Positions 1-64,000 of a stretch of 64,000 bases of DNA are shown here, piece after piece; the stretch's first letter is position 1; each line of letters opens with the position of its first letter. The translations under genes and the position numbers were made by a program. This DNA comes from Labilithrix sp. (GTDB lineage: Bacteria; Myxococcota_A; Polyangia; Polyangiales; Polyangiaceae): assembly GCA_019637105.1 (NCBI GenBank), contig JAHBWF010000001.1, forward strand, positions 1 through 64,000, written 5' to 3'. The notes beneath the pieces are model-generated. The model searched no databases, had not been told where the DNA came from, and was given only the letters and a program-made list of their open reading frames with translations.

Positions 1-125
1 CAACACGCTGCCGAGCCTCGCCGCGCGCGGCGCGAACCGAGCGGCGGCGCAGGCGCCTACCCGGACCGCTCCTGGTGCGCGACGCGCTCTCCCGTTTCGC
101 GTGGGTGGCGTAGGCTGCGCGTTCG
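1..125. other. Window edge upstream of selO, no gene seen
   Basis: I see no supportable coding end, RNA gene or clear promoter in these bases. The frames that cross it are GC-driven open frames without family similarity. It presumably holds the selO promoter. Confidence 0.5.
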
Positions 126-1607
126 ATGTTCGCCTTCGACAACACGTACGCGCGCCTCCCGGCGCGCTTCTTCGAGTGCGTGACGCCCGCCTTGGCCCCG
201 GCGCCGCGCCTGATCAAGGTCAACCGCCCGCTCGCCGAGCTGCTCGGCGTCGACGCGGACGAGCTCGCGTCGCCGGCCGGCGCGGAGATCCTCGCGGGGA
301 ACGTGGTGCCGCCGGGGGCGGACGCGCTCGCGCTCGCGTACGCGGGGCACCAGTTCGGGCAGTTCGTCCCGCGGCTCGGCGACGGACGGGCGATCCTGCT
401 CGGCGAGGTCGTCGGCGCGGACGGTCTCCGCCGCGACGTCCAGCTCAAGGGCGCCGGCCGGACGCCGTTCTCGCGCGGCGGCGACGGGCGCGCGGCGCTC
501 GGGCCCGTGCTCCGCGAGTACGTCGTGAGCGAGGCGATGGCCGCGCTCGGGATCCCGACGACGCGCGCGCTCGCCGCGGTGGCCACGGGCAGCCCCGTCG
601 CGCGCGAGGAGCTCTTGCCGGGCGCGGTCCTCACGCGCGTCGCGGCGAGCCACATCCGCGTCGGGACGTTCGAGTACTTCGCCGCGAAGGGCGATCGCGA
701 AGCGCTCTCCACGCTGACGTCCTACGCGCTCGCGCGCCACTACCCCGACGCCGCCGCGCGGGACCCGGGCGAGGGGAGCGACGCGCTGGCGCTCCTCGCG
801 CGCGTCGTCGACGCGCAGGCGAACCTCGTCGCGAGGTGGCTCGGCGTCGGCTTCGTGCACGGCGTGATGAACACCGACAACACGTCGATCTCGGGCGAGA
901 CGATCGACTACGGCCCGTGCGCCTTCCTCGACGCGTACGATCCCCGGAAGCGCTACAGCTCGATCGATCACGGCGGGCGCTACGCGTTCGGCAACCAGCC
1001 GCGCATCGCCCAGTGGAACCTCGCGCGCCTCGGCGAGGCCGTCCTCCCGCTCGTCCACGACGACGAAGACGAGGCCGTCCGCCTCGCGACCGCGGAGCTC
1101 GAGCGCTTCACGTCCGTCTTCGAGGCCGCGTACGGTCGCGTGCTGCGCGCGAAGCTCGGGCTCGCGCGCGAGGAGACCGGCGACGCCGCGCTCGCCGCCG
1201 ATCTGCTCGAGCGCCTCGCGTCGGGCCGGGTCGACTTCACGCTCTTCTTCCGCCGCCTCGCGGTCGCGTCCGCCGACCCGTCGTCGGACGCCGCCGTCGC
1301 GTCGCTCTTCGCGGAGCCCGGCGCGTTCCACGCGTGGGCCGAGGCGTGGCGGGCGCGCCTCGCGCGCGAGGACGTCACGCCGGAGTCCCGCCGCGCCGCG
1401 ATGGAGCGCGCGAACCCGGCCTTCATCCCGCGGAACGAGCGCGTCGAGGAGGCCCTCGGCGCCGCCGTCCGGCACGGCGACTTCGGCCCGTTCGAGACGC
1501 TCGTGGACGTCCTCTCGCGACCCTACGACGATCAGCCGGAGCACGCGCACCTCGCCGAGCCGCCGGGCGCCGCGATGGACGACTACCGCACCTTCTGCGG
1601 GACCTGA
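126..1607 (+). CDS. selO: SelO (YdiU/UPF0061) protein adenylyltransferase
   Basis: SelO-family pseudokinase-fold enzyme. The family transfers AMP from ATP to Ser/Thr/Tyr of target proteins and is tied to redox stress. The 493 aa are full length. Visible motifs are YAGHQFGQF (about residues 72-80), QLKGAGRTPFSRGGDGR with the conserved Lys near 108, and VMNTDNTSISGETIDYGPC, the metal/catalytic Asn-Asp segment near 247-265. The protein ends TFCGT, so a Cys sits third from the C-terminus, where animal SelO has selenocysteine and many bacteria have Cys. The ATG start gives the usual MFAFDNTYARLP beginning of the family. No obvious operon partner: the next gene is convergent. The frame stays open after the TGA (see findings). 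Confidence 0.95.
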   Translation: MFAFDNTYARLPARFFECVTPALAPAPRLIKVNRPLAELLGVDADELASPAGAEILAGNVVPPGADALALAYAGHQFGQFVPRLGDGRAILLGEVVGADGLRRDVQLKGAGRTPFSRGGDGRAALGPVLREYVVSEAMAALGIPTTRALAAVATGSPVAREELLPGAVLTRVAASHIRVGTFEYFAAKGDREALSTLTSYALARHYPDAAARDPGEGSDALALLARVVDAQANLVARWLGVGFVHGVMNTDNTSISGETIDYGPCAFLDAYDPRKRYSSIDHGGRYAFGNQPRIAQWNLARLGEAVLPLVHDDEDEAVRLATAELERFTSVFEAAYGRVLRAKLGLAREETGDAALAADLLERLASGRVDFTLFFRRLAVASADPSSDAAVASLFAEPGAFHAWAEAWRARLAREDVTPESRRAAMERANPAFIPRNERVEEALGAAVRHGDFGPFETLVDVLSRPYDDQPEHAHLAEPPGAAMDDYRTFCGT

Positions 1608-2031
1608 GCGTCCGCGGTCTCCGCCGAGCCGACCGCGCCGGGGAGCGAGCTCGGGCGGCGAGCCGAGGCGGCGGCGCCGGAGAGCGCGTCGGCGACGCCG
1701 GAGAGCGCGCCTGCGGCCTCGGAGAGCGCGCCGGCGGCGTCGGAGAGCGCGCCGGCGGCGCCAGAGAGGGCGTCGGCGACGCCGGAGAGCGCGCCTGCGA
1801 CGCCGGAGAGCGCGCCTGCGGCCTCGGAGAGGGCGTCGGCGGCGTCGGAGAGCGCGTCGGCGACGCCGGAGAGCGCGCTCGTGGCGCTCGAGGTCGAGCT
1901 CGCGGCGCGCGTGCGCCGCGCCGGCGGCGCCGGGGAGCGATCTCGCGACGTGGTCGTGAGGTGCTCGCGTGCGTCGATCGCCGCCGTCCGGCGAGGATGT
2001 CCTCCGGGCACGGCGGCGTCGCGGACGGCGG
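1608..2031. other. Intergenic region between convergent genes, mostly 21-bp repeats
   Basis: These 424 bases separate the stop of selO from the stop of the minus-strand dipeptidase. The centre is a 21-bp tandem array (1665-1895). The rest shows no recognisable gene or clear terminator hairpin. All three plus frames and one minus frame are open through the array, as expected for a GC-rich repeat whose unit is a multiple of three. Confidence 0.7.
1665..1895. repeat. 21-bp tandem repeat array, about 10-11 units
   Basis: The unit is GCG-YCN-GCG-RCN-YCN-GAG-AGS. Clean units run at 1686-1706, 1707-1727, 1728-1748, 1749-1769, 1770-1790, 1791-1811, 1812-1832, 1833-1853 and 1854-1874, with degenerate units on both sides. 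Variation sits mainly at two alternating positions (TCG/CCT/CCG and ACG/GCG/GCC). Read in the selO frame after its stop it would give A-(S/P)-A-(T/A)-(P/S)-E-(S/R). Read on the minus strand it would give the heptad A-L-S-(G/D/E)-(V/A)-A-(D/G). Confidence 0.9.
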
Positions 2032-4443
2032 CTACCGTCGCTTGATCGTCGGGAGCGGCGCCGGCGTCGGCGTGATGAGCTTCGCCGGCGCGTCGGGGAT
2101 CTGCTTCTTGAGCGTCGGCGCAGGCGCAGGAGCGGGCGCGCCCGCCCTCTTCGCCAGCGCGCGCCGCCACGTCGCGACGAGCTCCGCCGCCGACCGCATC
2201 AGCGGCTCGATGGACGTCCTCTGGACCGTGAGGTCGCCCAAGAGGTCCGGGTAGAGCCCGATGTGCGCGAAGCCGTCGACGTTGAAGTCGAACGTGCGCT
2301 GCCCGGTCACCTGCTTGTCGAAGGTGCCGAAGCCCTCGAGGGTGAAGGGATAGCGGAGGCGCTGCGTCTGGAGCTGCGCCGCCTTCTGGGAGGCCACGCC
2401 GCCGCACGCGTCGTCGCCGAAGCGCGGTCCGACGTGCCCGGCCATGCCGTTGAAGTCGCTCCCGAACGCGACGACGCCCATCTTCTTGACGGCGTAGTCG
2501 TAGTTCTGGATGAAGCTGACCGAGGAGTGCTTGCAGCGCGTCTGCTTCTCGTGGAGCTCGTCCTCGGTCATGACGGACACGAGGGACCCGTACCCCTTGA
2601 GCCGCGCGAGCTGCGCCGCCGTCCTCATGCGCTCGTGCCGGTTCTTGACCTCCGGCGTGTAGACCTCGTTGAACAGGCCGTGTCCGACGAAGAACGGATA
2701 GCCGCCGCGCGCGTCGGCGATCGCGAAGACGTCGTCGATCATCTTCGCGGACATGTGATCGATGTCGATCATCATGCCGAGGTCCATGAGCTTGTTGATG
2801 AGCACGGTCCCGGCGACCGGTGAGAGCCCCTTGGTGTTGCAGTTGAGCGTCCCCAGGTCGGAGATGCCGGGGCAAGGCGCGCTGACGAACGGCGCGCCCG
2901 AGATCTTCACGTTGGCGACGCCGAGCAGATCGTTGAAGAGCGCCGGGCCGCCGATCGCCGTGTCGAAGTCGTGGATCGGGAAGATGTAGCGGACGCCCTT
3001 GCCGTAGTACTCGTCGACCTTCGACTGGACGTAAGTCTGGGTGCACTTGGCGGCGTTCGGCTTGCAGTCGAAGAGGATGTCCGACTCGATGCCGAGGATG
3101 ACGGCGAGCTTGCCGGCGCGGATCGTCTGCTCGGCCTCGTCCGGCGTCTTCACGATCTTGAACCAACCGCCGCCCGGCTGGGTGTTGAGCCACGCCTCGA
3201 AGGCCTTCGCGGCGTCGAGCTGCTTGTCGACGCTCGCCATCGAGTCGGTGCAGACGGTGCCGCGCAGGCGCTTCGAGACCGCGCAGGCGAACTCGTTCGC
3301 GACGGCGAGCATGACCATGGCGCGCATGCCGCCCCGCCAGGCGCGCTCCACCCACTTGTAATAGACCTGCTGGTGGGTCTTCGAGCGCCAGGTCGGCCAC
3401 CCGCTGAAGATGGGGGCGCCGAAGTAGCTCTTCGCGCCGTCGCCGTTCACGCCGAGGAAGTCGTCGATCACCGGGATGTGGTCGCCGTGCATCACCTGCG
3501 ACCCGCACCTCGGGACGAGCGGCGGGCAGGCACCGACGCGCTGCTGCGTCCCCGCGGGGAGCAGGAGATCGAGGTCCGTGCCGAAGTCGGGGGCGAGCGC
3601 CTTCGCGGCGCCGCCCGCCGGGTCGTACGCCGCGCCCGCGAGCACGCCGCCGCCGAAGGCGAGGTTGGCGAACATGTGCACGTGGAGGTCCGCGAAGCCG
3701 CGCATCGGATCCGTCGGCGCCACCGGCGTCATGTTCGTGCCCGGCTCGGTCATCGCCAGGTTCTTGTTGAAGCACCTGCCGCTCGAGCCGCGGCACTCGC
3801 CGTTGCAGCCCGGCGCCTCGTCGAGGCCGGCCTCGCAGGGGCGGTTGCCGATCGCCGCGCGCTCGGCGAGGGTGCACGCGCGCTCGCCGAGCCGCCCGCA
3901 GTCGAGCGACGCGCGATCCACGCACCGTCCCGAGACCTCGGCGAGCCCGACGTCGCAAGAGGTGCCGAGCGGCCTCTCGGTGACGATGTTGCACGGTCTC
4001 TGGTTGACGCGCCCGCACGGAGGGTGGACGCACATCGCGGGGTCGCCCGGCCGCTCGACGAGGTTCTTGTTGTTGCAGCTCGGGACGCGCTCGACGACGA
4101 GGCACGCGCGCTGGTTCTCGTCCCCGCACACGCCGCGCTTGACGCACGTCCCGGCGAGCTCGACGAGCCCGGCGTTGCACGACGGGATCCGCTCGAGCGG
4201 CACCGCGAGGCACGGCCTCTGCCCGTCGGCCCCGCACGCGCCCTTCACGAGGCACTTGCCCTTGTAGAGGATGAGGCCCGCCTTGCAATCGGACTTGAAG
4301 ACGCCGCAGCCGGGCTGCCCGAGCTGACCGCAGCTCTGCGCGGACGACTCCTTCGGGAGCGCGACGAGCCCGACGACGCCGAGCATGACGAGCCCCACGG
4401 CGAGCGCCCGCGCGCCCCCACCCCAGCGAGATCGGTTCGACAT
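2032..4443 (-). CDS. Secreted M19-type (renal dipeptidase-like) metallopeptidase with Cys-rich N-terminal repeats
   Basis: An 803-aa exported protein. Residues 1-35 form a signal peptide ending in SSAQS; I chose this ATG because of it. Residues about 36-240 hold five Cys-rich repeats of roughly 40 aa, each starting with a CG-x3-Q/E-R-x-C type motif. The remainder resembles the membrane dipeptidase (M19) fold: DLHVHMF near residue 250 (metal HxH), IDIDHMS near 560 and FGSDFNG near 663. These match the His/Asp metal sites of that family. A Pro/Ala-rich tail ends the protein. M19 enzymes hydrolyse dipeptides; here the length is about twice the usual, and the substrate is unknown. It stands alone, convergent with selO. 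Confidence 0.85.
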   Translation of the reverse strand: MSNRSRWGGGARALAVGLVMLGVVGLVALPKESSAQSCGQLGQPGCGVFKSDCKAGLILYKGKCLVKGACGADGQRPCLAVPLERIPSCNAGLVELAGTCVKRGVCGDENQRACLVVERVPSCNNKNLVERPGDPAMCVHPPCGRVNQRPCNIVTERPLGTSCDVGLAEVSGRCVDRASLDCGRLGERACTLAERAAIGNRPCEAGLDEAPGCNGECRGSSGRCFNKNLAMTEPGTNMTPVAPTDPMRGFADLHVHMFANLAFGGGVLAGAAYDPAGGAAKALAPDFGTDLDLLLPAGTQQRVGACPPLVPRCGSQVMHGDHIPVIDDFLGVNGDGAKSYFGAPIFSGWPTWRSKTHQQVYYKWVERAWRGGMRAMVMLAVANEFACAVSKRLRGTVCTDSMASVDKQLDAAKAFEAWLNTQPGGGWFKIVKTPDEAEQTIRAGKLAVILGIESDILFDCKPNAAKCTQTYVQSKVDEYYGKGVRYIFPIHDFDTAIGGPALFNDLLGVANVKISGAPFVSAPCPGISDLGTLNCNTKGLSPVAGTVLINKLMDLGMMIDIDHMSAKMIDDVFAIADARGGYPFFVGHGLFNEVYTPEVKNRHERMRTAAQLARLKGYGSLVSVMTEDELHEKQTRCKHSSVSFIQNYDYAVKKMGVVAFGSDFNGMAGHVGPRFGDDACGGVASQKAAQLQTQRLRYPFTLEGFGTFDKQVTGQRTFDFNVDGFAHIGLYPDLLGDLTVQRTSIEPLMRSAAELVATWRRALAKRAGAPAPAPAPTLKKQIPDAPAKLITPTPAPLPTIKRR

Positions 4444-4610
4444 GCCCGCGACGATAGACGTGCGGCCCGTCGCCCCAAGCCGATTCCGCTCCGTGGCGCG
4501 CTCGTGAAATCGAATGGCGCGGCGAGCCCACGGCGGCCGAGCGGTCGACTCCTGCGCGCGTCGGGGCCGTCGTGCGGCGGCCTCCGGCCCGAGGTCGCGA
4601 CCGCGGTGAC

Positions 4611-6704
4611 CTACGGACGTCCGAGCGTCGCGTGGATCGGCGCTCGCGGCGCCGCCGTCGTTGGGCGGCGGTCCGCCGTCGACGAGGGGAGCTCGCGCGC
4701 TCCTCCGCCCTCGAACCCCGCGCCCGTCGTGAGCGTCTCCGTGATCCTGCGCGAGAACGCACGGAACCACGTCAGGAGCGTCTGACCACGCATGTCGTGA
4801 GCGAACGCGATGAGGCGACGGCCGTCGATCATGACGTCCACCATCTTTTGTTCGACGTCGGCGATGCGCACCAAAGGCTTCCAGGCTTCGGGGTTCGACA
4901 TGAGCATGAAATGGCAGCAGAGCTCTCCGTCGAGAGCGCCGAGCTCGCGTTCCGCGTTGATGACGTGACAGCCGCTCGAGACGGGCGTGACGTCGTGGTA
5001 GGCCCGGCAGTCCGCGAACCAGCGCGTCACGGAGTACTTGCCGACTCGCTCGAGCGAGGCGTCGAGCACGCCGAGCACGGGATCGACGGCTCGCGCCTCG
5101 TCGTCGTGCGGCTCGATCTTGAGGAAGACGGAGTAGCCGAGCATCGCGCCGTCCTGGTCGCGAACGACGCGGGCGCACGTGGGATCGCGCGCCAGCCAGT
5201 AGCGCAGCGCGGCCGCGCTGGCGGCGCCCTCGAAGCGATCGACGTATCGCTCGATCGCCTCGAGATCGGCGATGCTCGGCGCCCCGGAGAGCTTGGGGAG
5301 CGACATCAGCGGAGCGATCGCGGGGTGGAGATCGAGGAGCCGCCAGATCGAGGCGACGAGGCGGCGACGGCGCTCGGGCGAAGCGGTGCTCTCGAGCTCG
5401 GCGAACAGCTTCACGTGGGCGCGCTCGACGAGGAGCCCGAGGCGCGAGGCGTTTCGCCAGGCGAGGTTCGCGGTGAGCGTCGTCTTGGCGAGATCGTGAA
5501 GCGCCAACCCCGCCGGGTGCCTCTCGACCATCCCGAGCGTCGACAGCCAGTCGAAGTACGCGCTCGTGGCGGTGTCGTCTCCCAGCATGGCGGCGAGGAG
5601 AGGTTCGTCGAGCGCGTCGACGACGGCGAGGCAGTCGAGCGCGTCGCGATGCTGCTTCGAAGGAGCCTCCCTCACGAACGAGTCGAGCAGCGCCGTCGCG
5701 AGCCCGTCCGTCGCGTCCGGCAGGGAGCCGTCGAAGCGTCCCGTGCGTCGCAGGGAGTCCGTCGCGAGCACGAGCGTCAGCGGATGGCCGCCCGCCAAAC
5801 GCAGGATCGAGTCGCGCTCCGTCGGCGCGACGCCGCGGCGTTCGAGCAGCGCGCTGGCCTCGTCGAGGCTCAGGTCTCCGAGCGGGAGCTCCGCGGCCTT
5901 TGTCCAGATCGGATCGACGCGCCATCGCATACCGGGCGGGTTTCGGCCGGAGAGCACGAGGCGCCATCCGGGGGGCAGTCGTTGCACGAACCGCTCGCGC
6001 AGCCAGTCGTCGATCCCCCCGAGCGCCTCGTAGCCGTCGAGCGCCAGGAGCCCGGCCGGGAGCGCGGCGAGCGCGTCGGGGATCGCGCTCGCCGTCGCGA
6101 CCCCGCAGCTCGCAGCGATCGCCTCCATCAGCGCTTCGGGGCTCGGTCGGACGTGGGCGCAGGAGATCGTGACGACGGACACGTCGTGCTCGAGCGCCGA
6201 CGACTCGAGCCGATGGAGGAGCGAGGTCTTGCCGATGCCGCCGACCCCGTGGACCCAGAAGAGCCGGGTGGCGTCGGACGACGGATCCGTGACCCAGGCG
6301 GCGAGCCGCCGGAGCTCTGCGTCACGCCCGACGAAGAGGCGCTCGCGGGCGTCGCTCAACGCCGAGGGGACGACGGCTCCGTGTCGCTCGACCGGCGTCA
6401 CGAACGCGTAGCCGATGCCGTGCACGGTGCGGATGAACCGCTGGTCGTCGTCGTCGAGGGTCCGGCGCAGCGATTTCACCACCGTGTTGACCGCGCTCGG
6501 GCTCACTACCTGCCCCTGCCACACGGCCTCGAGGAGCTCGCCGCGGGTCACCACGCTCGGCGCACGGCGGACGAGGGTGCGGAGGAAGGCGAGCACCTTC
6601 GGGGCCGCCTCGACCCGCGAGGACGTGTTCGCCGTGTCTCGGGTTCGCCGGCGCAGCTCTCGCCCATCCTCGTCGAGCTCGAAGTCGTCGAAGAAGTAGC
6701 GCAT
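4611..6704 (-). CDS. Winged-helix STAND-type ATPase transcriptional regulator
   Basis: 697 aa. Residues 1-103 form an OmpR/PhoB-type winged helix (LLEAVWQ, then VNTVVKSLRRTL, then RTVHGIGYAF). Residues about 125-420 form a P-loop NTPase of the STAND/AAA type with Walker A GVGGIGKT at 153-160. A helical region follows. The C-terminal about 150 residues (YSVFLKIEPHDDEA and beyond) look like a GNAT-type or other alpha/beta sensor domain, which I cannot assign. There are no TM segments, so it is a cytoplasmic, presumably nucleotide-dependent, one-component regulator. The start is the first ATG of the winged helix. Its target is unknown; neighbours are the dipeptidase gene downstream and a peptidase gene upstream. 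Confidence 0.85.
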   Translation of the reverse strand: MRYFFDDFELDEDGRELRRRTRDTANTSSRVEAAPKVLAFLRTLVRRAPSVVTRGELLEAVWQGQVVSPSAVNTVVKSLRRTLDDDDQRFIRTVHGIGYAFVTPVERHGAVVPSALSDARERLFVGRDAELRRLAAWVTDPSSDATRLFWVHGVGGIGKTSLLHRLESSALEHDVSVVTISCAHVRPSPEALMEAIAASCGVATASAIPDALAALPAGLLALDGYEALGGIDDWLRERFVQRLPPGWRLVLSGRNPPGMRWRVDPIWTKAAELPLGDLSLDEASALLERRGVAPTERDSILRLAGGHPLTLVLATDSLRRTGRFDGSLPDATDGLATALLDSFVREAPSKQHRDALDCLAVVDALDEPLLAAMLGDDTATSAYFDWLSTLGMVERHPAGLALHDLAKTTLTANLAWRNASRLGLLVERAHVKLFAELESTASPERRRRLVASIWRLLDLHPAIAPLMSLPKLSGAPSIADLEAIERYVDRFEGAASAAALRYWLARDPTCARVVRDQDGAMLGYSVFLKIEPHDDEARAVDPVLGVLDASLERVGKYSVTRWFADCRAYHDVTPVSSGCHVINAERELGALDGELCCHFMLMSNPEAWKPLVRIADVEQKMVDVMIDGRRLIAFAHDMRGQTLLTWFRAFSRRITETLTTGAGFEGGGARELPSSTADRRPTTAAPRAPIHATLGRP

Positions 6705-7075
6705 GCGACAAGCGTCTCACGTTTGTCGGGGGCTCACCAGCCCGCGCGAGGTCCTCCACGACGACGTAGGCGCTGCCCATCGCCGCCAGCGCCCTCGTCA
6801 GCCGGTGCCGATCTCGCCCAGGGACGGCGATCCGTTCGGAGGACGGAGGCGCGACGAGGGGCGCTCGTTCCCCGCTCGCCTGCAGCTCAAGCCCGTCGTC
6901 CGTCCGCGACGACGGCGCGACGGCCCGTGCAGTACCGCCCGAGCCCGGCGGACGCGCGTCCGGCGGCGCTCGACGGCGGCCCCCCGCCACGCGCGCTCGG
7001 AAGCGCTCGCCGCGCGTCGCCGCCTCGCCGCGGCGCGCGGCTCCGAGCGCGGCGTCGCTCGCGTCGCCGCGCCGC
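6705..7075. other. Intergenic, 371 bp, no gene recognised
   Basis: This stretch lies between two minus-strand genes, so it should contain the promoter of the STAND regulator and the 3' end of the peptidase transcript. Open frames here are Arg/Ala/Pro-rich and match no family. I see no clear hairpin followed by a T-run. Confidence 0.5.
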
Positions 7076-9628
7076 TCACTGCATCTCGTGCACGGTGTCG
7101 GCCGGACAGCGCGCGTTCGCGTTCACGGTCGTGACGCGGACGATGAGCCGATCGGTCGTGTTGCAGGGCGCGCACTGGATGTCCGTCGACTTCAGGAGGC
7201 ACACCTTGAGCCGCCGCGCGGTCGCGCTCGCCATCAGCTCGCGCTGGACGAGGCGCTCGGCGACCTCGAAGGCCACGTGGCGCTCGCCCGACGTGAGGTG
7301 CGTCGTGCACCGGTAGTCCCGGTCCATCCGCGTGTTCGCCGCGAGCGCGCCCGACTGCGCGCGGAGGGTGCAGCTTCGCGTCACCGCGTCCACGCGCGCG
7401 TACGGCGTCACGTCGACGACGCCCTTGAACCAGGAGTGGAGCGGCACCGATCGGCTCGCCGAGTGCCCCCAGCCCCAGTTGACCTCCAGCACGGTCCGCG
7501 CCGTGCTGTCCGGCTCGGTCCAGCGCTTCGTCGACGCCACCCAGCGACGCGGCGAGAACGCGTGCATCCCGAACGCGACGGGGTAGTGCGCGAGGTGACC
7601 CGTGCCGATGGCCGTGACGTGGCCTGCCCGAAGCGACGCCACGACGTTCGCGGCGCCCGCGGCGGTGCCGATCCCCCCCGCGTCGAACTCGGCGATCACG
7701 CGGGCGGGGACGCGGCCCCAGAAGTACTGGTTCGCCTGCGCCATCAGGACGGGCGACGTGAAGCGGGAGCCGGTCACCGTGCACCCCGAGAGCCCCCAGT
7801 CGCCCATCGCGTCGCGCAGCTCGACGGTGATGTTGTCGATCCCGCGGTCCTGAAACTCGGGCGCGACGGCCTCGCGCGCGGAGCGTCCGCGCCCACCGTC
7901 CGCCGTGTAGAACCGGGTGAGCCCGCCGAAGCGGGGGTGACCGTTGGCGGCCGCGAAGTCGGCGTGGCCGATCAACATGGCCCACGCCGTCGCGCCGCAC
8001 CCCGACACGCACGCCGAGCGGTTCGGGCCCTTCGAGCCGTCGACCTGGTTGTACTTCCGCTGCTTCGACCAGGCCTCGACCTCGTCGCGCGCCCAGGGGA
8101 ACGTCGACGTCGGGGCGGGAGGATCGCAGAGCACCGTGAACTGCTCGTCCTTCCCGATCGTCGTGGCCTTCGTGGTCACCCGGCTCGCGTCGCGGACCTC
8201 CTGTGAGACGTACTTCCCGCTGGCGGCGCGGAGCGCGAACGTCCCGCGATCGGACGGGATCGCGCTGAACCTCTCGCGCGCCCCCACCGCCGTCGAGGTC
8301 ACGGTCATCGGCGCGGCGTCCGTGGCGCCGGCCGCCACGTAGTAGCCGGTGGGGCCGCTGCGGAGCGCGATCGTTCCGTCCGACTGACGCTCGACGTCGA
8401 ACGTCTCCCAGGGGCCCGCGGTCCAGGAGTCGGTCAGGAGCCCGGCGCCGCCGCCGTCGATCGCGCCCACGAAGCGCATGACCCACGTCTGGAGCGCGAC
8501 GCGGCGGCAGGTCGGGAACGCGAGCGCGACGGGGCGGACCGGGGTTCGGGCGGTCGGCGTGGTCAGCGGAGGCGTGAGGCTCGGTCCGCCGAGGACCCGC
8601 GGCGCGAGCGCGAAGCCGAGGACCTCGCGCTCGCCGCTCCCGTAGGCGATGTCGAGGGTGAGCTCTGCGGTCTCGCGCTCGGGCTCCGAGGCGGCGTGGA
8701 GATCGACCCACGCGTAGCCGTCCGCGTCGTCGCCGCGCTCGGCGACGACGCGCGCCGCTCCCGGACCGCGCAGCGTGAAGGTCGCTCCTCTCCGCGCGAG
8801 CAAAGGGACGCGGCGCACCTCCAGGCGGTCGAGGCCCTCGTACTCGCCGGCGAGGCGCGCCTCCTCCTCCCACGCCGGGGCGGAGGTCCGGCGCATCACC
8901 TCGACGTCGAGGGCGTCGGCGCCGTCGCGCGCCGCGCGGTACTCGGCCCACGACGACCACGAGCCGTAGCGCAGGCCGCCGAGCGCCGTCGGGAGCTCGA
9001 CGCGCGGCGGCTCGCCCGGCGCGCTCACGGCGCGGCCCCAGCGCTCGCGGGGCGCGAGGTCGAGCGCCGCGCGGTCGAGGCCGTCGACCTTCGGCGGGAG
9101 CGCGCCGATCTGCGCGACGACGTCGCCGCGCGCGTTCTCGGCGACGAACGCGAAGAGAGAGGGCATCCAGACGCGCGCGACGACCTCGCCCTCCGCGCGG
9201 GCCATGGCGACGAGGGCCGCGGACGCGGGCTCGCCGCCCTTGGTCGCTCCGGCGACGGGGAAGTCGTGCTCGCCGTTCGAGACGAGCAGGTAGCCGCGCG
9301 GCTCGCCTTCCGGTCCGGCGACGGGGACCTCGAAGTAGGCCGCGCCCGTGACGCCGGGGCGGAGGATCGGCGTCGCGCGATCGACGAGGTGGGCGGTGTG
9401 CCACGGTGAGTCCGAGGTCCGGCGCATCGACTCGAAGTAGCGCGCCGCCCGCCGGTGGAGCGCGAGCGGGAGCGCGCCGAGCTCGCTCGGCGCGAGCGAC
9501 GCTTCGCGCGGGCCGCGCCCTTCGCTTCGATCGACGGAGCCGCGCGCGTCGAGCGACGCTCGTCCGGGCACGGCGCCGCCGACGACGACCATACCAAGGA
9601 GCCAGGGCAGCACACTGCGCAAGCGCAT
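7076..9628 (-). CDS. Secreted papain-fold (C10/streptopain-like) cysteine peptidase with fascin-like domain
   Basis: 850 aa. The chosen ATG is preceded by AAAGGAA and opens a clear signal peptide (MRLRSVLPWLLGMVVVGG). Residues about 40-370 are an unrecognised beta-rich region. Residues about 376-505 look like a fascin/actin-crosslinking beta-trefoil (GYYVAAG, GKYVSQEV type strands). The catalytic half carries SGCGATAWAML near residue 541-552 (candidate nucleophile Cys), a His-containing segment GHLAHYPVAFGMHAF near 680 and EVNWGWGHS near 716. The NWGWG motif is typical of C10 streptopain-like peptidases. It is probably exported to degrade or bind external protein or glycan. The domain order is seen; specificity is unknown. 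Confidence 0.82.
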   Translation of the reverse strand: MRLRSVLPWLLGMVVVGGAVPGRASLDARGSVDRSEGRGPREASLAPSELGALPLALHRRAARYFESMRRTSDSPWHTAHLVDRATPILRPGVTGAAYFEVPVAGPEGEPRGYLLVSNGEHDFPVAGATKGGEPASAALVAMARAEGEVVARVWMPSLFAFVAENARGDVVAQIGALPPKVDGLDRAALDLAPRERWGRAVSAPGEPPRVELPTALGGLRYGSWSSWAEYRAARDGADALDVEVMRRTSAPAWEEEARLAGEYEGLDRLEVRRVPLLARRGATFTLRGPGAARVVAERGDDADGYAWVDLHAASEPERETAELTLDIAYGSGEREVLGFALAPRVLGGPSLTPPLTTPTARTPVRPVALAFPTCRRVALQTWVMRFVGAIDGGGAGLLTDSWTAGPWETFDVERQSDGTIALRSGPTGYYVAAGATDAAPMTVTSTAVGARERFSAIPSDRGTFALRAASGKYVSQEVRDASRVTTKATTIGKDEQFTVLCDPPAPTSTFPWARDEVEAWSKQRKYNQVDGSKGPNRSACVSGCGATAWAMLIGHADFAAANGHPRFGGLTRFYTADGGRGRSAREAVAPEFQDRGIDNITVELRDAMGDWGLSGCTVTGSRFTSPVLMAQANQYFWGRVPARVIAEFDAGGIGTAAGAANVVASLRAGHVTAIGTGHLAHYPVAFGMHAFSPRRWVASTKRWTEPDSTARTVLEVNWGWGHSASRSVPLHSWFKGVVDVTPYARVDAVTRSCTLRAQSGALAANTRMDRDYRCTTHLTSGERHVAFEVAERLVQRELMASATARRLKVCLLKSTDIQCAPCNTTDRLIVRVTTVNANARCPADTVHEMQ

Positions 9629-9918
9629 CTCGTTCCTTTCGTCATGGGCCGAGCGCGCGGCGCGCGCCGACCAGACGAGCAGGCTAGCCGCTCGCCAGTC
9701 CGAAAAACGGGGGCCCACGAGAACCCCACGCGAAACTCAGGAGCGCTGGTCCGGAGCGCGCCGGCGCGCTCGAGGGCGCCATGCCCCGCGCGCGAGCCGC
9801 GAGAGAGAAAGAGAGGATAGGAGCGCTCGCTCGGCACCCGTTCCGTGCTCCTCGCAGCCACGGAAGACACACGGTAACCCCACCACGACCTCGACGATCT
9901 CGCGCTTCCATCGAGAGG
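9629..9918. promoter_or_regulatory. Divergent promoter region
   Basis: 290 bp between the divergent peptidase gene (minus) and the first three-repeat lipoprotein (plus). It must hold promoters for both. I see the peptidase SD AAAGGAA just before 9628 and a purine-rich stretch at about 9800-9820. No -35/-10 pair can be assigned with confidence. Confidence 0.45.
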
Positions 9919-11400
9919 ATGCGTCTCGATGCTTTCGCGATCCTCCTCGCCGCTACGACTCTCGCGACCCTCGCCAGCTGCGGGAGTGACGGCTCGCCGA
10001 CGGACGCAGCTCCCGACGACGGCGGCGTCGCCGCCGAGGTCAGCACGCCGACGGTGCCGCCGTTCGACGCGGGAACGTCGGACGCCGACGCAGGGCCCGC
10101 CGGGTACGTGGATCCGACGGGGCGGAGCGGGTCACGCCTGCGGCGCGTGTATGTCGAGGCCGGGGCGGACGCCTACCAGACCGTCGGCCTCTGGGACAAG
10201 GAGCTCTCGGTCGTGTGCACCTTCCGCGAGGCGCCCGACGGCCTCCTGCGGTGCCTCCCGTCTCGGCCGGTGCCGGTCTACTTTGCGGACAGCGGGTGCA
10301 GCGCCGAGCCGTTCATCGTCTACGAGAGCTCCTGCGGACAGGTCTACGGGATGGCGCCTGGCCGCGACACGATCTTCCGCAAGACGACGACCCCCCAGGT
10401 GCGCGCGACGACCACCGCCTATTCCCCGATCTCCGGCTGCGTTGCCTACGAAGTGCCGAGCGCCGGCTTCATCGCCGAGGCGGTGCCCTCGACCTCGTTC
10501 GTGCAGGGGACGATCCGCGAGGAGCCGCGCGCCGGCGGCCTGGCCCTGCGCTACATCGACGGCGACGACGGCAGCCGCATCCCCGTCTCCCTCCGCGACA
10601 CCGGTCGCCAGGCCGACTGCGCCGTTTCGCCGGCAGAGCCCGATCGCTGCGTTCCGCTGCAGCGCGCCGGCACGAGCGTCTTCAGCGACGCCGCCTGCAC
10701 GTCGCCGCTCGCGGCTCGACCGGCGAGCTCGCCGTCGCCCGTCGTCATCACCGAGTCCCGTCGGGTGAACGGCTGCGTCGCGAGCACCGACTACTTCGAG
10801 GTCGGCGCCCCGCTCGCGTTGGGGCTGCCGATCTACCGACTCGACGGCGCGGGCGCCTGTGTGACGACGACGCGCACGGCCACCTCCTCCTATTACGCGC
10901 GGGGCTCCGTGATCCCGCTCTCCGCGTTCCCGGCGGTGGAGACGCGCCTCGAGGGCACGGGGAAGGTCCGGGTCCGGCGCTACGTCGACGCAGCGGGCGC
11001 CCCGCTCGGCCACGGACACGCGCTGTGGGACACCGAGCGCGATTGGTCCTGCACAGCGAGCGCCGTCGAGGACAGGACCCACTGCGTTCCGAGCGACGCC
11101 GTCTTCTACAGAGACCGCCTCCGCTTCGGCGACGTCGGGTGCGCGAGCACGGTCGGATGGACCTTCTGCCGCGCGACCCCGGCTCCGTTCATGTTCTCGA
11201 CGAACGACGAGGAGACCTGCCTCGGGCTCACCGTCCTCGAGGGCGCGCGCGCGCTCGGCCCCGAGGTGACCGGACAGGTCTATGCGGGCGCCGGCGCAGC
11301 GTGCGCGCCGTTCGCGCGGGGCGATGACGAACACTACTTCGGCGTGGGGGCGCCCGCCGCCTGGTCCTCGTTCCCGCTGGTCGTGGTCAGGACGGAGTGA
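9919..11400 (+). CDS. Three-repeat Cys-rich lipoprotein, paralog 1
   Basis: 493 aa, function not recognised. It starts with a lipoprotein signal peptide (MRLDAFAILLAATTLATLASC; lipobox LASC) and an Asp/Ala/Gly linker, so it should be anchored in the envelope. The mature part contains three copies of a module of about 130-150 aa: R-x-R-R-Y-(V/I)-(D/E) ... D-x4-C ... RC-x-P ... Y/F-x-D-x-(G/A)-C. Copies begin near SGSRLRRVYVEAG, GGLALRYIDGDDG and GTGKVRVRRYVDA. The conserved Cys suggest disulfides. The ATG at 9919 is used because it opens the signal peptide. It heads a tandem cluster with two paralogs directly downstream on the same strand. Confidence 0.85.
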   Translation: MRLDAFAILLAATTLATLASCGSDGSPTDAAPDDGGVAAEVSTPTVPPFDAGTSDADAGPAGYVDPTGRSGSRLRRVYVEAGADAYQTVGLWDKELSVVCTFREAPDGLLRCLPSRPVPVYFADSGCSAEPFIVYESSCGQVYGMAPGRDTIFRKTTTPQVRATTTAYSPISGCVAYEVPSAGFIAEAVPSTSFVQGTIREEPRAGGLALRYIDGDDGSRIPVSLRDTGRQADCAVSPAEPDRCVPLQRAGTSVFSDAACTSPLAARPASSPSPVVITESRRVNGCVASTDYFEVGAPLALGLPIYRLDGAGACVTTTRTATSSYYARGSVIPLSAFPAVETRLEGTGKVRVRRYVDAAGAPLGHGHALWDTERDWSCTASAVEDRTHCVPSDAVFYRDRLRFGDVGCASTVGWTFCRATPAPFMFSTNDEETCLGLTVLEGARALGPEVTGQVYAGAGAACAPFARGDDEHYFGVGAPAAWSSFPLVVVRTE

Positions 11401-11475
11401 GGGCGTGCGAGCGGCTCCACACGAAAGCTCTATCGATCGCCCACGATCGGCTCGCGCCTCCCGGGGTACCCCTTA

Positions 11476-13014
11476 ATGATGAGTGCTGGACAGCGCGCCA
11501 CCCTTCGAAAGCTCGCCCATCGTCGACGGATGGCGAGCGCCTTCGGTCGCTCGCTCGTCATCGTCGGCGTCTTCGCTGCCTGCTCCGCCGACCCTGCCCC
11601 CGTCGCGCCGCCCGCGCCCGAGACGCCGGACGCCGGGCCGGTCGGCGTGGAGGACGCCTCGCCTCCCGTGCCCCCGCCTCCCGACGCGGCACCTCCAGGC
11701 TTCGACGATCCGAGCGCCCGGAGCGGAACGCGCCTTCGCGTCCGCTACCTCGAAGGCGGTCCCGACGCCTACCGCACGACGGATCTGTGGGACAAGGAGC
11801 TCGCGGCGTCCTGTCGGTTCCAGAGAGCGGCGGACGGCGAGCTCCGCTGCCTGCCGCTGCAGGTCGTCGCGGTCTACTACGCCGACGCGACCTGCACGGC
11901 CGAGCCCTTCATGCTCCCGGTGCAGGAGAACGTGTGCGGAGACGCCTTCGGGAAGACGCCCAACCGCGAGACGATCTTCAGGCGCACCACCTCGCCGAAG
12001 GAACTCGTTGGAGAGATCGTCTACTATCCGGACGGGGCTGGGGGCTGCACCGCCACGTTCGGCGCGACCGCCGGCGCGACCGTTGCCGAGGCGCTCCCCT
12101 CGACGACGTTCGTTCGCGGCGCGGCCGCCGACGAGCCACGCGCCGACGGCATGGTCGCTCGCTACGTGGAAGGGGAGGACGGCAGTCGATATCTGCAGGC
12201 GACGCGCGACGTGACGCGGGGGACCGACTGCGATCTCGCCTTCGAGCCCGGTCGGTGTGTGCCGTCCGATCGCGCCCCGGTCGGGCTCTTCAGCAACGCC
12301 GGCTGCACCATGCCCGTCGGCAGACACCGCTCGCCGTCGCCTCCCGCGATCATCATCGAGCACCGGAACATGGCGAACGGCTGTCTGGCAGGCGTCGACT
12401 ACTACGAGGTCGGGGCGAAGCTCGCCGCCGACGCCACGCTCTACGGCCGCGACGCGACAGGGACGTGCACGCCGCGCACCCGCGACGCGGCGTACTCGTA
12501 CTACGCGCGCGGCGCTCCCATCTCGCTCTCGTCGTTCCCCGAGGTGACCTTGCGTCTCGAGGGGACCGGCCGCCTCCGCGCGCGCCGACACGCCGACGCC
12601 GACGGTAAGCCCCTCGCACAAGCGCACGCCTTCTGGGACGCCGAGCGCGACCGCGAGTGCCGCGTGGGACGCTTCGACGACGGAGCGTACCGCTGCTTCC
12701 CCGTAGACAGCGGGTTGTACGATGACGGGTACTTCAGCGATGTGGCCTGCTCGTCCGGCGCGCTCGCGTCGTACCATTGCCGAGCCGAGCCAGGCCCTCA
12801 CATCGTGCGCTCGGACGGATCGCGGGCTTGCGTCGGCGACGTCTACCGCTACGGGCGCGTGTACGAGCGTGGACCGGCGGCGGCGCAGGTCTACTTCACG
12901 AACCCGTATGTGCCTTGCGAGGCGCGGCCCGCGCCCCCGTCGATGCAGTACTTCAACATCGGCGCGAGCGTCGCGTCCTCGGTGTTTCCGGCCGTCGAGC
13001 TGAAGACCGAGTGA
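11476..13014 (+). CDS. Three-repeat Cys-rich lipoprotein, paralog 2
   Basis: 512 aa if the first ATG is used. The second in-frame ATG at 11530 gives a more normal lipoprotein signal (MASAFGRSLVIVGVFAAC; lipobox FAAC), and neither start has a strong SD. The mature region repeats the architecture of the preceding paralog: SGTRLRVRYLEGG ... DKELAASCRF ... LRCLPL, then MVARYVEGEDGSRY, then GTGRLRARRHADADG. Identity to the upstream gene is evident by eye throughout, including YYEVGA and SYYARG segments. Only 75 bp separate it from the upstream gene. Envelope location is likely; the role is unknown. Confidence 0.85.
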   Translation: MMSAGQRATLRKLAHRRRMASAFGRSLVIVGVFAACSADPAPVAPPAPETPDAGPVGVEDASPPVPPPPDAAPPGFDDPSARSGTRLRVRYLEGGPDAYRTTDLWDKELAASCRFQRAADGELRCLPLQVVAVYYADATCTAEPFMLPVQENVCGDAFGKTPNRETIFRRTTSPKELVGEIVYYPDGAGGCTATFGATAGATVAEALPSTTFVRGAAADEPRADGMVARYVEGEDGSRYLQATRDVTRGTDCDLAFEPGRCVPSDRAPVGLFSNAGCTMPVGRHRSPSPPAIIIEHRNMANGCLAGVDYYEVGAKLAADATLYGRDATGTCTPRTRDAAYSYYARGAPISLSSFPEVTLRLEGTGRLRARRHADADGKPLAQAHAFWDAERDRECRVGRFDDGAYRCFPVDSGLYDDGYFSDVACSSGALASYHCRAEPGPHIVRSDGSRACVGDVYRYGRVYERGPAAAQVYFTNPYVPCEARPAPPSMQYFNIGASVASSVFPAVELKTE

Positions 13015-13023
13015 CAGGTCAAT

Positions 13024-13028
13024 GGAGG
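13024..13028 (+). promoter_or_regulatory. SD sequence deciding the start of paralog 3
   Basis: GGAGG lies two bases before the ATG at 13031 and five before the GTG at 13034. An earlier ATG at 13022 overlaps this SD, so 13031 or 13034 is the more likely initiation codon. Confidence 0.5.
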
Positions 13029-13030
13029 TC

Positions 13031-14549
13031 ATGGTGTCCTTGTCATCCCACTCCTCGCGTGCGTTCGCCCTCGCGGCGCTCCCGTTCGCGATCGTCGCCG
13101 CGTGCGGCGGTGACGATCCGGTCAAGCACGAACCGGCCGACGGCGTCACCGACCCCGACAGTGGGACGCGCCAGACTCCGGCCACGGACGCAGCGCCGGG
13201 GCCGCCCGACGCCGGCGGCGAGAGCTTCGATCCGACGGGCCAGAGCGGTTCGCGCCTGCGTCGCCGCTACCTCGAGGCAGGTCCAGGGGCGTACCGGACG
13301 CTGAGCTTCTGGGACAGCGAGCTCGAGGTCTCCTGTGCGTTCGCCGAGGCGTCGGACGGTCAGCTCCGCTGCCTACCCGACGCCCGATCCCTCGCGAACG
13401 TGTACTTCAACGACGCGGCCTGCTCGGAGCCCGTCATGAACCTCCAGGGGTGCGGGCGCTGGTTCGGAAGGGTCCTCGGGACGCAGTACTACCGTCCGAC
13501 CATCACCACCACCACGTCGGGCTCGGTGCTGTACCAGAAGGAAGTCGACGGTAGCTGCCGGAGCTTCAGCACGGCGCCGATGTCGCTGCTGGTCGCCGAA
13601 GCGCTCCCCTCGGCCCGCTTCGTCCTCGGCGCGGCGAAGGACGCGCCACGAACCAACGGTACCGTCGCCCGGTACGTCGACGGCGCCGACGGCAGCGGCC
13701 TCCTCGTCGGCGCGATCGACGCCGCGCGGGGCACCCCGTGCGATTTCACCCTCGAGCCGGGCCGGTGCTTTCCGCCGCCCCAGTCGTGGGCGGTCGTCAT
13801 GGGCTTCGCGGACGCGAGCTGCTCCAGCCCCGTCGCTCAAATCTATGACTCTGGGGAGCCGGCACTGGCCATCCAGACCGCGCGGACGAGCGAAGGCTGT
13901 CCCGCCGGCCGCGACTACTACGAGATCGGCGCGCGGATCGACGCCCCCACGGTGTACGTGCGCAACGCCGAGAACGTCTGCACCGCGCAAAGCACGAGCA
14001 ACTCATACCACTACTACCACGTCGGTGCGCGCGTCGCGCTGAGCTCGTTCCCGCGGGCCGAGCTCCGCCAGGAGGGCACCGGTGAGGTCGTCGCGCGGCG
14101 GTATGTCGACACCGACGGCGAGCCCCTTCGGCCAAGCGCATGAGCTCTGGAACACGGAGCGAGACGGAGCCTGCCTCGTCGCGCAACTCAAGGACGACGC
14201 GCTGCACTGCGTCCCGGCGGACTCGAGCTACGATCTCGGTCACCTCTTCGGAAACGCGGCGTGCGACCAGCCGGTGGGGGACGCCGTCTGCCGGACGATC
14301 CCGCCCGCGTACGTCGTCCGCCGCGCGCCGGCCGCGGAGGGCGCGGCGTGTCCTCTGGACAGCAGCATTCCTCGTATCGATCGAGTCTCGGAGCGCGGCC
14401 CAGCGGTGCCCGAAGGGAGCCTCTACAGCAGGCCGGCGGGTGGCTCGCGCTGCTCGCTCCACGAGCCTCGGCCGGGGATCCGCTACTACTCCGTGGGCGC
14501 CGAGGTGCCGCCTTCGACGTTCGCGGGGATCGTGCTGAAGACCGAGTAG
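13031..14549 (+). pseudogene. Three-repeat Cys-rich lipoprotein, paralog 3, split by a +1 frameshift
   Basis: The first part (13031-14143) runs from a lipoprotein signal (FAIVAACGG) through the first two modules and into the third, up to RRYVDTDGEPL. It then goes out of frame and stops at 14141-14143. The family continues in another frame with GQAHELWNTERDGACLV and ends at 14549 with GIVLKTE, like its paralogs. The paralogs read GAPLGHGHALWDTERD and GKPLAQAHAFWDAERD at the junction. One extra base in CCCCTT (14123-14128) explains the shift exactly. It could be a real pseudogene, a phase-variable gene or an assembly error. Everything else (Cys spacing, C-terminus) looks intact, so the lesion is recent or artefactual. 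Confidence 0.85.
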
Positions 14550-14561
14550 CGCGAGCCGCGC

Positions 14562-15140
14562 TCAGCGCAGCCGGGGCGTGCGATGGACGATCGGCGGTCC
14601 CGGGTAGCCGACGACGCGACGCGGGGCGTAGCCGCACTCCTCGAGCACGTCGCTCAGAACGACGGTCGCGACCTCGTGCAACGCGAAGGACTCGACTCGC
14701 CAGGACTCGTCGTCACCGCGAACGACGTAGAACTGCACGAGCCAGTCCACGTCGTCCATGTCGAGGCGCGCACGTACGCACGCTCGGTCGGCGGGCAGGC
14801 TGCCTCCAACGGTGCGCGACGCGTCGATGCTGTGTCCTCGGTTGCGCCGGAGCGCGCGATGCTCCGCGAGGGATCGAAACGCCGCGAGGGGCATCGACGC
14901 CCTCCTGCGCGGTGACAGGCCCTGATAGGCCTCGTCGATCTCTCCCGCGCGCGCCGCGTTCAAGAACCCATCGACGCTCGCTTGGTAGCGCTGCGACTGT
15001 CGAAAGCTCAAGAAGCCCGCCGCGCTGATGCCTCCGAAGAACAGGACGAGGAAGCCGATCGGCACGAGCATTCCCGGCCCGCGCCGTCGCGCCTTGCGCC
15101 CTTGCGCCGCTGCGCCGGCGTCCATCTTCGAGCCCTTCAT
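14562..15140 (-). CDS. Single-pass membrane protein with NTF2-like or similar small C-terminal domain
   Basis: 192 aa, unrecognised. A basic N-terminus (residues 1-22) is followed by one strong TM helix, LVPIGFLVLFFGGISAAGFL (about 25-44). The outer part of about 145 aa (VDGFLNAARAGEIDEAYQGL and onward) has the pattern of small membrane-anchored domains in which a helical segment is followed by a curved sheet (WLVQFYVVRG, WRVESFAL). That assignment is only suggestive. It is convergent with the frameshifted lipoprotein gene, 12 bp away. Confidence 0.75.
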   Translation of the reverse strand: MKGSKMDAGAAAQGRKARRRGPGMLVPIGFLVLFFGGISAAGFLSFRQSQRYQASVDGFLNAARAGEIDEAYQGLSPRRRASMPLAAFRSLAEHRALRRNRGHSIDASRTVGGSLPADRACVRARLDMDDVDWLVQFYVVRGDDESWRVESFALHEVATVVLSDVLEECGYAPRRVVGYPGPPIVHRTPRLR

Positions 15141-15345
15141 CGTTCCGCCCGCGTCGGCCCGCGGCCGTTCCCGATCGCCGTGCGACGCCGCCCGCCGGTG
15201 CGCTCCTTCATCGAGCCATTGTCACCCGAGCTCCGGGGGACGGGCTGGCGTCGCGCGTGGGGTCTTCGTGTGTTTTTGCGAGCGGAGGCGAGGGCAGGAG
15301 GCATGGACGACGTCGCGGAGGCGTGAGCCGAGCTCACGCGCGACC

Positions 15346-16836
15346 TCACCCGCCCGCGTACGCGAGCACGATCGCGGAGACCGCTCCGCCGACGGCCACG
15401 GCGAGGACGGCGCGCCGGAGCCAGAGGCCTCGCACCAGCGAGGCGCCCACGCTGCACGTGCACGGGGTCGCCACGACGACCAGCGACTCGGGGCCACGCG
15501 CCAAGAGGTTCGTCCCGTGACCGAGCCGGCCGGCGATCGCGACCGCGGCGCCAGGCCCGACGGTCCACCGCTCCCCCCGCTGCTCCGGCGCGCAGGCGAC
15601 GGTGTCGATGCCCCACGCGATCCCGGCCGTCCTCACGGTGAGCGTCTCACCGTCGCTCGCGATCGTCAGCGCGCCGTCGATCTCGGAGGACCAGTGGCGG
15701 GTCGCCGAGCGCCCGTGGCCGTTGACGTGCACGCTGATCGTGAGCTCTCCCTCTTCGAGGACGCCCTCGCGCACCGTCCACCCGTCGCCATGATCGCGGA
15801 AGAGCGCGGCGAGTCGCGCCTCGCCGCGCTCGCGCAGGCAAAGGCCGAGGATCCCACAGGTGCTGCAGACCCACAGGAACGCGGCGGGGAGCCACGCGCT
15901 CTCGAGCAGCGGCCGCCCGTTCCTGCCGCTCGCCGTCGGATCGCCCGTGTCGAGCAGCTTCTCGAGCATGAGCGCGCCCCCCGCTCCGAGCGCCAGCGAC
16001 GCGACCACGCCGAAGACGACGAGGCCCGCCACGAGCTGCGAGCCGAGCGGCCGGCGGTTGGCGCCGACGAAGCGCGGGAGGAGGCGCGCGGTGCTGCCTG
16101 GTCGCTGGAGCACGACCGAGAGCCAGAAGGCGAGGTGCATCGCGCAGGCGGCGCCCGCGGAGGCGCGGAGCGACGCGACCTTCGCGATCGCGAGCTCCGG
16201 TGGCCAGAGCACCACCCATCGAACGAAGAGGAGGAGCGCCGTGACGGCGAGCACCGCGCCGCCCGCGCGCGCGACCACGCCGCCCGCGCGCGCGGCCACG
16301 CCCCGGCGGCCCATCGTCGACGCGGCCTCCGCGCGCTCGGGCGTGATCGCGGAAGCGACGAGCCGCTTCGGAGACGGCGCGTGCCGCGCGGCGACGCGGT
16401 AGCGGGCTTGCGTCTCCTGTTCAATCGCGTACTCGGCTACCGCCCCCCGGACGACGACCGCGGCGCCGGGCCGGAGCACACGCCGAAGCAACGCGACGCG
16501 AACGTGCGGGCCTGGCGCGTGACTCTCGACCCCGCGCGCGTCGGGATGCTTGGCGAGGCGCTTCCAGGTCTCCGCCGTGCGCATCGGCTCGAGCTCGCTC
16601 GCGACGCGTGTCTGCCAGCACGTCTCGATCGCGACGCGCGCGCCGCCGTCCAGGAGGAGGTCGAACGCCCCGTCCACGGAGCGCTCGTAGACCGTCTCGC
16701 CGTCCACCTCGAGCGCGACGTGGATGGTCACCGCCTCCTCGGAGGCGACGCACCCCGAGAGCGTCACGTCGTCTGGCGCGCCCGGCGGGTTCGTCGACGT
16801 GTGAGCCGTCCGTGTCCTCGGGCGCCCGTCCCTCAT
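15346..16836 (-). CDS. Multi-pass membrane protein of unknown function, partner B
   Basis: 496 aa. The ATG at 16836 overlaps the stop of the upstream gene as ATGA, so the two are translationally coupled. A soluble N-terminal half contains a short sheet segment, RPGAAVVVRGAV. Four or so hydrophobic helices follow (VLAVTALLLFVRWVVLW, MHLAFWLSVVL, LVAGLVVFGVVASLAL, AAFLWVCSTCGILGL). A second soluble segment follows, VGPGAAVAIAGRL, and a last TM helix lies near the C-terminus (AVLAVAVGGAVSAIVLAY). The two xPGxxVxVxGx segments resemble those of its partner gene, so the two proteins may be distant relatives. Function is unknown. Confidence 0.8.
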   Translation of the reverse strand: MRDGRPRTRTAHTSTNPPGAPDDVTLSGCVASEEAVTIHVALEVDGETVYERSVDGAFDLLLDGGARVAIETCWQTRVASELEPMRTAETWKRLAKHPDARGVESHAPGPHVRVALLRRVLRPGAAVVVRGAVAEYAIEQETQARYRVAARHAPSPKRLVASAITPERAEAASTMGRRGVAARAGGVVARAGGAVLAVTALLLFVRWVVLWPPELAIAKVASLRASAGAACAMHLAFWLSVVLQRPGSTARLLPRFVGANRRPLGSQLVAGLVVFGVVASLALGAGGALMLEKLLDTGDPTASGRNGRPLLESAWLPAAFLWVCSTCGILGLCLRERGEARLAALFRDHGDGWTVREGVLEEGELTISVHVNGHGRSATRHWSSEIDGALTIASDGETLTVRTAGIAWGIDTVACAPEQRGERWTVGPGAAVAIAGRLGHGTNLLARGPESLVVVATPCTCSVGASLVRGLWLRRAVLAVAVGGAVSAIVLAYAGG

Positions 16837-18299
16837 GGCCCGAACACCGCCGTACGCGCGCCGCCGGGGAGGTGCTGCGTGCTCGTGGCGAGCGCAGCCG
16901 CGGCGAGCGCACCGAGCACCGCGATCGTCAGCAGCGCGACCAGGGTCAGCGCATGCAGCACGAGCGCCCGCCACGCCGCCGCGCGGGCACGGCGCGTACG
17001 GCTCCCGAAGACCGCGAGCGGGCTCGCTCCGGCGCCCTCGAGCCGCCACGCGCCGGCTTCTCCCGACGGGCGGCCGACGACGCGCACGCGATCGCCGGGT
17101 CCGATGGTCTCCACGAGGCTCATGGGCGTCGGCATCCTCGTGTCCTCGGCGGCGAGCGCCCCCCAGTGCGTGTGAACGTCGAGCGCGCCGCCGTCGTCGA
17201 GCGCCACCACCAGCGTGTCGGTCCGCACGGTGTCTCGATAGGTGTACGAAACGCGCGTGCGTGACCGCCCGTCGGAGTCCTCGTAGCTGTCGCGATGGAT
17301 CGTGTGCTCTCGCGTGCGCGAGCAGGTCCCTCTGGTCACACGGCCATCCATGGCGCCGAGCTCACCCGCGACGTGTACCGGCGGCGCGCGCGCGACGTCC
17401 CATAGTCGTCGCCACGCGCGGCGCTCCTCGACGAGCAGCGCGAGCGCGAGCCCGAGCGTCGACACGCTCGCCAGGCCCCACGCCGCGGCGATGCTCGCCG
17501 ACGCGCCGAGCACCACGACGAGCGCCGTCGTGAGCCCGATCGGGAGCGCCCGAGCCAACCCGAGGCCCGTGCGCATCCCGGCACCGGACTCGTCCTCACC
17601 AGGGCGCCGGAGGTCCGGCAGGAAGCGCCGGCGCTTGGCGATGTAGATCCCCGCCGCGGAGAGCTGAAGCCCGAGGGCGAAGAGCGTGTCGGCGGACGCC
17701 GCGCGCGCGGCTCCGAGGTAGAGCGCCCCGCCGGCGAGCGCGGCGCACGCGCCGAGGGCGCTCATCGCGGCGGGGAGCAGGAGGGGGATCCGCGAGCCCT
17801 CGGTCGCCGTCGACCGGAGGCTGACCGAGGGCACGGCGCGCGCCGCCGACACCTTCGCGGTCAGCGCCGCGCGGGCTCCCACGCCCGCGGCGACGAGGCG
17901 AACGGCGACCGAGCGCGTGACGGCGTCGCCCGCGTCGCGGTATGCGCGCCCCGGTTCGAAGCCACGATCGATCCGTCCCAGCACGGCGACCTGGGCCCCG
18001 CGCTCGATACGAAGCCCGTGGATCCGCGCGGGGACGTCGTGGGCCGGCGCGTACGCGATGAACGGGACGGCGAGCCCCGACCGAAGGAGCGTGGAGAAGT
18101 CGCCCTCCTCGTCGACGTCGTCGACCACCTCCGCGTCGGTCATGTCGAGGAGGACCGTCGCTCCGTCGGCGCGCCGCACCAGCAGCGTGTCGGCGGACCT
18201 CAGCCGATGCACCCTCCCTGCGATCACGATCGCGAGCGCGTGATAGTCGGTCTGCGCCCGTCCCTCGAGGATCTCCATGACGCGTCGGCTCGAGCTCAC
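16833..18299 (-). CDS. Multi-pass membrane protein of unknown function, partner A (GIDE-like segments)
   Basis: 488 aa with a GTG start at 18299. An ATG seven codons later (18278) is an equally possible start; neither has a good SD. Residues about 10-170 form a soluble domain with ERGAQVAVLGRIDRG. TM helices then occur at about 180-300 (LLLPAAMSALGACAALAGGAL, LPIGLTTALVVVLG and others). A second soluble segment with GPGDRVRVVGRPSGEAGAW is followed by a terminal TM pair. The GDxVxVxGx pattern next to membrane helices recalls the GIDE domain of membrane-anchored regulators, but I cannot confirm it. It overlaps the downstream gene by ATGA. Confidence 0.78.
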   Translation of the reverse strand: MSSSRRVMEILEGRAQTDYHALAIVIAGRVHRLRSADTLLVRRADGATVLLDMTDAEVVDDVDEEGDFSTLLRSGLAVPFIAYAPAHDVPARIHGLRIERGAQVAVLGRIDRGFEPGRAYRDAGDAVTRSVAVRLVAAGVGARAALTAKVSAARAVPSVSLRSTATEGSRIPLLLPAAMSALGACAALAGGALYLGAARAASADTLFALGLQLSAAGIYIAKRRRFLPDLRRPGEDESGAGMRTGLGLARALPIGLTTALVVVLGASASIAAAWGLASVSTLGLALALLVEERRAWRRLWDVARAPPVHVAGELGAMDGRVTRGTCSRTREHTIHRDSYEDSDGRSRTRVSYTYRDTVRTDTLVVALDDGGALDVHTHWGALAAEDTRMPTPMSLVETIGPGDRVRVVGRPSGEAGAWRLEGAGASPLAVFGSRTRRARAAAWRALVLHALTLVALLTIAVLGALAAAALATSTQHLPGGARTAVFGP

Positions 18300-18366
18300 T
18301 GTCGTGCGATGGCGCAGGAACGTGACCGCTCCCTCGTTTCGTGCCTGGCGCGCACCCAGCTCCGGT

Positions 18367-19329
18367 CTAGAACGCGACGTCGAGCCGGCACCGGCGCCTC
18401 GTCTTCACGTAGGAGCGCGGCTGATACAGCGGAGCGCCCGCGCCGGAGATCTCGAGCACGTAGTCGCGCTCGTCGGCGTCGAACGCCGCGCTCGCTCGGA
18501 TCCGGCGCTCCTGTCCCGCGGTGAGCTCCAGGCCGGAGGCCCCGCTGGTCCGAGCGTCGCGGAAGCGGAGGCGGACGTCGCGCGCGGTCGTCGCTGCGCT
18601 GTTTCGGATCGTCGCCGCGACCTCGAGCTGGCGCGCCTCGTAGCGCCCACGCTCGTCGGACTCCCCGCATCGAAGGCCTCCGGCGTTGCTCATCGAATGG
18701 TAGTAGAGCTTCCCTTGGCGCAGGGCGAGCTTGCGGTCGGGCGGCAACGAAGCCGATGGCTCGATCACCTCACCGGAGAACTGGCAGGAGGGGGTCACCG
18801 TGAATCGGCCCGACGCCCCGTCTACGCCCTCGAGGTCGACGGAGCGAAGCGTCTTCTTGCAACCATGATCCAGACCCGAGGCGTCGGCGATCGTGATCCA
18901 CGCGCGCCCGCCGGCCGGCAGGCGCACAGGCGAGCGGCCGGAGCCATCCAAGCCGAGAACGAGGGTGCCCTCGAGCGCCGGGTTGCCGGTCGGGTTGACC
19001 ACCTCGACGGCGTACCGGATCGCTCCGCTGGAGTACTCTCCGGAGGACTCCGGCGCGAGACGAACCCCTGCGATCCTCGGCGGAAGCGTCAACTTCAGCG
19101 GAGGTTTGCCTGGGCTTTGAATCGTCGGGAGCGGCTTGGGCAGCGGGGTCTTGATGACGGGCGGCGTGCGTTGAGCTCCCGCTGGCGTGACGACGATGCT
19201 CGACGCGACGATGAGCAGCGCGCGCGGCAAGGCGCGCCTCGTCGTCTCGCGCATTCCCTGGAGGCCGCCGCCGTCGATCGCGTCGCCATCACCCGTCGCG
19301 TTCGCCTGGTCGTCGGTTCGCGCGCCCAT
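18367..19329 (-). CDS. Exported protein of unknown function
   Basis: 320 aa. The ATG at 19329 has an excellent SD (GGGAGGA, complement of 19336-19342, 6 nt spacing). A shorter ATG at 19254 opens the core signal peptide MRETTRRALPRALLIVASS. The signal is therefore preceded by a 25-aa Asp/Gly-rich leader, which is odd for a Sec signal. The mature part starts with a Pro/Lys-rich linker (TPLPKPLPTIQSPGKPP). Two Ig-like or CARDB-like beta domains follow (IRYAVEVVNPTGNPALEG; EVAATIRNSAATTARDVRL). A few Cys may form disulfides. Substrate and partner are unknown; the next gene upstream in the same direction ends 287 bp away. Confidence 0.78.
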   Translation of the reverse strand: MGARTDDQANATGDGDAIDGGGLQGMRETTRRALPRALLIVASSIVVTPAGAQRTPPVIKTPLPKPLPTIQSPGKPPLKLTLPPRIAGVRLAPESSGEYSSGAIRYAVEVVNPTGNPALEGTLVLGLDGSGRSPVRLPAGGRAWITIADASGLDHGCKKTLRSVDLEGVDGASGRFTVTPSCQFSGEVIEPSASLPPDRKLALRQGKLYYHSMSNAGGLRCGESDERGRYEARQLEVAATIRNSAATTARDVRLRFRDARTSGASGLELTAGQERRIRASAAFDADERDYVLEISGAGAPLYQPRSYVKTRRRCRLDVAF

Positions 19330-19335
19330 ACTCTC

Positions 19336-19342
19336 TCCTCCC
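19336..19342 (-). promoter_or_regulatory. Strong SD deciding the start at 19329
   Basis: On the minus strand this reads GGGAGGA, six bases before ATG. It supports the longer N-terminus of the exported protein over the internal ATG at 19254. Confidence 0.65.
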
Positions 19343-19481
19343 GATGTGGTTCGATGCGTGTCCATAGAGGCTCTCGCCGGCTCACTCGACGGACGTCAGC
19401 ATGCGCCGTTTCATGCACGTTTTGATCGACGCCCCCAAGAACCCCACGAAACGGTCACGACTTTGGCCAGCTCGGGGGCTC

Positions 19482-19503
19482 CCCAGGCGCTCTCCAGCCT
19501 GGG
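19482..19503 (-). terminator. Possible hairpin terminator after paralog 4
   Basis: CCCAGG and CCTGGG arms flank a 10-nt loop, about 110 bp beyond the stop of the minus-strand lipoprotein gene. There is no T-run after it, so termination is only a suggestion. Confidence 0.3.
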
Positions 19504-19616
19504 CCTGGCCTCGACGCCGGCGGTCGAGGCGCGCGCGAGAGCACGCGTACAGCGGCGGCAGGCCGAGCCGGTCACCGCCGTCCGCACGCGAGGGGCGCCC
19601 GTCGCGACGGGCCAGC

Positions 19617-21155
19617 TCACTCGCGGACGAGCGTCACCTCGGCGAGGCGCGTCGAGGCGGGCACCGCCGGCAGGACGTCGTAGGCGCCTTCGTCGGCGGT
19701 GAGCGGTGTCGGTCCTTCGCAGGTGGTCGTCATCTCGTAGTACGCGGCGATCGCGAGCTTCGGTCCGAGCGGGCGCACGGTCGACGCGTACTCACGGTCG
19801 CACGCGTCGCCGTTCTCGGCTTTGGTGGCGATCTGCTTCGGCGTCACGCCGCACGTGCGCGCGACGTAGACCGGCTGCGTGCACGCCGCGTCCTTGTACC
19901 GGGAGAGCTCCGAGTAGTAGAGCGTGTCGTCGGCGAAGCAGTAGCGCTTGCCGTCGGCGAACTTGATCGCGGAGCACGATGACTTCGAGGGGGCGTGGAA
20001 GAGGACGCCGTGGGCGAGCCGGACGCCGCCCTGGCCGAGCGCCTGGACGCGCACGCTGCCCGCCCCATGGACGCCGAGCTCCAGGGGTGGAAAGGTCGAT
20101 GCCGGCAGCGACGCGCCGAGCGCGAAGAACGAATCGTGTTCGTGCGCGGCGACCGCGCACGAACCGGTCGTGGTCGAGTACGCGGTCGGGAGGGGCGCGC
20201 CCACGGCGTGGAGCGACGTCGCGCGCCCCGAGGAGGCGCAGGCGCCCGCGGCGCCGGCGTCCACGCGCTCCGCGCGGATCACGAGCTCGGGCGGGGGACA
20301 GCTCGCCTTCCTCGCGTAGGCTGCCGCGCGGACGGTGCACGACGGATCCTCGTAAGGGCCGGTCTGAGGTTCGCTGAAGGCCCAGCGCGCCGGGACGCAG
20401 GCACGTGTGGGCGCCGACGGACCGCCGAACGTCACGCTCCTGCAGTGCGCGTCGCGGGTGCGATCGACGAAGGACTCGAGGACGACCTGGCTGCCGTCAT
20501 CGCCCGTGAGGCGGACGACGGCGAGCGTCTCCGTCATGGCGACGGGCTCGGCGGTGGCGTGGACGAACGCCGCCAGCGCCACCTCCGCGCCGAGGGCGGT
20601 CATCGTCGCCGCGCGCGGGAGGCACGTGCCGTCGGCGAGCCGCTCATGGACCTCGGACACGCCCAGGGGGTCGCCCAGCTCGAAGAGCCGCTCGAGCGGT
20701 GGCAGGTCACCGCCGCATTCGCTGGGGGGCAGCCCGCGCACGGAGGCGTACTTGACACCGGCGGGGCACGTGATGACGCCGGCGCCCGCCATCGTCCCGC
20801 ACCCCGTGTCCGAATAGAGGACCGACGTGGTCGAGGGGAGGCAACGGTACCCGCCGTCCTTCATCGGCTCGAACACGCACGTCTCCTTGCGCGCGGTGTC
20901 GTAGAAGCGCTTGAAGATCGTCTCACCCTCGACCCGCTCGACCTCCGCGCGCAGGCGCGCGCCGCTCTTGTAGAGGGTGGCGCCGGCCCCTCCGTCCGTC
21001 GGGCGGACGGCGCCGTCGGTCGGCCCGCCGGCGCCAGCCTCCGGGATCGCGTCCGGCGGAGCTCGACCGCCCGCGGGATCCTCGGAGGAGCACGCGTGGA
21101 GGCCGACCAGCGTCGCGACGGCGAGGGACGCAAGGACGAAGCGGTGGACGCTCAT
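19617..21155 (-). CDS. Three-repeat Cys-rich lipoprotein, diverged paralog 4
   Basis: 512 aa. A lipoprotein signal (MSVHRFVLASLAVATLVGLHAC) is followed by an Asp/Gly/Pro linker. The mature part shows the same three-module plan as the 9.9-14.5 kb cluster: YKSGARLRAEVERVEG ... ETCVFEP ... YRCLPS ... YSDTGC, then VVRLTGDDGSQVVLESFVD ... RACVP ... YEDPSC, then GAGSVRVQALGQGG ... YCFADDTLYYSE ... YKDAACTQP. It is much more diverged and sits on the opposite strand about 5 kb away. An upstream ATG at 21197 is possible, but the one at 21155 opens the signal. Function is unknown. Confidence 0.82.
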   Translation of the reverse strand: MSVHRFVLASLAVATLVGLHACSSEDPAGGRAPPDAIPEAGAGGPTDGAVRPTDGGAGATLYKSGARLRAEVERVEGETIFKRFYDTARKETCVFEPMKDGGYRCLPSTTSVLYSDTGCGTMAGAGVITCPAGVKYASVRGLPPSECGGDLPPLERLFELGDPLGVSEVHERLADGTCLPRAATMTALGAEVALAAFVHATAEPVAMTETLAVVRLTGDDGSQVVLESFVDRTRDAHCRSVTFGGPSAPTRACVPARWAFSEPQTGPYEDPSCTVRAAAYARKASCPPPELVIRAERVDAGAAGACASSGRATSLHAVGAPLPTAYSTTTGSCAVAAHEHDSFFALGASLPASTFPPLELGVHGAGSVRVQALGQGGVRLAHGVLFHAPSKSSCSAIKFADGKRYCFADDTLYYSELSRYKDAACTQPVYVARTCGVTPKQIATKAENGDACDREYASTVRPLGPKLAIAAYYEMTTTCEGPTPLTADEGAYDVLPAVPASTRLAEVTLVRE

Positions 21156-21427
21156 CGTCACGATGATGTTCGACGCGAGCTTGCATCGCCAGGCCATAGT
21201 CGACGACCACACAAACCCCACTCGACCGCCACGTCTCCGGGGGCCCGTGCCCTGGAGGTCGACTCGGAGGCGCGTCCGGTCGTCGCCCTCCGAGCGGTCG
21301 CTGTTCGCGGCGACGCAGCCCGAAGTGTTGCCGGTGATGTCTATCGTGACGTCGAGCGCCCAGACGATGACGCGCGGACCCTGACGCCGAGCGACTCCTC
21401 CAAGAGCGGACCGCGACTCACTCGCCG

Positions 21428-22648
21428 TCACTCCTCGAGGCAGATCAGGCCGATCTGTCCCGTGTCGCAATTGAACGCGTACGCCGCGCTCAACGTACCC
21501 GCTGCGGTGCTCTGGACGGCGAGCGCCTGGACCGAGGCGCCGCTCGACTCCCAGTCCGCGCACGTCGTCGTTCCGACCACGTCGATCCGCGGCGCGCCCA
21601 GCCACCGCCAAGCGAAGCCGGACGGCGTCTGGTCGGCGTGGAGGACGGGCGGCGCGAGGAGCGGTGCGTTCGCAGCAGCCTGCGCCGCCGTCTCCCAGAG
21701 CACGACCCCGTCGGGCCGCACCCAGGTCGCGCCGGCCGTCGAGAAGCGGGAGATCGCGCTCGCCGTCGTCGTCGCGAGCAGCGCCTTGAAGGCCCCCGTG
21801 AGGACGCCCGCGGCCTCGCCCTGGCAGATGGCGTCGGCCTGAGCGAGCCCGTTCGGTGCGTAGTGGGCGCTGGACGCGAACGCGCGCCGCCCCGTGACCG
21901 GCCTGGGCGGGAGCGGCGTGGCGTGATCCTTCCCCAGGCAGTAGATGGGGGTCCTCGCCTGACAGCTCCCCGCGGCCAGCGTGGTCCAGCGGTGGTTGCC
22001 TGCGAAGGGATCGCCCGTCTCGACGGCGCCTCCGGAGTCGGGCGACCAGTTCGCGCAGTGCTTGTCCGCGGAGACGGTGCCGTCTTGGAGCGTGCCGGTC
22101 CGAGCGTACCTCACGCTGGAGGGCACGGTCGCGCCGAGCTCGTCGACCGCGAGCGGGTAGCGGATCTTCGCTTCGAAGAGCTCGTCGGCGCTCGCGGCGA
22201 ACGGCCGCCGGTCCGTTCGCAGCCATCCGCTCGCCGTACCGAGGCGGTCGCGGGCGTTGGAGGTCGACGACGAGAGCCACGCGACGTACTCACCCGGTAG
22301 CCCCGCCGCCTTCGCGCGCTCGTTGCACTTGGCGTCGGCGCCCTGGACCCCTCCGAGCTCGGTCACGGCGTAGTCCGTGGACGTCACGAACGCGTAGTTG
22401 TACGCGCCGTCGCAGATCGCCCCGACAGGGCAACCGGCGTCGGACGCGTCCGACGTGGAGGCGTCCGACGTGGAGGCATCCGATGGGGACGCATCCGGCG
22501 AGGCGGCGTCCGGTGGTGACGCGTCCGGCGTGGACGCGTCGAGGCTCTCCCCGGGGAACGCAGGTGGGGCATCGCCATCGCCGCAGCTGAAGGTCCATCC
22601 GACGGCGAGGAGCGTGAGTACGAGCGCGACGCAACGGTTCGACGACAT
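21428..22648 (-). CDS. Lipoprotein with two DUF1554/C-type-lectin-like domains
   Basis: 406 aa. Signal MSSNRCVALVLTLLAVGWTFSC suggests lipidation at the Cys; AAAGG precedes the ATG. A low-complexity linker of D-A-S-x-x pentads (residues about 36-72) follows. Two related domains then follow. The first has YNYAFVTSTDYAVTELGG, ADAKCNERAKAAGLPGEYVAWLS, CANW and YCLGKD. The second has RAFASSAHYAPNGL, ADAICQGEAAG, CADWES and GLICLEE. This is the pattern of the DUF1554 / collagenase NC10-endostatin-like (C-type lectin fold) family, common on myxobacterial and Leptospira surfaces. Ligand binding at the surface is an inference. Confidence 0.85.
   Translation of the reverse strand: MSSNRCVALVLTLLAVGWTFSCGDGDAPPAFPGESLDASTPDASPPDAASPDASPSDASTSDASTSDASDAGCPVGAICDGAYNYAFVTSTDYAVTELGGVQGADAKCNERAKAAGLPGEYVAWLSSSTSNARDRLGTASGWLRTDRRPFAASADELFEAKIRYPLAVDELGATVPSSVRYARTGTLQDGTVSADKHCANWSPDSGGAVETGDPFAGNHRWTTLAAGSCQARTPIYCLGKDHATPLPPRPVTGRRAFASSAHYAPNGLAQADAICQGEAAGVLTGAFKALLATTTASAISRFSTAGATWVRPDGVVLWETAAQAAANAPLLAPPVLHADQTPSGFAWRWLGAPRIDVVGTTTCADWESSGASVQALAVQSTAAGTLSAAYAFNCDTGQIGLICLEE
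22446..22535. repeat. 15-bp tandem repeat, 6 units, in the lipoprotein linker
   Basis: Units of the form GCGTCC-N9 run at 22446, 22461, 22476, 22491, 22506 and 22521. On the minus strand they encode D-A-S-x-x pentads linking the lipid anchor to the folded domains. The first two units are identical, which makes copy-number change plausible. Confidence 0.85.
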
Positions 22649-22795
22649 CCTTTCGACGCTAAAGCGTCGGCTCGGATCCGCTCGTGGGGCTTTCGTGAGT
22701 TCTTGCGAGGCGGCGGCACGCGAACACCTCGGCACGGCGCTCGGCCTCGCTTGCCCGCGCGCGTCCGCGGCTCTCGAGCTCGACGTCTCATGCGC

Positions 22796-23680
22796 TCAGG
22801 TCGTCTGCGGTGGAACCAGCGCCGCGACGAGCGCCTCCAGATCGTCTTCGTGCGCCTCCAGCGCCGCGAGAAAGACCGCGGCTCGACTCGACAGCGGCTC
22901 GATCTCCGGCGTCCAGCCATGACCTCGAAGCAGCTCGAGGGCGTCGCGGATGGTGTCGAGATCCCGCTCTCGGAGGCGACCGTCGGCCGCGATGCGCTGG
23001 TGCGCGGTGCGAACGCGCTGCTCGAGCTGCGCCACCTCGTTCGCGAGCGCGAGCCGACCGCCGGCCGGCGTCACCGAGACCACGTCGGGCTCGTCGAGCC
23101 ACGGCGCGAGCGCTGCACCGCGCTCGATCCGGTACTGCGACGGGTAGAGCGGCGCGAACGGGTGAACGCGCCGCTCGTCTACCCTGCACACGTGTCCAAT
23201 CGCGAGGCTGAAGTCACGGTCGATCCGCAGCACGTCCTCCGTCTGGAATGCGAGCGCGCCCAGCACGCCCACCAGCTGTCCCATCGCGCGGGGCGTGCGC
23301 ACCGAGCTCGCGTCTGCGGCTACGAGGGTCGGGCGCGTCCAGGCTCCTGCCATCGCGACGCGAGCCTCTCCCGCCCGCACCACGACGGCGTGATAGAGAA
23401 CGCTGGCTCGGACGGGCTCCTCGATCTCGCCGCCCCGCGCAGCGAGGCGCCGCAGCCGGACCAGCCTCGAGAACGACTCCCGGAGCGTCTGAGTCAGCCC
23501 CGGTCCGTGCTCCTCGCGCCCACGGTTCGGGCGGTCTTGCTCGAGGACCTCGCACACGGAGGACGCCGCGCCGCCGACTCCCGGTGTTTTCAGGTTGGTG
23601 AGCGCCCAGGCCTCGCACTCCTCCCAGCTGTCGCGCGCCACCGCCTCTTCCAGAGGTGTCCATTGATCTTCGATCGCCAT
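22796..23680 (-). CDS. Unrecognised soluble protein
   Basis: 294 aa, no signal peptide or TM segment, so cytoplasmic. A start at 23713 (11 residues longer) is also open; I prefer MAIEDQWTPLEEAV because it begins the ordered part. The middle shows a beta-rich region (VLYHAVVVRAGEARVAMAG). The C-terminal 100 residues are helical (LANEVAQLEQRVRTAHQRIA; LDTIRDALELLRGHGW; FLAALEAHEDDLEALVAAL). I do not recognise a family. The next gene upstream on the same strand ends 100 bp away, so the two might be co-transcribed. Confidence 0.65.
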   Translation of the reverse strand: MAIEDQWTPLEEAVARDSWEECEAWALTNLKTPGVGGAASSVCEVLEQDRPNRGREEHGPGLTQTLRESFSRLVRLRRLAARGGEIEEPVRASVLYHAVVVRAGEARVAMAGAWTRPTLVAADASSVRTPRAMGQLVGVLGALAFQTEDVLRIDRDFSLAIGHVCRVDERRVHPFAPLYPSQYRIERGAALAPWLDEPDVVSVTPAGGRLALANEVAQLEQRVRTAHQRIAADGRLRERDLDTIRDALELLRGHGWTPEIEPLSSRAAVFLAALEAHEDDLEALVAALVPPQTT

Positions 23681-23780
23681 GGACCGCACTCTATTGTGAG
23701 ACCGTATCTGCACGCGAGCGGTCTGGTCGTTCCGCTTGAGCCGGTCGCGCGCGGAGCTCCTCGGCGGCGGCCTCGACGCC

Positions 23781-24614
23781 TCAGACGTCGCCGTCGAGCG
23801 CGCGGAGGGCCTCGTCCCTCCAGGGCGCGTCGCCGGACGCCCCGGCGAGATCGAGCGGCTCCGCGCGCGTCGTCGGCGGCGTCGTCAAGGCGACGACCCC
23901 CTCCCGCTCGCCGTCGCGGACCCAGTAGTAGCCCGCGCCCGATTTCGATCGGAAATGACGGTAGCCGACGGAGTCGAACCACACGAGGCGATCGAGCACC
24001 TGCGCCGGCGAGAGCGGCACCTCGACGTGCGCGCGCGCGAGCGACTCGAGCGCCGCGTCCGCGCGCTCGCGTTCGCGCGAGAACCAGTCGAGCATCGGAA
24101 CGATCGCGTCGACGGAGGCGGTCTGGGCGTCCGCCGAGTCCGGCCGCGCGATCGTCCCGAGCGCGAACCAGAGCGCGGCGTCGGGCATGAGCGGGACGGC
24201 GTCCGGGACGAGCAGCGCCAGCACCTTGCTGAGCGCGCCCGCGCCGTGCGGTCGTTCGGCGAGCGCGTTCGCCGCCTCGAGGACGATCGCGCGATCGTCG
24301 ACGCCGAGCGAGCGCCAGCCGCCCTCGCTCTCGAACGCGTCGATCAGCTCCGACCAGATGTCGCTCGCGGGCGACTCCAGCCAGCGCCGAAACACCGGCG
24401 ACGGAACGGCGTTGTTCACCAGCCAGCTCGACGCGAAGGCGAGCGAGAGGAGATCGCGGGAGGCGAGTCCCCGAGCTCGCGCCGTCCGGAGCGCGGCGGC
24501 GGCGCGATCGAACGCGAACGCCCCCGGCAGTCGGGCGCGGGCGGCCAGCTTGTCGGCGCCGCTCGGGCAACGCCATCGTGTGCCACTCCTGAGAAGCTCG
24601 ATTTCGTGCGGCAT
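23781..24614 (-). CDS. Unrecognised soluble helical protein
   Basis: 277 aa, mostly alpha-helical, with no export signal. Visible segments are LLSLAFASSWLVNNAVPSP, LVPDAVPLMPDAALWFALG and, near the end, a small beta segment SGAGYYWVRDGEREGVVAL that follows the helical part. I cannot name a family or an active site. It is divergent from the PMYGMP precursor-like gene, sharing a 172-bp intergenic region that contains a long stem-loop. Its ATG at 24614 is the first in the frame. It may belong to the same locus, but nothing in the sequence proves it. Confidence 0.65.
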   Translation of the reverse strand: MPHEIELLRSGTRWRCPSGADKLAARARLPGAFAFDRAAAALRTARARGLASRDLLSLAFASSWLVNNAVPSPVFRRWLESPASDIWSELIDAFESEGGWRSLGVDDRAIVLEAANALAERPHGAGALSKVLALLVPDAVPLMPDAALWFALGTIARPDSADAQTASVDAIVPMLDWFSRERERADAALESLARAHVEVPLSPAQVLDRLVWFDSVGYRHFRSKSGAGYYWVRDGEREGVVALTTPPTTRAEPLDLAGASGDAPWRDEALRALDGDV

Positions 24615-24630
24615 GAGATCACTTCAATTC

Positions 24631-24667
24631 CGTTATCGATTCATCGTTTCGAGAATCAGGGATAACG
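24631..24667. promoter_or_regulatory. Bulged stem-loop in the divergent promoter region
   Basis: CGTTATC-GATTC (24631-24642) pairs with GAATC (24653-24657) and GATAACG (24661-24667). That makes a 12-bp stem with a 10-nt loop and a 3-nt AGG bulge. It lies between the divergent genes, 120 bp before the zinc-ribbon/PMYGMP gene, in the most A+T-rich stretch nearby. It could be an operator or a 5'-UTR structure. Confidence 0.5.
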
Positions 24668-24786
24668 AGACGCATCCGTGCGGCATTTTGGCTTGTAAAT
24701 CAGACCGGTCGAGCTCAATGTCCTTGCCGCTCGGCCCCTGTCAATCAAAGTAGAGCACCAGCTCTAAAGACGGAAAGGTCCTTCTC

Positions 24787-25305
24787 ATGTCTCTCTTGCC
24801 CTGCCCCTCGTGCGCCCGCCACGTTCGATCCTCGGAGTCCGCGTGTCCGTTCTGCGCGGCCTCGCTGACGTCCCATCCGAAACGTGTCGTCCCGGCGGCG
24901 GGACGACGGCTCGAGCGCCTGGCCGCGTTCACCTTCGCCGCGACCGTCACGGTGACCGGATGCGTCGCGGGCAGCGAGGAGGAGACGGGGCAGAGCGAAG
25001 ACGAGCTCGGCGCCGTCCAGCCGATGTACGGGATGCCGCCGGAGCAGCCGATCGACGCGGGCACCCGCCCCGACTCCGGCAACGTGAAGCCGGACGCCGC
25101 GACCGACGGCGGAGCGGCGGAGGACGCCGGGCCTGCTCCGTGCGACGACGGTGGCGCGATGATGCCGATGTACGGCATGCCCGCGTCCCCCGAGGCGAAG
25201 GCCGACGCCAAGGGCAAGGGAGAGCCCGCGTTCGAGCCCTGCCCGATCGAGGAGGACGGCGGGACGATGATGCCGATGTACGGTATGCCGGCCTCCGAGG
25301 AGTGA
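24787..25305 (+). CDS. Zinc-ribbon, membrane-anchored protein with three PMYGMP motifs (candidate RiPP-type precursor)
   Basis: 172 aa. Residues 1-30 form a zinc ribbon with paired Cys (C6, C9, C20, C23; CPSC and CPFC). Residues about 45-60 are a hydrophobic segment ending in VTGC (C59), which is lipobox-like but far from the N-terminus. The rest is an acidic, disordered tail with the motif PMYGMP at 79-84, 127-132 and 163-168. The last two sit in the longer shared context MMPMYGMPAS, with an acidic DGG before them. GAAAGG precedes the ATG with 8 nt spacing. It lies 65 bp before a radical SAM/SPASM enzyme on the same strand. Repeated short motifs with a Tyr beside a SPASM enzyme fit a ribosomally made, modified peptide substrate. 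The modification itself is inference. Confidence 0.85.
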   Translation: MSLLPCPSCARHVRSSESACPFCAASLTSHPKRVVPAAGRRLERLAAFTFAATVTVTGCVAGSEEETGQSEDELGAVQPMYGMPPEQPIDAGTRPDSGNVKPDAATDGGAAEDAGPAPCDDGGAMMPMYGMPASPEAKADAKGKGEPAFEPCPIEEDGGTMMPMYGMPASEE

Positions 25306-25370
25306 CGCCTCGCGCGTAGCATCGACGCTCGACGGCCGGCGTTCGTGAGGACGCCGGCGCGAGGTTTCCC

Positions 25371-26645
25371 ATGTCCGAGATCGGCCCGCGCCCGCGTTTC
25401 CTTCCCATCGCGCCCACGGCGAATCCTGCCCGGCGCAACCTCCCGCTCCTCGACGACGCGCGCGCGGTCGATCGGCGGTGGCAGCCGGTCTACGCCGTTT
25501 GGGAGATCACGCTCGCGTGCGACCTCGCGTGCCGGCACTGCGGCTCACGCGCCGGCCGCGAGCGCCCGGACGAGCTCACGACCGAGCAGGCGCTCGATCT
25601 CGTCCATCAGATGGCGGACCTCGGCGTCCGCGAGGTGACGCTCATCGGCGGCGAGGCGTACCTGCGCGACGACTGGACGGAGATCGCCCGCACGATCGTC
25701 GCGCGCGGCATGTCCTGCGGGATCACGACCGGGGGGCGCGGCTTCACCGCCCAGCGCGCGCGTGACGCCTACGCCGCGGGCGTCCGCGCCGTCTCCGTCT
25801 CGATCGACGGGCTCCAGCCCACGCACGACAAGCTCCGTGGCGTCCAGGGCAGCTTCGACGCCGCGATGAACGCGATGACGAACTTGCAGGACGCAGGCAT
25901 CGCGGTCAGCGCCAACACCCAGTTCAACCGCGCGAGCCTCCCGGAGATCGAGGAGCTCTTCGACAAGCTCGTCGAGAAGAAGATCCGCGCGTGGCAGGTC
26001 CAGCTGACCGTCGCGATGGGCCGCGCGGTCGACGAGCAGGCGCTGCTCCTCGAGCCGTATCACGTGCTCGAGGTGATGCCGCTCCTCGCGCGCCTGAAGC
26101 CGCGCGCGGACGCGGCGAAGATCATGATCTGGCCCGGCAACAACATCGGCTACTTCGGGCCGTACGAGACCCTCCTCAAGGGGAACATGCCGCGCGGCCA
26201 CATGGCCTCGTGCGGCGCCGGGCGTTCGACGCTCGGCATCGAGGCCAACGGCGACATCAAGGGCTGCCCGTCCCTGCCGACGACGGACTACGTCGGCGGC
26301 AACATCCGCGATCACTCGCTCAAGGACATCTGGGAGCGCTCGAAGCCGCTCCGCTTCACGCGGGACCGCACCGTCGAGGACCTCTTCGGCTTCTGCCGTG
26401 ACTGCTACTACAACGACACCTGCCGCGCGGGTTGCTCCTGGACGACGCACGTCCTCTTCGGCAAGCCCGGCAACAACCCGTTCTGCCATCACCGCGCGCT
26501 CGAGCTGCTCCGCGAAGGAAAGCGCGAACGCATCGTGAAGGTCGCGGAGGCCGCCGGGCAGCCGTTCGATCACGGCAGGTTCGAGATCGTCGTCGAGGAC
26601 TGGCCGGCGGACGAGATCGACGCCGCGCGCGCGCTCGGCTCGTGA
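25371..26645 (+). CDS. Radical SAM/SPASM-domain enzyme, candidate maturase of the PMYGMP protein
   Basis: 424 aa. C50-x3-C54-x2-C57 (CDLACRHC) is the radical SAM [4Fe-4S] site; GGEAYLRDDW (93-102) follows as in the GGE motif. The C-terminus has the full SPASM signature: C281, G294-x4-C299, then C342-x2-C345-x5-C351-x3-C355 and C372. It should therefore bind two auxiliary clusters, as peptide-modifying enzymes do. There is no RRE-like (PqqD-type) domain that I can see, and no transporter or protease next door. GAGG lies six bases before the ATG. It follows the PMYGMP gene by 65 bp on the same strand and is the last gene before a convergent glycosyltransferase. SPASM enzymes also activate sulfatases, but no sulfatase is nearby. 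Confidence 0.92.
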   Translation: MSEIGPRPRFLPIAPTANPARRNLPLLDDARAVDRRWQPVYAVWEITLACDLACRHCGSRAGRERPDELTTEQALDLVHQMADLGVREVTLIGGEAYLRDDWTEIARTIVARGMSCGITTGGRGFTAQRARDAYAAGVRAVSVSIDGLQPTHDKLRGVQGSFDAAMNAMTNLQDAGIAVSANTQFNRASLPEIEELFDKLVEKKIRAWQVQLTVAMGRAVDEQALLLEPYHVLEVMPLLARLKPRADAAKIMIWPGNNIGYFGPYETLLKGNMPRGHMASCGAGRSTLGIEANGDIKGCPSLPTTDYVGGNIRDHSLKDIWERSKPLRFTRDRTVEDLFGFCRDCYYNDTCRAGCSWTTHVLFGKPGNNPFCHHRALELLREGKRERIVKVAEAAGQPFDHGRFEIVVEDWPADEIDAARALGS

Positions 26646-26703
26646 ACGTGGCTCGCGGCGCGCGATCACGGCCATGGAACGTGACCGCCGTGGCGGGGCG
26701 ACG

Positions 26704-27630
26704 TCAGGCGAGGATCGTCACCGGGACGCCGAGGTGCTCGGCCTCGCGCACGACGGTCGACAGGCCCTCGGCGCGGGACGCGTGCACGAGCTCGTCGGCG
26801 GCGCCGATCCAGCCGAGCGTCTCGCGGCGCGACACGGTGCCGAGGAAGCGCACGTCCATGCGCCAGGCCCTGGCGAGGCGCTCGAGCTGCGCGCGCTCCG
26901 GACCGTCGCCGAGGACGACCAGCGTCCGCTCGTCGCGACGCGTGCCGTGGTTCGGGCTCGTCGCGACGTAGTCGATGACCTTGTCGACGCGCTTGCTCGC
27001 GACGAGGCGCCCGGCGCACACGTAGAGGCGGCGCGCGCGCACCGCGCTGCGCTTCGCGCGGGCGTCGTCCTTCACGTCGGGGAGCTCGATCGACCCGGGG
27101 ACGATCTCGGCGCAGGCGCGGAGCGCGCGGGCGTCGTCCCTCGACAGCGCCGACTCGAGCGCGCCGAGGAGCTCCTCGGAGACGAAGCGCCAGCGCGCGG
27201 CCCGGCTCGAGACCGCGCGCACGATCGCCGCGCGCGCGCGCGCCGGCATCCCCACGAGCAGGCGCACGTCGCCGCCGTGCGAGACGATCTCGAGCTCCGC
27301 GGTCGCCCGCGCGCCGCGCCCGATCCCTGCGCCGAGCGCGATCGGGAACGCCGACGGCACGCACCAGTGCGCGACGACGCGCTCGGGCGCGAACCGCCGG
27401 AGCTCCAGCGACGCGCGCAGCGTCCACGCGGCGGCGTCGAGCGCCCGGCTCGGCCGCTCGCGGATCCGCGTCGGCGCGCCGGGCCAGCCGAACGCGCCGC
27501 CCGGCTCCGGCCGAAAGACGCGGACGTCGTGGCCCGCCCGCGCGAGCCCGGCGACCTCCGTCTCGACGAAGTGCCCCGCGGGATCGTCGTCGTAGGAGGG
27601 ATAGCTCGTGGTGACGACGGCGACGCGCAT
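26704..27630 (-). CDS. GT4-type glycosyltransferase, short C-terminus
   Basis: 308 aa, GT-B fold. N-terminal MRVAVVTTSYPSYDDDPAGHF is the usual first Rossmann strand and donor/acceptor loop. The C-terminal domain shows LYVCAGRLVASKRVDKVI, TLVVLGDGPERAQLERLA, VRFLGTVSRRETLGWI and HASRAEGLSTVVREA, the E-x7-E region of GT4 enzymes. The protein stops right after EHLGVPVTILA, about 50-80 residues earlier than typical members. It may be truncated or a compact variant. It probably transfers a sugar from a nucleotide donor to an envelope glycan or lipid; acceptor unknown. It converges on the radical SAM gene (58 bp gap) and is divergent from the aconitase-family gene. Confidence 0.85.
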   Translation of the reverse strand: MRVAVVTTSYPSYDDDPAGHFVETEVAGLARAGHDVRVFRPEPGGAFGWPGAPTRIRERPSRALDAAAWTLRASLELRRFAPERVVAHWCVPSAFPIALGAGIGRGARATAELEIVSHGGDVRLLVGMPARARAAIVRAVSSRAARWRFVSEELLGALESALSRDDARALRACAEIVPGSIELPDVKDDARAKRSAVRARRLYVCAGRLVASKRVDKVIDYVATSPNHGTRRDERTLVVLGDGPERAQLERLARAWRMDVRFLGTVSRRETLGWIGAADELVHASRAEGLSTVVREAEHLGVPVTILA

Positions 27631-27754
27631 CGGCCTGGTCCGGGAGGACGGCGCCCCATCGACCTCCCCCGGGGGCTCGTCGCGCCGCTCGATCACGTGG
27701 AAAGCGGCTCCTTTTACGCCGAAGAGCGGCCGTCGTGCTAGGACTTTCGGGACC

Positions 27755-29722
27755 ATGCAAGGCCCGTCCGTACGAATCAAGGGGCGCATCCTCTACGTGA
27801 CCGAGGACGCCTCGCTCCTCGAGAAGCAGCTCGGCGGCGAGGACGTCGACTACGACGTCGCGAAGGACGAGCCGTCGCTCGTGGGCAACATCTCGACGGA
27901 CGAGCTCACGCCTGGATGGGTTTGCTACTACTACGACGAGACGCTCGCGCGCTTCTGCCTGGTCGGCCTGCGCGGCGGCAAGGTCGGCAAGGACGCGATC
28001 AAGAACGGCGGCTTCGGGGTCATCGTCAGCGGCATCTCCAAGGGCTGCGGCTCGAGCCGCGAGACGGCGCCCTACAGCGAGCTGAAGTCGGGCGTCCAGC
28101 TCGTCATCGCGAAGAGCATCGAGAAGATCTACCGCCAGAACGCGCAGAACATCGGCCTGCTCACGTCGACCGACTTCGGCCTCATCGAGCGCATCCGGCG
28201 CGGCGAGTCGATCCCGATGAGCGAGTTCACGAAGGGCCTCGACCCGATCAGCGCGGCGATCGTCGAGCACGGCGGCCTCTTCGCGTACAACCGCGCGCGC
28301 CTCGCGGGGGAGACGACTCCGCCGCCCGTCACGACCCCGGCGCGCCCGATGACCCTCTGCGAGAAGATCCTCGCGGCGCACGTCATCGTGGACGCGAAGT
28401 CGGGCGAGCTCGGCGCCGCCGCGGTCAAGCCGGGCGACGCGTTCTTCGCGCGCACCGACGTCCGCTTCAGCCACGAGTACGTGACGCCGATGGCGGAGTC
28501 GCTCTTCGCCGCCGAGATGGGCAAGGACGCGAAGGTGACCGATCCCGCGAGCGTCTTCGCGTTCCGCGACCACCTCACGTTCCTCGATCTCGTCATGCCC
28601 CGCGCCCACCGCGAGATGGGCCTCAAGGAGCAGGCCGAGGAGCTCGCCACGGTCCAGGAGTCGTTCACCAAGCGCCAGGGCGTGAAGCTCTACGGAGAGG
28701 TCCGCCGCGACGGCAAGCTCGTCGGCTCGGAGGCCATCTGCCACAACAAGGTGATCGAGGAGCTCGCGCTCCCGGGGCAGCTCGTCGCCGGCACCGACTC
28801 GCACACGTGCATGGCGGGCGCGCTCGGCTGCTTCGCGTTCGGCGTCGGCTCCACCGACATGGCGAACGCCTGGTACACGAAGGACGTCCGCGTCACCGTC
28901 CCCGAGACGGCGAAGTTCGTCCTCACCGGGCTCCTCCCGCACGGCGTCTGCGCGAAGGACGTCATGCTCCACATCCTCAGCCAGCCGTTCTTCAAGACGG
29001 GGAAGGGGATCGGCAAGGTCCTCGAGTTCGCGGGCGACGGCGTCCGCGCGATGCCGCTCGACGAGCGCGCCACCCTCACGAACATGGCGGTCGAGGCGGG
29101 CGGCTTCACCGGCATCATCGAGGCCGACGACGTCGTCGTCGACTACCTCGTCAAGCAGCGTGGCCTCGCCGCCGACGACGTCCGGAGGCGCATCGTCAAG
29201 GCCGACGCGGACGCGCAGTACCTCGCGACCTTCGAGATCGATCTCTCCACCCTCGAGCCGATGGTCGCGACGCCCGGCGATCCACGCAACGGCGTGCCGC
29301 TCCGCGAGCTCCCGGGGACGAAGATCGACATCGCGTACGGCGGCTCGTGCACCGGCGGCAAGAAGGCCGACATGGACATGTACGCCGAGGTCCTCAAGAT
29401 CGCCCTCGAGCAGGGCAAGCGGGTCGCCGACGGCGTGCACCTCTACATCCAGTTCGGCTCGCAGGACATCCGGCGCTACGCCGAGTCGAAGGGCTACCTC
29501 GACGTCTTCGCCAAGGCCGGCGCCGAGCTCGTCGATCCGTCGTGCGGCGCGTGCATCAAGGCCGGCCCGGGCGTGAGCGACTCGCCCGATCAGGTCACCG
29601 TCAGCGCGATCAACCGCAACTTCCCCGGTCGGAGCGGACCCGGCAAGGTCTACCTCGCGAGCCCGCTCGTCGTCGCCGCCAGCGCCATCGCCGGCAAGAT
29701 CGTCTCCCCCGACGCGCTCTGA
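27755..29722 (+). CDS. Aconitase-superfamily hydro-lyase with LeuD-like and LeuC-like domains fused
   Basis: 655 aa. Residues about 1-190 are the small swivel domain (VSGISKGCGSSRETAPYSE, the LeuD GCGSSRE motif). Residues about 200-655 are the large domain: TDSHTCMAGALG (first cluster Cys), SCGACIKAGPG (CxxC pair) and NRNFPGRSG (active-site Asn/Arg). The four-iron cluster ligands are complete, so the enzyme should be active in isomerising a 2-hydroxy acid via dehydration. The order small-then-large is the reverse of aconitase and matches the leuC-leuD/homoaconitase group only after permutation. Isopropylmalate is one possible substrate, but no other leu gene is present. The start is the ATG that opens VRIKGRILYV. 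Confidence 0.9.
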   Translation: MQGPSVRIKGRILYVTEDASLLEKQLGGEDVDYDVAKDEPSLVGNISTDELTPGWVCYYYDETLARFCLVGLRGGKVGKDAIKNGGFGVIVSGISKGCGSSRETAPYSELKSGVQLVIAKSIEKIYRQNAQNIGLLTSTDFGLIERIRRGESIPMSEFTKGLDPISAAIVEHGGLFAYNRARLAGETTPPPVTTPARPMTLCEKILAAHVIVDAKSGELGAAAVKPGDAFFARTDVRFSHEYVTPMAESLFAAEMGKDAKVTDPASVFAFRDHLTFLDLVMPRAHREMGLKEQAEELATVQESFTKRQGVKLYGEVRRDGKLVGSEAICHNKVIEELALPGQLVAGTDSHTCMAGALGCFAFGVGSTDMANAWYTKDVRVTVPETAKFVLTGLLPHGVCAKDVMLHILSQPFFKTGKGIGKVLEFAGDGVRAMPLDERATLTNMAVEAGGFTGIIEADDVVVDYLVKQRGLAADDVRRRIVKADADAQYLATFEIDLSTLEPMVATPGDPRNGVPLRELPGTKIDIAYGGSCTGGKKADMDMYAEVLKIALEQGKRVADGVHLYIQFGSQDIRRYAESKGYLDVFAKAGAELVDPSCGACIKAGPGVSDSPDQVTVSAINRNFPGRSGPGKVYLASPLVVAASAIAGKIVSPDAL

Positions 29723-29787
29723 TCAGCTCGCGCGCGCTCGGGCTGCGTGAAACCGGGCGCGCGGCGCGCTATAGCCAGGGCATCAAC

Positions 29788-30378
29788 ATGGCGACCAAGG
29801 CCACCATCGAACCGAACGCCCGCGTCGTGCTCGAGTACACGCTGCGCGACGCCGACGACGACGTGCTCGACGCGAGCGACGCCGAGGACGGCGAGCCCAT
29901 CGTCTACGTCCACGGGTACGGCATGCTCGTGCCCGGTCTCGAGAAGGCCCTCGCGGGGCTCTCGGTGGGGGACGAGAAGGACGTGGTCATCCCGCCCGAG
30001 GAGGGCTTCGGCGAGCGCGACGAGGAGCTCGTCCTCGAGATCGACCGCGCCGAGATGCCCCGCCCGGCGTCCGTCGCCGTCGGCGATGAGCTCGTGGCCG
30101 AGTCGCCCGACGGCGAGGAGGCGATCATGCGCGTCGTCGAGGTCAAGGCGGACGCGGTGGTCCTCGACGGCAACCACCCGCTCGCCGGCGAGACGCTCCG
30201 CTACTCGGTCGTCGTGCGCGACGTGCGTCCGGCGACCGAGGAGGAGATCGAGGAGGCCGCCTCGGCCTTCGAGGAGGCCGCCGAGGCGTGGGAGCCGCAC
30301 GACCACGAGGCCAACGGCGCCAGCGAGCTCGTCCAGCTCGGCCGCGCGCCGGCCGGCTCGAAGAAGCTCCAGAACTGA
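29788..30378 (+). CDS. SlyD-like FKBP-type peptidyl-prolyl isomerase
   Basis: 196 aa. FKBP core of the SlyD type with the insert-in-flap domain: VVLEYTLRDADDDVLD, IVYVHGYGMLVPGLEKAL (VPG-LE hallmark), GDEKDVVIPPEEGFGERD, then VVLDGNHPLAGETLRYSVVV, the usual SlyD strand. The C-terminal tail is acidic and lacks the His-rich nickel-binding tail of enterobacterial SlyD. Role: cytoplasmic prolyl isomerisation and chaperone activity. It starts 65 bp after the aconitase-family gene on the same strand, so possibly co-transcribed. Confidence 0.92.
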   Translation: MATKATIEPNARVVLEYTLRDADDDVLDASDAEDGEPIVYVHGYGMLVPGLEKALAGLSVGDEKDVVIPPEEGFGERDEELVLEIDRAEMPRPASVAVGDELVAESPDGEEAIMRVVEVKADAVVLDGNHPLAGETLRYSVVVRDVRPATEEEIEEAASAFEEAAEAWEPHDHEANGASELVQLGRAPAGSKKLQN

Positions 30379-30420
30379 CCGCGCGCCCCGCGCCTCCGTC
30401 GAGCAGAGGCGTGAATAACC

Positions 30421-30434
30421 CGCGGAATTCCGCG
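30421..30434. promoter_or_regulatory. Perfect 14-bp palindrome CGCGGAATTCCGCG
   Basis: The palindrome lies in the 163-bp gap before the small acidic protein gene, 107 bp upstream of its ATG. It is a dyad suited to a dimeric regulator or could be chance. The following bases hold further GC-rich arms. Confidence 0.3.
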
Positions 30435-30541
30435 CGGAGAGGACCCGCTTGCGCCGGCACCTGGCGCGGACTAAACGGCCTCAGGCATAAACGCGCTCTT
30501 GTGCCGGTTACGAGCACGAGGGCCGACCTGAGGAAGCCCCG

Positions 30542-30871
30542 ATGACGCAGAAGACGAACCAGAACCCCTGGACCATGGACGTGCGCGTGCGCGAGCGCAA
30601 TCTCAAGTCGGGCGCGCTCACCGACAAGGACCTCGAGAAGTACCTCGGGGCGTTGCCGGATCTCTCCGATCAGGTGGAGTCGTTCGGGACGTCGCAGCCG
30701 GCCCTCGCGCAGCCGCAGGTCGCGGTCGCCGAGCCCGTGGGGATCGACGACGTGGCCGACGAGCCGGAGGACGATGACCACGACGAAGTCGAAGCAGAGG
30801 AGCAGGCGCCGGCGGAGCAGCCGGTCGTCGAGACGCCCGTCGTCGGCGGCGGCGAGGGCGAGCAGCCGTGA
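30542..30871 (+). CDS. Small acidic protein of unknown function
   Basis: 109 aa. The N-terminal about 50 residues look folded (WTMDVRVRERNLKSGALTDK, DLEKYLGALPDLSDQVESF); the rest is a Glu/Asp/Pro-rich tail. There is no export signal. A good SD (GAGGAA) precedes the ATG. Its stop overlaps the GTG of the DUF1844 gene by four bases (GTGA), so the two are translationally coupled and likely work together. I do not recognise a characterised family. Confidence 0.82.
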   Translation: MTQKTNQNPWTMDVRVRERNLKSGALTDKDLEKYLGALPDLSDQVESFGTSQPALAQPQVAVAEPVGIDDVADEPEDDDHDEVEAEEQAPAEQPVVETPVVGGGEGEQP

Positions 30872-31170
30872 GCTCGCCCCGCGAGGTCGAGCCGGGCGTC
30901 GAGAACGATCCGTTGCCGACGATCGACTTCGCGACGTTCATCCTGTCGCTCAGTCACTCGGCGCTGATGCACCTCGGCGAGGCGCCTCACCCGGACACCA
31001 ACGCGGTCGAAGCGAACCTCCCGCTCGCGAAGCAGAACATCGATCTCCTCGGGCTGCTCGAGGAGAAGACGAAGGGCAACCTCTCGGGGGACGAGGAGCG
31101 TCTCCTTGCGCAGGTGCTCTTCGATCTTAGGATGCGTTACGTGGAGCGCTCGAAGGCCGCTCCGAAGTAG
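30868..31170 (+). CDS. DUF1844 family protein
   Basis: 100 aa with a GTG start overlapping the preceding stop. The body LPTIDFATFILSLSHSALMHLG, with NLPLAKQNIDLLGLLEEK and LLAQVLFDLRMRYVE, is the DUF1844 family, a short helical protein found across Deltaproteobacteria-type and other bacteria. Function is not known. It is coupled to the acidic protein upstream and is followed after 59 bp by the HtrA protease gene. Confidence 0.9.
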   Translation: MSSPREVEPGVENDPLPTIDFATFILSLSHSALMHLGEAPHPDTNAVEANLPLAKQNIDLLGLLEEKTKGNLSGDEERLLAQVLFDLRMRYVERSKAAPK

Positions 31171-31190
31171 TCCGGCCGAGCGCTCGTCGA

Positions 31191-31216
31191 GGTTCGGTCA
31201 GCGGTCCAACCGAACC
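31191..31216 (+). promoter_or_regulatory. 8-bp perfect inverted repeat before the HtrA gene
   Basis: GGTTCGGT (31191-31198) and ACCGAACC (31209-31216) flank a 10-nt loop just before the HtrA start. GTCGAGG is directly repeated on either side. It could be an attenuating hairpin for the DUF1844 transcript or an operator for htrA; there is no T-run. Confidence 0.45.
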
Positions 31217-31229
31217 CGTCGAGGTGCTC

Positions 31230-32471
31230 GTGAAGTCGAAGGCGATCCTCATCTCCGTTCTCGTCCCCGTCCTCGCGACCGGGTGCGGCCGCTCGAAGGT
31301 CGAGAAGGAGGCCGAGCCCGCGCTGCCGCCCGGCGCGGTGCCCGTCGCCGCGAGCGCCGCGCCGACGCTGAACAACGGCGTGCCCGCGCCGCTGCCCGGG
31401 GCGGTCCCGGAGGCGAAGGCCGGCCCCCACGAGTACGTGGGGCCTCGGAGCTTCGCGCCCGTCGCGAAGAGCGCCGATCCGAGCGTCGTCACGATCTACA
31501 CCCTCGGCGAGGAGCAGGAGCCGTCGTTCTTCTCGCGCGGCAAGCGCGGGACGCGCGCGGCCAAGGGCCTCGGCACCGGGTTCATCGTCCAGAAGGACGG
31601 CGTGATCGTCACGAACGACCACGTCATCAACGGCGCCGACGAGATCCTGGTGCAGCTCTCCGACGAGCGGCGGCTGCCCGCGAAGATCGCCGGACGCGAC
31701 CCGCGGACGGACATCGCGGTCATCAAGGTCGAAGGCGCGAACGACCTGCCGGCGATCGCGCTCGGCGATTCGGACGCGCTCGACGTGGGCGATTGGGTCG
31801 TCGCGATCGGCAACCCGTTCGGCCTGAGCCACACCGTCAGCGCCGGCATCGTCAGCGCGAAGGGGCGCGGGCGCGACGACGTCCCGCTCGATCCGAGCGG
31901 GTACTACAGCTTCATCCAGACCGACGCGTCGATCAACCCGGGCAACTCCGGCGGCCCGCTCCTCAACTTGAAGGGGGAGGTCGTCGGCATGAACTCGGCG
32001 ATCCGCGGCGGCGGCGCGCAGGGCATCGGCTTCGCGATCCCGATAAACATGGTCAAGCAGATCCTCCCGACGCTCCTGCGCGACGGTCACCTGACGCGCA
32101 GCGCGCTCGGCGTCCGCATCCGCGACGCGCGGGACCTCTCGGCGGAGGATCGCGCTCACCTGAAGCTCGGCGATCAGAAGGGCGCCGTGGTCGAGGGTGT
32201 CGAGCCGAACGGGCCCGCCGACAGGGCGAAGCTCGAGGTGGGCGACCTCATCGTCGCGTTCGACGGACAGCCCACCGACCGCAGCTCCCTCCTCCAGTGG
32301 ATGGCGAGCACCGCGGGCGTCGGCAAGACCGTGACCCTGCGCGTGGTCCGGCAGGGCAAGCCGTTCGACTTGAGCGTCACCCTCGGTGAGCTGAAGGAGC
32401 CGAAGCGCGCCGCCCGGCCCCGCGCGGCGCCGCGGGTCGTCGATCCCGAGGACGATCCCTTCGTCCGCTGA
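31230..32471 (+). CDS. HtrA/DegP-type periplasmic serine protease, lipoprotein
   Basis: 413 aa from the GTG at 31230, which has GAGG five bases upstream; a GTG at 31224 is also possible. Signal ends LVPVLATGC, so it is probably lipid-anchored. After a Pro/Ala linker comes the trypsin-like domain with His in TNDHVI, Asp in RTDIAVIK and Ser in NPGNSGGPL: a complete triad. One PDZ domain follows (GALG-type start SALGVRI; GAVVEGVEPNGPADRAKLEVGD... strands). The role is envelope protein quality control. The tail is basic, ending DDPFVR. An ECF sigma operon begins 156 bp downstream. Confidence 0.94.
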   Translation: MKSKAILISVLVPVLATGCGRSKVEKEAEPALPPGAVPVAASAAPTLNNGVPAPLPGAVPEAKAGPHEYVGPRSFAPVAKSADPSVVTIYTLGEEQEPSFFSRGKRGTRAAKGLGTGFIVQKDGVIVTNDHVINGADEILVQLSDERRLPAKIAGRDPRTDIAVIKVEGANDLPAIALGDSDALDVGDWVVAIGNPFGLSHTVSAGIVSAKGRGRDDVPLDPSGYYSFIQTDASINPGNSGGPLLNLKGEVVGMNSAIRGGGAQGIGFAIPINMVKQILPTLLRDGHLTRSALGVRIRDARDLSAEDRAHLKLGDQKGAVVEGVEPNGPADRAKLEVGDLIVAFDGQPTDRSSLLQWMASTAGVGKTVTLRVVRQGKPFDLSVTLGELKEPKRAARPRAAPRVVDPEDDPFVR

Positions 32472-32509
32472 GCGGGACGTACGGTCGCCTGCGGCATTCA
32501 AAAGGCGCG

Positions 32510-32559
32510 TTCAGCCTGGGGAAAACCTGGCGCATGGACAAGCGCGTCCCCAGGTTGAA
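32510..32559 (+). promoter_or_regulatory. Large inverted repeat between htrA-like gene and ECF sigma gene
   Basis: TTCAGCCTGGGG (32510-32521) and CCCCAGGTTGAA (32548-32559) are complementary at 11 of 12 positions around a 26-nt centre that itself carries another ACCTGG. It lies 39 bp after the protease stop and 69 bp before the sigma gene. It may be the protease terminator or an operator for the sigma operon. Confidence 0.5.
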
Positions 32560-32627
32560 CGACGTCCCGACGAAGCGTCGGCATGAGCTAGCCCCACGGC
32601 TCAAGCCTGTATACGCTAAGTGCGCGA

Positions 32628-33488
32628 ATGGCCGTCGCCCGCCCCGAGCCCCAGACGCCCCCCGAGGCGAACGACGAGCCCGTCGAGGCGCTCGCGGACG
32701 GCGCGGACGTGCCCGAGGACGCGCCTTCTTCGAGGGAAGTCGGGGGACGCGTCCCGACGCGCCCCCCCTCGGCGCCGCCCCCGTCGACCACATTGAATCT
32801 GAGGGTTTCGGACGCGTCCAACGCGAAGCAGGCACGAATACGAGAAGCGGAGGAGGACCGTGCACTCATCGCGAGAGCGCAGCAAGGTGACGTGGCCGCT
32901 TTTCGGCGGCTCGTCGAGCGTCACCAGCGCCGCGCGTTCGCGATCGCACTGTCCCTCGTCCGCGACGAGAACGACGCCCGCGAGCTTGTTCAAGACGCGT
33001 TTTTGCGCGTCTTCCGAGGCCTCAATAGCTTTCAGGGTGGCTCCAGCTTCTTTACCTGGCTCTATCGCATCATCACGAACCTCAGCATCGACCTCATCCG
33101 CAAGCCGGGTCGCCAGCTTGCCGACATCGACGAAGCCCGGTTCGAGAGCGACGAGTCCCAGGAAGCCGAGTTCCCCCTGCTCAGCCGCGTCGACGGATCC
33201 GATCCGGTCGACGTCGTCCGCCGGCGCGAGATCGCCGGTCGCCTCCAGGCGGCGCTCGACGCGCTGCCGCCTTACCACCGCGGCGTCATTGTCATGCGAG
33301 AGATCGAAGGGCTCAGCTACGAAGAGATGGCCACCGCCATGGGCGTCTCCAAGGGGACGATCATGAGCCGCCTCTTCCACGCCCGCCAGAAGCTTCAGCG
33401 CGCGCTGTCCGACTGCTACGAGGAGCAGATCGGACGCATCCCGACGTCCGAGCGGGAGCCGGCGAACGGGAGCGGAGGTGACGCATGA
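32628..33488 (+). CDS. ECF-type RNA polymerase sigma factor
   Basis: 286 aa. A disordered Pro/Glu-rich leader of about 60 residues precedes region 2 (AFRRLVERHQRRAFAIALSL, DARELVQDAFLRVFRGL, SSFFTWLYRIITNLSIDLIR). Region 4 has ALPPYHRGVIVMREIEGLS and a helix-turn-helix GVSKGTIMSRLFHARQKL. The long leader is unusual for ECF factors (typically under 200 aa in total). The stop overlaps the next gene's ATG (ATGA), the classical arrangement with a cognate anti-sigma factor. It would direct an envelope-linked regulon; placement just after an HtrA protease gene is suggestive. Confidence 0.93.
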   Translation: MAVARPEPQTPPEANDEPVEALADGADVPEDAPSSREVGGRVPTRPPSAPPPSTTLNLRVSDASNAKQARIREAEEDRALIARAQQGDVAAFRRLVERHQRRAFAIALSLVRDENDARELVQDAFLRVFRGLNSFQGGSSFFTWLYRIITNLSIDLIRKPGRQLADIDEARFESDESQEAEFPLLSRVDGSDPVDVVRRREIAGRLQAALDALPPYHRGVIVMREIEGLSYEEMATAMGVSKGTIMSRLFHARQKLQRALSDCYEEQIGRIPTSEREPANGSGGDA

Positions 33489-34042
33489 GCGCGTCCACGT
33501 TGTCGTCCGAGCGGATGCTCAAGCTGATGGCCTACGCCGACGGCGAGCTCGAAGGCGCCGAGCGCCTCGAGGTCGAGGGCTGGCTCGCGTCCGACGTGGA
33601 CGCGGCCCGCTTCGCCAACGAGCTGGCGGGCCTCGGGGAGCTCGTGAAGATGGGCCACGAGGCCTCGAGCGCGGCGAGCGCAGCGGCGTCGTTCGACGTC
33701 GCCGACGCGGTCATGGCGGCGGTGAAGGAGGACGCGGCGCCGAAGGTCGCCCCCGTCGTCTCGCTGGCCGAGCGTCGCCAGAAGAACCTCAAGGTCGGCG
33801 GGATGGTGGCCGCGGCCCTCGCGCTCGCCGCCTCCGTCTTCGTGATGACGCGCCACGAAGAAGAGGCGCCGATGGCTCGGGCGCCGGCGCCGGCCGTCCA
33901 ACCCATGGCGAGCGCGGAGCCCGGCGTCGACGTCGATCTCGTCGAGACCGCGGGGGACTCCGTCAGGGTGTTCTATCTTTCGAGCGAGAACAGCCCTACA
34001 ACGAGCGTCGTGGTCTGGGTCGACGAATCAGGAGGAAAGTGA
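33485..34042 (+). CDS. Putative membrane anti-sigma factor
   Basis: 185 aa. The N-terminal LMAYADGELEGAERLEVEGWL matches the anti-sigma (RskA/zinc-finger-like) start, but the HxxxCxxC zinc residues are absent. One TM helix lies at about 104-122 (VGGMVAAALALAASVFVM), and a short periplasmic tail of about 60 residues ends in a strand, VRVFYLSSENSPTTSVVVWV. It is translationally coupled to the sigma gene before it (ATGA) and to the next gene (GTGA). Expected role: hold the sigma factor at the membrane until a signal arrives. Cognate pairing is inferred from gene order. Confidence 0.85.
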   Translation: MSASTLSSERMLKLMAYADGELEGAERLEVEGWLASDVDAARFANELAGLGELVKMGHEASSAASAAASFDVADAVMAAVKEDAAPKVAPVVSLAERRQKNLKVGGMVAAALALAASVFVMTRHEEEAPMARAPAPAVQPMASAEPGVDVDLVETAGDSVRVFYLSSENSPTTSVVVWVDESGGK

Positions 34043-34530
34043 CTCCCATGCGACATGCTTTTCTCTCGGGCCACGCGGTGGGTCGTCGCGGGGCGCTCCT
34101 CGGAGCGCTCGTCGTCGGCGCGGCGTTGATCGGCCACGCGCCGGAGGCGAGCGCGGACGCGCCGCCGAAGGCCGAGGTGATGGTCATCCACGCGACCAAG
34201 TGCGACAAGAAGAGCGTCGATCCGCGGATCGGCGATACGCCGCCGGCGCTCGGCTACGACTGCCTCAAGCTCGTCGACAAGAAGACGCTGCCGCTCACGT
34301 TGAACCAGGCGAGCACGACGGCGCTGCCGAACGGGCGCACGTTCCAGCTCCTCCACACCGCGAAGGTCGCGACCCGCTACAAGGTGACCGCGTCGATCAG
34401 CCCCGCGGACGGCAGCGCCGGCTTCACGAAGCTCGCGGACATCACGGCGGATCCGAACAAGCCGTTCAACGTCGGCGGCTTCTCGTATCAGGGCGGTGTC
34501 CTCGTCCTGACCGTGCGCATCGTCCCCTGA
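34039..34530 (+). CDS. Small exported protein in the ECF operon
   Basis: 163 aa from the GTG at 34039, which overlaps the previous stop as GTGA and has AGGAGG three bases upstream. An ATG at 34048 is the alternative, with the same SD at long spacing. A signal peptide follows (GRRGALLGALVVGAALIGHAPEASADA). The mature part, about 125 aa, is beta-rich with two Cys (KCDKKSV, YDCLKLV) and no family that I recognise. Because it closes the sigma/anti-sigma operon it may be the signal sensor or a target of the sigma factor. Confidence 0.8.
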   Translation: MTPMRHAFLSGHAVGRRGALLGALVVGAALIGHAPEASADAPPKAEVMVIHATKCDKKSVDPRIGDTPPALGYDCLKLVDKKTLPLTLNQASTTALPNGRTFQLLHTAKVATRYKVTASISPADGSAGFTKLADITADPNKPFNVGGFSYQGGVLVLTVRIVP

Positions 34531-34541
34531 CCGTCCGGCCT

Positions 34542-34574
34542 CGCGGACGCGTGAAGCGCGCGGACGCGTGAAGC
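34542..34574. repeat. Two direct copies of a 16-bp sequence, 17-bp period
   Basis: CGCGGACGCGTGAAGC occurs at 34542-34557 and again at 34559-34574, just after the stop of the exported protein gene. Two helical-turn-phased copies could be a tandem binding site, or a simple duplication. Confidence 0.6.
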
Positions 34575-34607
34575 TCCCGGGCTGCTCGCGCGTTTAGCTC
34601 TCTGCCA

Positions 34608-34637
34608 GAGACGGCGGTTTTTCGCCCGTTCCGTCTC
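34608..34637 (+). terminator. Possible terminator hairpin before the SH3 protein gene
   Basis: GAGACGG (34608-34614) pairs with CCGTCTC (34631-34637) around a loop that contains TTTTT. It ends the ECF operon region 23 bp before the next ATG. The T-run is in the loop and not after the stem, so function is uncertain. Confidence 0.35.
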
Positions 34638-34659
34638 GGTTTGGTAGAAAGAACGTCTC

Positions 34660-35688
34660 ATGCGGAAGGACGCGCCGCTCGCGGTCGAAGTGCCGGCGTC
34701 GGACCGGGACAAGCCGGGCTGGGTCAAGGTCGGCGTGATCGCCGCCGTCGGGTTCGTGCTCGGGATCGCTTGGCCCCGGGTGATGGGGATCCGGCTCGGG
34801 CCGGCTGCGCCGGGAGAGTCGACCGCCGCCGCGGCCTCGGCGGCGAGCGCCGCAGGCCGCGCCCCCGAGGCGCCTCCGGCGAGCGTGACCGCGAAGGGCC
34901 CCGCCGCGTCGGCGTCTGCGCCTGCGAACGCCGTCAACGTCGCCCACGCGGCGACGGCCAAGAGCCCGCCGAACATCTCGCTGCAGAAGGGCGCCGTCCT
35001 CTCGTGCAAGACGAAGGAAGGCGACACCAAGAAGGGCAGGGAGTGCGGTCCGGTCCCGGGGATCGATCTGCTGGTCCAGCCGCGCGTGCGCAAGATCGCC
35101 ACCTGCTCCGGGGTCGAGGGGCAGACGGGCAAGCTCTCGCTCGTCGTCAACGCCGACTTCGCGACCGGACGCTTCTGGTACGACGTCGGCAAGTCGTCGA
35201 CGCTCCCGAACATCGACGCGGTCGCGGCCTGCCTCAAGACGACCTTCCACGGGACGTCCACCATCGCGACGACGCACGAGCACCCGCGCTACACCGTCGC
35301 GTACACGGCGATCTTCGCGCCGGGCACCGGCGGCGCGCCCGACGAGCTCGCGGCGAAGAAGCCGGGCAAGGCCGACGCGGACATCGACAAGAGCGAAGCG
35401 TCCGCGAAGGCCGCGCCCGACGAGAAGAAGCCCGCGTCGGACGAGAAGGACGATAAGGACAAGAAGGAAGAGAAGACCGAGCGCGCCGCGCTCGCGAGCG
35501 GCGAGGCCGCCGTGGCCTGGGAGGTCGCCCTCGTCCGCGAGACGCCGAAGACGGGCGGCCTCGTCGCGCGCCTCCCGCGCGGCGCCAAGGTCAAGGTCGG
35601 CACCGCGAAGGACGGCTGGTTCCTCATCAAGTACGGCGAAGGCTACGCCCACGAGGGCTGGGTCTACCGCGGCGCGATCGGCCGCTGA
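34660..35688 (+). CDS. Membrane-anchored protein with C-terminal SH3b domain
   Basis: 342 aa. A TM helix (VKVGVIAAVGFVLGIAW, residues about 22-38) is followed by an Ala/Pro/Ser linker. A middle domain of about 120 aa with conserved Cys (VLSCKT, ECGPVPG, IATCSG, AACLKTTF) follows; it resembles myxobacterial AgmX/PglI-type C-terminal domains in the pattern KLSLVVNADFATGRFWYDVG. A Lys/Glu/Asp-rich linker precedes a bacterial SH3 domain (WEVALVRETPKTGGLVARLP, GWFLIKYGEGYAHEGWVY). SH3b domains commonly bind peptidoglycan or peptide, so an envelope-facing role is likely. There is no clear operon partner. Confidence 0.82.
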   Translation: MRKDAPLAVEVPASDRDKPGWVKVGVIAAVGFVLGIAWPRVMGIRLGPAAPGESTAAAASAASAAGRAPEAPPASVTAKGPAASASAPANAVNVAHAATAKSPPNISLQKGAVLSCKTKEGDTKKGRECGPVPGIDLLVQPRVRKIATCSGVEGQTGKLSLVVNADFATGRFWYDVGKSSTLPNIDAVAACLKTTFHGTSTIATTHEHPRYTVAYTAIFAPGTGGAPDELAAKKPGKADADIDKSEASAKAAPDEKKPASDEKDDKDKKEEKTERAALASGEAAVAWEVALVRETPKTGGLVARLPRGAKVKVGTAKDGWFLIKYGEGYAHEGWVYRGAIGR

Positions 35689-35985
35689 GCCGCGCGGACG
35701 GGGCGCGCGGCGCCGGGTGGGGAAGAGCGTCGGATCGACGAGCGGGTTCGCCTTCGCGTACCCGACGCGGATCATGTCCGCTGCGGTGACGTCCGGAGCT
35801 TCGTCGCGCGCGCCGAGCGACGCCTGCGCCGAGCGACGCCCGCTCACGCTCGAGCTCGACGGGTGGCGCTTCGTGGCGATGGTTCTGTCGAGCTTCGGCG
35901 ACCGCGGGCCGTTTCGCGACCGAGCGCGCCGCGGGGCCTCGTTCGACCGACATCGCTTGCTCGAATCGCCTACGCTCCGGGCGGC

Positions 35986-37020
35986 ATGCGGAGGACCGCC
36001 TTCCTCGCGGCTATGTGCGTCCTCGGTGCAGTGACGAGCGCCCGCGCGGAGTCGCGTTCGGTCCGCATCGACTACGAGGCCGCGCATGCGTGCCCGGACG
36101 AGCGCCGCTTCGTCGAGCTCACGCGCGATCGGATCCGGCCTTGGGCCACGATCGACGAGCACGGGGAGCTCGTCGCCCGCGTGCGGGCCGAGCCCGAGGA
36201 GGGGGGCTTCGCCGGCCGCCTCTCGCTGGAGGACACGGCGGGCACATCGCTCGGCGTCCGCGCGATCCAGGACGCCGACTGCGAGGAGGTCGTCCTCGCG
36301 CTCGCGCTCTTCCTCGCCGTTGCGCTCGAAGCCGAAGCGGCCAATCCGCACGCGGCGCCGAGCACGCGGCTCGAGGCGCCGCCGGGCCCGAGCCTCGAGG
36401 TGACGCCCCCGCCCGCGCGCCCGCGCGCCGACGCGCGAGCGCCGCGGCCACCGCCGCCGGCCCAGAAGGCGAGCGCGATCGACTGGCGGCTCGTCGCGAG
36501 GGCGCAGGGCGTCACCGGACGCATGCCGGACGCCGCCCTCGGCGGCGCGATCGCGCTCGAGCTCGGGCCGCGACATCGCTCGTCGATGCTCCGGCCGTAC
36601 GGGAGCCTCGGGATCGACGCGGTGCCGTACTCGGAGCGTCGCGAAGGACGCGGGCAGCTCGAGCTCGGCTGGGGCGCGGTCTTCGGGCGGGTATGCGCGG
36701 GCTTCGACGTGTCCGGCCGCTCCGACGGAGCCGTCGGAGGCTGGCTCGAACCGTGGGCGTGCGGACGGGCCGAAGCGGGGGGCCTGCAAGCCGCGTCGCG
36801 AGGGTACGCCGTCAATCGAACGGAGCTCCTCCCGTGGTACGCCGCCGGGCTCGAAGCGGGCCTGGCGGTGCGGCTGAGCCAACTCTTCAGCCTCGGCGTC
36901 TTCGCGAACGCGATGGCCCCGATCGTGCGTCACGAGCTCGTTCTCGGCGACGTCAGGGTCTTCCGCGCGCCGATCGTGACCGCCGAGGCAGGGCTAGAGC
37001 TCAAAGTTCGAATTTGGTGA
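35986..37020 (+). CDS. Exported outer-membrane-like beta-rich protein
   Basis: 344 aa. Signal MRRTAFLAAMCVLGAVTSARA. Residues about 25-125 contain a small domain with two Cys (AAHACPDERRFVELTRDRI; DADCEEVVLALALFLAVALE). A Pro-rich linker follows, then a beta-barrel-like C-terminal half with alternating aromatic/Gly strands (LRPYGSLGIDAVPYSERREG, GQLELGWGAVFGRVCAGFDV) ending in VRIW, as outer-membrane proteins end in an aromatic. Its stop overlaps the GTG of an ECF sigma gene by four bases. The 297 bp before it hold no recognisable gene. Confidence 0.78.
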   Translation: MRRTAFLAAMCVLGAVTSARAESRSVRIDYEAAHACPDERRFVELTRDRIRPWATIDEHGELVARVRAEPEEGGFAGRLSLEDTAGTSLGVRAIQDADCEEVVLALALFLAVALEAEAANPHAAPSTRLEAPPGPSLEVTPPPARPRADARAPRPPPPAQKASAIDWRLVARAQGVTGRMPDAALGGAIALELGPRHRSSMLRPYGSLGIDAVPYSERREGRGQLELGWGAVFGRVCAGFDVSGRSDGAVGGWLEPWACGRAEAGGLQAASRGYAVNRTELLPWYAAGLEAGLAVRLSQLFSLGVFANAMAPIVRHELVLGDVRVFRAPIVTAEAGLELKVRIW

Positions 37021-37640
37021 TCGATCCGCAGACGGGCGGGAACGAGCGTTCGGGGGAGACGAGCGCGGATCCTTCCATGTCGGCCAATGTAAGCAGAGTG
37101 CTTCCTCTCGTGGGCGTCGCCGACGTCACGCGTGAGGAGCGGCTGCGACGCTCGGTCGACGAGCACTACCTCTTCGTCTGGCGCTCGCTCCGGCGGCTCG
37201 GCGTCCCGGAGAGCGAAGCCGACGACGTCGCCCAGGAGACCTTCCTGGTCTTCTCACGGAAGCTCGATGGGGTCGACGCCAGCGCGGAGCGCGGCTTCCT
37301 CTTCCGGGCGGCGACGTACGCGGCGATGCATGCACAACGCAAGTACCGCCGCCAGCGCACGCTCGAGGAGAGCGCGGCGATCCTCGACGGCGACGGCGAA
37401 CATCCGAGCGTCGAAGAGGACGCCGAGCGGCAGGAGACCCTGGTGCTGCTCGACTCGCTCCTCGCGAAGCTGTCCGACGATCTTCGCGTCGTCGTGATCC
37501 TCTGCGACCTCGAGGAGATGACGATGAACGAGGCGGCGGAGATCCTCTCCGTGCCCGTAGGGACCGTGGCTTCGCGCCTCCGCCGTGCGCGCGCGGGGCT
37601 CTCGGCCGGGATGACTCGAATCACGAGGAGTATGCGATGA
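37017..37640 (+). CDS. ECF-type RNA polymerase sigma factor
   Basis: 207 aa from the GTG overlapping the previous stop (GTGA). An ATG at 37077 is the alternative, 20 residues shorter. Region 2: LRRSVDEHYLFVWRSLRRLG, EADDVAQETFLVFSRKLDGV, ERGFLFRAATYAAMHAQRKY. Region 4: LLAKLSDDLRVVVILCDLEE with AAEILSVPVGTVASRLRRAR. A normal-size ECF factor. It sits between an outer-membrane-like gene and a single-TM protein gene (ATGA overlap), an arrangement reminiscent of surface-signalling or anti-sigma operons. Confidence 0.9.
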   Translation: MIDPQTGGNERSGETSADPSMSANVSRVLPLVGVADVTREERLRRSVDEHYLFVWRSLRRLGVPESEADDVAQETFLVFSRKLDGVDASAERGFLFRAATYAAMHAQRKYRRQRTLEESAAILDGDGEHPSVEEDAERQETLVLLDSLLAKLSDDLRVVVILCDLEEMTMNEAAEILSVPVGTVASRLRRARAGLSAGMTRITRSMR

Positions 37641-38434
37641 GCGAGCTCGACCCTCTTCTGCGGCGCGCGTTCGACGCGGCGCGCGCGGAGCGACCCCGCT
37701 CGGGGAAAGGGAAGGCGCAGACGCTGGCGGCGCTCGGGTTGTCGGCCGCGACCGCGACCGCATCGGCGGGCGCGGGTGGCTCGGTGGCCGGCGGCGCGCG
37801 GCTCGTCTCCGCCTGGCCGTGGTGGGGGATCGGCGTCGCGCTGGTCGTGACGAGCGGCGCGGTGCTCTGGTCCGTCGAGGAGTCTGCGGCGCCGCCCGCC
37901 GCCGCGAGCGTGGCGGCCGCGCCTGTCGTGAGCAGCGCGGCGGACACGGCCGCTCCGGTGCTGACCGTCGACCAGCTGCCGAACGTCGCCGAGCCGCCGA
38001 GCGTGGCGGACGGCGTGAAGCTGGCCGAGGCGACGAGCGCGGCAGGCTCCACGAGCCGTCGCCCGGCGCTCCGCCCCGTGCTCGCGCCCGGGCCGTCGGC
38101 CGTGGCGAGCGAGTCGCTCCGCGACGAGATCGAGGCCATCGAGCGCGTTTCGCACGCGCTCTCGCAGCGCCGCTGCGGGCTCGCCCGCGCGCACCTCTCG
38201 GCCTACGACGCGAGGTTTCCGAACGGCAAGCTCCGGCGCGAGGCGGACGTCGTCGGGATCGAGATCGCCGGGCGTTCGGGCCAGACCGATCGCGCGCGGA
38301 GCGCGGCGCGCAGCTTCGTCGCGCGGTTCCCCGACACACCCTACGCGCTGCGTCTGGCGCCGTGGCTGCGCGACGACGCGACCGAGGGCAGAGGGCCTGC
38401 GTCCGTCGACATGTGCACCGACGCGGCAGACTGA
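37637..38434 (+). CDS. Single-TM membrane protein, putative sigma-factor partner
   Basis: 265 aa, ATG overlapping the sigma stop (ATGA). A cytoplasmic N-terminus (MSELDPLLRRAFDAARAERP) is short and lacks a zinc site. A TM helix is at about 62-78 (WWGIGVALVVTSGAVLW). After an Ala/Val/Pro linker, the periplasmic part is helical (LRDEIEAIERVSHALSQRRC, ARAHLSAYDARFPNGKLRRE, ARSAARSFVARFPDTPYALR), similar to TPR units of BamD/YbgF-type proteins. By position it is the likely anti-sigma factor or sensor; the sequence alone does not prove it. Confidence 0.8.
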   Translation: MSELDPLLRRAFDAARAERPRSGKGKAQTLAALGLSAATATASAGAGGSVAGGARLVSAWPWWGIGVALVVTSGAVLWSVEESAAPPAAASVAAAPVVSSAADTAAPVLTVDQLPNVAEPPSVADGVKLAEATSAAGSTSRRPALRPVLAPGPSAVASESLRDEIEAIERVSHALSQRRCGLARAHLSAYDARFPNGKLRREADVVGIEIAGRSGQTDRARSAARSFVARFPDTPYALRLAPWLRDDATEGRGPASVDMCTDAAD

Positions 38435-38454
38435 CGGCGCAGGGATCGAGCGAC

Positions 38455-39819
38455 GTGGCGAAGAGAGGACACCGGCCCCACGCGCGTCGAGCGTGGGCCA
38501 TCGGCACTCTTTCGACGCTCGCGAGCCTCGCGAGCCTCGGGGCGCTGGGCGGGACGACCACGGGCTGCTCCACCTACGACTTTTCGCTCGGGACGCTCGA
38601 CATCGGAGCCGCCGCGCCTGGAAGCTCGGACGAAGCCGGCGCGGACGCGGGGATCGCCGACGCCGCGCGCGAGAGCGCCGCGCCCGTGAAGCTCGCCTGC
38701 GAGACGCCGCCGTGCGCGGTCGCGCTCACCACGACGCTGCGCGCGAGCGACTCCGACCGCGCCGAGGGCTATTGCGCGCTGCTCGACGACGGCGCCGTCG
38801 CGTGCTGGGGGACGAACTTCGGCGGTCAGCTCGGACGCGGCGACGTCGGCGGGCCCGAGGGCGCCGTCCCGGTGCGCGTGCCCGGTCTCGAAGCCGTCAC
38901 GTCGATCGACCACACGTGCGCGGTCGACGACGCGGGAGCGGTCTGGTGCTGGGGCACCGGGCCCTTCCTCCAGGACGACGACCCGTCGGTCACCGTCGAG
39001 GGAGGGCCGGTGCGCGTCCCGCTCCCCGGCGCCGCCAAGCGCGTCGCCGTCACGAGGACGACGGCGTGCGCGCTGCTCCGCGACGAGCGCGTCGTCTGCT
39101 GGGGCGCGAACCAGAAGCTCCAGGTCGCCATGGACGAGGACGCCTCGCTCTGGCTCGCGCCGCGAGAGATCGCGCTTCTGCCCGGCGTGACCGATCTCGT
39201 CATCGGCGACGCGGCGTTCGCGCGCTACCCGGACGGCACCGTCCTCAGCTGGGGAGGCAACCCGTCCGTGGGGCGGCCGACCCCGTTCCACCTCGACGGA
39301 TGGCCGGCCCCGATCGCGATCGACGACGTCGCGATGATCGACACCGTCGACCAGGAGGTCTGCGCCGTCGCCGGAGGCGTCGGCTGGTGCTGGGGCGCGC
39401 CGGTGCCGCCCGCGTCCGGCGCGCCCGTCGACAGGTACGCGCGCGCGCTGCCCACGGCGGCACCGACCGGGGCGATCACACGGATCGCGACGAGCAGGAC
39501 GTGGGCGGTGACGGAGAGCGGTAGCTCGGTCGTCGAGCCGCGCCGCTGGTGTGCGACCTCCGAAGCGGGCGAGGTCCTCTGCTGGGGCCTGAACGCGAGC
39601 GGTCAGGCCGGAGACGGAACGCGCCGGCACGCGATCGAGCCGGTCGTCGTCGCGGGCCTCCCCGCGCCGGCCGTGGACGTGAAGCTGATGCCGTACTCGA
39701 CGTGCGCGCTCATCGCCAACGGCCAGGTGTATTGCTGGGGGAACAACCTCTACGGTCAGCTCGGCGCGGGGCTCCCGAAGGGGTCGCACGACGCGCCCCA
39801 ACAGGTGAAGCTCCCATGA
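38455..39819 (+). CDS. RCC1-repeat beta-propeller lipoprotein, copy 1
   Basis: 454 aa from a GTG at 38455 with AGGG upstream. A basic start (AKRGHRPHARR), a hydrophobic segment and LGGTTTGC give a lipoprotein signal. After a DAG-type linker come RCC1 (ATS1) blades with the signature C-A-L-L-x-D-G-x-V-x-C-W-G: EGYCALLDDGAVACWGTNFG, HTCAVDDAGAVWCWGTG, TACALLRDERVVCWGANQ, EVCAVAGGVGWCWGA, STCALIANGQVYCWGNN. Cys pairs probably bond in the export compartment. These proteins are frequent in myxobacteria and probably act as surface protein-binding propellers. A second copy lies at 43777-45144. It follows the sigma/anti-sigma pair by 20 bp. Confidence 0.88.
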   Translation: MAKRGHRPHARRAWAIGTLSTLASLASLGALGGTTTGCSTYDFSLGTLDIGAAAPGSSDEAGADAGIADAARESAAPVKLACETPPCAVALTTTLRASDSDRAEGYCALLDDGAVACWGTNFGGQLGRGDVGGPEGAVPVRVPGLEAVTSIDHTCAVDDAGAVWCWGTGPFLQDDDPSVTVEGGPVRVPLPGAAKRVAVTRTTACALLRDERVVCWGANQKLQVAMDEDASLWLAPREIALLPGVTDLVIGDAAFARYPDGTVLSWGGNPSVGRPTPFHLDGWPAPIAIDDVAMIDTVDQEVCAVAGGVGWCWGAPVPPASGAPVDRYARALPTAAPTGAITRIATSRTWAVTESGSSVVEPRRWCATSEAGEVLCWGLNASGQAGDGTRRHAIEPVVVAGLPAPAVDVKLMPYSTCALIANGQVYCWGNNLYGQLGAGLPKGSHDAPQQVKLP

Positions 39820-39943
39820 CGCGCGCGGGCGATCCATTTCGTCTGCTGATGAAACGCGGTCGCGCGCCGGGCCGGCCTCGCGTCGATGTCGCACCGTGAA
39901 GATTTATCGATCGACTCCCTTCGCACCGGGAACACCAAGAGCG

Positions 39944-41151
<1,208 letters not shown>

Positions 41152-41155
<4 letters not shown>

Positions 41156-42366
41156 AGAATCGATGGCTCTTCGCCGCGCTCAGCGCGGCCATCTGCGTAC
41201 AGGCATCGGCGACGCTCGCGGCGTGCGCGACCGCCGATGAACCGGGGGTAGCTCCGCCGGAGGACAGGAACACGCCGGTGCCGGCACCCCCCGCGACGGA
41301 CGGCGGCCAGGGCGCTGGGGACGCCGCGGCGTGCACCGAAGACTGCGAGTACTACCCGGACGAATGCACCGAGGACGCGCTCTGCATGGCATCGCTCTTC
41401 GATCCGGACCCGTCGATCGGGCTCGATCTCCGGACCGGGATCCACGCGCTCGTCGGACGGTCGCCGAACGACGCCTGGCTCGCCGGCGCCGCCGGAACGG
41501 TCGCGCGCTTCGACGGCACGTCGTGGAAGCGCTTGGAGACCGACACCCAGCACTCGCTCTACGGGCTCTGGCTGCTCGAAGGCGCCGAGGTCGCGTTCGA
41601 CGATCCGACGCGGCTCCACACGCGCGGCCTCGACGCCGGCGCCGACGCCGACGTCTCCGCCGGCGGATGGTCGCGGTTCGCGCCCGCGACGGTTCCGGCC
41701 CAGTGGCGCAACATGCGCATCGAGACGACGTGGGCCCATCCGGGCTCGCGCACGCTCTTCGTCGGCGCGAGGTCCAGCACGCCGAGCGGCACGGCCGCGG
41801 GCGGGCTCTGGCGACTGCGCTACTCCCCTGCGGACGACACGTTCGCGCTCGACGTGGCGACGCTCAACCAGTGCGATGTCCTCCCGTGCCGGGAGGTCTA
41901 CGGGCTCCACGGGCTCTCCGCCGAGGAGGTCTGGGCGGTCGGGCCGCGGGGCGCTGCGTTCCGGGTGACCGACGCCGAGTCCGCGACGCCGGTGCTGACG
42001 AGCTTCAACACCCTGACGCTGTACGCGCTCCGCGGCGTCTGGGCGGCGGCTCCCAACGACGTCTGGGCGGTGGGCTCGACCGGCACCGTCCGTCGTTACC
42101 GCGGCGACGCTCGGTTCTGGGAGGTGTACGAAGACTTCCCTTCGACGCAGCACCTCAGCGCGATCGCCGGCTCGTCGCCAAGCGACATCTGGGTGGCCGG
42201 AGACGAGGGCACGGTCTTTCACTACGACGGAACGGCCTGGGAGCGCGTGAAGGTCGCCGGTCTCGGCGGCAGGCGCCCGCGCTTCGAGCGGATCTGGGTC
42301 CCCTCGCCGGGGAAGGTTTGGATCGCCGGCCAAGGCGCGCTCGTCTCGCTCGGAGGAAAACCATGA
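41152..42366 (+). CDS. Propeller-type lipoprotein with SPNDxW repeats, copy 1
   Basis: 404 aa. Signal MKNRWLFAALSAAICVQASATLAAC. A linker with acidic residues and Cys (CTEDCEYYPDEC) precedes blades containing S-P-N-D-A-W-L-A-G, EEVWAVGPRG, NDVWAVGSTGTVRRY and SDIWVAGDEGTVFHYDGTAW. This is the BNR/kelch-like repeat common in myxobacterial exported proteins. Probably a beta-propeller on the cell surface. ATG overlaps the upstream stop, and its own stop overlaps the next start, both as ATGA. Confidence 0.85.
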
Positions 42367-43802
42367 GAGCCTCGATTGTCCTCGCGACAGCAGCCGCGCC
42401 GCTGGCGATCGTCGCCGCGTGCGCGGGCACCGAAGACGATCCGGCGCTGCCGCCGGATACGCCCCCGGTGACCATCCCCGAGGCGGGGGTGCCCGACGCC
42501 GACCCCTTCGACGTCGACGTGCCGGATACCCGTCTCCCCGACTGCAGCGGCGCGGGCTGGTGCGTCACTTCCTTCCCCGACGCGGAGCTCGACTTTCGCG
42601 ACGTGTGGCCGTTCGAGGACGTCGCGTTCGCGATCGCCCAGAGCCGCACGGAGGGCGTGAAGTTCCTCGAGTGGAAGAGGTCCACGAACGCCTGGGAGTA
42701 CATCGACGACCAGAGCCAGAACGGCGCAGGATCGGGCACCTTCGCCGGCGGCGTCTACGCCCCGAGCACGAACGAGGTGTACTTCGCGGTCGGGAATTCG
42801 TCCGTCTACCACGGCAAGCGCGCGGCGGCGCCGGAGAGCAAGTGGACCTGGACGCGCGCCGACCTCCCGGACAACGTCGTCGGGCATCCGACGGCGCACG
42901 ATCACGGCAGGCCCTACTACAGCGTGCCGCGTGAGCCGACCACGGCGTTCGGGGTCTGGGGCGCCGGTGCGGACGACGTCTACGCCCACTACAGCAACAC
43001 GATCTTCCGGCGCGATCCGGCCGACGGCACCTGGTCGGCCGTGTACACCGTCGACGATCTCGACGCGGCCGACGAGCACGCCTTCTTCGTCGGCGCCTCC
43101 GGGACCGGCCCGGACGACATCTGGTTCGTCGGCTCTCGCGACCGTTCGACGTTGACGAGGCGCAACTTCCATTGCCCGCTCGTCGTCCGCAAGACCGCGG
43201 CCGGTTGGGAGCGGGTCGCCGACGGCGTCGTCACCAGCAGCGGCGCTGCCCCGTGCGGCCTGCGCGCGGGCACGCCGCGCATCGGCAACGCCTTCGGCGG
43301 CTGGATCACCGGCATCGAGCCGGTGAGCGCGACCGAGTACCTCGCCCTCCACAACGGGAGGACGAGCAACATCGCGGAAGTGGTCAACCTGACGCGCATC
43401 CGTGTTTCGGACGGTGGCCTACCGCCGGACGACGGTGGCCTGCCGCCGGACGACGGTGGCCTCCCAGCGGACGATGGAGGTCTCCCGCCGGACGACGGTG
43501 GCCTGCCGCCGGACGTCGTCTCGTTCGAGCAGTCGCTTCTCCCGGTGAAGATCGCCCAGAGCACGGCGCCGCCCAATGGGCCTCCCAGGATCATGACCTC
43601 GCTCTGGAGAGGAGACGGGGAGACCTGGTTCACCGCGTGGGGGCTCGTCGTCCGTCGAGCTGACGACGACACGTACTCGGTGTCCACGCTCTCGCGTGAC
43701 GGCGCCCCGGTCCGAGTGCCGTTTCACAAGATTCGCGGGACCTCGAATCAAAACCTCTGGGCGGTTGGAGCGCGCCATGCGTATCACAAGACGACTCCTT
43801 GA
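42363..43802 (+). CDS. Propeller-type lipoprotein with 21-bp repeat linker, copy 2
   Basis: 479 aa. Signal MRASIVLATAAAPLAIVAAC. The mature part is again propeller-like (VWPFEDVAFAIAQSRTEG, GVWGAGADDVYAHYSNTIFR, GPDDIWFVGSRDR, NQNLWAVGARHAYHKTTP). Between blades lies a low-complexity insert of five DGGLPPD units encoded by the 21-bp repeat at 43410-43514. The insert breaks the propeller domain and would form an extended loop. Start and stop overlap neighbours (ATGA upstream; 26 nt with the RCC1 gene downstream). Confidence 0.85.
   Translation: MRASIVLATAAAPLAIVAACAGTEDDPALPPDTPPVTIPEAGVPDADPFDVDVPDTRLPDCSGAGWCVTSFPDAELDFRDVWPFEDVAFAIAQSRTEGVKFLEWKRSTNAWEYIDDQSQNGAGSGTFAGGVYAPSTNEVYFAVGNSSVYHGKRAAAPESKWTWTRADLPDNVVGHPTAHDHGRPYYSVPREPTTAFGVWGAGADDVYAHYSNTIFRRDPADGTWSAVYTVDDLDAADEHAFFVGASGTGPDDIWFVGSRDRSTLTRRNFHCPLVVRKTAAGWERVADGVVTSSGAAPCGLRAGTPRIGNAFGGWITGIEPVSATEYLALHNGRTSNIAEVVNLTRIRVSDGGLPPDDGGLPPDDGGLPADDGGLPPDDGGLPPDVVSFEQSLLPVKIAQSTAPPNGPPRIMTSLWRGDGETWFTAWGLVVRRADDDTYSVSTLSRDGAPVRVPFHKIRGTSNQNLWAVGARHAYHKTTP
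43410..43514. repeat. 21-bp tandem repeat, 5 units, encoding DGGLPPD
   Basis: Units at 43410, 43431, 43452, 43473 and 43494. They differ by one to five bases (third unit CCAGCG for Pro-Ala, fourth unit GATGGAGGT). It is an in-frame, length-variable candidate within the propeller lipoprotein. Confidence 0.9.
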
Positions 43803-45144
43803 CTCGCGCGCGTACGCTGCCCTCGTCGTGCTCGCGGGCGCCTCGACGCTCGGCGCGATGACAGCGAGCTGCTCGAGCAGCACCGACGGCGATCGCGAGC
43901 CGGCGGACGACGACGCCGGGACGGACGCTTCGTCCGACGGCGCGGCCGCCGAGGACGTCGTCGACGCCGGGATCAGGGACGCCGCACGCGTCGACGCCGC
44001 GCCGCTGCCCATCGAGTGCGCGGCGCCGCCGTGCGCGATCGCCCTCACCACGACGTTGCCGAGCGACACCCTCTCGCGCGAGGAGGGCTACTGCGCTCTC
44101 CTCACCGACGGCACCGTCGCGTGCTGGGGCGCGAACAACGCCGGGCAGCTCGGAGATCCCGACGTCACGACGGTCGACAGCCCGGTCGCCCTGCGCGTCC
44201 CCGGCCTCGCCAAGATCACGGACCTCGACCACACGTGCGCCGTCGACGGCGACGGGGCGGTCTGGTGCTGGGGACGTGGCCCGTTCCTCCAGAGCGACGC
44301 GTCGGCGACGACCGTGCAGCCGAGCCCCGTGAGCGTGCCGCTCCCCGGCCTGGCGAGCAAGGTCGCCGTCAGTCCGACCGTCGGGTGCGCGGTGCTGCGC
44401 GACAAGCGCGTCACCTGCTGGGGATCCAACGCGGCGCTCCAGGTCGCCGAGGATCGGCCGACCACGGCGCAGAACGAGCTGCCGCGCGCCGTCCCGCTCG
44501 CCGCCGGCGCGAAGGACATCGCGGTCGGGGGCGCGACCTTCGCGAGCTACGACGACGGCAAGCTCCTGAGCTGGGGCGCCTCGCCCGGCGTTGGACGCCC
44601 GACGCCTCTCTTCTTCGACGGGTGGCCTACGCCGGTCGCGCTCGACTACGTGACGATGGTCGTCACGGCCGGCCCGGAGACGTGCGCCGTCGCGAACGGC
44701 GTCGGCTGGTGCTGGGGCGCCCCGGACGTCGTCAACACGGCCACCGCCGTCGACAAGCACGCGCGTGCGCTACCCACCGCGGTCGACACGCCGGAGCCGA
44801 TCGCGCGCATCGCCACGACGCGGTCTTGGAGCGTGTCCGAGAACTACACGACGTACCTCGAGCGGCGCCGCTGGTGCGCTGCGTCGGTCTCGGGCGAGGT
44901 CTACTGCTGGGGGCTGAACAACGCCGGCCAGGCCGGTGACGGAACGAAAGAGTTTGCGCTCGGGGCTGTCCGCGTGAAGGGCCTCCCAGCGCCGGCAGCC
45001 GAGGTGAAGGTGATGCCCTATTCGACGTGCGCGATCCTGACGAACGGCAAGGTGTACTGCTGGGGTAACAACGGCAACGGCCAGCTCGGCGCCGGACTGC
45101 CCAAGGGCTCGGTCGTCGATCCCGTGGAAGTGAGCCTGCCGTGA
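43777..45144 (+). CDS. RCC1-repeat beta-propeller lipoprotein, copy 2
   Basis: 455 aa; overlaps the preceding gene by 26 bp, the ATG being the first before the signal. Signal MRITRRLLDSRAYAALVVLAG ends TASC, followed by an Asp/Ala linker. RCC1 blades: EGYCALLTDGTVACWGANNA, HTCAVDGDGAVWCWGRG, VGCAVLRDKRVTCWGSN, ETCAVANGVGWCWGAP, STCAILTNGKVYCWGNNGNG. It aligns over its length with the copy at 38455-39819 (for example PYSTCA and GQLGAGLPKGS in both), so it is a recent duplication. Its stop overlaps the next GTG by GTGA. Confidence 0.88.
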   Translation: MRITRRLLDSRAYAALVVLAGASTLGAMTASCSSSTDGDREPADDDAGTDASSDGAAAEDVVDAGIRDAARVDAAPLPIECAAPPCAIALTTTLPSDTLSREEGYCALLTDGTVACWGANNAGQLGDPDVTTVDSPVALRVPGLAKITDLDHTCAVDGDGAVWCWGRGPFLQSDASATTVQPSPVSVPLPGLASKVAVSPTVGCAVLRDKRVTCWGSNAALQVAEDRPTTAQNELPRAVPLAAGAKDIAVGGATFASYDDGKLLSWGASPGVGRPTPLFFDGWPTPVALDYVTMVVTAGPETCAVANGVGWCWGAPDVVNTATAVDKHARALPTAVDTPEPIARIATTRSWSVSENYTTYLERRRWCAASVSGEVYCWGLNNAGQAGDGTKEFALGAVRVKGLPAPAAEVKVMPYSTCAILTNGKVYCWGNNGNGQLGAGLPKGSVVDPVEVSLP

Positions 45145-46919
45145 GGCGCGCGTATTCGCTTGGTGGGCTCGGCCTCGCGGTCGCCGTCGGCGCCGCGCTG
45201 TCGACGCTCGGAGCCTGCGGCGCCGACCGAGACCGCTTCGATGAGCCGCCGCCAGGGTTCGACGTCGGGGAGGACGCCGGCGCCGACGCCGAGATCTGCT
45301 ACGCTCAGTGCTCGCTCGACGGCCGCTCGGTCGTCGACTCGTGCACGGGTGCGGTGCAGGAGGGGTGCGCCGACGACAAGGCGTGCGGCGGGGCGAAGTG
45401 CCTCGAGCCCTGCGAGGCCGCCGGCGAGGACCGGAGCTCGGACGGCTGCGAGTTCTATTTTGCCGCCCCGCGCTTCGAGCCGTGGCCGCTGCAGTCGTGC
45501 CACGCGGTGTTCGTCGTCAACAGCTCGAACCAGCCGGCCGAGCTCGCGCTCGAGCTCGGCGATCGGACGCTGGATCTCGCCCATTCGGTCTACCGGGCGG
45601 TACCGAACAGCACCGATCTCGAGCCTCTCCAGGGGCCGATCGCACCCGGCGAGAGCGCGATCGTCTTCGTGTCCGACCGCGACCAGACCAAGTCACGCAC
45701 GCTCCAGGAGAAGTCCGACTACATCAGCTGCCCGAAGGCCGTGACGGCGGCCATCGAGGAGGACTTCGGCACCTTCGGCTCCGCGATCGGCAAGGCGTTC
45801 CGCCTGACGAGCAACGTCCCCGTCGGGCTCACCTCGATGTTTCCGTACGGCGGAGCGGCGAGCTATACCCCGTCGTCGACGCTCGTCCTCCCCGTGAGCG
45901 CGTGGGCGAAGGAGCACGTGATCGTCAACGGCTGGGAGACGAGCTCGGGCTCGCCGACGACCCAGATCTACGCCTCGGAGGACGACACCGAGATCACCAT
46001 CCTCGGCAAGAAGGCCATCCGCAACGGCAACGGCTTCACCGGCGCCGCCGCCGGGGTGCCGACGAAGATCACCCTCGCGAAGGGGCAGTTCGCTCAGATC
46101 CTCCAGGTCGAAGAGCTCACTGGCAGCGCGGTCTTCTCGAGCAAGCCGACCATCACCCTCGGCGGGAACTCCTGCGCGAACCTCCCGAGACGGCAGCCCG
46201 CGTGCGATACCCTGGCCCAGGTGATCCCCCCGTACGAGCAGTGGGGCTCGGAGTACGTCGGCGTGTCGTATCGACCGCGCCCGAAGGACGGTGACGAGCT
46301 CGTCTGGTACCGGATCGTCGGGGGCCGCGACGGAACGGAGCTCGACTACGATCCGGTCAAGCCCGCCGGCGCGCCCCTCACCCTGAACGCGGGTGAGCTC
46401 GTGCTCTTCCGGGCGCGCGCGCGCGAGCCGTTCGTCGTCCGCTCGCGCGACGCCGAGCATCCGTTCTACCTCGGGATTCACATGTCCGGCGGCACCGGTC
46501 CGGGCCTCGGTGGGATGGGGGATCCCGACTTCGTCAACGTCGTGCCGGCGGGGCAATACAGGAGCGCGTACAGCTTCTACGCCGACTCGAGCTACCGCGA
46601 GAACTCCCTCGTGATCGTTCGAAAGAGCGTGCGCGGCGAGTTCAAGCCGGTGTGGCTCGAGTGCGCCGGCGAGCTGACGGACTTCGTCCCCCTCGGCACG
46701 CGGGGCGACTACGAGTACCGGCGCGTGGACCTCTCGCGCGGGTTCAGGGCGGGCGAGAAGTTCGGCGACAAGACGTGCATCGCCGGCCTCCAGCGGACGC
46801 GGAGCGAGGGCCCCTTCTCCGCGACGATCTGGGGCTGGGACATCGCCGCGAGCTACGGCTATCCGGGTGGGACGGCGATCCGCAAGCTCGTCGACGTCCC
46901 GCTCGCCGGCGTGAACTGA
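45141..46919 (+). CDS. IgGFc-binding-type lipoprotein
   Basis: 592 aa, GTG start overlapping the RCC1 stop. Signal MRRAYSLGGLGLAVAVGAAL with lipobox TLGAC. After a Cys-rich stretch (EICYAQCSLDG ... CLEPCEAAGED) comes the IgGFc-binding N-terminal domain pattern: KAFRLTSNVPVGLTSMFPYG, STLVLPVSAWAKEHVIVNGW, IYASEDDTEITILGKKAI, KGQFAQILQVEELTGSAVFS, KPTITLGGNSC and CDTLAQVIPPYEQWGSEYVG. The mammalian name reflects the domain's first description; binding of immunoglobulin is not expected in a soil bacterium. It is probably an adhesive surface protein, last in the five-gene operon, before a strong hairpin. Confidence 0.9.
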   Translation: MRRAYSLGGLGLAVAVGAALSTLGACGADRDRFDEPPPGFDVGEDAGADAEICYAQCSLDGRSVVDSCTGAVQEGCADDKACGGAKCLEPCEAAGEDRSSDGCEFYFAAPRFEPWPLQSCHAVFVVNSSNQPAELALELGDRTLDLAHSVYRAVPNSTDLEPLQGPIAPGESAIVFVSDRDQTKSRTLQEKSDYISCPKAVTAAIEEDFGTFGSAIGKAFRLTSNVPVGLTSMFPYGGAASYTPSSTLVLPVSAWAKEHVIVNGWETSSGSPTTQIYASEDDTEITILGKKAIRNGNGFTGAAAGVPTKITLAKGQFAQILQVEELTGSAVFSSKPTITLGGNSCANLPRRQPACDTLAQVIPPYEQWGSEYVGVSYRPRPKDGDELVWYRIVGGRDGTELDYDPVKPAGAPLTLNAGELVLFRARAREPFVVRSRDAEHPFYLGIHMSGGTGPGLGGMGDPDFVNVVPAGQYRSAYSFYADSSYRENSLVIVRKSVRGEFKPVWLECAGELTDFVPLGTRGDYEYRRVDLSRGFRAGEKFGDKTCIAGLQRTRSEGPFSATIWGWDIAASYGYPGGTAIRKLVDVPLAGVN

Positions 46920-47242
46920 CCTCCCGCGCGCGTCCGCTCGACGCGCGCATCGCCGGCGAGGACCGGCGCGCGGCGGTCGACCGTGACCGAGCACGCGCTC
47001 CGACCCGCTGGCACGAGACACGTTCATAGGCCCTCCGCTCTCGGAGGGCCTCGCCGGGACCACGTCCCGATCCCGACGTTCCTGACCCTCAGCACGTCCA
47101 TGCCTGACCTTCACGATCGAGAGCGCACGGGATCTCTTTTCTTTCGTCCACCGCTCGGCGCGGACTCGGACTCCGCCTGGCTCGCATCGACGTGATGACC
47201 AGGCGGACTCGACGAGCGCCGGGACAGCAGGAGACAGCAGAC
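46920..47242. other. Intergenic, 323 bp, end of lipoprotein operon
   Basis: No gene is seen. It contains the strong hairpin at 47029-47050 after the operon and the promoter and SD of the next lipoprotein gene. A CAGGAGA SD lies just before 47243. Confidence 0.6.
47029..47050 (+). terminator. Hairpin with 9-bp perfect stem
   Basis: GGCCCTCCG and CGGAGGGCC form a perfect stem with a CTCT loop, 110 bp after the IgGFc-type gene. There is no U-tract, so it is either a Rho-linked 3' end stabiliser or an atypical terminator; it fits the end of the lipoprotein operon. Confidence 0.6.
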
Positions 47243-48037
47243 ATGAAGAGCACGGCAGTTACTCTGGCCAGCATCGCGGTCCTCACGGGCGCGGTGATGG
47301 CGATCGGCGCGGCAGGTTGCAGCAACGAAGACGACGGCGTGGCCGCGCCGGACGTCGACGCAGGCGCGACCGACGCGGGGCGCGACAGGTCCGTGCCGAA
47401 CAACGGCGACGACGACGACGACGAGCCGGCGGAGAGTTGTGCCTCGAAGGACCCAGTCGACGTCACGACGGTCGCCTACGCGAAGGCGCTGAGGTCGCCG
47501 GGGGCTTGCTCGACCGCCGAGGTGGCGACGCTCTCGAGCTACTACGATCTCAACGTGAGCACCCTCTCGATCGCCGGTTGGGCCGGGAGCGTGAGCGCGG
47601 CCTGCGCGGCCTGCGCGTTCACCGCGTCGGACGCCGACGAGTGGGGGCCGCTCCTCTTCCAGGGTGACACGTTCGTCGGCGCGAACCGCGGCGGGTGCCT
47701 CGAAATCGCGAGCGAGAAGGAGGCATGCGGTAGGGCGTACGAGCAGGCGCTTCGGTGCATGCTCGTCGCGTGCCTCCCGACTTCGCAGGGGGGCTTCGGC
47801 ACGTGCAGGACGCAGTCGGAGTTCGACGCGTGCCGCACCGACAGGGCGAGCCTCCTCGCGGGGCCGTGCGCCGACGCATATGCGTCGCTGCAGACGGAGT
47901 GCGGATCGTCGCTGAGCAGCTACGAGCAGGCGTGCACGCCGAGCGGCGCGAAGTATGTCTTCCAGGGCACCATCCCGGCTCATTGCGGCGGCACCGCCCC
48001 GGGCGGGGACGGGGACGCCGGCGCCGACGGCGGCTGA
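47243..48037 (+). CDS. Cys-containing lipoprotein of unknown function
   Basis: 264 aa. Signal MKSTAVTLASIAVLTGAVMA with lipobox GAAGC; SD AGGAGA eight bases before the ATG. An Asp-rich linker (NNGDDDDDEPAE) precedes a domain with about 14 Cys (SAACAACAF, GGCLEIASEKEACGRAYEQ, RCMLVACLP, TCRTQSEFDACRTD, TECGSS, QACTPSG). The spacing suggests a compact disulfide-bonded helical domain. I do not recognise a family. It is separate from the operon upstream (hairpin between). Confidence 0.82.
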   Translation: MKSTAVTLASIAVLTGAVMAIGAAGCSNEDDGVAAPDVDAGATDAGRDRSVPNNGDDDDDEPAESCASKDPVDVTTVAYAKALRSPGACSTAEVATLSSYYDLNVSTLSIAGWAGSVSAACAACAFTASDADEWGPLLFQGDTFVGANRGGCLEIASEKEACGRAYEQALRCMLVACLPTSQGGFGTCRTQSEFDACRTDRASLLAGPCADAYASLQTECGSSLSSYEQACTPSGAKYVFQGTIPAHCGGTAPGGDGDAGADGG

Positions 48038-48256
48038 GCGGAGGACGACCAGGGCCGCGCGCAGGCGTCACGCGGCCCGGTCGACGGCTCTCGCCGTCGC
48101 GGTCGGTTGCTCAGAATCGGAGTGAGCTGCAGCAGTGGCGTGAGCCGCAGCAGTGGTTCGCGAGGCTCTCGCCGCTAGGGGAGGGGCGCGCCCGGAGTCG
48201 CGCAGCGGCTCTGCGCCGCTGTATTTCGTGGATTCCAGCGTAACCGCCGTTCTTGC

Positions 48257-48280
48257 GGTTGGCTGGCCCAACCATTTTGT
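48257..48280 (+). terminator. Hairpin followed by ATTTTGT, probable terminator
   Basis: GGTTGG-CTGGC-CCAACC, then ATTTTGT. A second overlapping hairpin (AACCGC 48242-48247 with GCGGTT 48255-48260) could compete with it. It is the most terminator-like structure between the lipoprotein gene and the sigma factor gene. Confidence 0.5.
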
Positions 48281-48294
48281 CTAGGCTCCGCGGC

Positions 48295-49146
48295 GTGGCC
48301 GACCTCCTCGGCGTGTTCGCGGCGAACCTCGGATCGGCCATCCCGCAGGATAGGACCGATGGCGTGCGCGCCTTCCTCGGCGAGGCTTTCGACGTCGGGC
48401 GCCGCGCCTGGCCGAAGCTGGGGCTCGAGCCGAGCGCGTTCGTCGCCAGTCTCGCGCGTCACGCGCGCGCGACGCCGGAGAAGGAGCCGGTCCTCACCCT
48501 CGAACATGCGGCCGACTACTTCCTCGCCGTCGCGTGCGCCGTGTCGCTTCCGGGGAGCGCCGATGCGCTCCACCAGCACGTCCTCGTCGACGTCCCGCGC
48601 TGGATCGGCACGCGGGGTGTCGGCGTCGCCGACGACGTCGGCCAGCTCGTGGCGATGCGGCTCCTCGTCGCGGAGCCGAACGAGCTCCCCCGGATCGCGG
48701 AGTACACGGGGAGGGGCCCTCTCGGCGGGTTCGTGCGCGTCGTTGCCACGCGCATCGCGCTCAACCTGCAGCGAAGGCGCGAGCCGCGCGACGATCTCGC
48801 GCTCATCCCGCCGGGGGCCGCCCCTGACGTCGACTTCTCGCGCTTTCGCTACCGCGCGGAGTTCCGGAGAGCCTTCGAGTCCGCGCTCGCCGCGCTCTCG
48901 GTCGACGAGCGGCTTCTCTTGCGCCTCCACGCGGTCGAGCGGATGCGCGGGGAGGACATCGCGCGGCTCCTCGAGGTCGATCGCTCCACCGTCGTGCGTC
49001 GGATCGCGCGCGCGCACGAGCGGCTCTTCGACGAGACGAAGAGCTCGATGATGGCCGCGCTTCGGCTCTCGACCCGAGAGTTCGAGAGCGTCGCTCGCGA
49101 CGTCCAGAGCGCCGTCGACCTCACACTGAGTCGACTCCTCGCCTGA
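48295..49146 (+). CDS. Sigma-70 family RNA polymerase sigma factor, Myxococcales-type
   Basis: 283 aa from the GTG that opens VADLLGVFAANLGSAIPQDR; TAGG lies nine bases before. It is diverged from standard ECF factors. Region 2-like helices: DYFLAVACAVSLPGSADALH, GPLGGFVRVVATRIALNLQR. Region 4: ALSVDERLLLRLHAVERMRG and EVDRSTVVRRIARAHERLFD. This matches the sigma-70 subfamily found repeatedly in Myxococcales beside protein kinases. Its stop overlaps the ATG of the kinase gene by one base (TGATG), so the two are coupled and the kinase is the probable regulator. Confidence 0.85.
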   Translation: MADLLGVFAANLGSAIPQDRTDGVRAFLGEAFDVGRRAWPKLGLEPSAFVASLARHARATPEKEPVLTLEHAADYFLAVACAVSLPGSADALHQHVLVDVPRWIGTRGVGVADDVGQLVAMRLLVAEPNELPRIAEYTGRGPLGGFVRVVATRIALNLQRRREPRDDLALIPPGAAPDVDFSRFRYRAEFRRAFESALAALSVDERLLLRLHAVERMRGEDIARLLEVDRSTVVRRIARAHERLFDETKSSMMAALRLSTREFESVARDVQSAVDLTLSRLLA

Positions 49147-50525
49147 TGCGACCGATGGGGAGGGGAGCGTGTCCGGGAGATCAGTCCGTCGCCGAACTCC
49201 TCGGCGGGACGATGGCGCGCGCGGAACGCGCGGCCCTCCTCGCGCACGCCGCCGACTGCGCGGAATGCCGGGTGCTGATCTCCGAGCTTGCTGGAACCGA
49301 GGAGGCGCCAGCGACCCTGGAGGCCATCGATCGATACATCTTGCGCCGGACGATCGGCGCCGGCGGCATGGGCGTGGTCTACCTCGCACACGATCGCGAG
49401 CTCGATCGCGAGGTGGCGCTCAAGGTCCTGCGCGACGAGCCCACCGACGCAGCCCGAAAGAAGGCGTTGCTCCGCGAGGCGCGCGCGATGGCCAAGCTCG
49501 CGCATCCGCACGTCGTGCGCGTCTTCGACGTCGGTGAGCACGACGGACGAGTCTTCCTCACGATGGAGCTCGCTCGTGACGGCACCTTGCGTGACTTTCT
49601 CGCGAGTGGTCGACGCTCCTTCGCCGCCATCGCCGCGATCTTCGAGGGCGCCGGCCGCGGGCTTGCGGCCGCCCACGCGTCCGGCGTCGTTCACCGCGAT
49701 TTCAAGCCCGAGAACGTCCTGCTGCGGGACGGACAAGCGCTCGTCACCGACTTCGGGCTCGCGCGGGTCCTCGACGACGGCCCCGCGCCGACCGATGGCG
49801 CGCCGCGGGGAAGGCGAGGCGCCAGGGAGGAGATCGGCGGATCGCGATCGCGGTCGACCGCGATCGCCGGCACGCTGCCGTACATGGCGCCGGAGCAGCT
49901 CCGCGGCGAGCGCGTGGACGCGCGGACCGACGTCTTCGGCTATTGCGTCGCGTTGTGGGAGGCGCTCCACGGAACGAAGCCGTTCGCGGGCCGCACACCG
50001 GCCGAGCTTTTGGCGGCGATCGCGCGCGGTCCGGACGCGTCGCCGAAGCGCGCCGACGTGCCGGCCCGGGCGAACACGGCGCTTCGCGCCGGGCTCGCGT
50101 TCGATCCGGAGCGGCGGCCCGCCTCGATGGAGGCGCTCCTCGAGGCGCTCTTCGCCCGCCCTGCGCCTCGAGCGAGGGCGTGGCCCGTCGTCGCGGGCGC
50201 GCTCGCCGTCGTGGCCGGCGGCGCCGTGTTCGTCGCGAGGGATCCTGCGCCCTCGCCCGCCACGCTCACGGCGGGATCTCCCGCGACCGATCCGCATCCG
50301 GCTCCGGCGGCGGCGCCGCCGGCGACATCGGTCGGTGCGGCCCTCCCGGCGTCATCCGCGTCGGGGTCCGGCTCGCTTCCCAGCCGGGGGTCGAACCTCG
50401 CGCGCGCCGTCACCTCGAAGAGGACGGAGCCGTCCGCATCCTGGGGGCCGTCGGCCTCCGCGGCTCCGCCTCCGCCGCCGTCCGGGCGTGGCCCGGGTGG
50501 GGTGTTCGTGCGGCCGCCGTTTTGA
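49146..50525 (+). CDS. Ser/Thr protein kinase with anti-sigma-like zinc finger N-terminus
   Basis: 459 aa. Residues 1-50 carry an anti-sigma zinc-finger-like motif: H34-x3-C38-x2-C41 (HAADCAEC). The kinase domain is complete: Gly loop GAGGMGVV (71-78), Lys93 (VALKVL), HRD 183-185 (HRDFKPENVLL), DFG 202-204 and MAPEQL. A TM helix follows (ARAWPVVAGALAVVAGGAVFV, about 340-360), then a Pro/Ser-rich external tail. The zinc finger next to the sigma gene suggests that the protein binds the sigma factor and that phosphorylation tunes release. That coupling is inference; the domain content is seen. Confidence 0.93.
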   Translation: MRPMGRGACPGDQSVAELLGGTMARAERAALLAHAADCAECRVLISELAGTEEAPATLEAIDRYILRRTIGAGGMGVVYLAHDRELDREVALKVLRDEPTDAARKKALLREARAMAKLAHPHVVRVFDVGEHDGRVFLTMELARDGTLRDFLASGRRSFAAIAAIFEGAGRGLAAAHASGVVHRDFKPENVLLRDGQALVTDFGLARVLDDGPAPTDGAPRGRRGAREEIGGSRSRSTAIAGTLPYMAPEQLRGERVDARTDVFGYCVALWEALHGTKPFAGRTPAELLAAIARGPDASPKRADVPARANTALRAGLAFDPERRPASMEALLEALFARPAPRARAWPVVAGALAVVAGGAVFVARDPAPSPATLTAGSPATDPHPAPAAAPPATSVGAALPASSASGSGSLPSRGSNLARAVTSKRTEPSASWGPSASAAPPPPPSGRGPGGVFVRPPF

Positions 50526-50539
50526 GCTACGAAGCGCCG

Positions 50540-51550
50540 ATGCACTCCGCTCTCCACTCCGGCTGGCGCCCGCTGCTCGTCCTCGTCGTCCTTCTCGGCG
50601 GTTCGCCTGCCCGTGCCGGCGAAGCGCCGAGCGATCCCACGAACGAGGCCCGGTCGGCGTTCCTCGATGGCGCCTCGCTCGTGGAGGAGGCGCGGTGGGC
50701 CGATGCGCTGGCGCGCTTCGAGCGCTCCGCAAAGCTCCGGCCGCATCCCGTAACGACGTACAACGTCGCGGCCTGCCTCCGCGCGCTCGGCGCCTACACC
50801 CACGCGAAGCGGCGATACGCCGAGGCTCTCCGCGCGAGCGAAAGGCTCCCGGCGGCCGACGCACTCGGGCCGCAGGTGACGGCCGAGATCGAGGCGCTCC
50901 TCGCGCAGCTCGACGCCTCGACCGCCAGGGTCGACGTCACGATCGATCCGGTGCCGGCGAAGGTGTTGATCGACGGCCGGCCGCTCCTCTTCGAGCGCCC
51001 GGACCTCGCGCTGGCCGGCGTGCGGGACCCTGGCGCCGCCGAGAACGTCACCACCGGTCGCTTCGTCGTCGAGCTCGACCCGGGGGTGCACACCGTGACC
51101 GTGCAGCGGGAGGGCCACGCCGACGCGCTCGTGACCTTCAGCACGCGTGCGGCCGAGCGCGCGGCGCGCGTCTTCAAGCTCGATCGGCTGCCGTCGACGC
51201 TCCGCATCGAGTCGAACCGGGAAGACACCGTCGTGCGCGTCGACGAGGTCGACGTCGGCGTCGCGCCGGTCACGCTCACGCGGCCGCCGGGCGCGCATCG
51301 CGTCGTGATGGTGAAGCCGGGCTTCGTCACCTTCGACACGCGGATCGCGACGCGCGCCGGTGAGGACGTCCACGTCGCCGGCAGCCTCGAGCGGACGCCG
51401 CTCACGAAGAAGTGGTGGTTCTGGACTGCGATCGCCGGCTCGCTCGCCGCGGTCGCTGCCGTCTCGTACGCCGTCGTGCGGAGCGCGCGGGAGCCGGAGG
51501 TCGCCCCGTTCGACGGCGGCACGCTCGGCTGGACGGTGCCGGCGCCATGA
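50540..51550 (+). CDS. TPR and PEGA-domain exported protein
   Basis: 336 aa. Signal MHSALHSGWRPLLVLVVLLG, mature part with TPR-like helices (ARSAFLDGASLVEEARWADA, TTYNVAACLRALGAYTHAKR, RYAEALRASERL). Two PEGA-type beta segments follow (TIDPVPAKVLIDGRPL and LRIESNREDTVVRVDEVDVG ... RPPGAHRVVMVKPGF). A C-terminal TM helix (WWFWTAIAGSLAAVAAVSYAV) ends the protein, which would anchor it in the inner membrane with the domains outside. Such TPR/PEGA proteins accompany kinases in myxobacteria. Its stop overlaps the next start (ATGA). Confidence 0.87.
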   Translation: MHSALHSGWRPLLVLVVLLGGSPARAGEAPSDPTNEARSAFLDGASLVEEARWADALARFERSAKLRPHPVTTYNVAACLRALGAYTHAKRRYAEALRASERLPAADALGPQVTAEIEALLAQLDASTARVDVTIDPVPAKVLIDGRPLLFERPDLALAGVRDPGAAENVTTGRFVVELDPGVHTVTVQREGHADALVTFSTRAAERAARVFKLDRLPSTLRIESNREDTVVRVDEVDVGVAPVTLTRPPGAHRVVMVKPGFVTFDTRIATRAGEDVHVAGSLERTPLTKKWWFWTAIAGSLAAVAAVSYAVVRSAREPEVAPFDGGTLGWTVPAP

Positions 51551-53538
51551 CGAAGCGCTTCGCGCGTGGGCTCGACCTGCGGGCGCCGGCGGGGAGGAGC
51601 GGCCTCTTCGTCGCGGTCGTCGCGCTCGCCAGCTGCGGTGCTCCTTCGCCCGCGAGCCGGGGGGAGACCGTGGTCGTCCTCGATACCGACCTCCCCGTGC
51701 CGGACGTGGTCACCAACGCGCGGATCGACGTCTACGGCGAGGACGGCCTATGGCTCGCGGCGCGTGAGGTCGTCGCGGACGACCATGCCGCTTGGCCACT
51801 GAGCTTCGGGCTCGCCGCCGGGGACCGGCTCGAACGACGGCTCGTTCGCTTCCGCGTGTTCCCGCGGCACAGGATGCGCGGCTATCGCGGTGCGCACGGC
51901 GCTTCGAGCGTCGGGGCGACGCCCCCGCCCGAGCCGGTGGTCACGCCTTCGACGCTCGAGGGGCTCTGCGCGGCGCCGCCGGAGCTCCCGCTCGGGGGCG
52001 AGGTGACGTTGCGCTTCGGGATTACGCCGGTCACTGCCGCTCCGGATGCGAGCCGCTGCGCGGTGGCGAACGGTGACCTCGTGAAGCCCGTTCTCCTTGG
52101 AGGTGCGGCCGCAGCTCGGTTCACAGCGAGCGCGCCTGGCACCTATCGCTTCGAAGCCGAGCGCGTGGTGCCGCCCGAGCGCGAGTTTCTCCTCCTCTTG
52201 CGTCGCGACTGCGCCGAGCCGGACAGCCAGGTGACGTGCGCCGGCGTCACGCGCGGCAGCGGGCTGGACGTGGCGCTCGAGGCCGGCTCTTACACGCTGA
52301 TCGCGACCGCGAATGGGGCCGATCAGGCCGGGGAGATCGTCCTCCGTGCGATACGGGAGGGAGCGGCGCCGCCTGCCGCGTCCGCGGAGCCGGCGCACGA
52401 CGGAGGGACGCCGGCCCTCTCGCCCGCGTGGCCGCGGCTCGTCGACGGCGACCGCGACGCGACCCCGCCGGAGGAGCCGCGCGAGGAGGTGACGAGCGAG
52501 ACGTTCGCCCTCGTCGACGTCGAGCCCGGGCGTACGCTCACCGCGACGATCGTCGCGTCGACCGCGTGTGTCGGAAAGCCCGCGGCGACCCTGGCAAAGG
52601 ACGAGCAGCGGCTCGATCTCCGGCGTCTCCTCACGTGCGTCGACGGATCGATGCAGCCGCCGCCGAGTGCTCGGTCCTCGACGCGGGGCGCCGCGACGCG
52701 CGCGGGCGCCGGCTCGGCTCCGTCGCGATGCGAGCCGACGGTGCCCGAGCGCGCTTGCGTCGAGGGCGGGATGTTCGTCATGGGGAGCGAGCTCTTCGGC
52801 GGCACCGGCGTTGCCGCGTCGGCGCCCCTCCGCATCGCGCGCATCGCGACGTTCTACGTCGATCGCGACGAGTTCAGCGTCGCCGAGTACCGGGCCGCGC
52901 GGGCCGAGGGGTACACTCCGAGGTTCGCCCCGTACCTCGGGACGACCGAAGGACCGCTCGACGCGGCGAGCGGTCGGCCGCTGAACGTGTGCACCTACAG
53001 CGCGACGCCGCTCGGACGCGAGGACTACCCGCTCAACTGCGTCACCTGGCCGGTCGCGCGGGCCCTCTGCCAGCGACGCGGCGGCGACCTTCCGACCGAG
53101 GCGATGTGGGAGTACATGGCGCGCAAGGCCGGCCGGTCGCGCGCGACGCTCTACCCGTGGGGCGACGAGCCGCCCGACTGCGCGCGGACCGTCTTCGAAC
53201 GAGACCCCGAAGGCGCGTGCACGAAGAAGCCCGCGGAGGCGGGCCCGCAGCCGCGCGCCGCGAACGCCGCCGACGTGAACCCGCTCGGGATCCGCGGCTT
53301 GGGTGGCAACGTCGGCGAGTGGTGTCGCGACACGTTCGCCTCCTACGAAGACCCCTGCTGGACCCGCGCACCGCTCGACGATCCCTGGTGCGACCGTGAG
53401 TTCGCGCCCATGCGCGCTGCGCGGGGCGGCCACTGGGCCGAGCCGGAGTCGCTCATCCCGGCAGCCATCCGCGACGCGACGGGCGCCATGTCACGCGCGC
53501 CGACGATGGGGTTCCGATGCGTCTACACCACACCCTGA
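51547..53538 (+). CDS. FGE-fold lipoprotein (SUMF1-like), copy 1
   Basis: 663 aa. Signal ends VVALASC (lipoprotein). The first 380 residues are beta-rich and unrecognised. The C-terminal about 250 residues are the formylglycine-generating-enzyme fold: ERACVEGGMFVMGSELFGG, FYVDRDEFSVAEYRAA, NCVTWPVARALCQRRGGDLP, TEAMWEYMARKAG, YPWGDEPP, LGGNVGEWCRDTF and RGGHWAE ... MGFRCVY. The pair of C-terminal Cys needed for catalysis is not present, so it is probably a binding variant. It overlaps the next gene by 22 bp. Confidence 0.88.
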   Translation: MTKRFARGLDLRAPAGRSGLFVAVVALASCGAPSPASRGETVVVLDTDLPVPDVVTNARIDVYGEDGLWLAAREVVADDHAAWPLSFGLAAGDRLERRLVRFRVFPRHRMRGYRGAHGASSVGATPPPEPVVTPSTLEGLCAAPPELPLGGEVTLRFGITPVTAAPDASRCAVANGDLVKPVLLGGAAAARFTASAPGTYRFEAERVVPPEREFLLLLRRDCAEPDSQVTCAGVTRGSGLDVALEAGSYTLIATANGADQAGEIVLRAIREGAAPPAASAEPAHDGGTPALSPAWPRLVDGDRDATPPEEPREEVTSETFALVDVEPGRTLTATIVASTACVGKPAATLAKDEQRLDLRRLLTCVDGSMQPPPSARSSTRGAATRAGAGSAPSRCEPTVPERACVEGGMFVMGSELFGGTGVAASAPLRIARIATFYVDRDEFSVAEYRAARAEGYTPRFAPYLGTTEGPLDAASGRPLNVCTYSATPLGREDYPLNCVTWPVARALCQRRGGDLPTEAMWEYMARKAGRSRATLYPWGDEPPDCARTVFERDPEGACTKKPAEAGPQPRAANAADVNPLGIRGLGGNVGEWCRDTFASYEDPCWTRAPLDDPWCDREFAPMRAARGGHWAEPESLIPAAIRDATGAMSRAPTMGFRCVYTTP

Positions 53539-54848
53539 GCCAGCGCGCGTTTCACCCGGTGTCGCTCGCCGCGAAAGCCGTCCTGCTCGCCGCGGCGTGT
53601 AGCGGTCCCGATCCCGTACCCGCCTCGCAGGTGTTGCTCGTGATCGAGACCGACGCGCCGATCCCGCGCGCCCGGCTCGCAGGGGACGACCTCGTGCTCT
53701 TCGATCGCCTTCGCGTCTCCGTCCACGGCAGCGGTGACGAAAAACCGTGCGTGGGCTGCACGCGTGACTTCGCGCTCGCCGCGGACCAGGACGAGATCTC
53801 CGTCGGCGTAGCCCCCACGAATGGGAGCGCCGTCGTGCACGTCGAGCTCTACGCGGAGCGGAACCTCGACGCCGCCGGAGCGCCCGACGTCGGCAGCTCA
53901 CTCTCGGCGTGGGTCCGGCTCCCGCCGACCGCCGCGCGCGAGCTGCGGAGGGTGAGGACCATCCTCGCGATGGCGACGCTGGGCGAGCCGCGCGGCTCGC
54001 GCGAGGAGCCCGTCGACGGGGACGCGGACGTCGTCTCCGTGCCCGCGCGCTGGCCAGACGCGAAGGTCGTCCCGTGCACCGCGCCGCTCGATCCCGACGA
54101 GGCGTGCGTCCCGGGCGGCGTCGTCTGGATGGGCAACGCCCTCCGAAGGCCCGGCCCAGCGGGCGGGATCGCGCCGCGCCTGGTGCGCATCTCGCCGTTT
54201 CGGGTCGACCTGCACGAGGTGACCGTCGGTGAGCTTCGCGCGAGCGGCCTCGCCGTCTCCCGAGACGACGAGACCGATCCAGGCGTGGCGCCGGAGTCGC
54301 CGACGTGCACGTATTCGGCGGGCGCTGGCGCGGACGAAGACCTCCCGGTCAACTGCATCTCGCACGCGCTCGCGGAGGCCTTCTGCCGCGCGCGTGGCAG
54401 GACGCTCCCGACCGAGGCGCAGCGTGAATACCTCGGCGGCGGACTGCGCGGCGCTCTCTATCCTTGGGGCAACGACGATCCCAGCTGCGACGACGTCGTC
54501 TTCGGCCGGAGCAGAGGCAGCCTCGGGCCGTGCATCGACCGCCCCGAGCGACCGGCGCCCGTCGGCTCCGCGCGTCGCGACGTCCTCCTCGTGGGCGGAC
54601 GACCGGTCGTCGACCTCGCGGGCAACCTCGGCGAGTGGGCGCGCGAGCCGTACGTTGGGGCCGACGCTCCGTGCCACCGTCAGGGCTACCTCGTCGATCC
54701 CGTCTGCGAAGCGGGAGCTGCCGGAGCGTTCGTCTCACGCGGTGGGTCCTACGCCGACGTCCCGCTCGGCCTTCGCGCGGAGGTCCGCTTCCCCGCGCGG
54801 CAGGCGGTCGACATCATCGGCTTCCGCTGCGCGCGTGACGCGCGCTGA
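53517..54848 (+). CDS. FGE-fold lipoprotein (SUMF1-like), copy 2
   Basis: 443 aa, starting 22 bp inside the previous gene. Signal ends LLAAACS. N-terminal beta-rich part VLLVIETDAPIPRARLAG parallels VVVLDTDLPVPDVVTNARID in the first copy, so the whole gene is a duplicate. FGE pattern: EACVPGGVVWMGN, FRVDLHEVTVGELRASG, NCISHALAEAFCRARGRTLP, TEAQREYLGG, YPWGNDDP, LAGNLGEWAREP, SRGGSYAD and IIGFRCAR. Again no catalytic Cys pair. Last gene of the sigma/kinase/TPR operon; its promoter is presumably far upstream. Confidence 0.87.
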   Translation: MRLHHTLSQRAFHPVSLAAKAVLLAAACSGPDPVPASQVLLVIETDAPIPRARLAGDDLVLFDRLRVSVHGSGDEKPCVGCTRDFALAADQDEISVGVAPTNGSAVVHVELYAERNLDAAGAPDVGSSLSAWVRLPPTAARELRRVRTILAMATLGEPRGSREEPVDGDADVVSVPARWPDAKVVPCTAPLDPDEACVPGGVVWMGNALRRPGPAGGIAPRLVRISPFRVDLHEVTVGELRASGLAVSRDDETDPGVAPESPTCTYSAGAGADEDLPVNCISHALAEAFCRARGRTLPTEAQREYLGGGLRGALYPWGNDDPSCDDVVFGRSRGSLGPCIDRPERPAPVGSARRDVLLVGGRPVVDLAGNLGEWAREPYVGADAPCHRQGYLVDPVCEAGAAGAFVSRGGSYADVPLGLRAEVRFPARQAVDIIGFRCARDAR

Positions 54849-54917
54849 ACGCTCCCGGGCGAAGGCCGAACCGCGCTCGTGCGAGGTCCAGGCTCTCCGC
54901 CCGATCGCGTCACCGCT

Positions 54918-55853
54918 TCACCAGAAGCACTGCCCGGTGACCGACTTCCCCGACGTGCTGCTCATGTAGTAGCGGCCGAGGCCGGCGTTGTACGTGATGA
55001 ACACGCCGCTGTCGTAGCTGTTCGTCCGGAACCGTCCGCCGACGGACGTGAGCGCGCATTGGACGTCGCCGCCGTTGTAGCCGAGCTCCATCGTCGCGTT
55101 GCCGACCAGGCCGCCGTAGTTGTAGGAGCCATTCACGTTGATGCAGCGTGCGCTGCCGTGGGCGTTGCCGCTTCCGCCGATCCACCACTTGGCGCCGTCC
55201 GACCAGACACGGACCTCGTCGGTGCTCGCGGAGAAGTTGTTGTCCGTGTAGTACGGGTCCTGGTTCGACACGCGCGTGAGGTAGCAACGGCGCGCGGACG
55301 TGGCGGTGGCGAGCTCCACGCGCGAGCCGCCGCTCCACGATTTCTCCGCGGTTTGACCGGCGATGGAGTTGACGCACATCGCGACGCCGCTGAGGCGGGC
55401 GCCGTGACCTGTCCCCGAGCGCACCTGGAGCCACCAGCGCCCGTCGGCGGTGTACACGTCGACGTTGGCGGTGGTGTAGAGCGTGTGCCCGGGCACGGTG
55501 CCCGGCGCTCCGCCGGACGAGCTGAGATTGCCGCCGACGCCCGCGAGGAAGCAGGTCACGCCCGTCGACGTCCCGAGGTCTACCCTGTTCGCGCTCGTCG
55601 GCAGATTGTGAGACCGGTTCAGGCGGGTGAGCGTGCCCCAGCTGAAGGCCTGCGTCGTCGAACCGACGTTCTCGGTGTCGGCGGTGTCGGCGGTGTCGGC
55701 GGTGTCGGCGGTGTCGGTCTCGCGGGACGGATCCGTGTCTTCGGAGTCCACCGCGCAGCCTGCGCCGCCGACTACCCCGGTCAGGGCGACGGTCATCAGC
55801 GCGGTGAGCGCGAGCCCTCCACGCGGAACGTGCTTGATGAAGTCGATGCGCAT
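54918..55853 (-). CDS. Exported three-repeat protein of unknown function
   Basis: 311 aa; SD AAGGGAA precedes the ATG. Signal MRIDFIKHVPRGGLALTALM with VVGGAGC (lipoprotein). A Thr/Ala/Asp linker of TAD triplets (encoded by 9-bp repeats) precedes three related modules of about 80 aa: C-(F/Y/A)-L-(A/T)-x-V ... V-(D/R/F)-(V/I)-(Y/W/T) ... RWWLQV / KWWIGG / RYYMSS ... G-x-A-x-C-(V/I)-N. Cys at the start and near the end of each module likely pair. No family recognised. It is the convergent neighbour of the FGE-fold operon. Confidence 0.85.
   Translation of the reverse strand: MRIDFIKHVPRGGLALTALMTVALTGVVGGAGCAVDSEDTDPSRETDTADTADTADTADTENVGSTTQAFSWGTLTRLNRSHNLPTSANRVDLGTSTGVTCFLAGVGGNLSSSGGAPGTVPGHTLYTTANVDVYTADGRWWLQVRSGTGHGARLSGVAMCVNSIAGQTAEKSWSGGSRVELATATSARRCYLTRVSNQDPYYTDNNFSASTDEVRVWSDGAKWWIGGSGNAHGSARCINVNGSYNYGGLVGNATMELGYNGGDVQCALTSVGGRFRTNSYDSGVFITYNAGLGRYYMSSTSGKSVTGQCFW
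55675..55716. repeat. 9-bp tandem repeat, about 4.7 units, encoding T-A-D
   Basis: GTGTCGGCG at 55675, 55684, 55693 and 55702, then GTGTCG. On the minus strand it encodes the TAD-TAD linker of the lipoprotein; identical units suggest copy-number variability. Confidence 0.9.
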
Positions 55854-56325
55854 CGTTGCATTCCCTTTCGATGACGACGACGCGAGCGGGCCGAGTACGC
55901 AGCGCACCTCGCGCCGTGTACCGGACGATGAGCCGTCGTGCCGCGGACGAACGTCCGCGCCCCCCCCTCGCCGTCGAGAACGTGCTCGTCCTCCCTGACA
56001 CGAGCCGGGCGGATCTGATGCACGGAAAAATTCGCGCCGGGCCAGCGGCCGCCGGGCTGTCCTCCGGAGCCGGGGGCATCGTGCGGCCCGTCGATCCGCG
56101 CGGTCGCCGAGCCGCGGGCGTGCGCGTGGAGGAGGCGGACGCGCGTGAGAGGTGCGCCAGCTCGAGTCGTCGGCGAAGCTCACGTCGCGTCATGCGCCGA
56201 CCGCCAGCCGTGGTGCGAGCTCACCGAGGAGGGTTGGCGCGCGCTCTGGCAACCTCGAAACGCGAGGAGTCGACGTCGCGGCTCGGTAGCTGTTGGCGCT
56301 GCCGCGCTTCGCCGCGAGCGGACCG
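55854..56325. other. Intergenic, 472 bp, no gene recognised
   Basis: It lies between two minus-strand genes. It should hold the promoter of the three-repeat protein and the 3' end of the esterase gene. Open frames are short and Arg-rich. I see no strong terminator; a weak A/T-rich patch is at about 56022-56032. Confidence 0.5.
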
Positions 56326-57672
56326 TCAGGGGATCGGCGCGTCGAAGGAGACCGCCCAGTTCGCGAGGCTCCCGCCGCTCTGCGAGGGGGTCGCGTCGGA
56401 GTCGCGCAGGTTCCCGCGCGGCCCGGTCGTCGGGCCCGGGCACGTCTGCGGCGTCGCGCGGAGCGCGTAGCGGAGGCGGCGGTTTCGCGCCGTCGGCGCG
56501 GCCGAGAGCGTGATCGTGACGGCGTCGTCCCCCGCGAGCGCGACGCTCTCGATGAACGGCGTGTCGGGCCCGTCGTCGGCATACTCGAAGCCGTACGCGC
56601 CGGGATCGGTCACGCTCTCGGTGTCGAGCACGAGCGGCGGTGAGGGGACGGCGAAGCGCACGGTGATCGCGCGGTCCGCGAGCGTCACGCTCGTCGGCCG
56701 GAGCGGCTCCCACGCCTCTTTGTCGAGGACGATCTTCGTGTACGCCTTGGCGAAGTACTCGCCGAGCCGCCGCTCGCCTTCGCTCGTGTAGTGGATGCAG
56801 TCGTCGGCGAACGGCAGCATGTACGTCGGGCCGATCAGCACGACCTTCCCGGGCGCGCGGACGTGCGCGTCGAGCTGGAGGAGCGGGATGGCGCTGTACG
56901 GCCGATCGTTCCAGTTCGCCATCTGCGAGACGAGGAGCGGGACGCCTTCGCTCTGCTTCGTCTCGTCGCGGGCGGCGCTCTCGTAGTCGCGCTGCCACTC
57001 GACGAGCGCGTCGGCGTAGGTCGCGAGCGCGGCCCTCGCGCCGTCGCTGCCGTCCAGCGGGAAGTCGTCGTCGTAGTGATCCGACTCGCCGTGGATCGCC
57101 GTGACGGCGCGCACGACGTACGGGCGGCCGGCGGCGTTCGCGAGGCGGTGGGCGTCCTTCATCTCGCGGAGCGCGTCGTCGAACGCCTTGACGTATCCCT
57201 TGCCGTCCTGAAAGGCGCAGCCGCCCTTGCGCAGGCACTCGTAGATGTTGCCGCTGCGCCCGTGCACGGTGACGAGGACGTCGTGCCTCTCGCGCTCTGT
57301 CGTGAGGAGGCCGACCTCGTTCGCGAGCCCGGAGGACATCGTCTCGACCGGATCGTCGAAGTAGCGATCGCCCTCGACGAGCGGCACCAGCGCCGTCGGC
57401 TCCTCGTACTCGCGGCAGCCCTCGGCGTCGCAGCTCTTCGCGACGATCACGCCGGTGTCGAACATGAGGTTGTCGTACGGCTGCTCGACCGAGAGCACGG
57501 CGCGGGCCGCGAACCCGATCGAGTTCGACTGCCCGGTCGACAGCACGTGGTTCACCGTCGGTCCGGTCAGCGGCGGAGCTTCGTCGCCGCTCGACGAGCA
57601 CGCGGCGACGACCAGTGCGAAGACCGCGGCGGACCCGAGGGCGTGTGTCCGGACGTCGAGTGAACGGCGCAT
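56326..57672 (-). CDS. SGNH/CE6-like esterase lipoprotein
   Basis: 448 aa; ATG at 57672 with a GTG one codon earlier. Lipobox in FALVVAAC. Block I STGQSNSIGFA carries the nucleophile Ser in the GQSN context of sialate O-acetylesterase/CE6 enzymes. AIHGESDHYDDDF is the second block, and DDCIHYTSEGERRLGEYFA supplies the Asp/His pair (D-x2-H). A beta-sandwich-like C-terminal domain of about 130 aa follows (ITVRFAVPSPPLVLD ... RLRYALRATPQTC). It likely removes acyl groups from glycans in the envelope or outside the cell. It stands alone; xseB lies 84 bp upstream on the same strand. Confidence 0.85.
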   Translation of the reverse strand: MRRSLDVRTHALGSAAVFALVVAACSSSGDEAPPLTGPTVNHVLSTGQSNSIGFAARAVLSVEQPYDNLMFDTGVIVAKSCDAEGCREYEEPTALVPLVEGDRYFDDPVETMSSGLANEVGLLTTERERHDVLVTVHGRSGNIYECLRKGGCAFQDGKGYVKAFDDALREMKDAHRLANAAGRPYVVRAVTAIHGESDHYDDDFPLDGSDGARAALATYADALVEWQRDYESAARDETKQSEGVPLLVSQMANWNDRPYSAIPLLQLDAHVRAPGKVVLIGPTYMLPFADDCIHYTSEGERRLGEYFAKAYTKIVLDKEAWEPLRPTSVTLADRAITVRFAVPSPPLVLDTESVTDPGAYGFEYADDGPDTPFIESVALAGDDAVTITLSAAPTARNRRLRYALRATPQTCPGPTTGPRGNLRDSDATPSQSGGSLANWAVSFDAPIP

Positions 57673-57756
57673 CACCCGCAGGATCGCAGAAATCGCGCTC
57701 CGACGCTCCGAGCCGTGCGCGGCGGCGCGCGCGGCGGCCGCGGCACGGGTGCAAGC

Positions 57757-58071
57757 TCAGCCGTCGCGGTCGCCGCGCGTCTCGAACGGGGCGGTGCGCG
57801 GCTTGCCGTCGCGGCCTTCGCCGAGCAGCTCCTCGACGCGCCTCTGCGCGGAGTCGAGCTTGTCCTGCGACGCGCGTGAGAGGCCGACGCCCTCCTCGAA
57901 GAGCAAGAGCGACTCCTCGAGCGGGAGATCGCCGCGCTCGAGCTTCTGGACGATCTCCGACAGGCGCTTGACCGCGTCCTCGAACGAGAGGTCCGCGGGC
58001 TTCTTCTTCGAGTCGGGTGCGTCGCTCACGGCCTGTTCGCCTCGGTCATCGGGCCTCTTCGCCCTGGTCAT
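57757..58071 (-). CDS. xseB: Exodeoxyribonuclease VII small subunit
   Basis: 104 aa. The core LSFEDAVKRLSEIVQKLERG, followed by DLPLEESLLLFEEGVGL and DSAQRRVEELL, is the XseB helical hairpin. It binds the large subunit XseA to form the single-strand-specific exonuclease VII. The N-terminus has 25 extra charged residues. Its ATG overlaps the stop of the HEAT-repeat gene (ATGA), so it is translationally coupled to a seemingly unrelated operon. xseA is not in the window. Confidence 0.95.
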   Translation of the reverse strand: MTRAKRPDDRGEQAVSDAPDSKKKPADLSFEDAVKRLSEIVQKLERGDLPLEESLLLFEEGVGLSRASQDKLDSAQRRVEELLGEGRDGKPRTAPFETRGDRDG

Positions 58072-60217
58072 CTCTTCGTCTCAGTATACGCCGGCAGCCG
58101 GGGCGCGAGCACGAGCCGCGCCTCTCCCGGAGGGAGGCCGGGCACCACGGCGAAGCCCTCCTCGTCGAACGCGATCGGGATCGCGACGCCGTCCGAGCGC
58201 ACGACCGAGCCGGCGAACGCCTCGCCCGGAGCTCCGCCGTCGACGCGGGTGAGCCTCAGCCACGCGACCTCGTGCACCGCCGGGTCGGCGAACGCGGTCG
58301 TCGCGCCCGCGAGCGCGCGGCGCGCCGTCTGCCGGACCGGGCCGTCCGGATCGAGCTCCGCCGCGAGCTCGAGCGTCGCCTTGCGCGCGGGCGCGTTCGC
58401 GTCGGCGGTGCGCGCGGCGATCGCGGCGATCGCGGCGCGCCGGACCTCCACGTCGGTCTCGTAGGCGTAGAGCTCCGCGAGGCGGCCCGCGGCGTCGGGG
58501 AGGCTCGCGAGCCCGAGGCCGCGCGCCGCGTGCGCCCGGAGGACGGGATCCTTCGAGCCGAGCAGCGGGCCGATCTTGCGCGACGTCGACTCGTCCGCGC
58601 GCCGCGCGAGCGCGAGCGCGGCGAGCGGCGCGTCGCCCCCGGCGGACTCGGCGCGTTCGACGAGGATGGACGTCTTCACCGCCCCGTCGGGATCGCCGCC
58701 GGCGAGCGCGAGCGCGAGCACCTGCCGCGTGATCGGGTCCTCTTCCTTCGCGAGGCGCGCGAGCAAGGCGCGGGTGAGCGTCGACGACCCGCGCCGCGCC
58801 GTCGACGCCATGGCGGCGGCGCGCCGTACGCGGGCGTCCGCGTCGTCGATGAAATCGGTCGCGGCGGCGTCGTCGAGGGCCACGCGAGCGAAGACGCCGA
58901 GCGCTCGCTCGGCGGGGGCGCGCGAGCGCGCGAGGCGGAAGACCGCGTCGTCCGACGTGCTCGTGCGCTCCCCGCGCATCAGCGCGCGCACGACGTACGC
59001 GCGAGCGGCGAGCGTCGACAGCCGCGTCGGCAAGAGGCCGCCGATCAGCGCGCCCGCGTTGGGCGCGGGCGAGCGCGCCAGCGCGTGCACGGCGTAGTAC
59101 GCGAGCTCCGGATCCCCGAGCAGCTGCGGCGCGACGAGGGCCTTCGCGGCCGCCGGATCGGGCGAGCGGCCGAGCGCGCGCACGGCGGCGACGCGGAGCT
59201 CGCGATCGGGGTGCTCCCACGCGCGCGCCGCGACCAGCGTCGTGATCTCGGGAGAGAAGACCCGCTCCGCCATCTTGAGGCCGATCGCCGTCGTCGCGTC
59301 GTCGGCGACGATCGCCGCGGTCGCCTTGAAGCGCTCGGGCGCCGCGAGCAGGATGAAGGCCTCGCCCGACGCCGCGCGGAGCCGGATGTCGCTCTCGGCG
59401 ATCGCCGTGCGCGCGAGCAGCGTCGCGCGCGTGTCGCCGAGCTCCGCGAGCGAGACGATCGCCGCCGCGCGCACGTTGACGTCGTTCGAGCGCGCGGCGG
59501 CGTGGAGCACGTCGAGCGCGCGTAGGTCCCCGAGCTGCCCGAGCAGCCGGACGACGGCCGGCGGCGTCGCGCCCCCCGCCGTGCCGAAGAAGCCCGGGTC
59601 GCGCGGCGGGTACAGCGCGAGCGCGCGGAGGGCCGCGCCCTGGCCGCTCCCGCCTCCGCGCGCCGCCCCGTAGAGCGCCTCGAGCGCGCGATCGCCTCCG
59701 CCGCGCGCGAGCGCGATCGCCGCGACGTCGCGCGCGAGCTCGGCCCGGGCGATCGGATCGCCCTCTTCGAGCGCGTCGCTCCCGCTCGGCGAGCGCGACG
59801 TCGGCAGGCGGCCCACGAGCCCGGGGTTGCCGGTGCCGACGATGGCGAGCAGCCCGGCCCGCGCGCGCTCCTGATCGGCGAAGCGCGCGAGCCCGCGCGC
59901 CATCACGACGAGCGCGCGCGTGTCCGCCTTGATCTGAGGGCTCCGCTCGAGCGACTCGACGAGGAGGGCGATCGCCTCCGGCGTCCCGATCGACGCGGCG
60001 CGCTGGATGCCGCGGATGCGCTCGTCGGGATCGCCGCTCCGGATGAGGCGCGCGGCGTGGTCGGTGCCGACGCGCGCGCGGAGGTTCGTCGGCGCGGTCG
60101 CGCCCGGGACCGTCCTCGCCGGTCCGGGCCTCGCGGGCGGGCGTCCGGGCTGCGCCTCCGCCGCGACCGCGAACGAGGTCGCGATCGCGAAGAGCGCGAG
60201 CCGAGCGCCGCGCCGGC

Positions 60218-60221
<4 letters not shown>
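58068..60221 (-). CDS. Exported HEAT-repeat protein
   Basis: 717 aa. Signal MSRRGARLALFAIATSFAVA ending AEAQ. The body is a series of HEAT/PBS-lyase-type helix pairs (IRGIQRAASIGTPEAIALL, LRALDVLHAAARSNDVNVR, AAIVSLAELGDTRATLLA, LRVAAVRALGRSPDPAAAK, VLRAHAARGLGLASLPDAA, VRRAAIAAIAART). A short beta domain ends it. Such solenoids are protein-binding scaffolds, here periplasmic. It overlaps the upstream gene and xseB by ATGA on both sides. It probably works with the TSP3 outer-membrane protein encoded just before it. Confidence 0.88.
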
Positions 60222-62233
<2,012 letters not shown>

Positions 62234-62311
62234 CGATGCGTCGTACAGTACGCGACGCGCGGCGCCGGGGTCTACCGCATATGGCCCGCGCGTTCGGGCC
62301 GCGCGCGCCGG

Positions 62312-62995
62312 CTACTCCGCTTCGCCGTGCGTGATCGTCGACTCGCTCGGATCGCACCGGACGGGCAGCTCGTGCGCCATGCGCGCGCGCTTCGTCTCGA
62401 GGTAGTGTCGCGAGAACGGGTTCGGCGGGACGACGACCGGGAGGCGCCCGGCCACGGTCACGCCGAGGGCCGAGAGCGCGTCGACCTTCGCCGGGTTGTT
62501 CGTCATCAAGAGGACGCTCTTCACGTCGAAGTGCTCGAGCATGTGGGCCGCGGCGTTGTACTCGCGCGCGTCGTCCGGGAGCCCGAGGAGGCGGTTGGCG
62601 TCCACGGTGTCGTGCCCCTGCGACTGCAGCTCGTACGCGCGGATCTTGTTGGCGAGGCCGATGCCGCGGCCCTCCTGCCGGAGGTAGAGGACCGCCCCGG
62701 CGCCGCGCCGCGCGACCTCGGCCATCGCGTGGTCGAGCTGTTCCTTGCAATCGCACTTCAGCGAGCCGAAGACCTCGCTCGTCATGCACTCGGAGTGGAT
62801 GCGGATCGGCACGGCCTCGTGCCCGCGCACGTCGCCGAAGACCAGGGCGACGTGCTCCTTCGCGCACGCGCCGTCACCCGGCTCGGTCGTCAGGAAGACG
62901 TGCGTAGTGAAGAGGCCGAAGCGGGTCGGAAGCTCGGCCGACGCGAGCCAGCGGGTCTGGACCTGAGGCCGGATCACCCTCTCGGGGACGTGCAT
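62312..62995 (-). CDS. ribA: GTP cyclohydrolase II
   Basis: 227 aa, full length. Converts GTP to 2,5-diamino-6-ribosylamino-pyrimidinone phosphate, formate and pyrophosphate, the first step of riboflavin synthesis. IHSECMTSEVFGSLKCDCKE gives the three zinc Cys. LYLRQEGRGIGLANKI is the Arg/Gln catalytic loop, and DANRLLGLPDDAREY is the next conserved stretch. SD AGGAGA lies ten bases before the ATG. It is not fused to a RibB domain, and no other rib gene is present, so it stands alone here. No FMN-riboswitch-like structure is apparent upstream. Confidence 0.96.
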   Translation of the reverse strand: MHVPERVIRPQVQTRWLASAELPTRFGLFTTHVFLTTEPGDGACAKEHVALVFGDVRGHEAVPIRIHSECMTSEVFGSLKCDCKEQLDHAMAEVARRGAGAVLYLRQEGRGIGLANKIRAYELQSQGHDTVDANRLLGLPDDAREYNAAAHMLEHFDVKSVLLMTNNPAKVDALSALGVTVAGRLPVVVPPNPFSRHYLETKRARMAHELPVRCDPSESTITHGEAE

Positions 62996-63406
62996 CTCAA
63001 TGCTCTCCTGATGTTTCGAATACTTACGAACGAACGGACCAGCTCGACGTGGTGTCGAAAGGCTCTGCGTGTCCGCAAACCCTAAGGCCGACGTGGGGTT
63101 CTGTCATCCATGGCTGCGTCACGCAAGGTCAGATGCAGCCGCGCCCGGCGGCGTTGTCGCCGGCGAGGCCGGGGGCTGTCGGCCCTTTCTCCTGCCGTCG
63201 GGGCGCGGGGACGCTCTCGGGGCGAGCCGGCGCTCGGGGCGCTCGCGGGACGCTCGGCGATCGCGTCGGGCGCGCGAGGCCGCGGGCGAGCCCGCGGCGC
63301 GAGTGTTGCTAGGCGCGTCGTCGGCGGGTCTCGCGCCAGCCTTTTCGCCTGTAAACGCTGAAAATCGCGGCGCCCGTTGCCCGGCGCCAACCAGGATTCA
63401 CGCCCG
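62996..63406. promoter_or_regulatory. Divergent promoter region, 411 bp
   Basis: Between ribA (minus) and a small lipoprotein gene (plus). It contains promoters for both and a perfect stem-loop at 63279-63298. A lower-GC stretch just before the lipoprotein gene (about 63345-63368) may be its promoter. No gene is recognised in it. Confidence 0.5.
63279..63298. promoter_or_regulatory. Perfect 8-bp stem-loop
   Basis: GCCGCGGG and CCCGCGGC flank a CGAG loop, 109 bp before the lipoprotein ATG. In this GC-rich sequence it may be chance or an operator dyad. Confidence 0.35.
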
Positions 63407-63844
63407 ATGTCTCGTATCGCCGCGCTCGCGCCGCTCTTCCTCCTCCTCTCCTCCCTCTCCGCGGCGTGCGCGTCGAGCCCGCCGACCGCCGCCACCACCG
63501 CGTCCGGCGCGCTCGCGCCGCGCGGGGGAGCCGCCGTCGACGACGAGCCGAGCGACGCGCCGCACGACGCCCCGACCGCGCCCTCCGGCAACGGGTTTCC
63601 GCGCGACGAGGCGCGGACGGCCCTCCGCGCAGCCGAGGGCGGCCTCCACTCGTGCAACGACGGCGCGGCCCCGCGGTCGTTGGACGTGACGTTGCGCTTC
63701 GAGCCGAGCGGCAAAGTGAGCGACGTCGACGTCGCGCCCGCCGACGATCGCGCCGCCGCGTGCGTCCGCGCCCGGTTGAGCGACGTCTCCGTCGTTCCGT
63801 ACGAGGGCGAGCCGGTCACCCTCCGCGTGTCCGTCACGCTCTGA
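63407..63844 (+). CDS. Small lipoprotein with AgmX/TonB-like C-terminal domain
   Basis: 145 aa. Signal MSRIAALAPLFLLLSSLSAAC (lipobox SAAC), an Ala/Thr/Pro linker, then about 80 aa with LHSCNDG ... DVTLRFEPSGKVSDVDVAPA ... AACVRARLSDVSVVP ... VTLRVSVTL. This matches the C-terminal domain of myxobacterial AgmX/PglI-like proteins (two Cys, G-x-V strand). AGGA precedes the ATG. It is convergent with the RND permease end 27 bp away. Function unknown. Confidence 0.82.
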   Translation: MSRIAALAPLFLLLSSLSAACASSPPTAATTASGALAPRGGAAVDDEPSDAPHDAPTAPSGNGFPRDEARTALRAAEGGLHSCNDGAAPRSLDVTLRFEPSGKVSDVDVAPADDRAAACVRARLSDVSVVPYEGEPVTLRVSVTL

Positions 63845-63871
63845 ATGGACCGAGCATGACATGATTCGGAG

Positions 63872-64000
<129 letters not shown>

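Follow-up and report, generated by a model that had tools for sequence, protein, structure and literature searches.

A splicease-like radical SAM/SPASM enzyme paired with a zinc-ribbon prelipoprotein carrying repeated Tyr-Gly motifs: a probable splicing system in Myxococcota

Labilithrix sp. probably possesses a splicease-type system in which a lipoprotein precursor serves as the substrate, and its chemistry would, with rather high confidence and by analogy with characterised spliceases, be splicing at XYG motifs. The two genes lie close together in the window (the whole analysed stretch of 64,000 nucleotides, i.e. positions 1 to 64,000 of contig JAHBWF010000001.1), and by sequence comparison the pair is a member of a large Myxococcota family. 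The reaction is already known from small peptides, and its use on a ribbon-tagged family of envelope proteins is unusual. The original prediction had envisaged a possibly undescribed peptide-modification system, which as regards the chemistry no longer holds, because the predicted excision of tyramine is a published reaction. The features of the locus are as follows.

24787..25305, + strand: substrate gene, encoding a zinc-ribbon prelipoprotein of 172 aa in which XYG occurs three times (ORF and homologs)
24802..24855, + strand: zinc ribbon of the Cys4 type at residues 6-23, CPSCARHVRSSESACPFC, proposed as the module for recognition (alignment, profile comparison)
24904..24963, + strand: hydrophobic segment ending in the lipobox-like VTG-Cys59, predicted lipoprotein signal
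25021..25038, + strand: PMYGMP motif 1, residues 79-84
25165..25182, + strand: PMYGMP motif 2, residues 127-132
25273..25290, + strand: PMYGMP motif 3, residues 163-168, near the C-terminus
25335..25358, + strand: intergenic hairpin with a 10-bp stem and a 4-nt loop (RNAfold minimum), between the substrate and enzyme genes
25371..26645, + strand: radical SAM/SPASM enzyme, 424 aa, splicease-like (Pfam, NCBIfam, alignment, tree, AlphaFold model)
25518..25541, + strand: CX3CX2C radical SAM cluster motif (C50, C54, C57), invariant in 16 aligned sequences
26211..26486, + strand: seven-Cys SPASM region, from C281 to C372 (Pfam SPASM at residues 281-346; the seven Cys invariant in alignment A1)

The open reading frame at 24787-25305 confirms the 172-aa protein as it had been described, with a Cys4 ribbon (Cys6, Cys9, Cys20 and Cys23), a hydrophobic segment, a lipobox-like Cys59 and three PMYGMP motifs. 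The tail also contains Cys119 and Cys152, which were absent from that description. By eye, VTGC59 behind the hydrophobic segment presents the lipobox feature of a bacterial lipoprotein, and lipidation is predicted; by a simple rule, a lipobox-like Cys following a hydrophobic stretch is found in 88 of 98 family members, and the earlier view of a membrane-displayed product instead of a small secreted RiPP looks right as far as the sequence can tell. Across 24 aligned relatives C6, C9, H12, C20, P21, F22 and C23 are invariant (the ribbon cysteines, though not H12, were in the regular expression by which these rows were chosen). In the substrate alignment A2, R44 is invariant as well, while the invariance of C59 there only reflects the rows having been cut at that Cys. 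From Cys59 onwards the tail has 24 Asp and Glu, 5 Lys and Arg, and 3 Tyr, each of them in YG. When this tail is shuffled, at least three YG arise in 0.28% of cases and at least two MYGM in 1 of 200,000. The MYGMP pattern ATGTAYGGNATGCC occurs three times in the 8.45-Mb assembly (91.5% complete), always at the substrate gene, with 0 occurrences for the reversed-pattern control in the same assembly and 0 in window shuffles. Since the Gly codons of the three PMYGMP copies differ (GGG, GGC and GGT), a recent DNA duplication of the motif is argued against.

The enzyme gene follows after a gap of 65 bp, and the 10-bp hairpin stem is predicted at the near-identical locus L070 too. All ten cysteines expected of the enzyme are indeed present, three in CX3CX2C and seven in SPASM (281, 299, 342, 345, 351, 355 and 372), plus an extra C116, and this combination of CX3CX2C with a seven-Cys SPASM is the cysteine pattern of the splicease type. 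Pfam recognises Radical_SAM (5.2e-23) and SPASM (1.7e-9); the protein ends at residue 424, a C-terminal zinc ribbon being absent. The pair is flanked upstream by two minus-strand ORFs without a Pfam match and downstream by a glycosyltransferase. In NCBIfam the enzyme matches nif11-class maturase 3 (TIGR04103, 499.9 bits) and GDL-peptide maturase (TIGR03913, 497.9 bits over positions 14-390 of the 477 in the profile) best, the next being TIGR04133 (162.8 bits), and the respective curated cut-offs of 725, 591.75 and 425 bits are not reached. A Nostoc maturase 3, which passes its own family cut-off (853 bits) and stood in for PlpX in the sequence comparison, shares 49% identity with the window enzyme, and the enzymes of Azospirillum and Aureibacter are about 50-52% identical in BLAST (48% in A1). 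In a quick tree without bootstrap, in which a group of 92 rows was set against 15 more distant rows, these three and the window enzyme fall in that one group (SH-aLRT 100), as does the distant-labelled row L245; the distant rows do not form a clean functional outgroup, as XYG repeats are likewise present at 10 of the 20 distant loci. The AlphaFold model of the window enzyme (mean pLDDT 88) has SkfB and PqqE, and also SuiB, as its closest solved folds. A solved splicease structure was found neither by sequence at E<=0.001 nor, under that name, in the list of 50 fold matches of either model.

As far as described in PMC10533398, PMC11002830 and PMC10373908, PlpXY of Pleurocapsa PCC 7319 (PlpX in IPR026482) resembles the window pair in combining a radical SAM/SPASM enzyme with an XYG target, whose natural X is Met or Leu and of which a precursor may hold several. 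According to PMC10533398, PlpXY spliceases excise tyramine at XYG, and PIRP[G/L]YGLPI and AVAAGYGVVFP are found in its listed splice tags; PLYGLP is common to one of these tags and some members of the present family, in which YGCVFP/YGGVFP is also seen. Motif likeness says little about turnover, since PlpXY did not accept the majority of the tags inserted into FtsZ, although it did accept two with GYG (PMC10533398). Furthermore, PlpXY involves a Nif11 or nitrile-hydratase-type leader and the small PlpY, whereas the window has a zinc-ribbon prelipoprotein and no PlpY was detected. Pfam and NCBIfam scans of the substrate at E<=1 gave no match to either leader type, and Pfam gave none to DUF1843.

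In the TIGR04103 cassette of the Nostoc C057 plasmid (L063), the enzyme follows a Nif11 precursor ending in ALYGLPPELF, and the three MYG of the window substrate give it the XYG of such precursors. The Nostoc enzyme is followed by a 71-aa ORF, which from its position we infer to be PlpY-like; with this one short, divergent query, only chance-level matches were obtained among the loci searched. The TIGR03913 GDL maturases (Azospirillum, Aureibacter and Acidobacteriota, the Aureibacter enzyme scoring below the cut-off) carry a ribbon of the same type as the window's, and their precursors with XYG contain MLYGGA, KPYGVA, RPYGPA, PPYGVPI or PPYGEAI. The Azospirillum and Aureibacter enzymes follow DUF1843 peptides, with an N-terminal XYG in 6 of 11. 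In GDL systems, however, the enzyme has the ribbon attached or next to it, and the annotated precursors, 54-70 aa long, lack a signal, whereas in the window the ribbon is on the substrate. Among more remote SPASM enzymes of Myxococcota (35-43% identical), 10 of 20 loci have XYG repeats, either next to the enzyme or as part of its own C-terminal tail; unlike in the window, the zinc ribbon is absent and several enzymes carry the repeats themselves. TIGR04133 and TIGR04134, which we take to be an rSAM/lipoprotein system of Bacteroidota whose lipoproteins presumably bear a YG.P-like motif, likewise pair a radical SAM/SPASM enzyme with a predicted lipoprotein, but TIGR04133 is a different enzyme family (163 versus a cut-off of 425). 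Zinc-ribbon lipoprotein substrates were not reported in the literature searched, the reach of which did not include the key 2022 splicease survey, so that priority is uncertain.

In the proposed mechanism the enzyme would recognise its substrate in the cytosol, probably via the N-terminal zinc ribbon, and act on each Met-Tyr-Gly in the disordered tail, from which tyramine would be cut out (about -135 Da per motif). Tyramine excision is favoured because the enzyme's group and the XYG motif both point there, which also makes the crosslinking with a loss of 2 Da that had been proposed unlikely. The substrate would be exported afterwards, upon which signal peptidase II should cut before Cys59; export and this cleavage are reasonably probable. 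As the cut would also remove the ribbon, ribbon and signal would together serve as the leader. The mature product would then be a lipid-anchored acidic tail bearing three ketoamides, possibly displayed so as to inhibit serine or cysteine proteases covalently with several heads, although protease inhibition by the mature tail is put forward tentatively. Spliced peptides are potent protease inhibitors according to one review (PMC10373908), and another stated that, as of 2022, a natural spliceotide had never been isolated and the biological role was unknown (PMC8868522). It is also conceivable, if somewhat unlikely, that splicing is real but that the product is no protease inhibitor, its ketones being recognition marks or reactive handles that join the lipoproteins to amines or surface components. 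Spliced GYG sites (aminopyruvate units) do react with added tetrazines in proteins (PMC10533398), and the presence of up to about ten such lipoproteins in one genome, some with MopE-type ends, would fit such a role, whereas the potent inhibition reported in the review (PMC10373908) argues against it.

Of the target that had been suggested, Tyr or Tyr-Gly-Met, the Tyr-Gly part is likely to be correct, since 225 of the 254 tail tyrosines near the enzyme are in YG and 29 outside it (shuffled mean 46.7, maximum 63, shared ancestry ignored), whereas Met after Gly is not conserved. In fact, Gly is mostly followed by Ala, Gly or Leu, and Tyr is preceded by Leu, Ala, Pro, Met, Arg or Val. The near-enzyme tails contain 174 YG.P, 1 FG.P and no WG.P or HG.P; background predicted lipoproteins from the same loci have 15 of 145 Tyr in YG and no YG.P. 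Shuffles, background lipoproteins and codon differences thus rule out that the repeats stem from chance or low complexity. ORFs with at least two YG.P or YG..P are found at 42 of the 78 named enzyme loci and 10 of the 20 more distant ones, the latter being no negative control for XYG because of these very repeats. The same search at control radical SAM loci returned 0 of 29 (TIGR04053) and 0 of 30 (MoaA-like), i.e. 52/98 enzyme loci versus 0/59 control loci (Fisher 1.9e-14, shared ancestry ignored). That the enzyme modifies Tyr or Tyr-Gly otherwise (by crosslinking, epimerisation or hydroxylation), with a splicease likeness in the motif only, is improbable. The window enzyme misses the curated family cut-offs, the splicease activity of its branch is predicted, and the chemistry of SkfB, PqqE and SuiB, its nearest solved folds, differs from splicing. 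However, the characterised XYG reaction belongs to the same sequence group (if Nostoc maturase 3 represents PlpX), the Tyr before G.P is not replaced in the counts above, and for a crosslink there is no constant partner residue on either side of Tyr-Gly.

The two proteins belong together, as had been supposed, and at the genome level this view withstands the refutation test set for it. In a sample of 140 genomes searched with the substrate (ribbon-lipoprotein) profile at E<=1e-5, 29 had both, 0 the substrate only, 16 the enzyme only and 95 neither (Fisher 7.5e-19, shared ancestry ignored), so that the enzyme is present in 29 of 29 genomes with the substrate. Constant adjacency, on the other hand, did not stand and was dropped as a criterion: 27 of 68 profile matches have no enzyme gene within 5 kb on their contig, some perhaps because of the draft state of the assemblies, yet all 27 keep YG, with 48 of their 53 Tyr in it, and the enzyme therefore probably also works in trans. 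Eight weak ribbon matches in enzyme-free genomes have 1 of 31 Tyr in YG. No clear partner was seen for 11 of the 65 enzyme genes in the sample, and under the filters of this analysis 8 of 78 named loci lack a ribbon protein bearing YG; at 3 loci Tyr is followed by Ala or Ser. Ribbon-YG lipoproteins number up to about ten per genome by profile matches (10 in G032, 9 in G118, 8 in both G022 and G041), and an enzyme with an adjoining gene of this kind is found in the strain records of Polyangium fumosum, Plesiocystis pacifica, Enhygromyxa salina and Lujinxingia vulgaris. Some tails run into unrelated ends, e.g. MopE-type repeats. That YG stays unmodified, the ribbon lipoprotein being structural or binding and the enzyme in the operon by chance, might explain the separate matches (27/68) and the enzyme genes without such a neighbour, but is very improbable in view of the complete co-occurrence (29/29 at E<=1e-5), the difference in YG between enzyme-free weak matches (1/31) and separate substrates (48/53), and the 0 of 59 control radical SAM loci with a repeated YG.P protein.

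Within the splicease-type system, it is quite probable from the comparison of ribbons that the zinc ribbon is the recognition element for the enzyme. The substrate ribbon profile aligns with enzyme-side ribbons over 35 columns (hhalign probability 98, E 2.5e-13). The latter are in the enzyme's frame at the C-terminus in Azospirillum (L064, L069), Aureibacter, L130, L139 and L147 and at the N-terminus in Tropicibacter, and form a small separate ORF after the enzyme at L136 and L141. The L130 ribbon is not stand-alone but lies within the enzyme ORF (5088-6599), and the ribbon stretch of the L147 AlphaFold model has block pLDDT values of 80-93. With a similar ribbon present in GDL-type enzymes or next to them, the ribbon may be a recognition module that is mobile. 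A universal role in recognition is weakened by the more distant loci: 10 of the 20 show XYG repeats although a ribbon is lacking (in six cases the repeats belong to the tail of the enzyme itself), so that the link to XYG does not depend on the ribbon, and ribbon plus YG was found at none of these 20. In its widest form, the chances of which we consider evenly balanced, the proposal would be that in many Myxococcota envelope lipoproteins (up to ~10 per genome) are splicease-edited, partly in trans, into ketoamide arrays, with a mobile ribbon (on the enzyme, next to it or at the N-terminus of the substrate) replacing leader/PlpY recognition and signal peptidase II doubling as leader peptidase, and that the enzymes of a distant ribbon-free branch serve as their own substrates, bearing up to seven XYG repeats.

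For spliceotide function the family provides a natural context, and in named strains with the pair (e.g. Polyangium fumosum) the native membrane proteins could be checked directly. The natural XYG sites counted, over 200 in number, map the enzyme's likely tolerance, and the enzymes with their own XYG repeats would provide a simple test bed. If the ribbon is a recognition module that moves between enzyme and substrate, it would serve as a compact tag with which to edit protein backbones. If the proposal is true, these bacteria would have a cell surface with ribosomally made beta-amino-acid residues, serving as protease traps or reactive handles.

The substrate and enzyme genes look like a two-gene unit, since the nearest long ORFs that flank it are all encoded on the minus strand, two upstream, neither with a Pfam match, and a glycosyltransferase downstream:

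24787-25305, + strand: substrate gene (ORF), encoding P0001, a 172-aa zinc-ribbon prelipoprotein
25335-25358: strong predicted hairpin between the two genes, also present in L070, another of the fetched loci
25371-26645, + strand: enzyme gene (ORF), 65 bp after the substrate gene, encoding a radical SAM/SPASM protein

The residues and coordinates in the original prediction, which read the pair as a possible undescribed peptide-modification system, were all borne out when the sequence was rechecked. The enzyme is 99% identical to that of a Labilithrix sp. MAG, and all three copies of MYGMP-encoding DNA in the Labilithrix assembly fall inside the substrate gene. The hairpin might hold enzyme expression below that of the substrate. 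At 27794-29722 lies an aconitase-family protein of permuted order, its Aconitase_C match (residues 76-124) preceding the large domain (residues 191-505).

P0001 as single query found matches in 28 of 59 genomes (E<=1e-3); for the enzyme the figure was 43 of 59 (E<=1e-40), and both counts include the genome of the window itself. An enzyme-alignment scan of the genome contigs gave at least 525 relatives, the best 80 of which (mostly labelled Myxococcota or Deltaproteobacteria, with three Pyrinomonadaceae or Acidobacteriota and one Verrucomicrobia) led to the 78 named loci. A first regular expression found 106 ribbon ORFs across 67 of these, of which eight were removed before counting (three without start codon, five below 85 aa). 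This left 98 ORFs at 60 loci, including one pair (L088) with a common stop codon, i.e. one tail counted twice. At 57 of the 60 the ribbon is accompanied by Tyr-Gly (YG), and at three by Tyr followed by Ala or Ser; with L135, L142 and L144, added by looser inspection, ribbon plus YG totals 60 of 78. Two loci, L108 (YG tail) and L076 (ribbon), are truncated by contig ends. At five the ribbon belongs to the enzyme (L130, L139, L147) or to a small ORF after it (L136, L141). At eight (L071, L085, L091, L094, L097, L116, L122, L127) these filters found no ribbon protein with YG; for L094 and L116 a contig end is less than 600 bp away. Most ribbon ORFs (78/98) lie no more than 700 bp from the enzyme match, and 90/98 share its strand.

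The YG motif played no part in the selection of the 98 proteins, and in their tails 225 of 254 Tyr are followed by Gly, against a mean of 46.7 and a maximum of 63 in 1000 shuffling trials. Pro occupies the second position after Gly at 174 of the 225 sites, while the residue before Tyr (Leu 56, Ala 42, Pro 26, Met 22, Arg 21, Val 21, rest fewer) and that after Gly (Ala 84, Gly 57, Leu 24) vary. When the tails were cut slightly differently, YG.P occurred 174 times, FG.P once, and WG.P, HG.P and LG.P never, despite the tails being rich in Phe (196) and Leu (353). In 27 other lipoprotein-like ORFs from the same loci only 15 of 145 Tyr were in YG, with no YG.P. Tyr is followed by Ala, Ser or Met instead of Gly in L110, L117 and L138 and in the DUF1843 peptides of L064, L065, L068 and L069; such variants might represent alternative sites or dead ones. 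The C-terminus of some members is YGCVFP or YGGVFP, similar to AVAAGYGVVFP, a tag of a second type given in PMC10533398. Only two tag variants were accepted in FtsZ, both GYG, of the PIRPGYGLPI type (PMC10533398).

Co-occurrence was assessed in 140 evenly drawn Myxococcota genomes, with a ribbon-plus-signal profile (at most 45 candidates scored per genome, so that misses are possible) and the enzyme (15 rows below 350 bits excluded). At substrate E<=1e-5, 29 genomes had both, none the substrate only, 16 the enzyme only and 95 neither (Fisher 7.5e-19, treating genomes as independent of ancestry). At E<=1e-3 eight genomes had a ribbon match without enzyme, and in those eight proteins only 1 of 31 Tyr was in YG. 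An enzyme gene lay no further than 5 kb away for 41 of the 68 matches at E<=1e-5; the 27 elsewhere all kept YG (48/53 Tyr). Among 30 best-per-genome loci, 29 had a ribbon ORF with YG, the exception coming from a genome without enzyme. Conversely, 37 of 65 enzyme genes had a profile match (E<=1e-3) within 5 kb, and inspection of all 28 remaining loci revealed a profile-missed ribbon-YG protein at 13 (L247, L248, L250, L251, L252, L254, L255, L256, L260, L261, L263, L264, L268), ribbon proteins with YS at L272, a tag on the enzyme at L246, a protein with two XYG and no recognised ribbon at L245 and L253, and nothing clear at 11.

XYG is the tripeptide at which the PlpXY splicease excises tyramine, leaving a ketoamide (PMC11002830, PMC10373908). 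In NCBIfam the window enzyme scored 499.9 and 497.9 bits against two maturase families (next 162.8), and it is filed in neither because both curated cut-offs were missed. A maximum-likelihood tree, built quickly from 107 rows (among them 77 of the 78 named loci; L130, truncated at an upstream stop, is absent), placed it in one 92-row group (SH-aLRT 100) with the Nostoc maturase 3 and the GDL maturases, apart from 15 distant rows. This group also took in L245, which had been labelled distant, and L258 carried the label ribbon-on-substrate by default, with no ribbon seen nearby. XYG occurs in the precursors from Nostoc (ALYGLP), Azospirillum (MLYGGA, KPYGVA, RPYGPA), Aureibacter (QPYGAG) and Acidobacteriota (PPYGVPI, PPYGEAI), and N-terminally in 6 of 11 plasmid DUF1843 peptides, the others having YA or YM; at the inspected loci of Tropicibacter, Agathobacter, L136 and L141 no XYG precursor was found. 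Structure models are similar to PqqE, SkfB and SuiB. Maturase 3 is TIGR04103, which is equivalent to IPR026482. PlpX belongs to IPR026482 (PMC11002830). Following from the same sequence group, the same tripeptide, the similar context and the near-strict Tyr, the case for the window pair being a splicease and its substrate is strong but indirect, with the Nostoc maturase 3 standing in for PlpX.

Ribbon plus YG was found at none of 20 loci whose enzymes are more distant or score lower. Since 10 of the 20 have XYG repeats without ribbon, the XYG link reaches beyond the ribbon; these repeats support that link, yet weaken the universality of the ribbon. They lie in a neighbouring ORF in L227, L229, L244 and L245, and on the C-terminal tail of the SPASM enzyme itself in six loci:

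L230, 2501-3931: five AYGIP
L233, 1946-3481
L238, 2-1531
L239, 2453-4252
L240, 2078-3616, and L241, 1925-4219: seven EYG/DYG sites

These enzymes (35-43% identical) look as if each were its own substrate; none turned up in the literature searched, by searches not aimed at them. ORFs with at least two YG.P or YG..P occurred at 42/78 named and 10/20 distant loci, versus 0/29 TIGR04053 loci (25 rows above the 395-bit cut-off, one more with neighbours in frame) and 0/30 MoaA-like loci (none above the family cut-off) from the same 59 genomes, the control loci being somewhat shorter (mean 3.8-3.9 kb versus stretches up to 4.2 kb). Two near-group enzymes also end in a tag, in L246 (2489-3808, G009 contig C2; ...EKYGAPPMRK) and in L095 of Polyangium fumosum (enzyme end near 6245-6273; ...RRYGLAPVVP). 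An unrelated-looking 94-aa ORF in L246 (4032-4313) ends in ...DRKYGAPPMRK, as though this were a portable tag.

The ribbon itself is found C-terminally on the enzymes of Azospirillum (L064, L069), Aureibacter (L065), L130, L139 and L147, N-terminally on that of Tropicibacter, and as a separate 55-72 aa ORF after the enzyme in L136 and L141; the distant enzyme branch has none. Enzyme-side and substrate ribbons matched in a profile comparison (probability 98, E 2.5e-13, 35 columns), figures that short Cys-rich profiles can inflate. The zinc site may be purely structural, but a ribbon on either enzyme or substrate is the pattern that a recognition module should give: L130, L139 and L147 are the only ones of the 78 named loci with a ribbon in the enzyme frame, and at none of them is a ribbon substrate in view.

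As no signal was seen by eye on the enzyme, it would meet the substrate ribbon in the cytosol, and since 88 of the 98 relatives have a lipobox-like Cys past the hydrophobic stretch, signal peptidase II would take off the ribbon together with the signal. In L252, L254, L255 and L263 the predicted lipidated Cys doubles as X of the motif (MACYG...), and splicing would there change the lipid-carrying residue. In L264 (3685-4008) ribbon and YG run into MopE-type Asp-rich repeats (PF11617 match), as they do by eye, with YG or YS, in L268 (1658-1975), L272 (1712-2516), L200, L203 and L209, so that the same front end appears joined to other surface domains.

The splicing chemistry is already known; in the literature searched, neither a zinc-ribbon lipoprotein substrate class nor the ribbon swap was found. 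The title of Scott et al. 2022 reportedly covers peptides and proteins, and that work may already list such loci. Ketoamides are electrophiles. Potent inhibition of proteases by spliced peptides is described in a review (PMC10373908), and the product of the window pair may inhibit proteases too.
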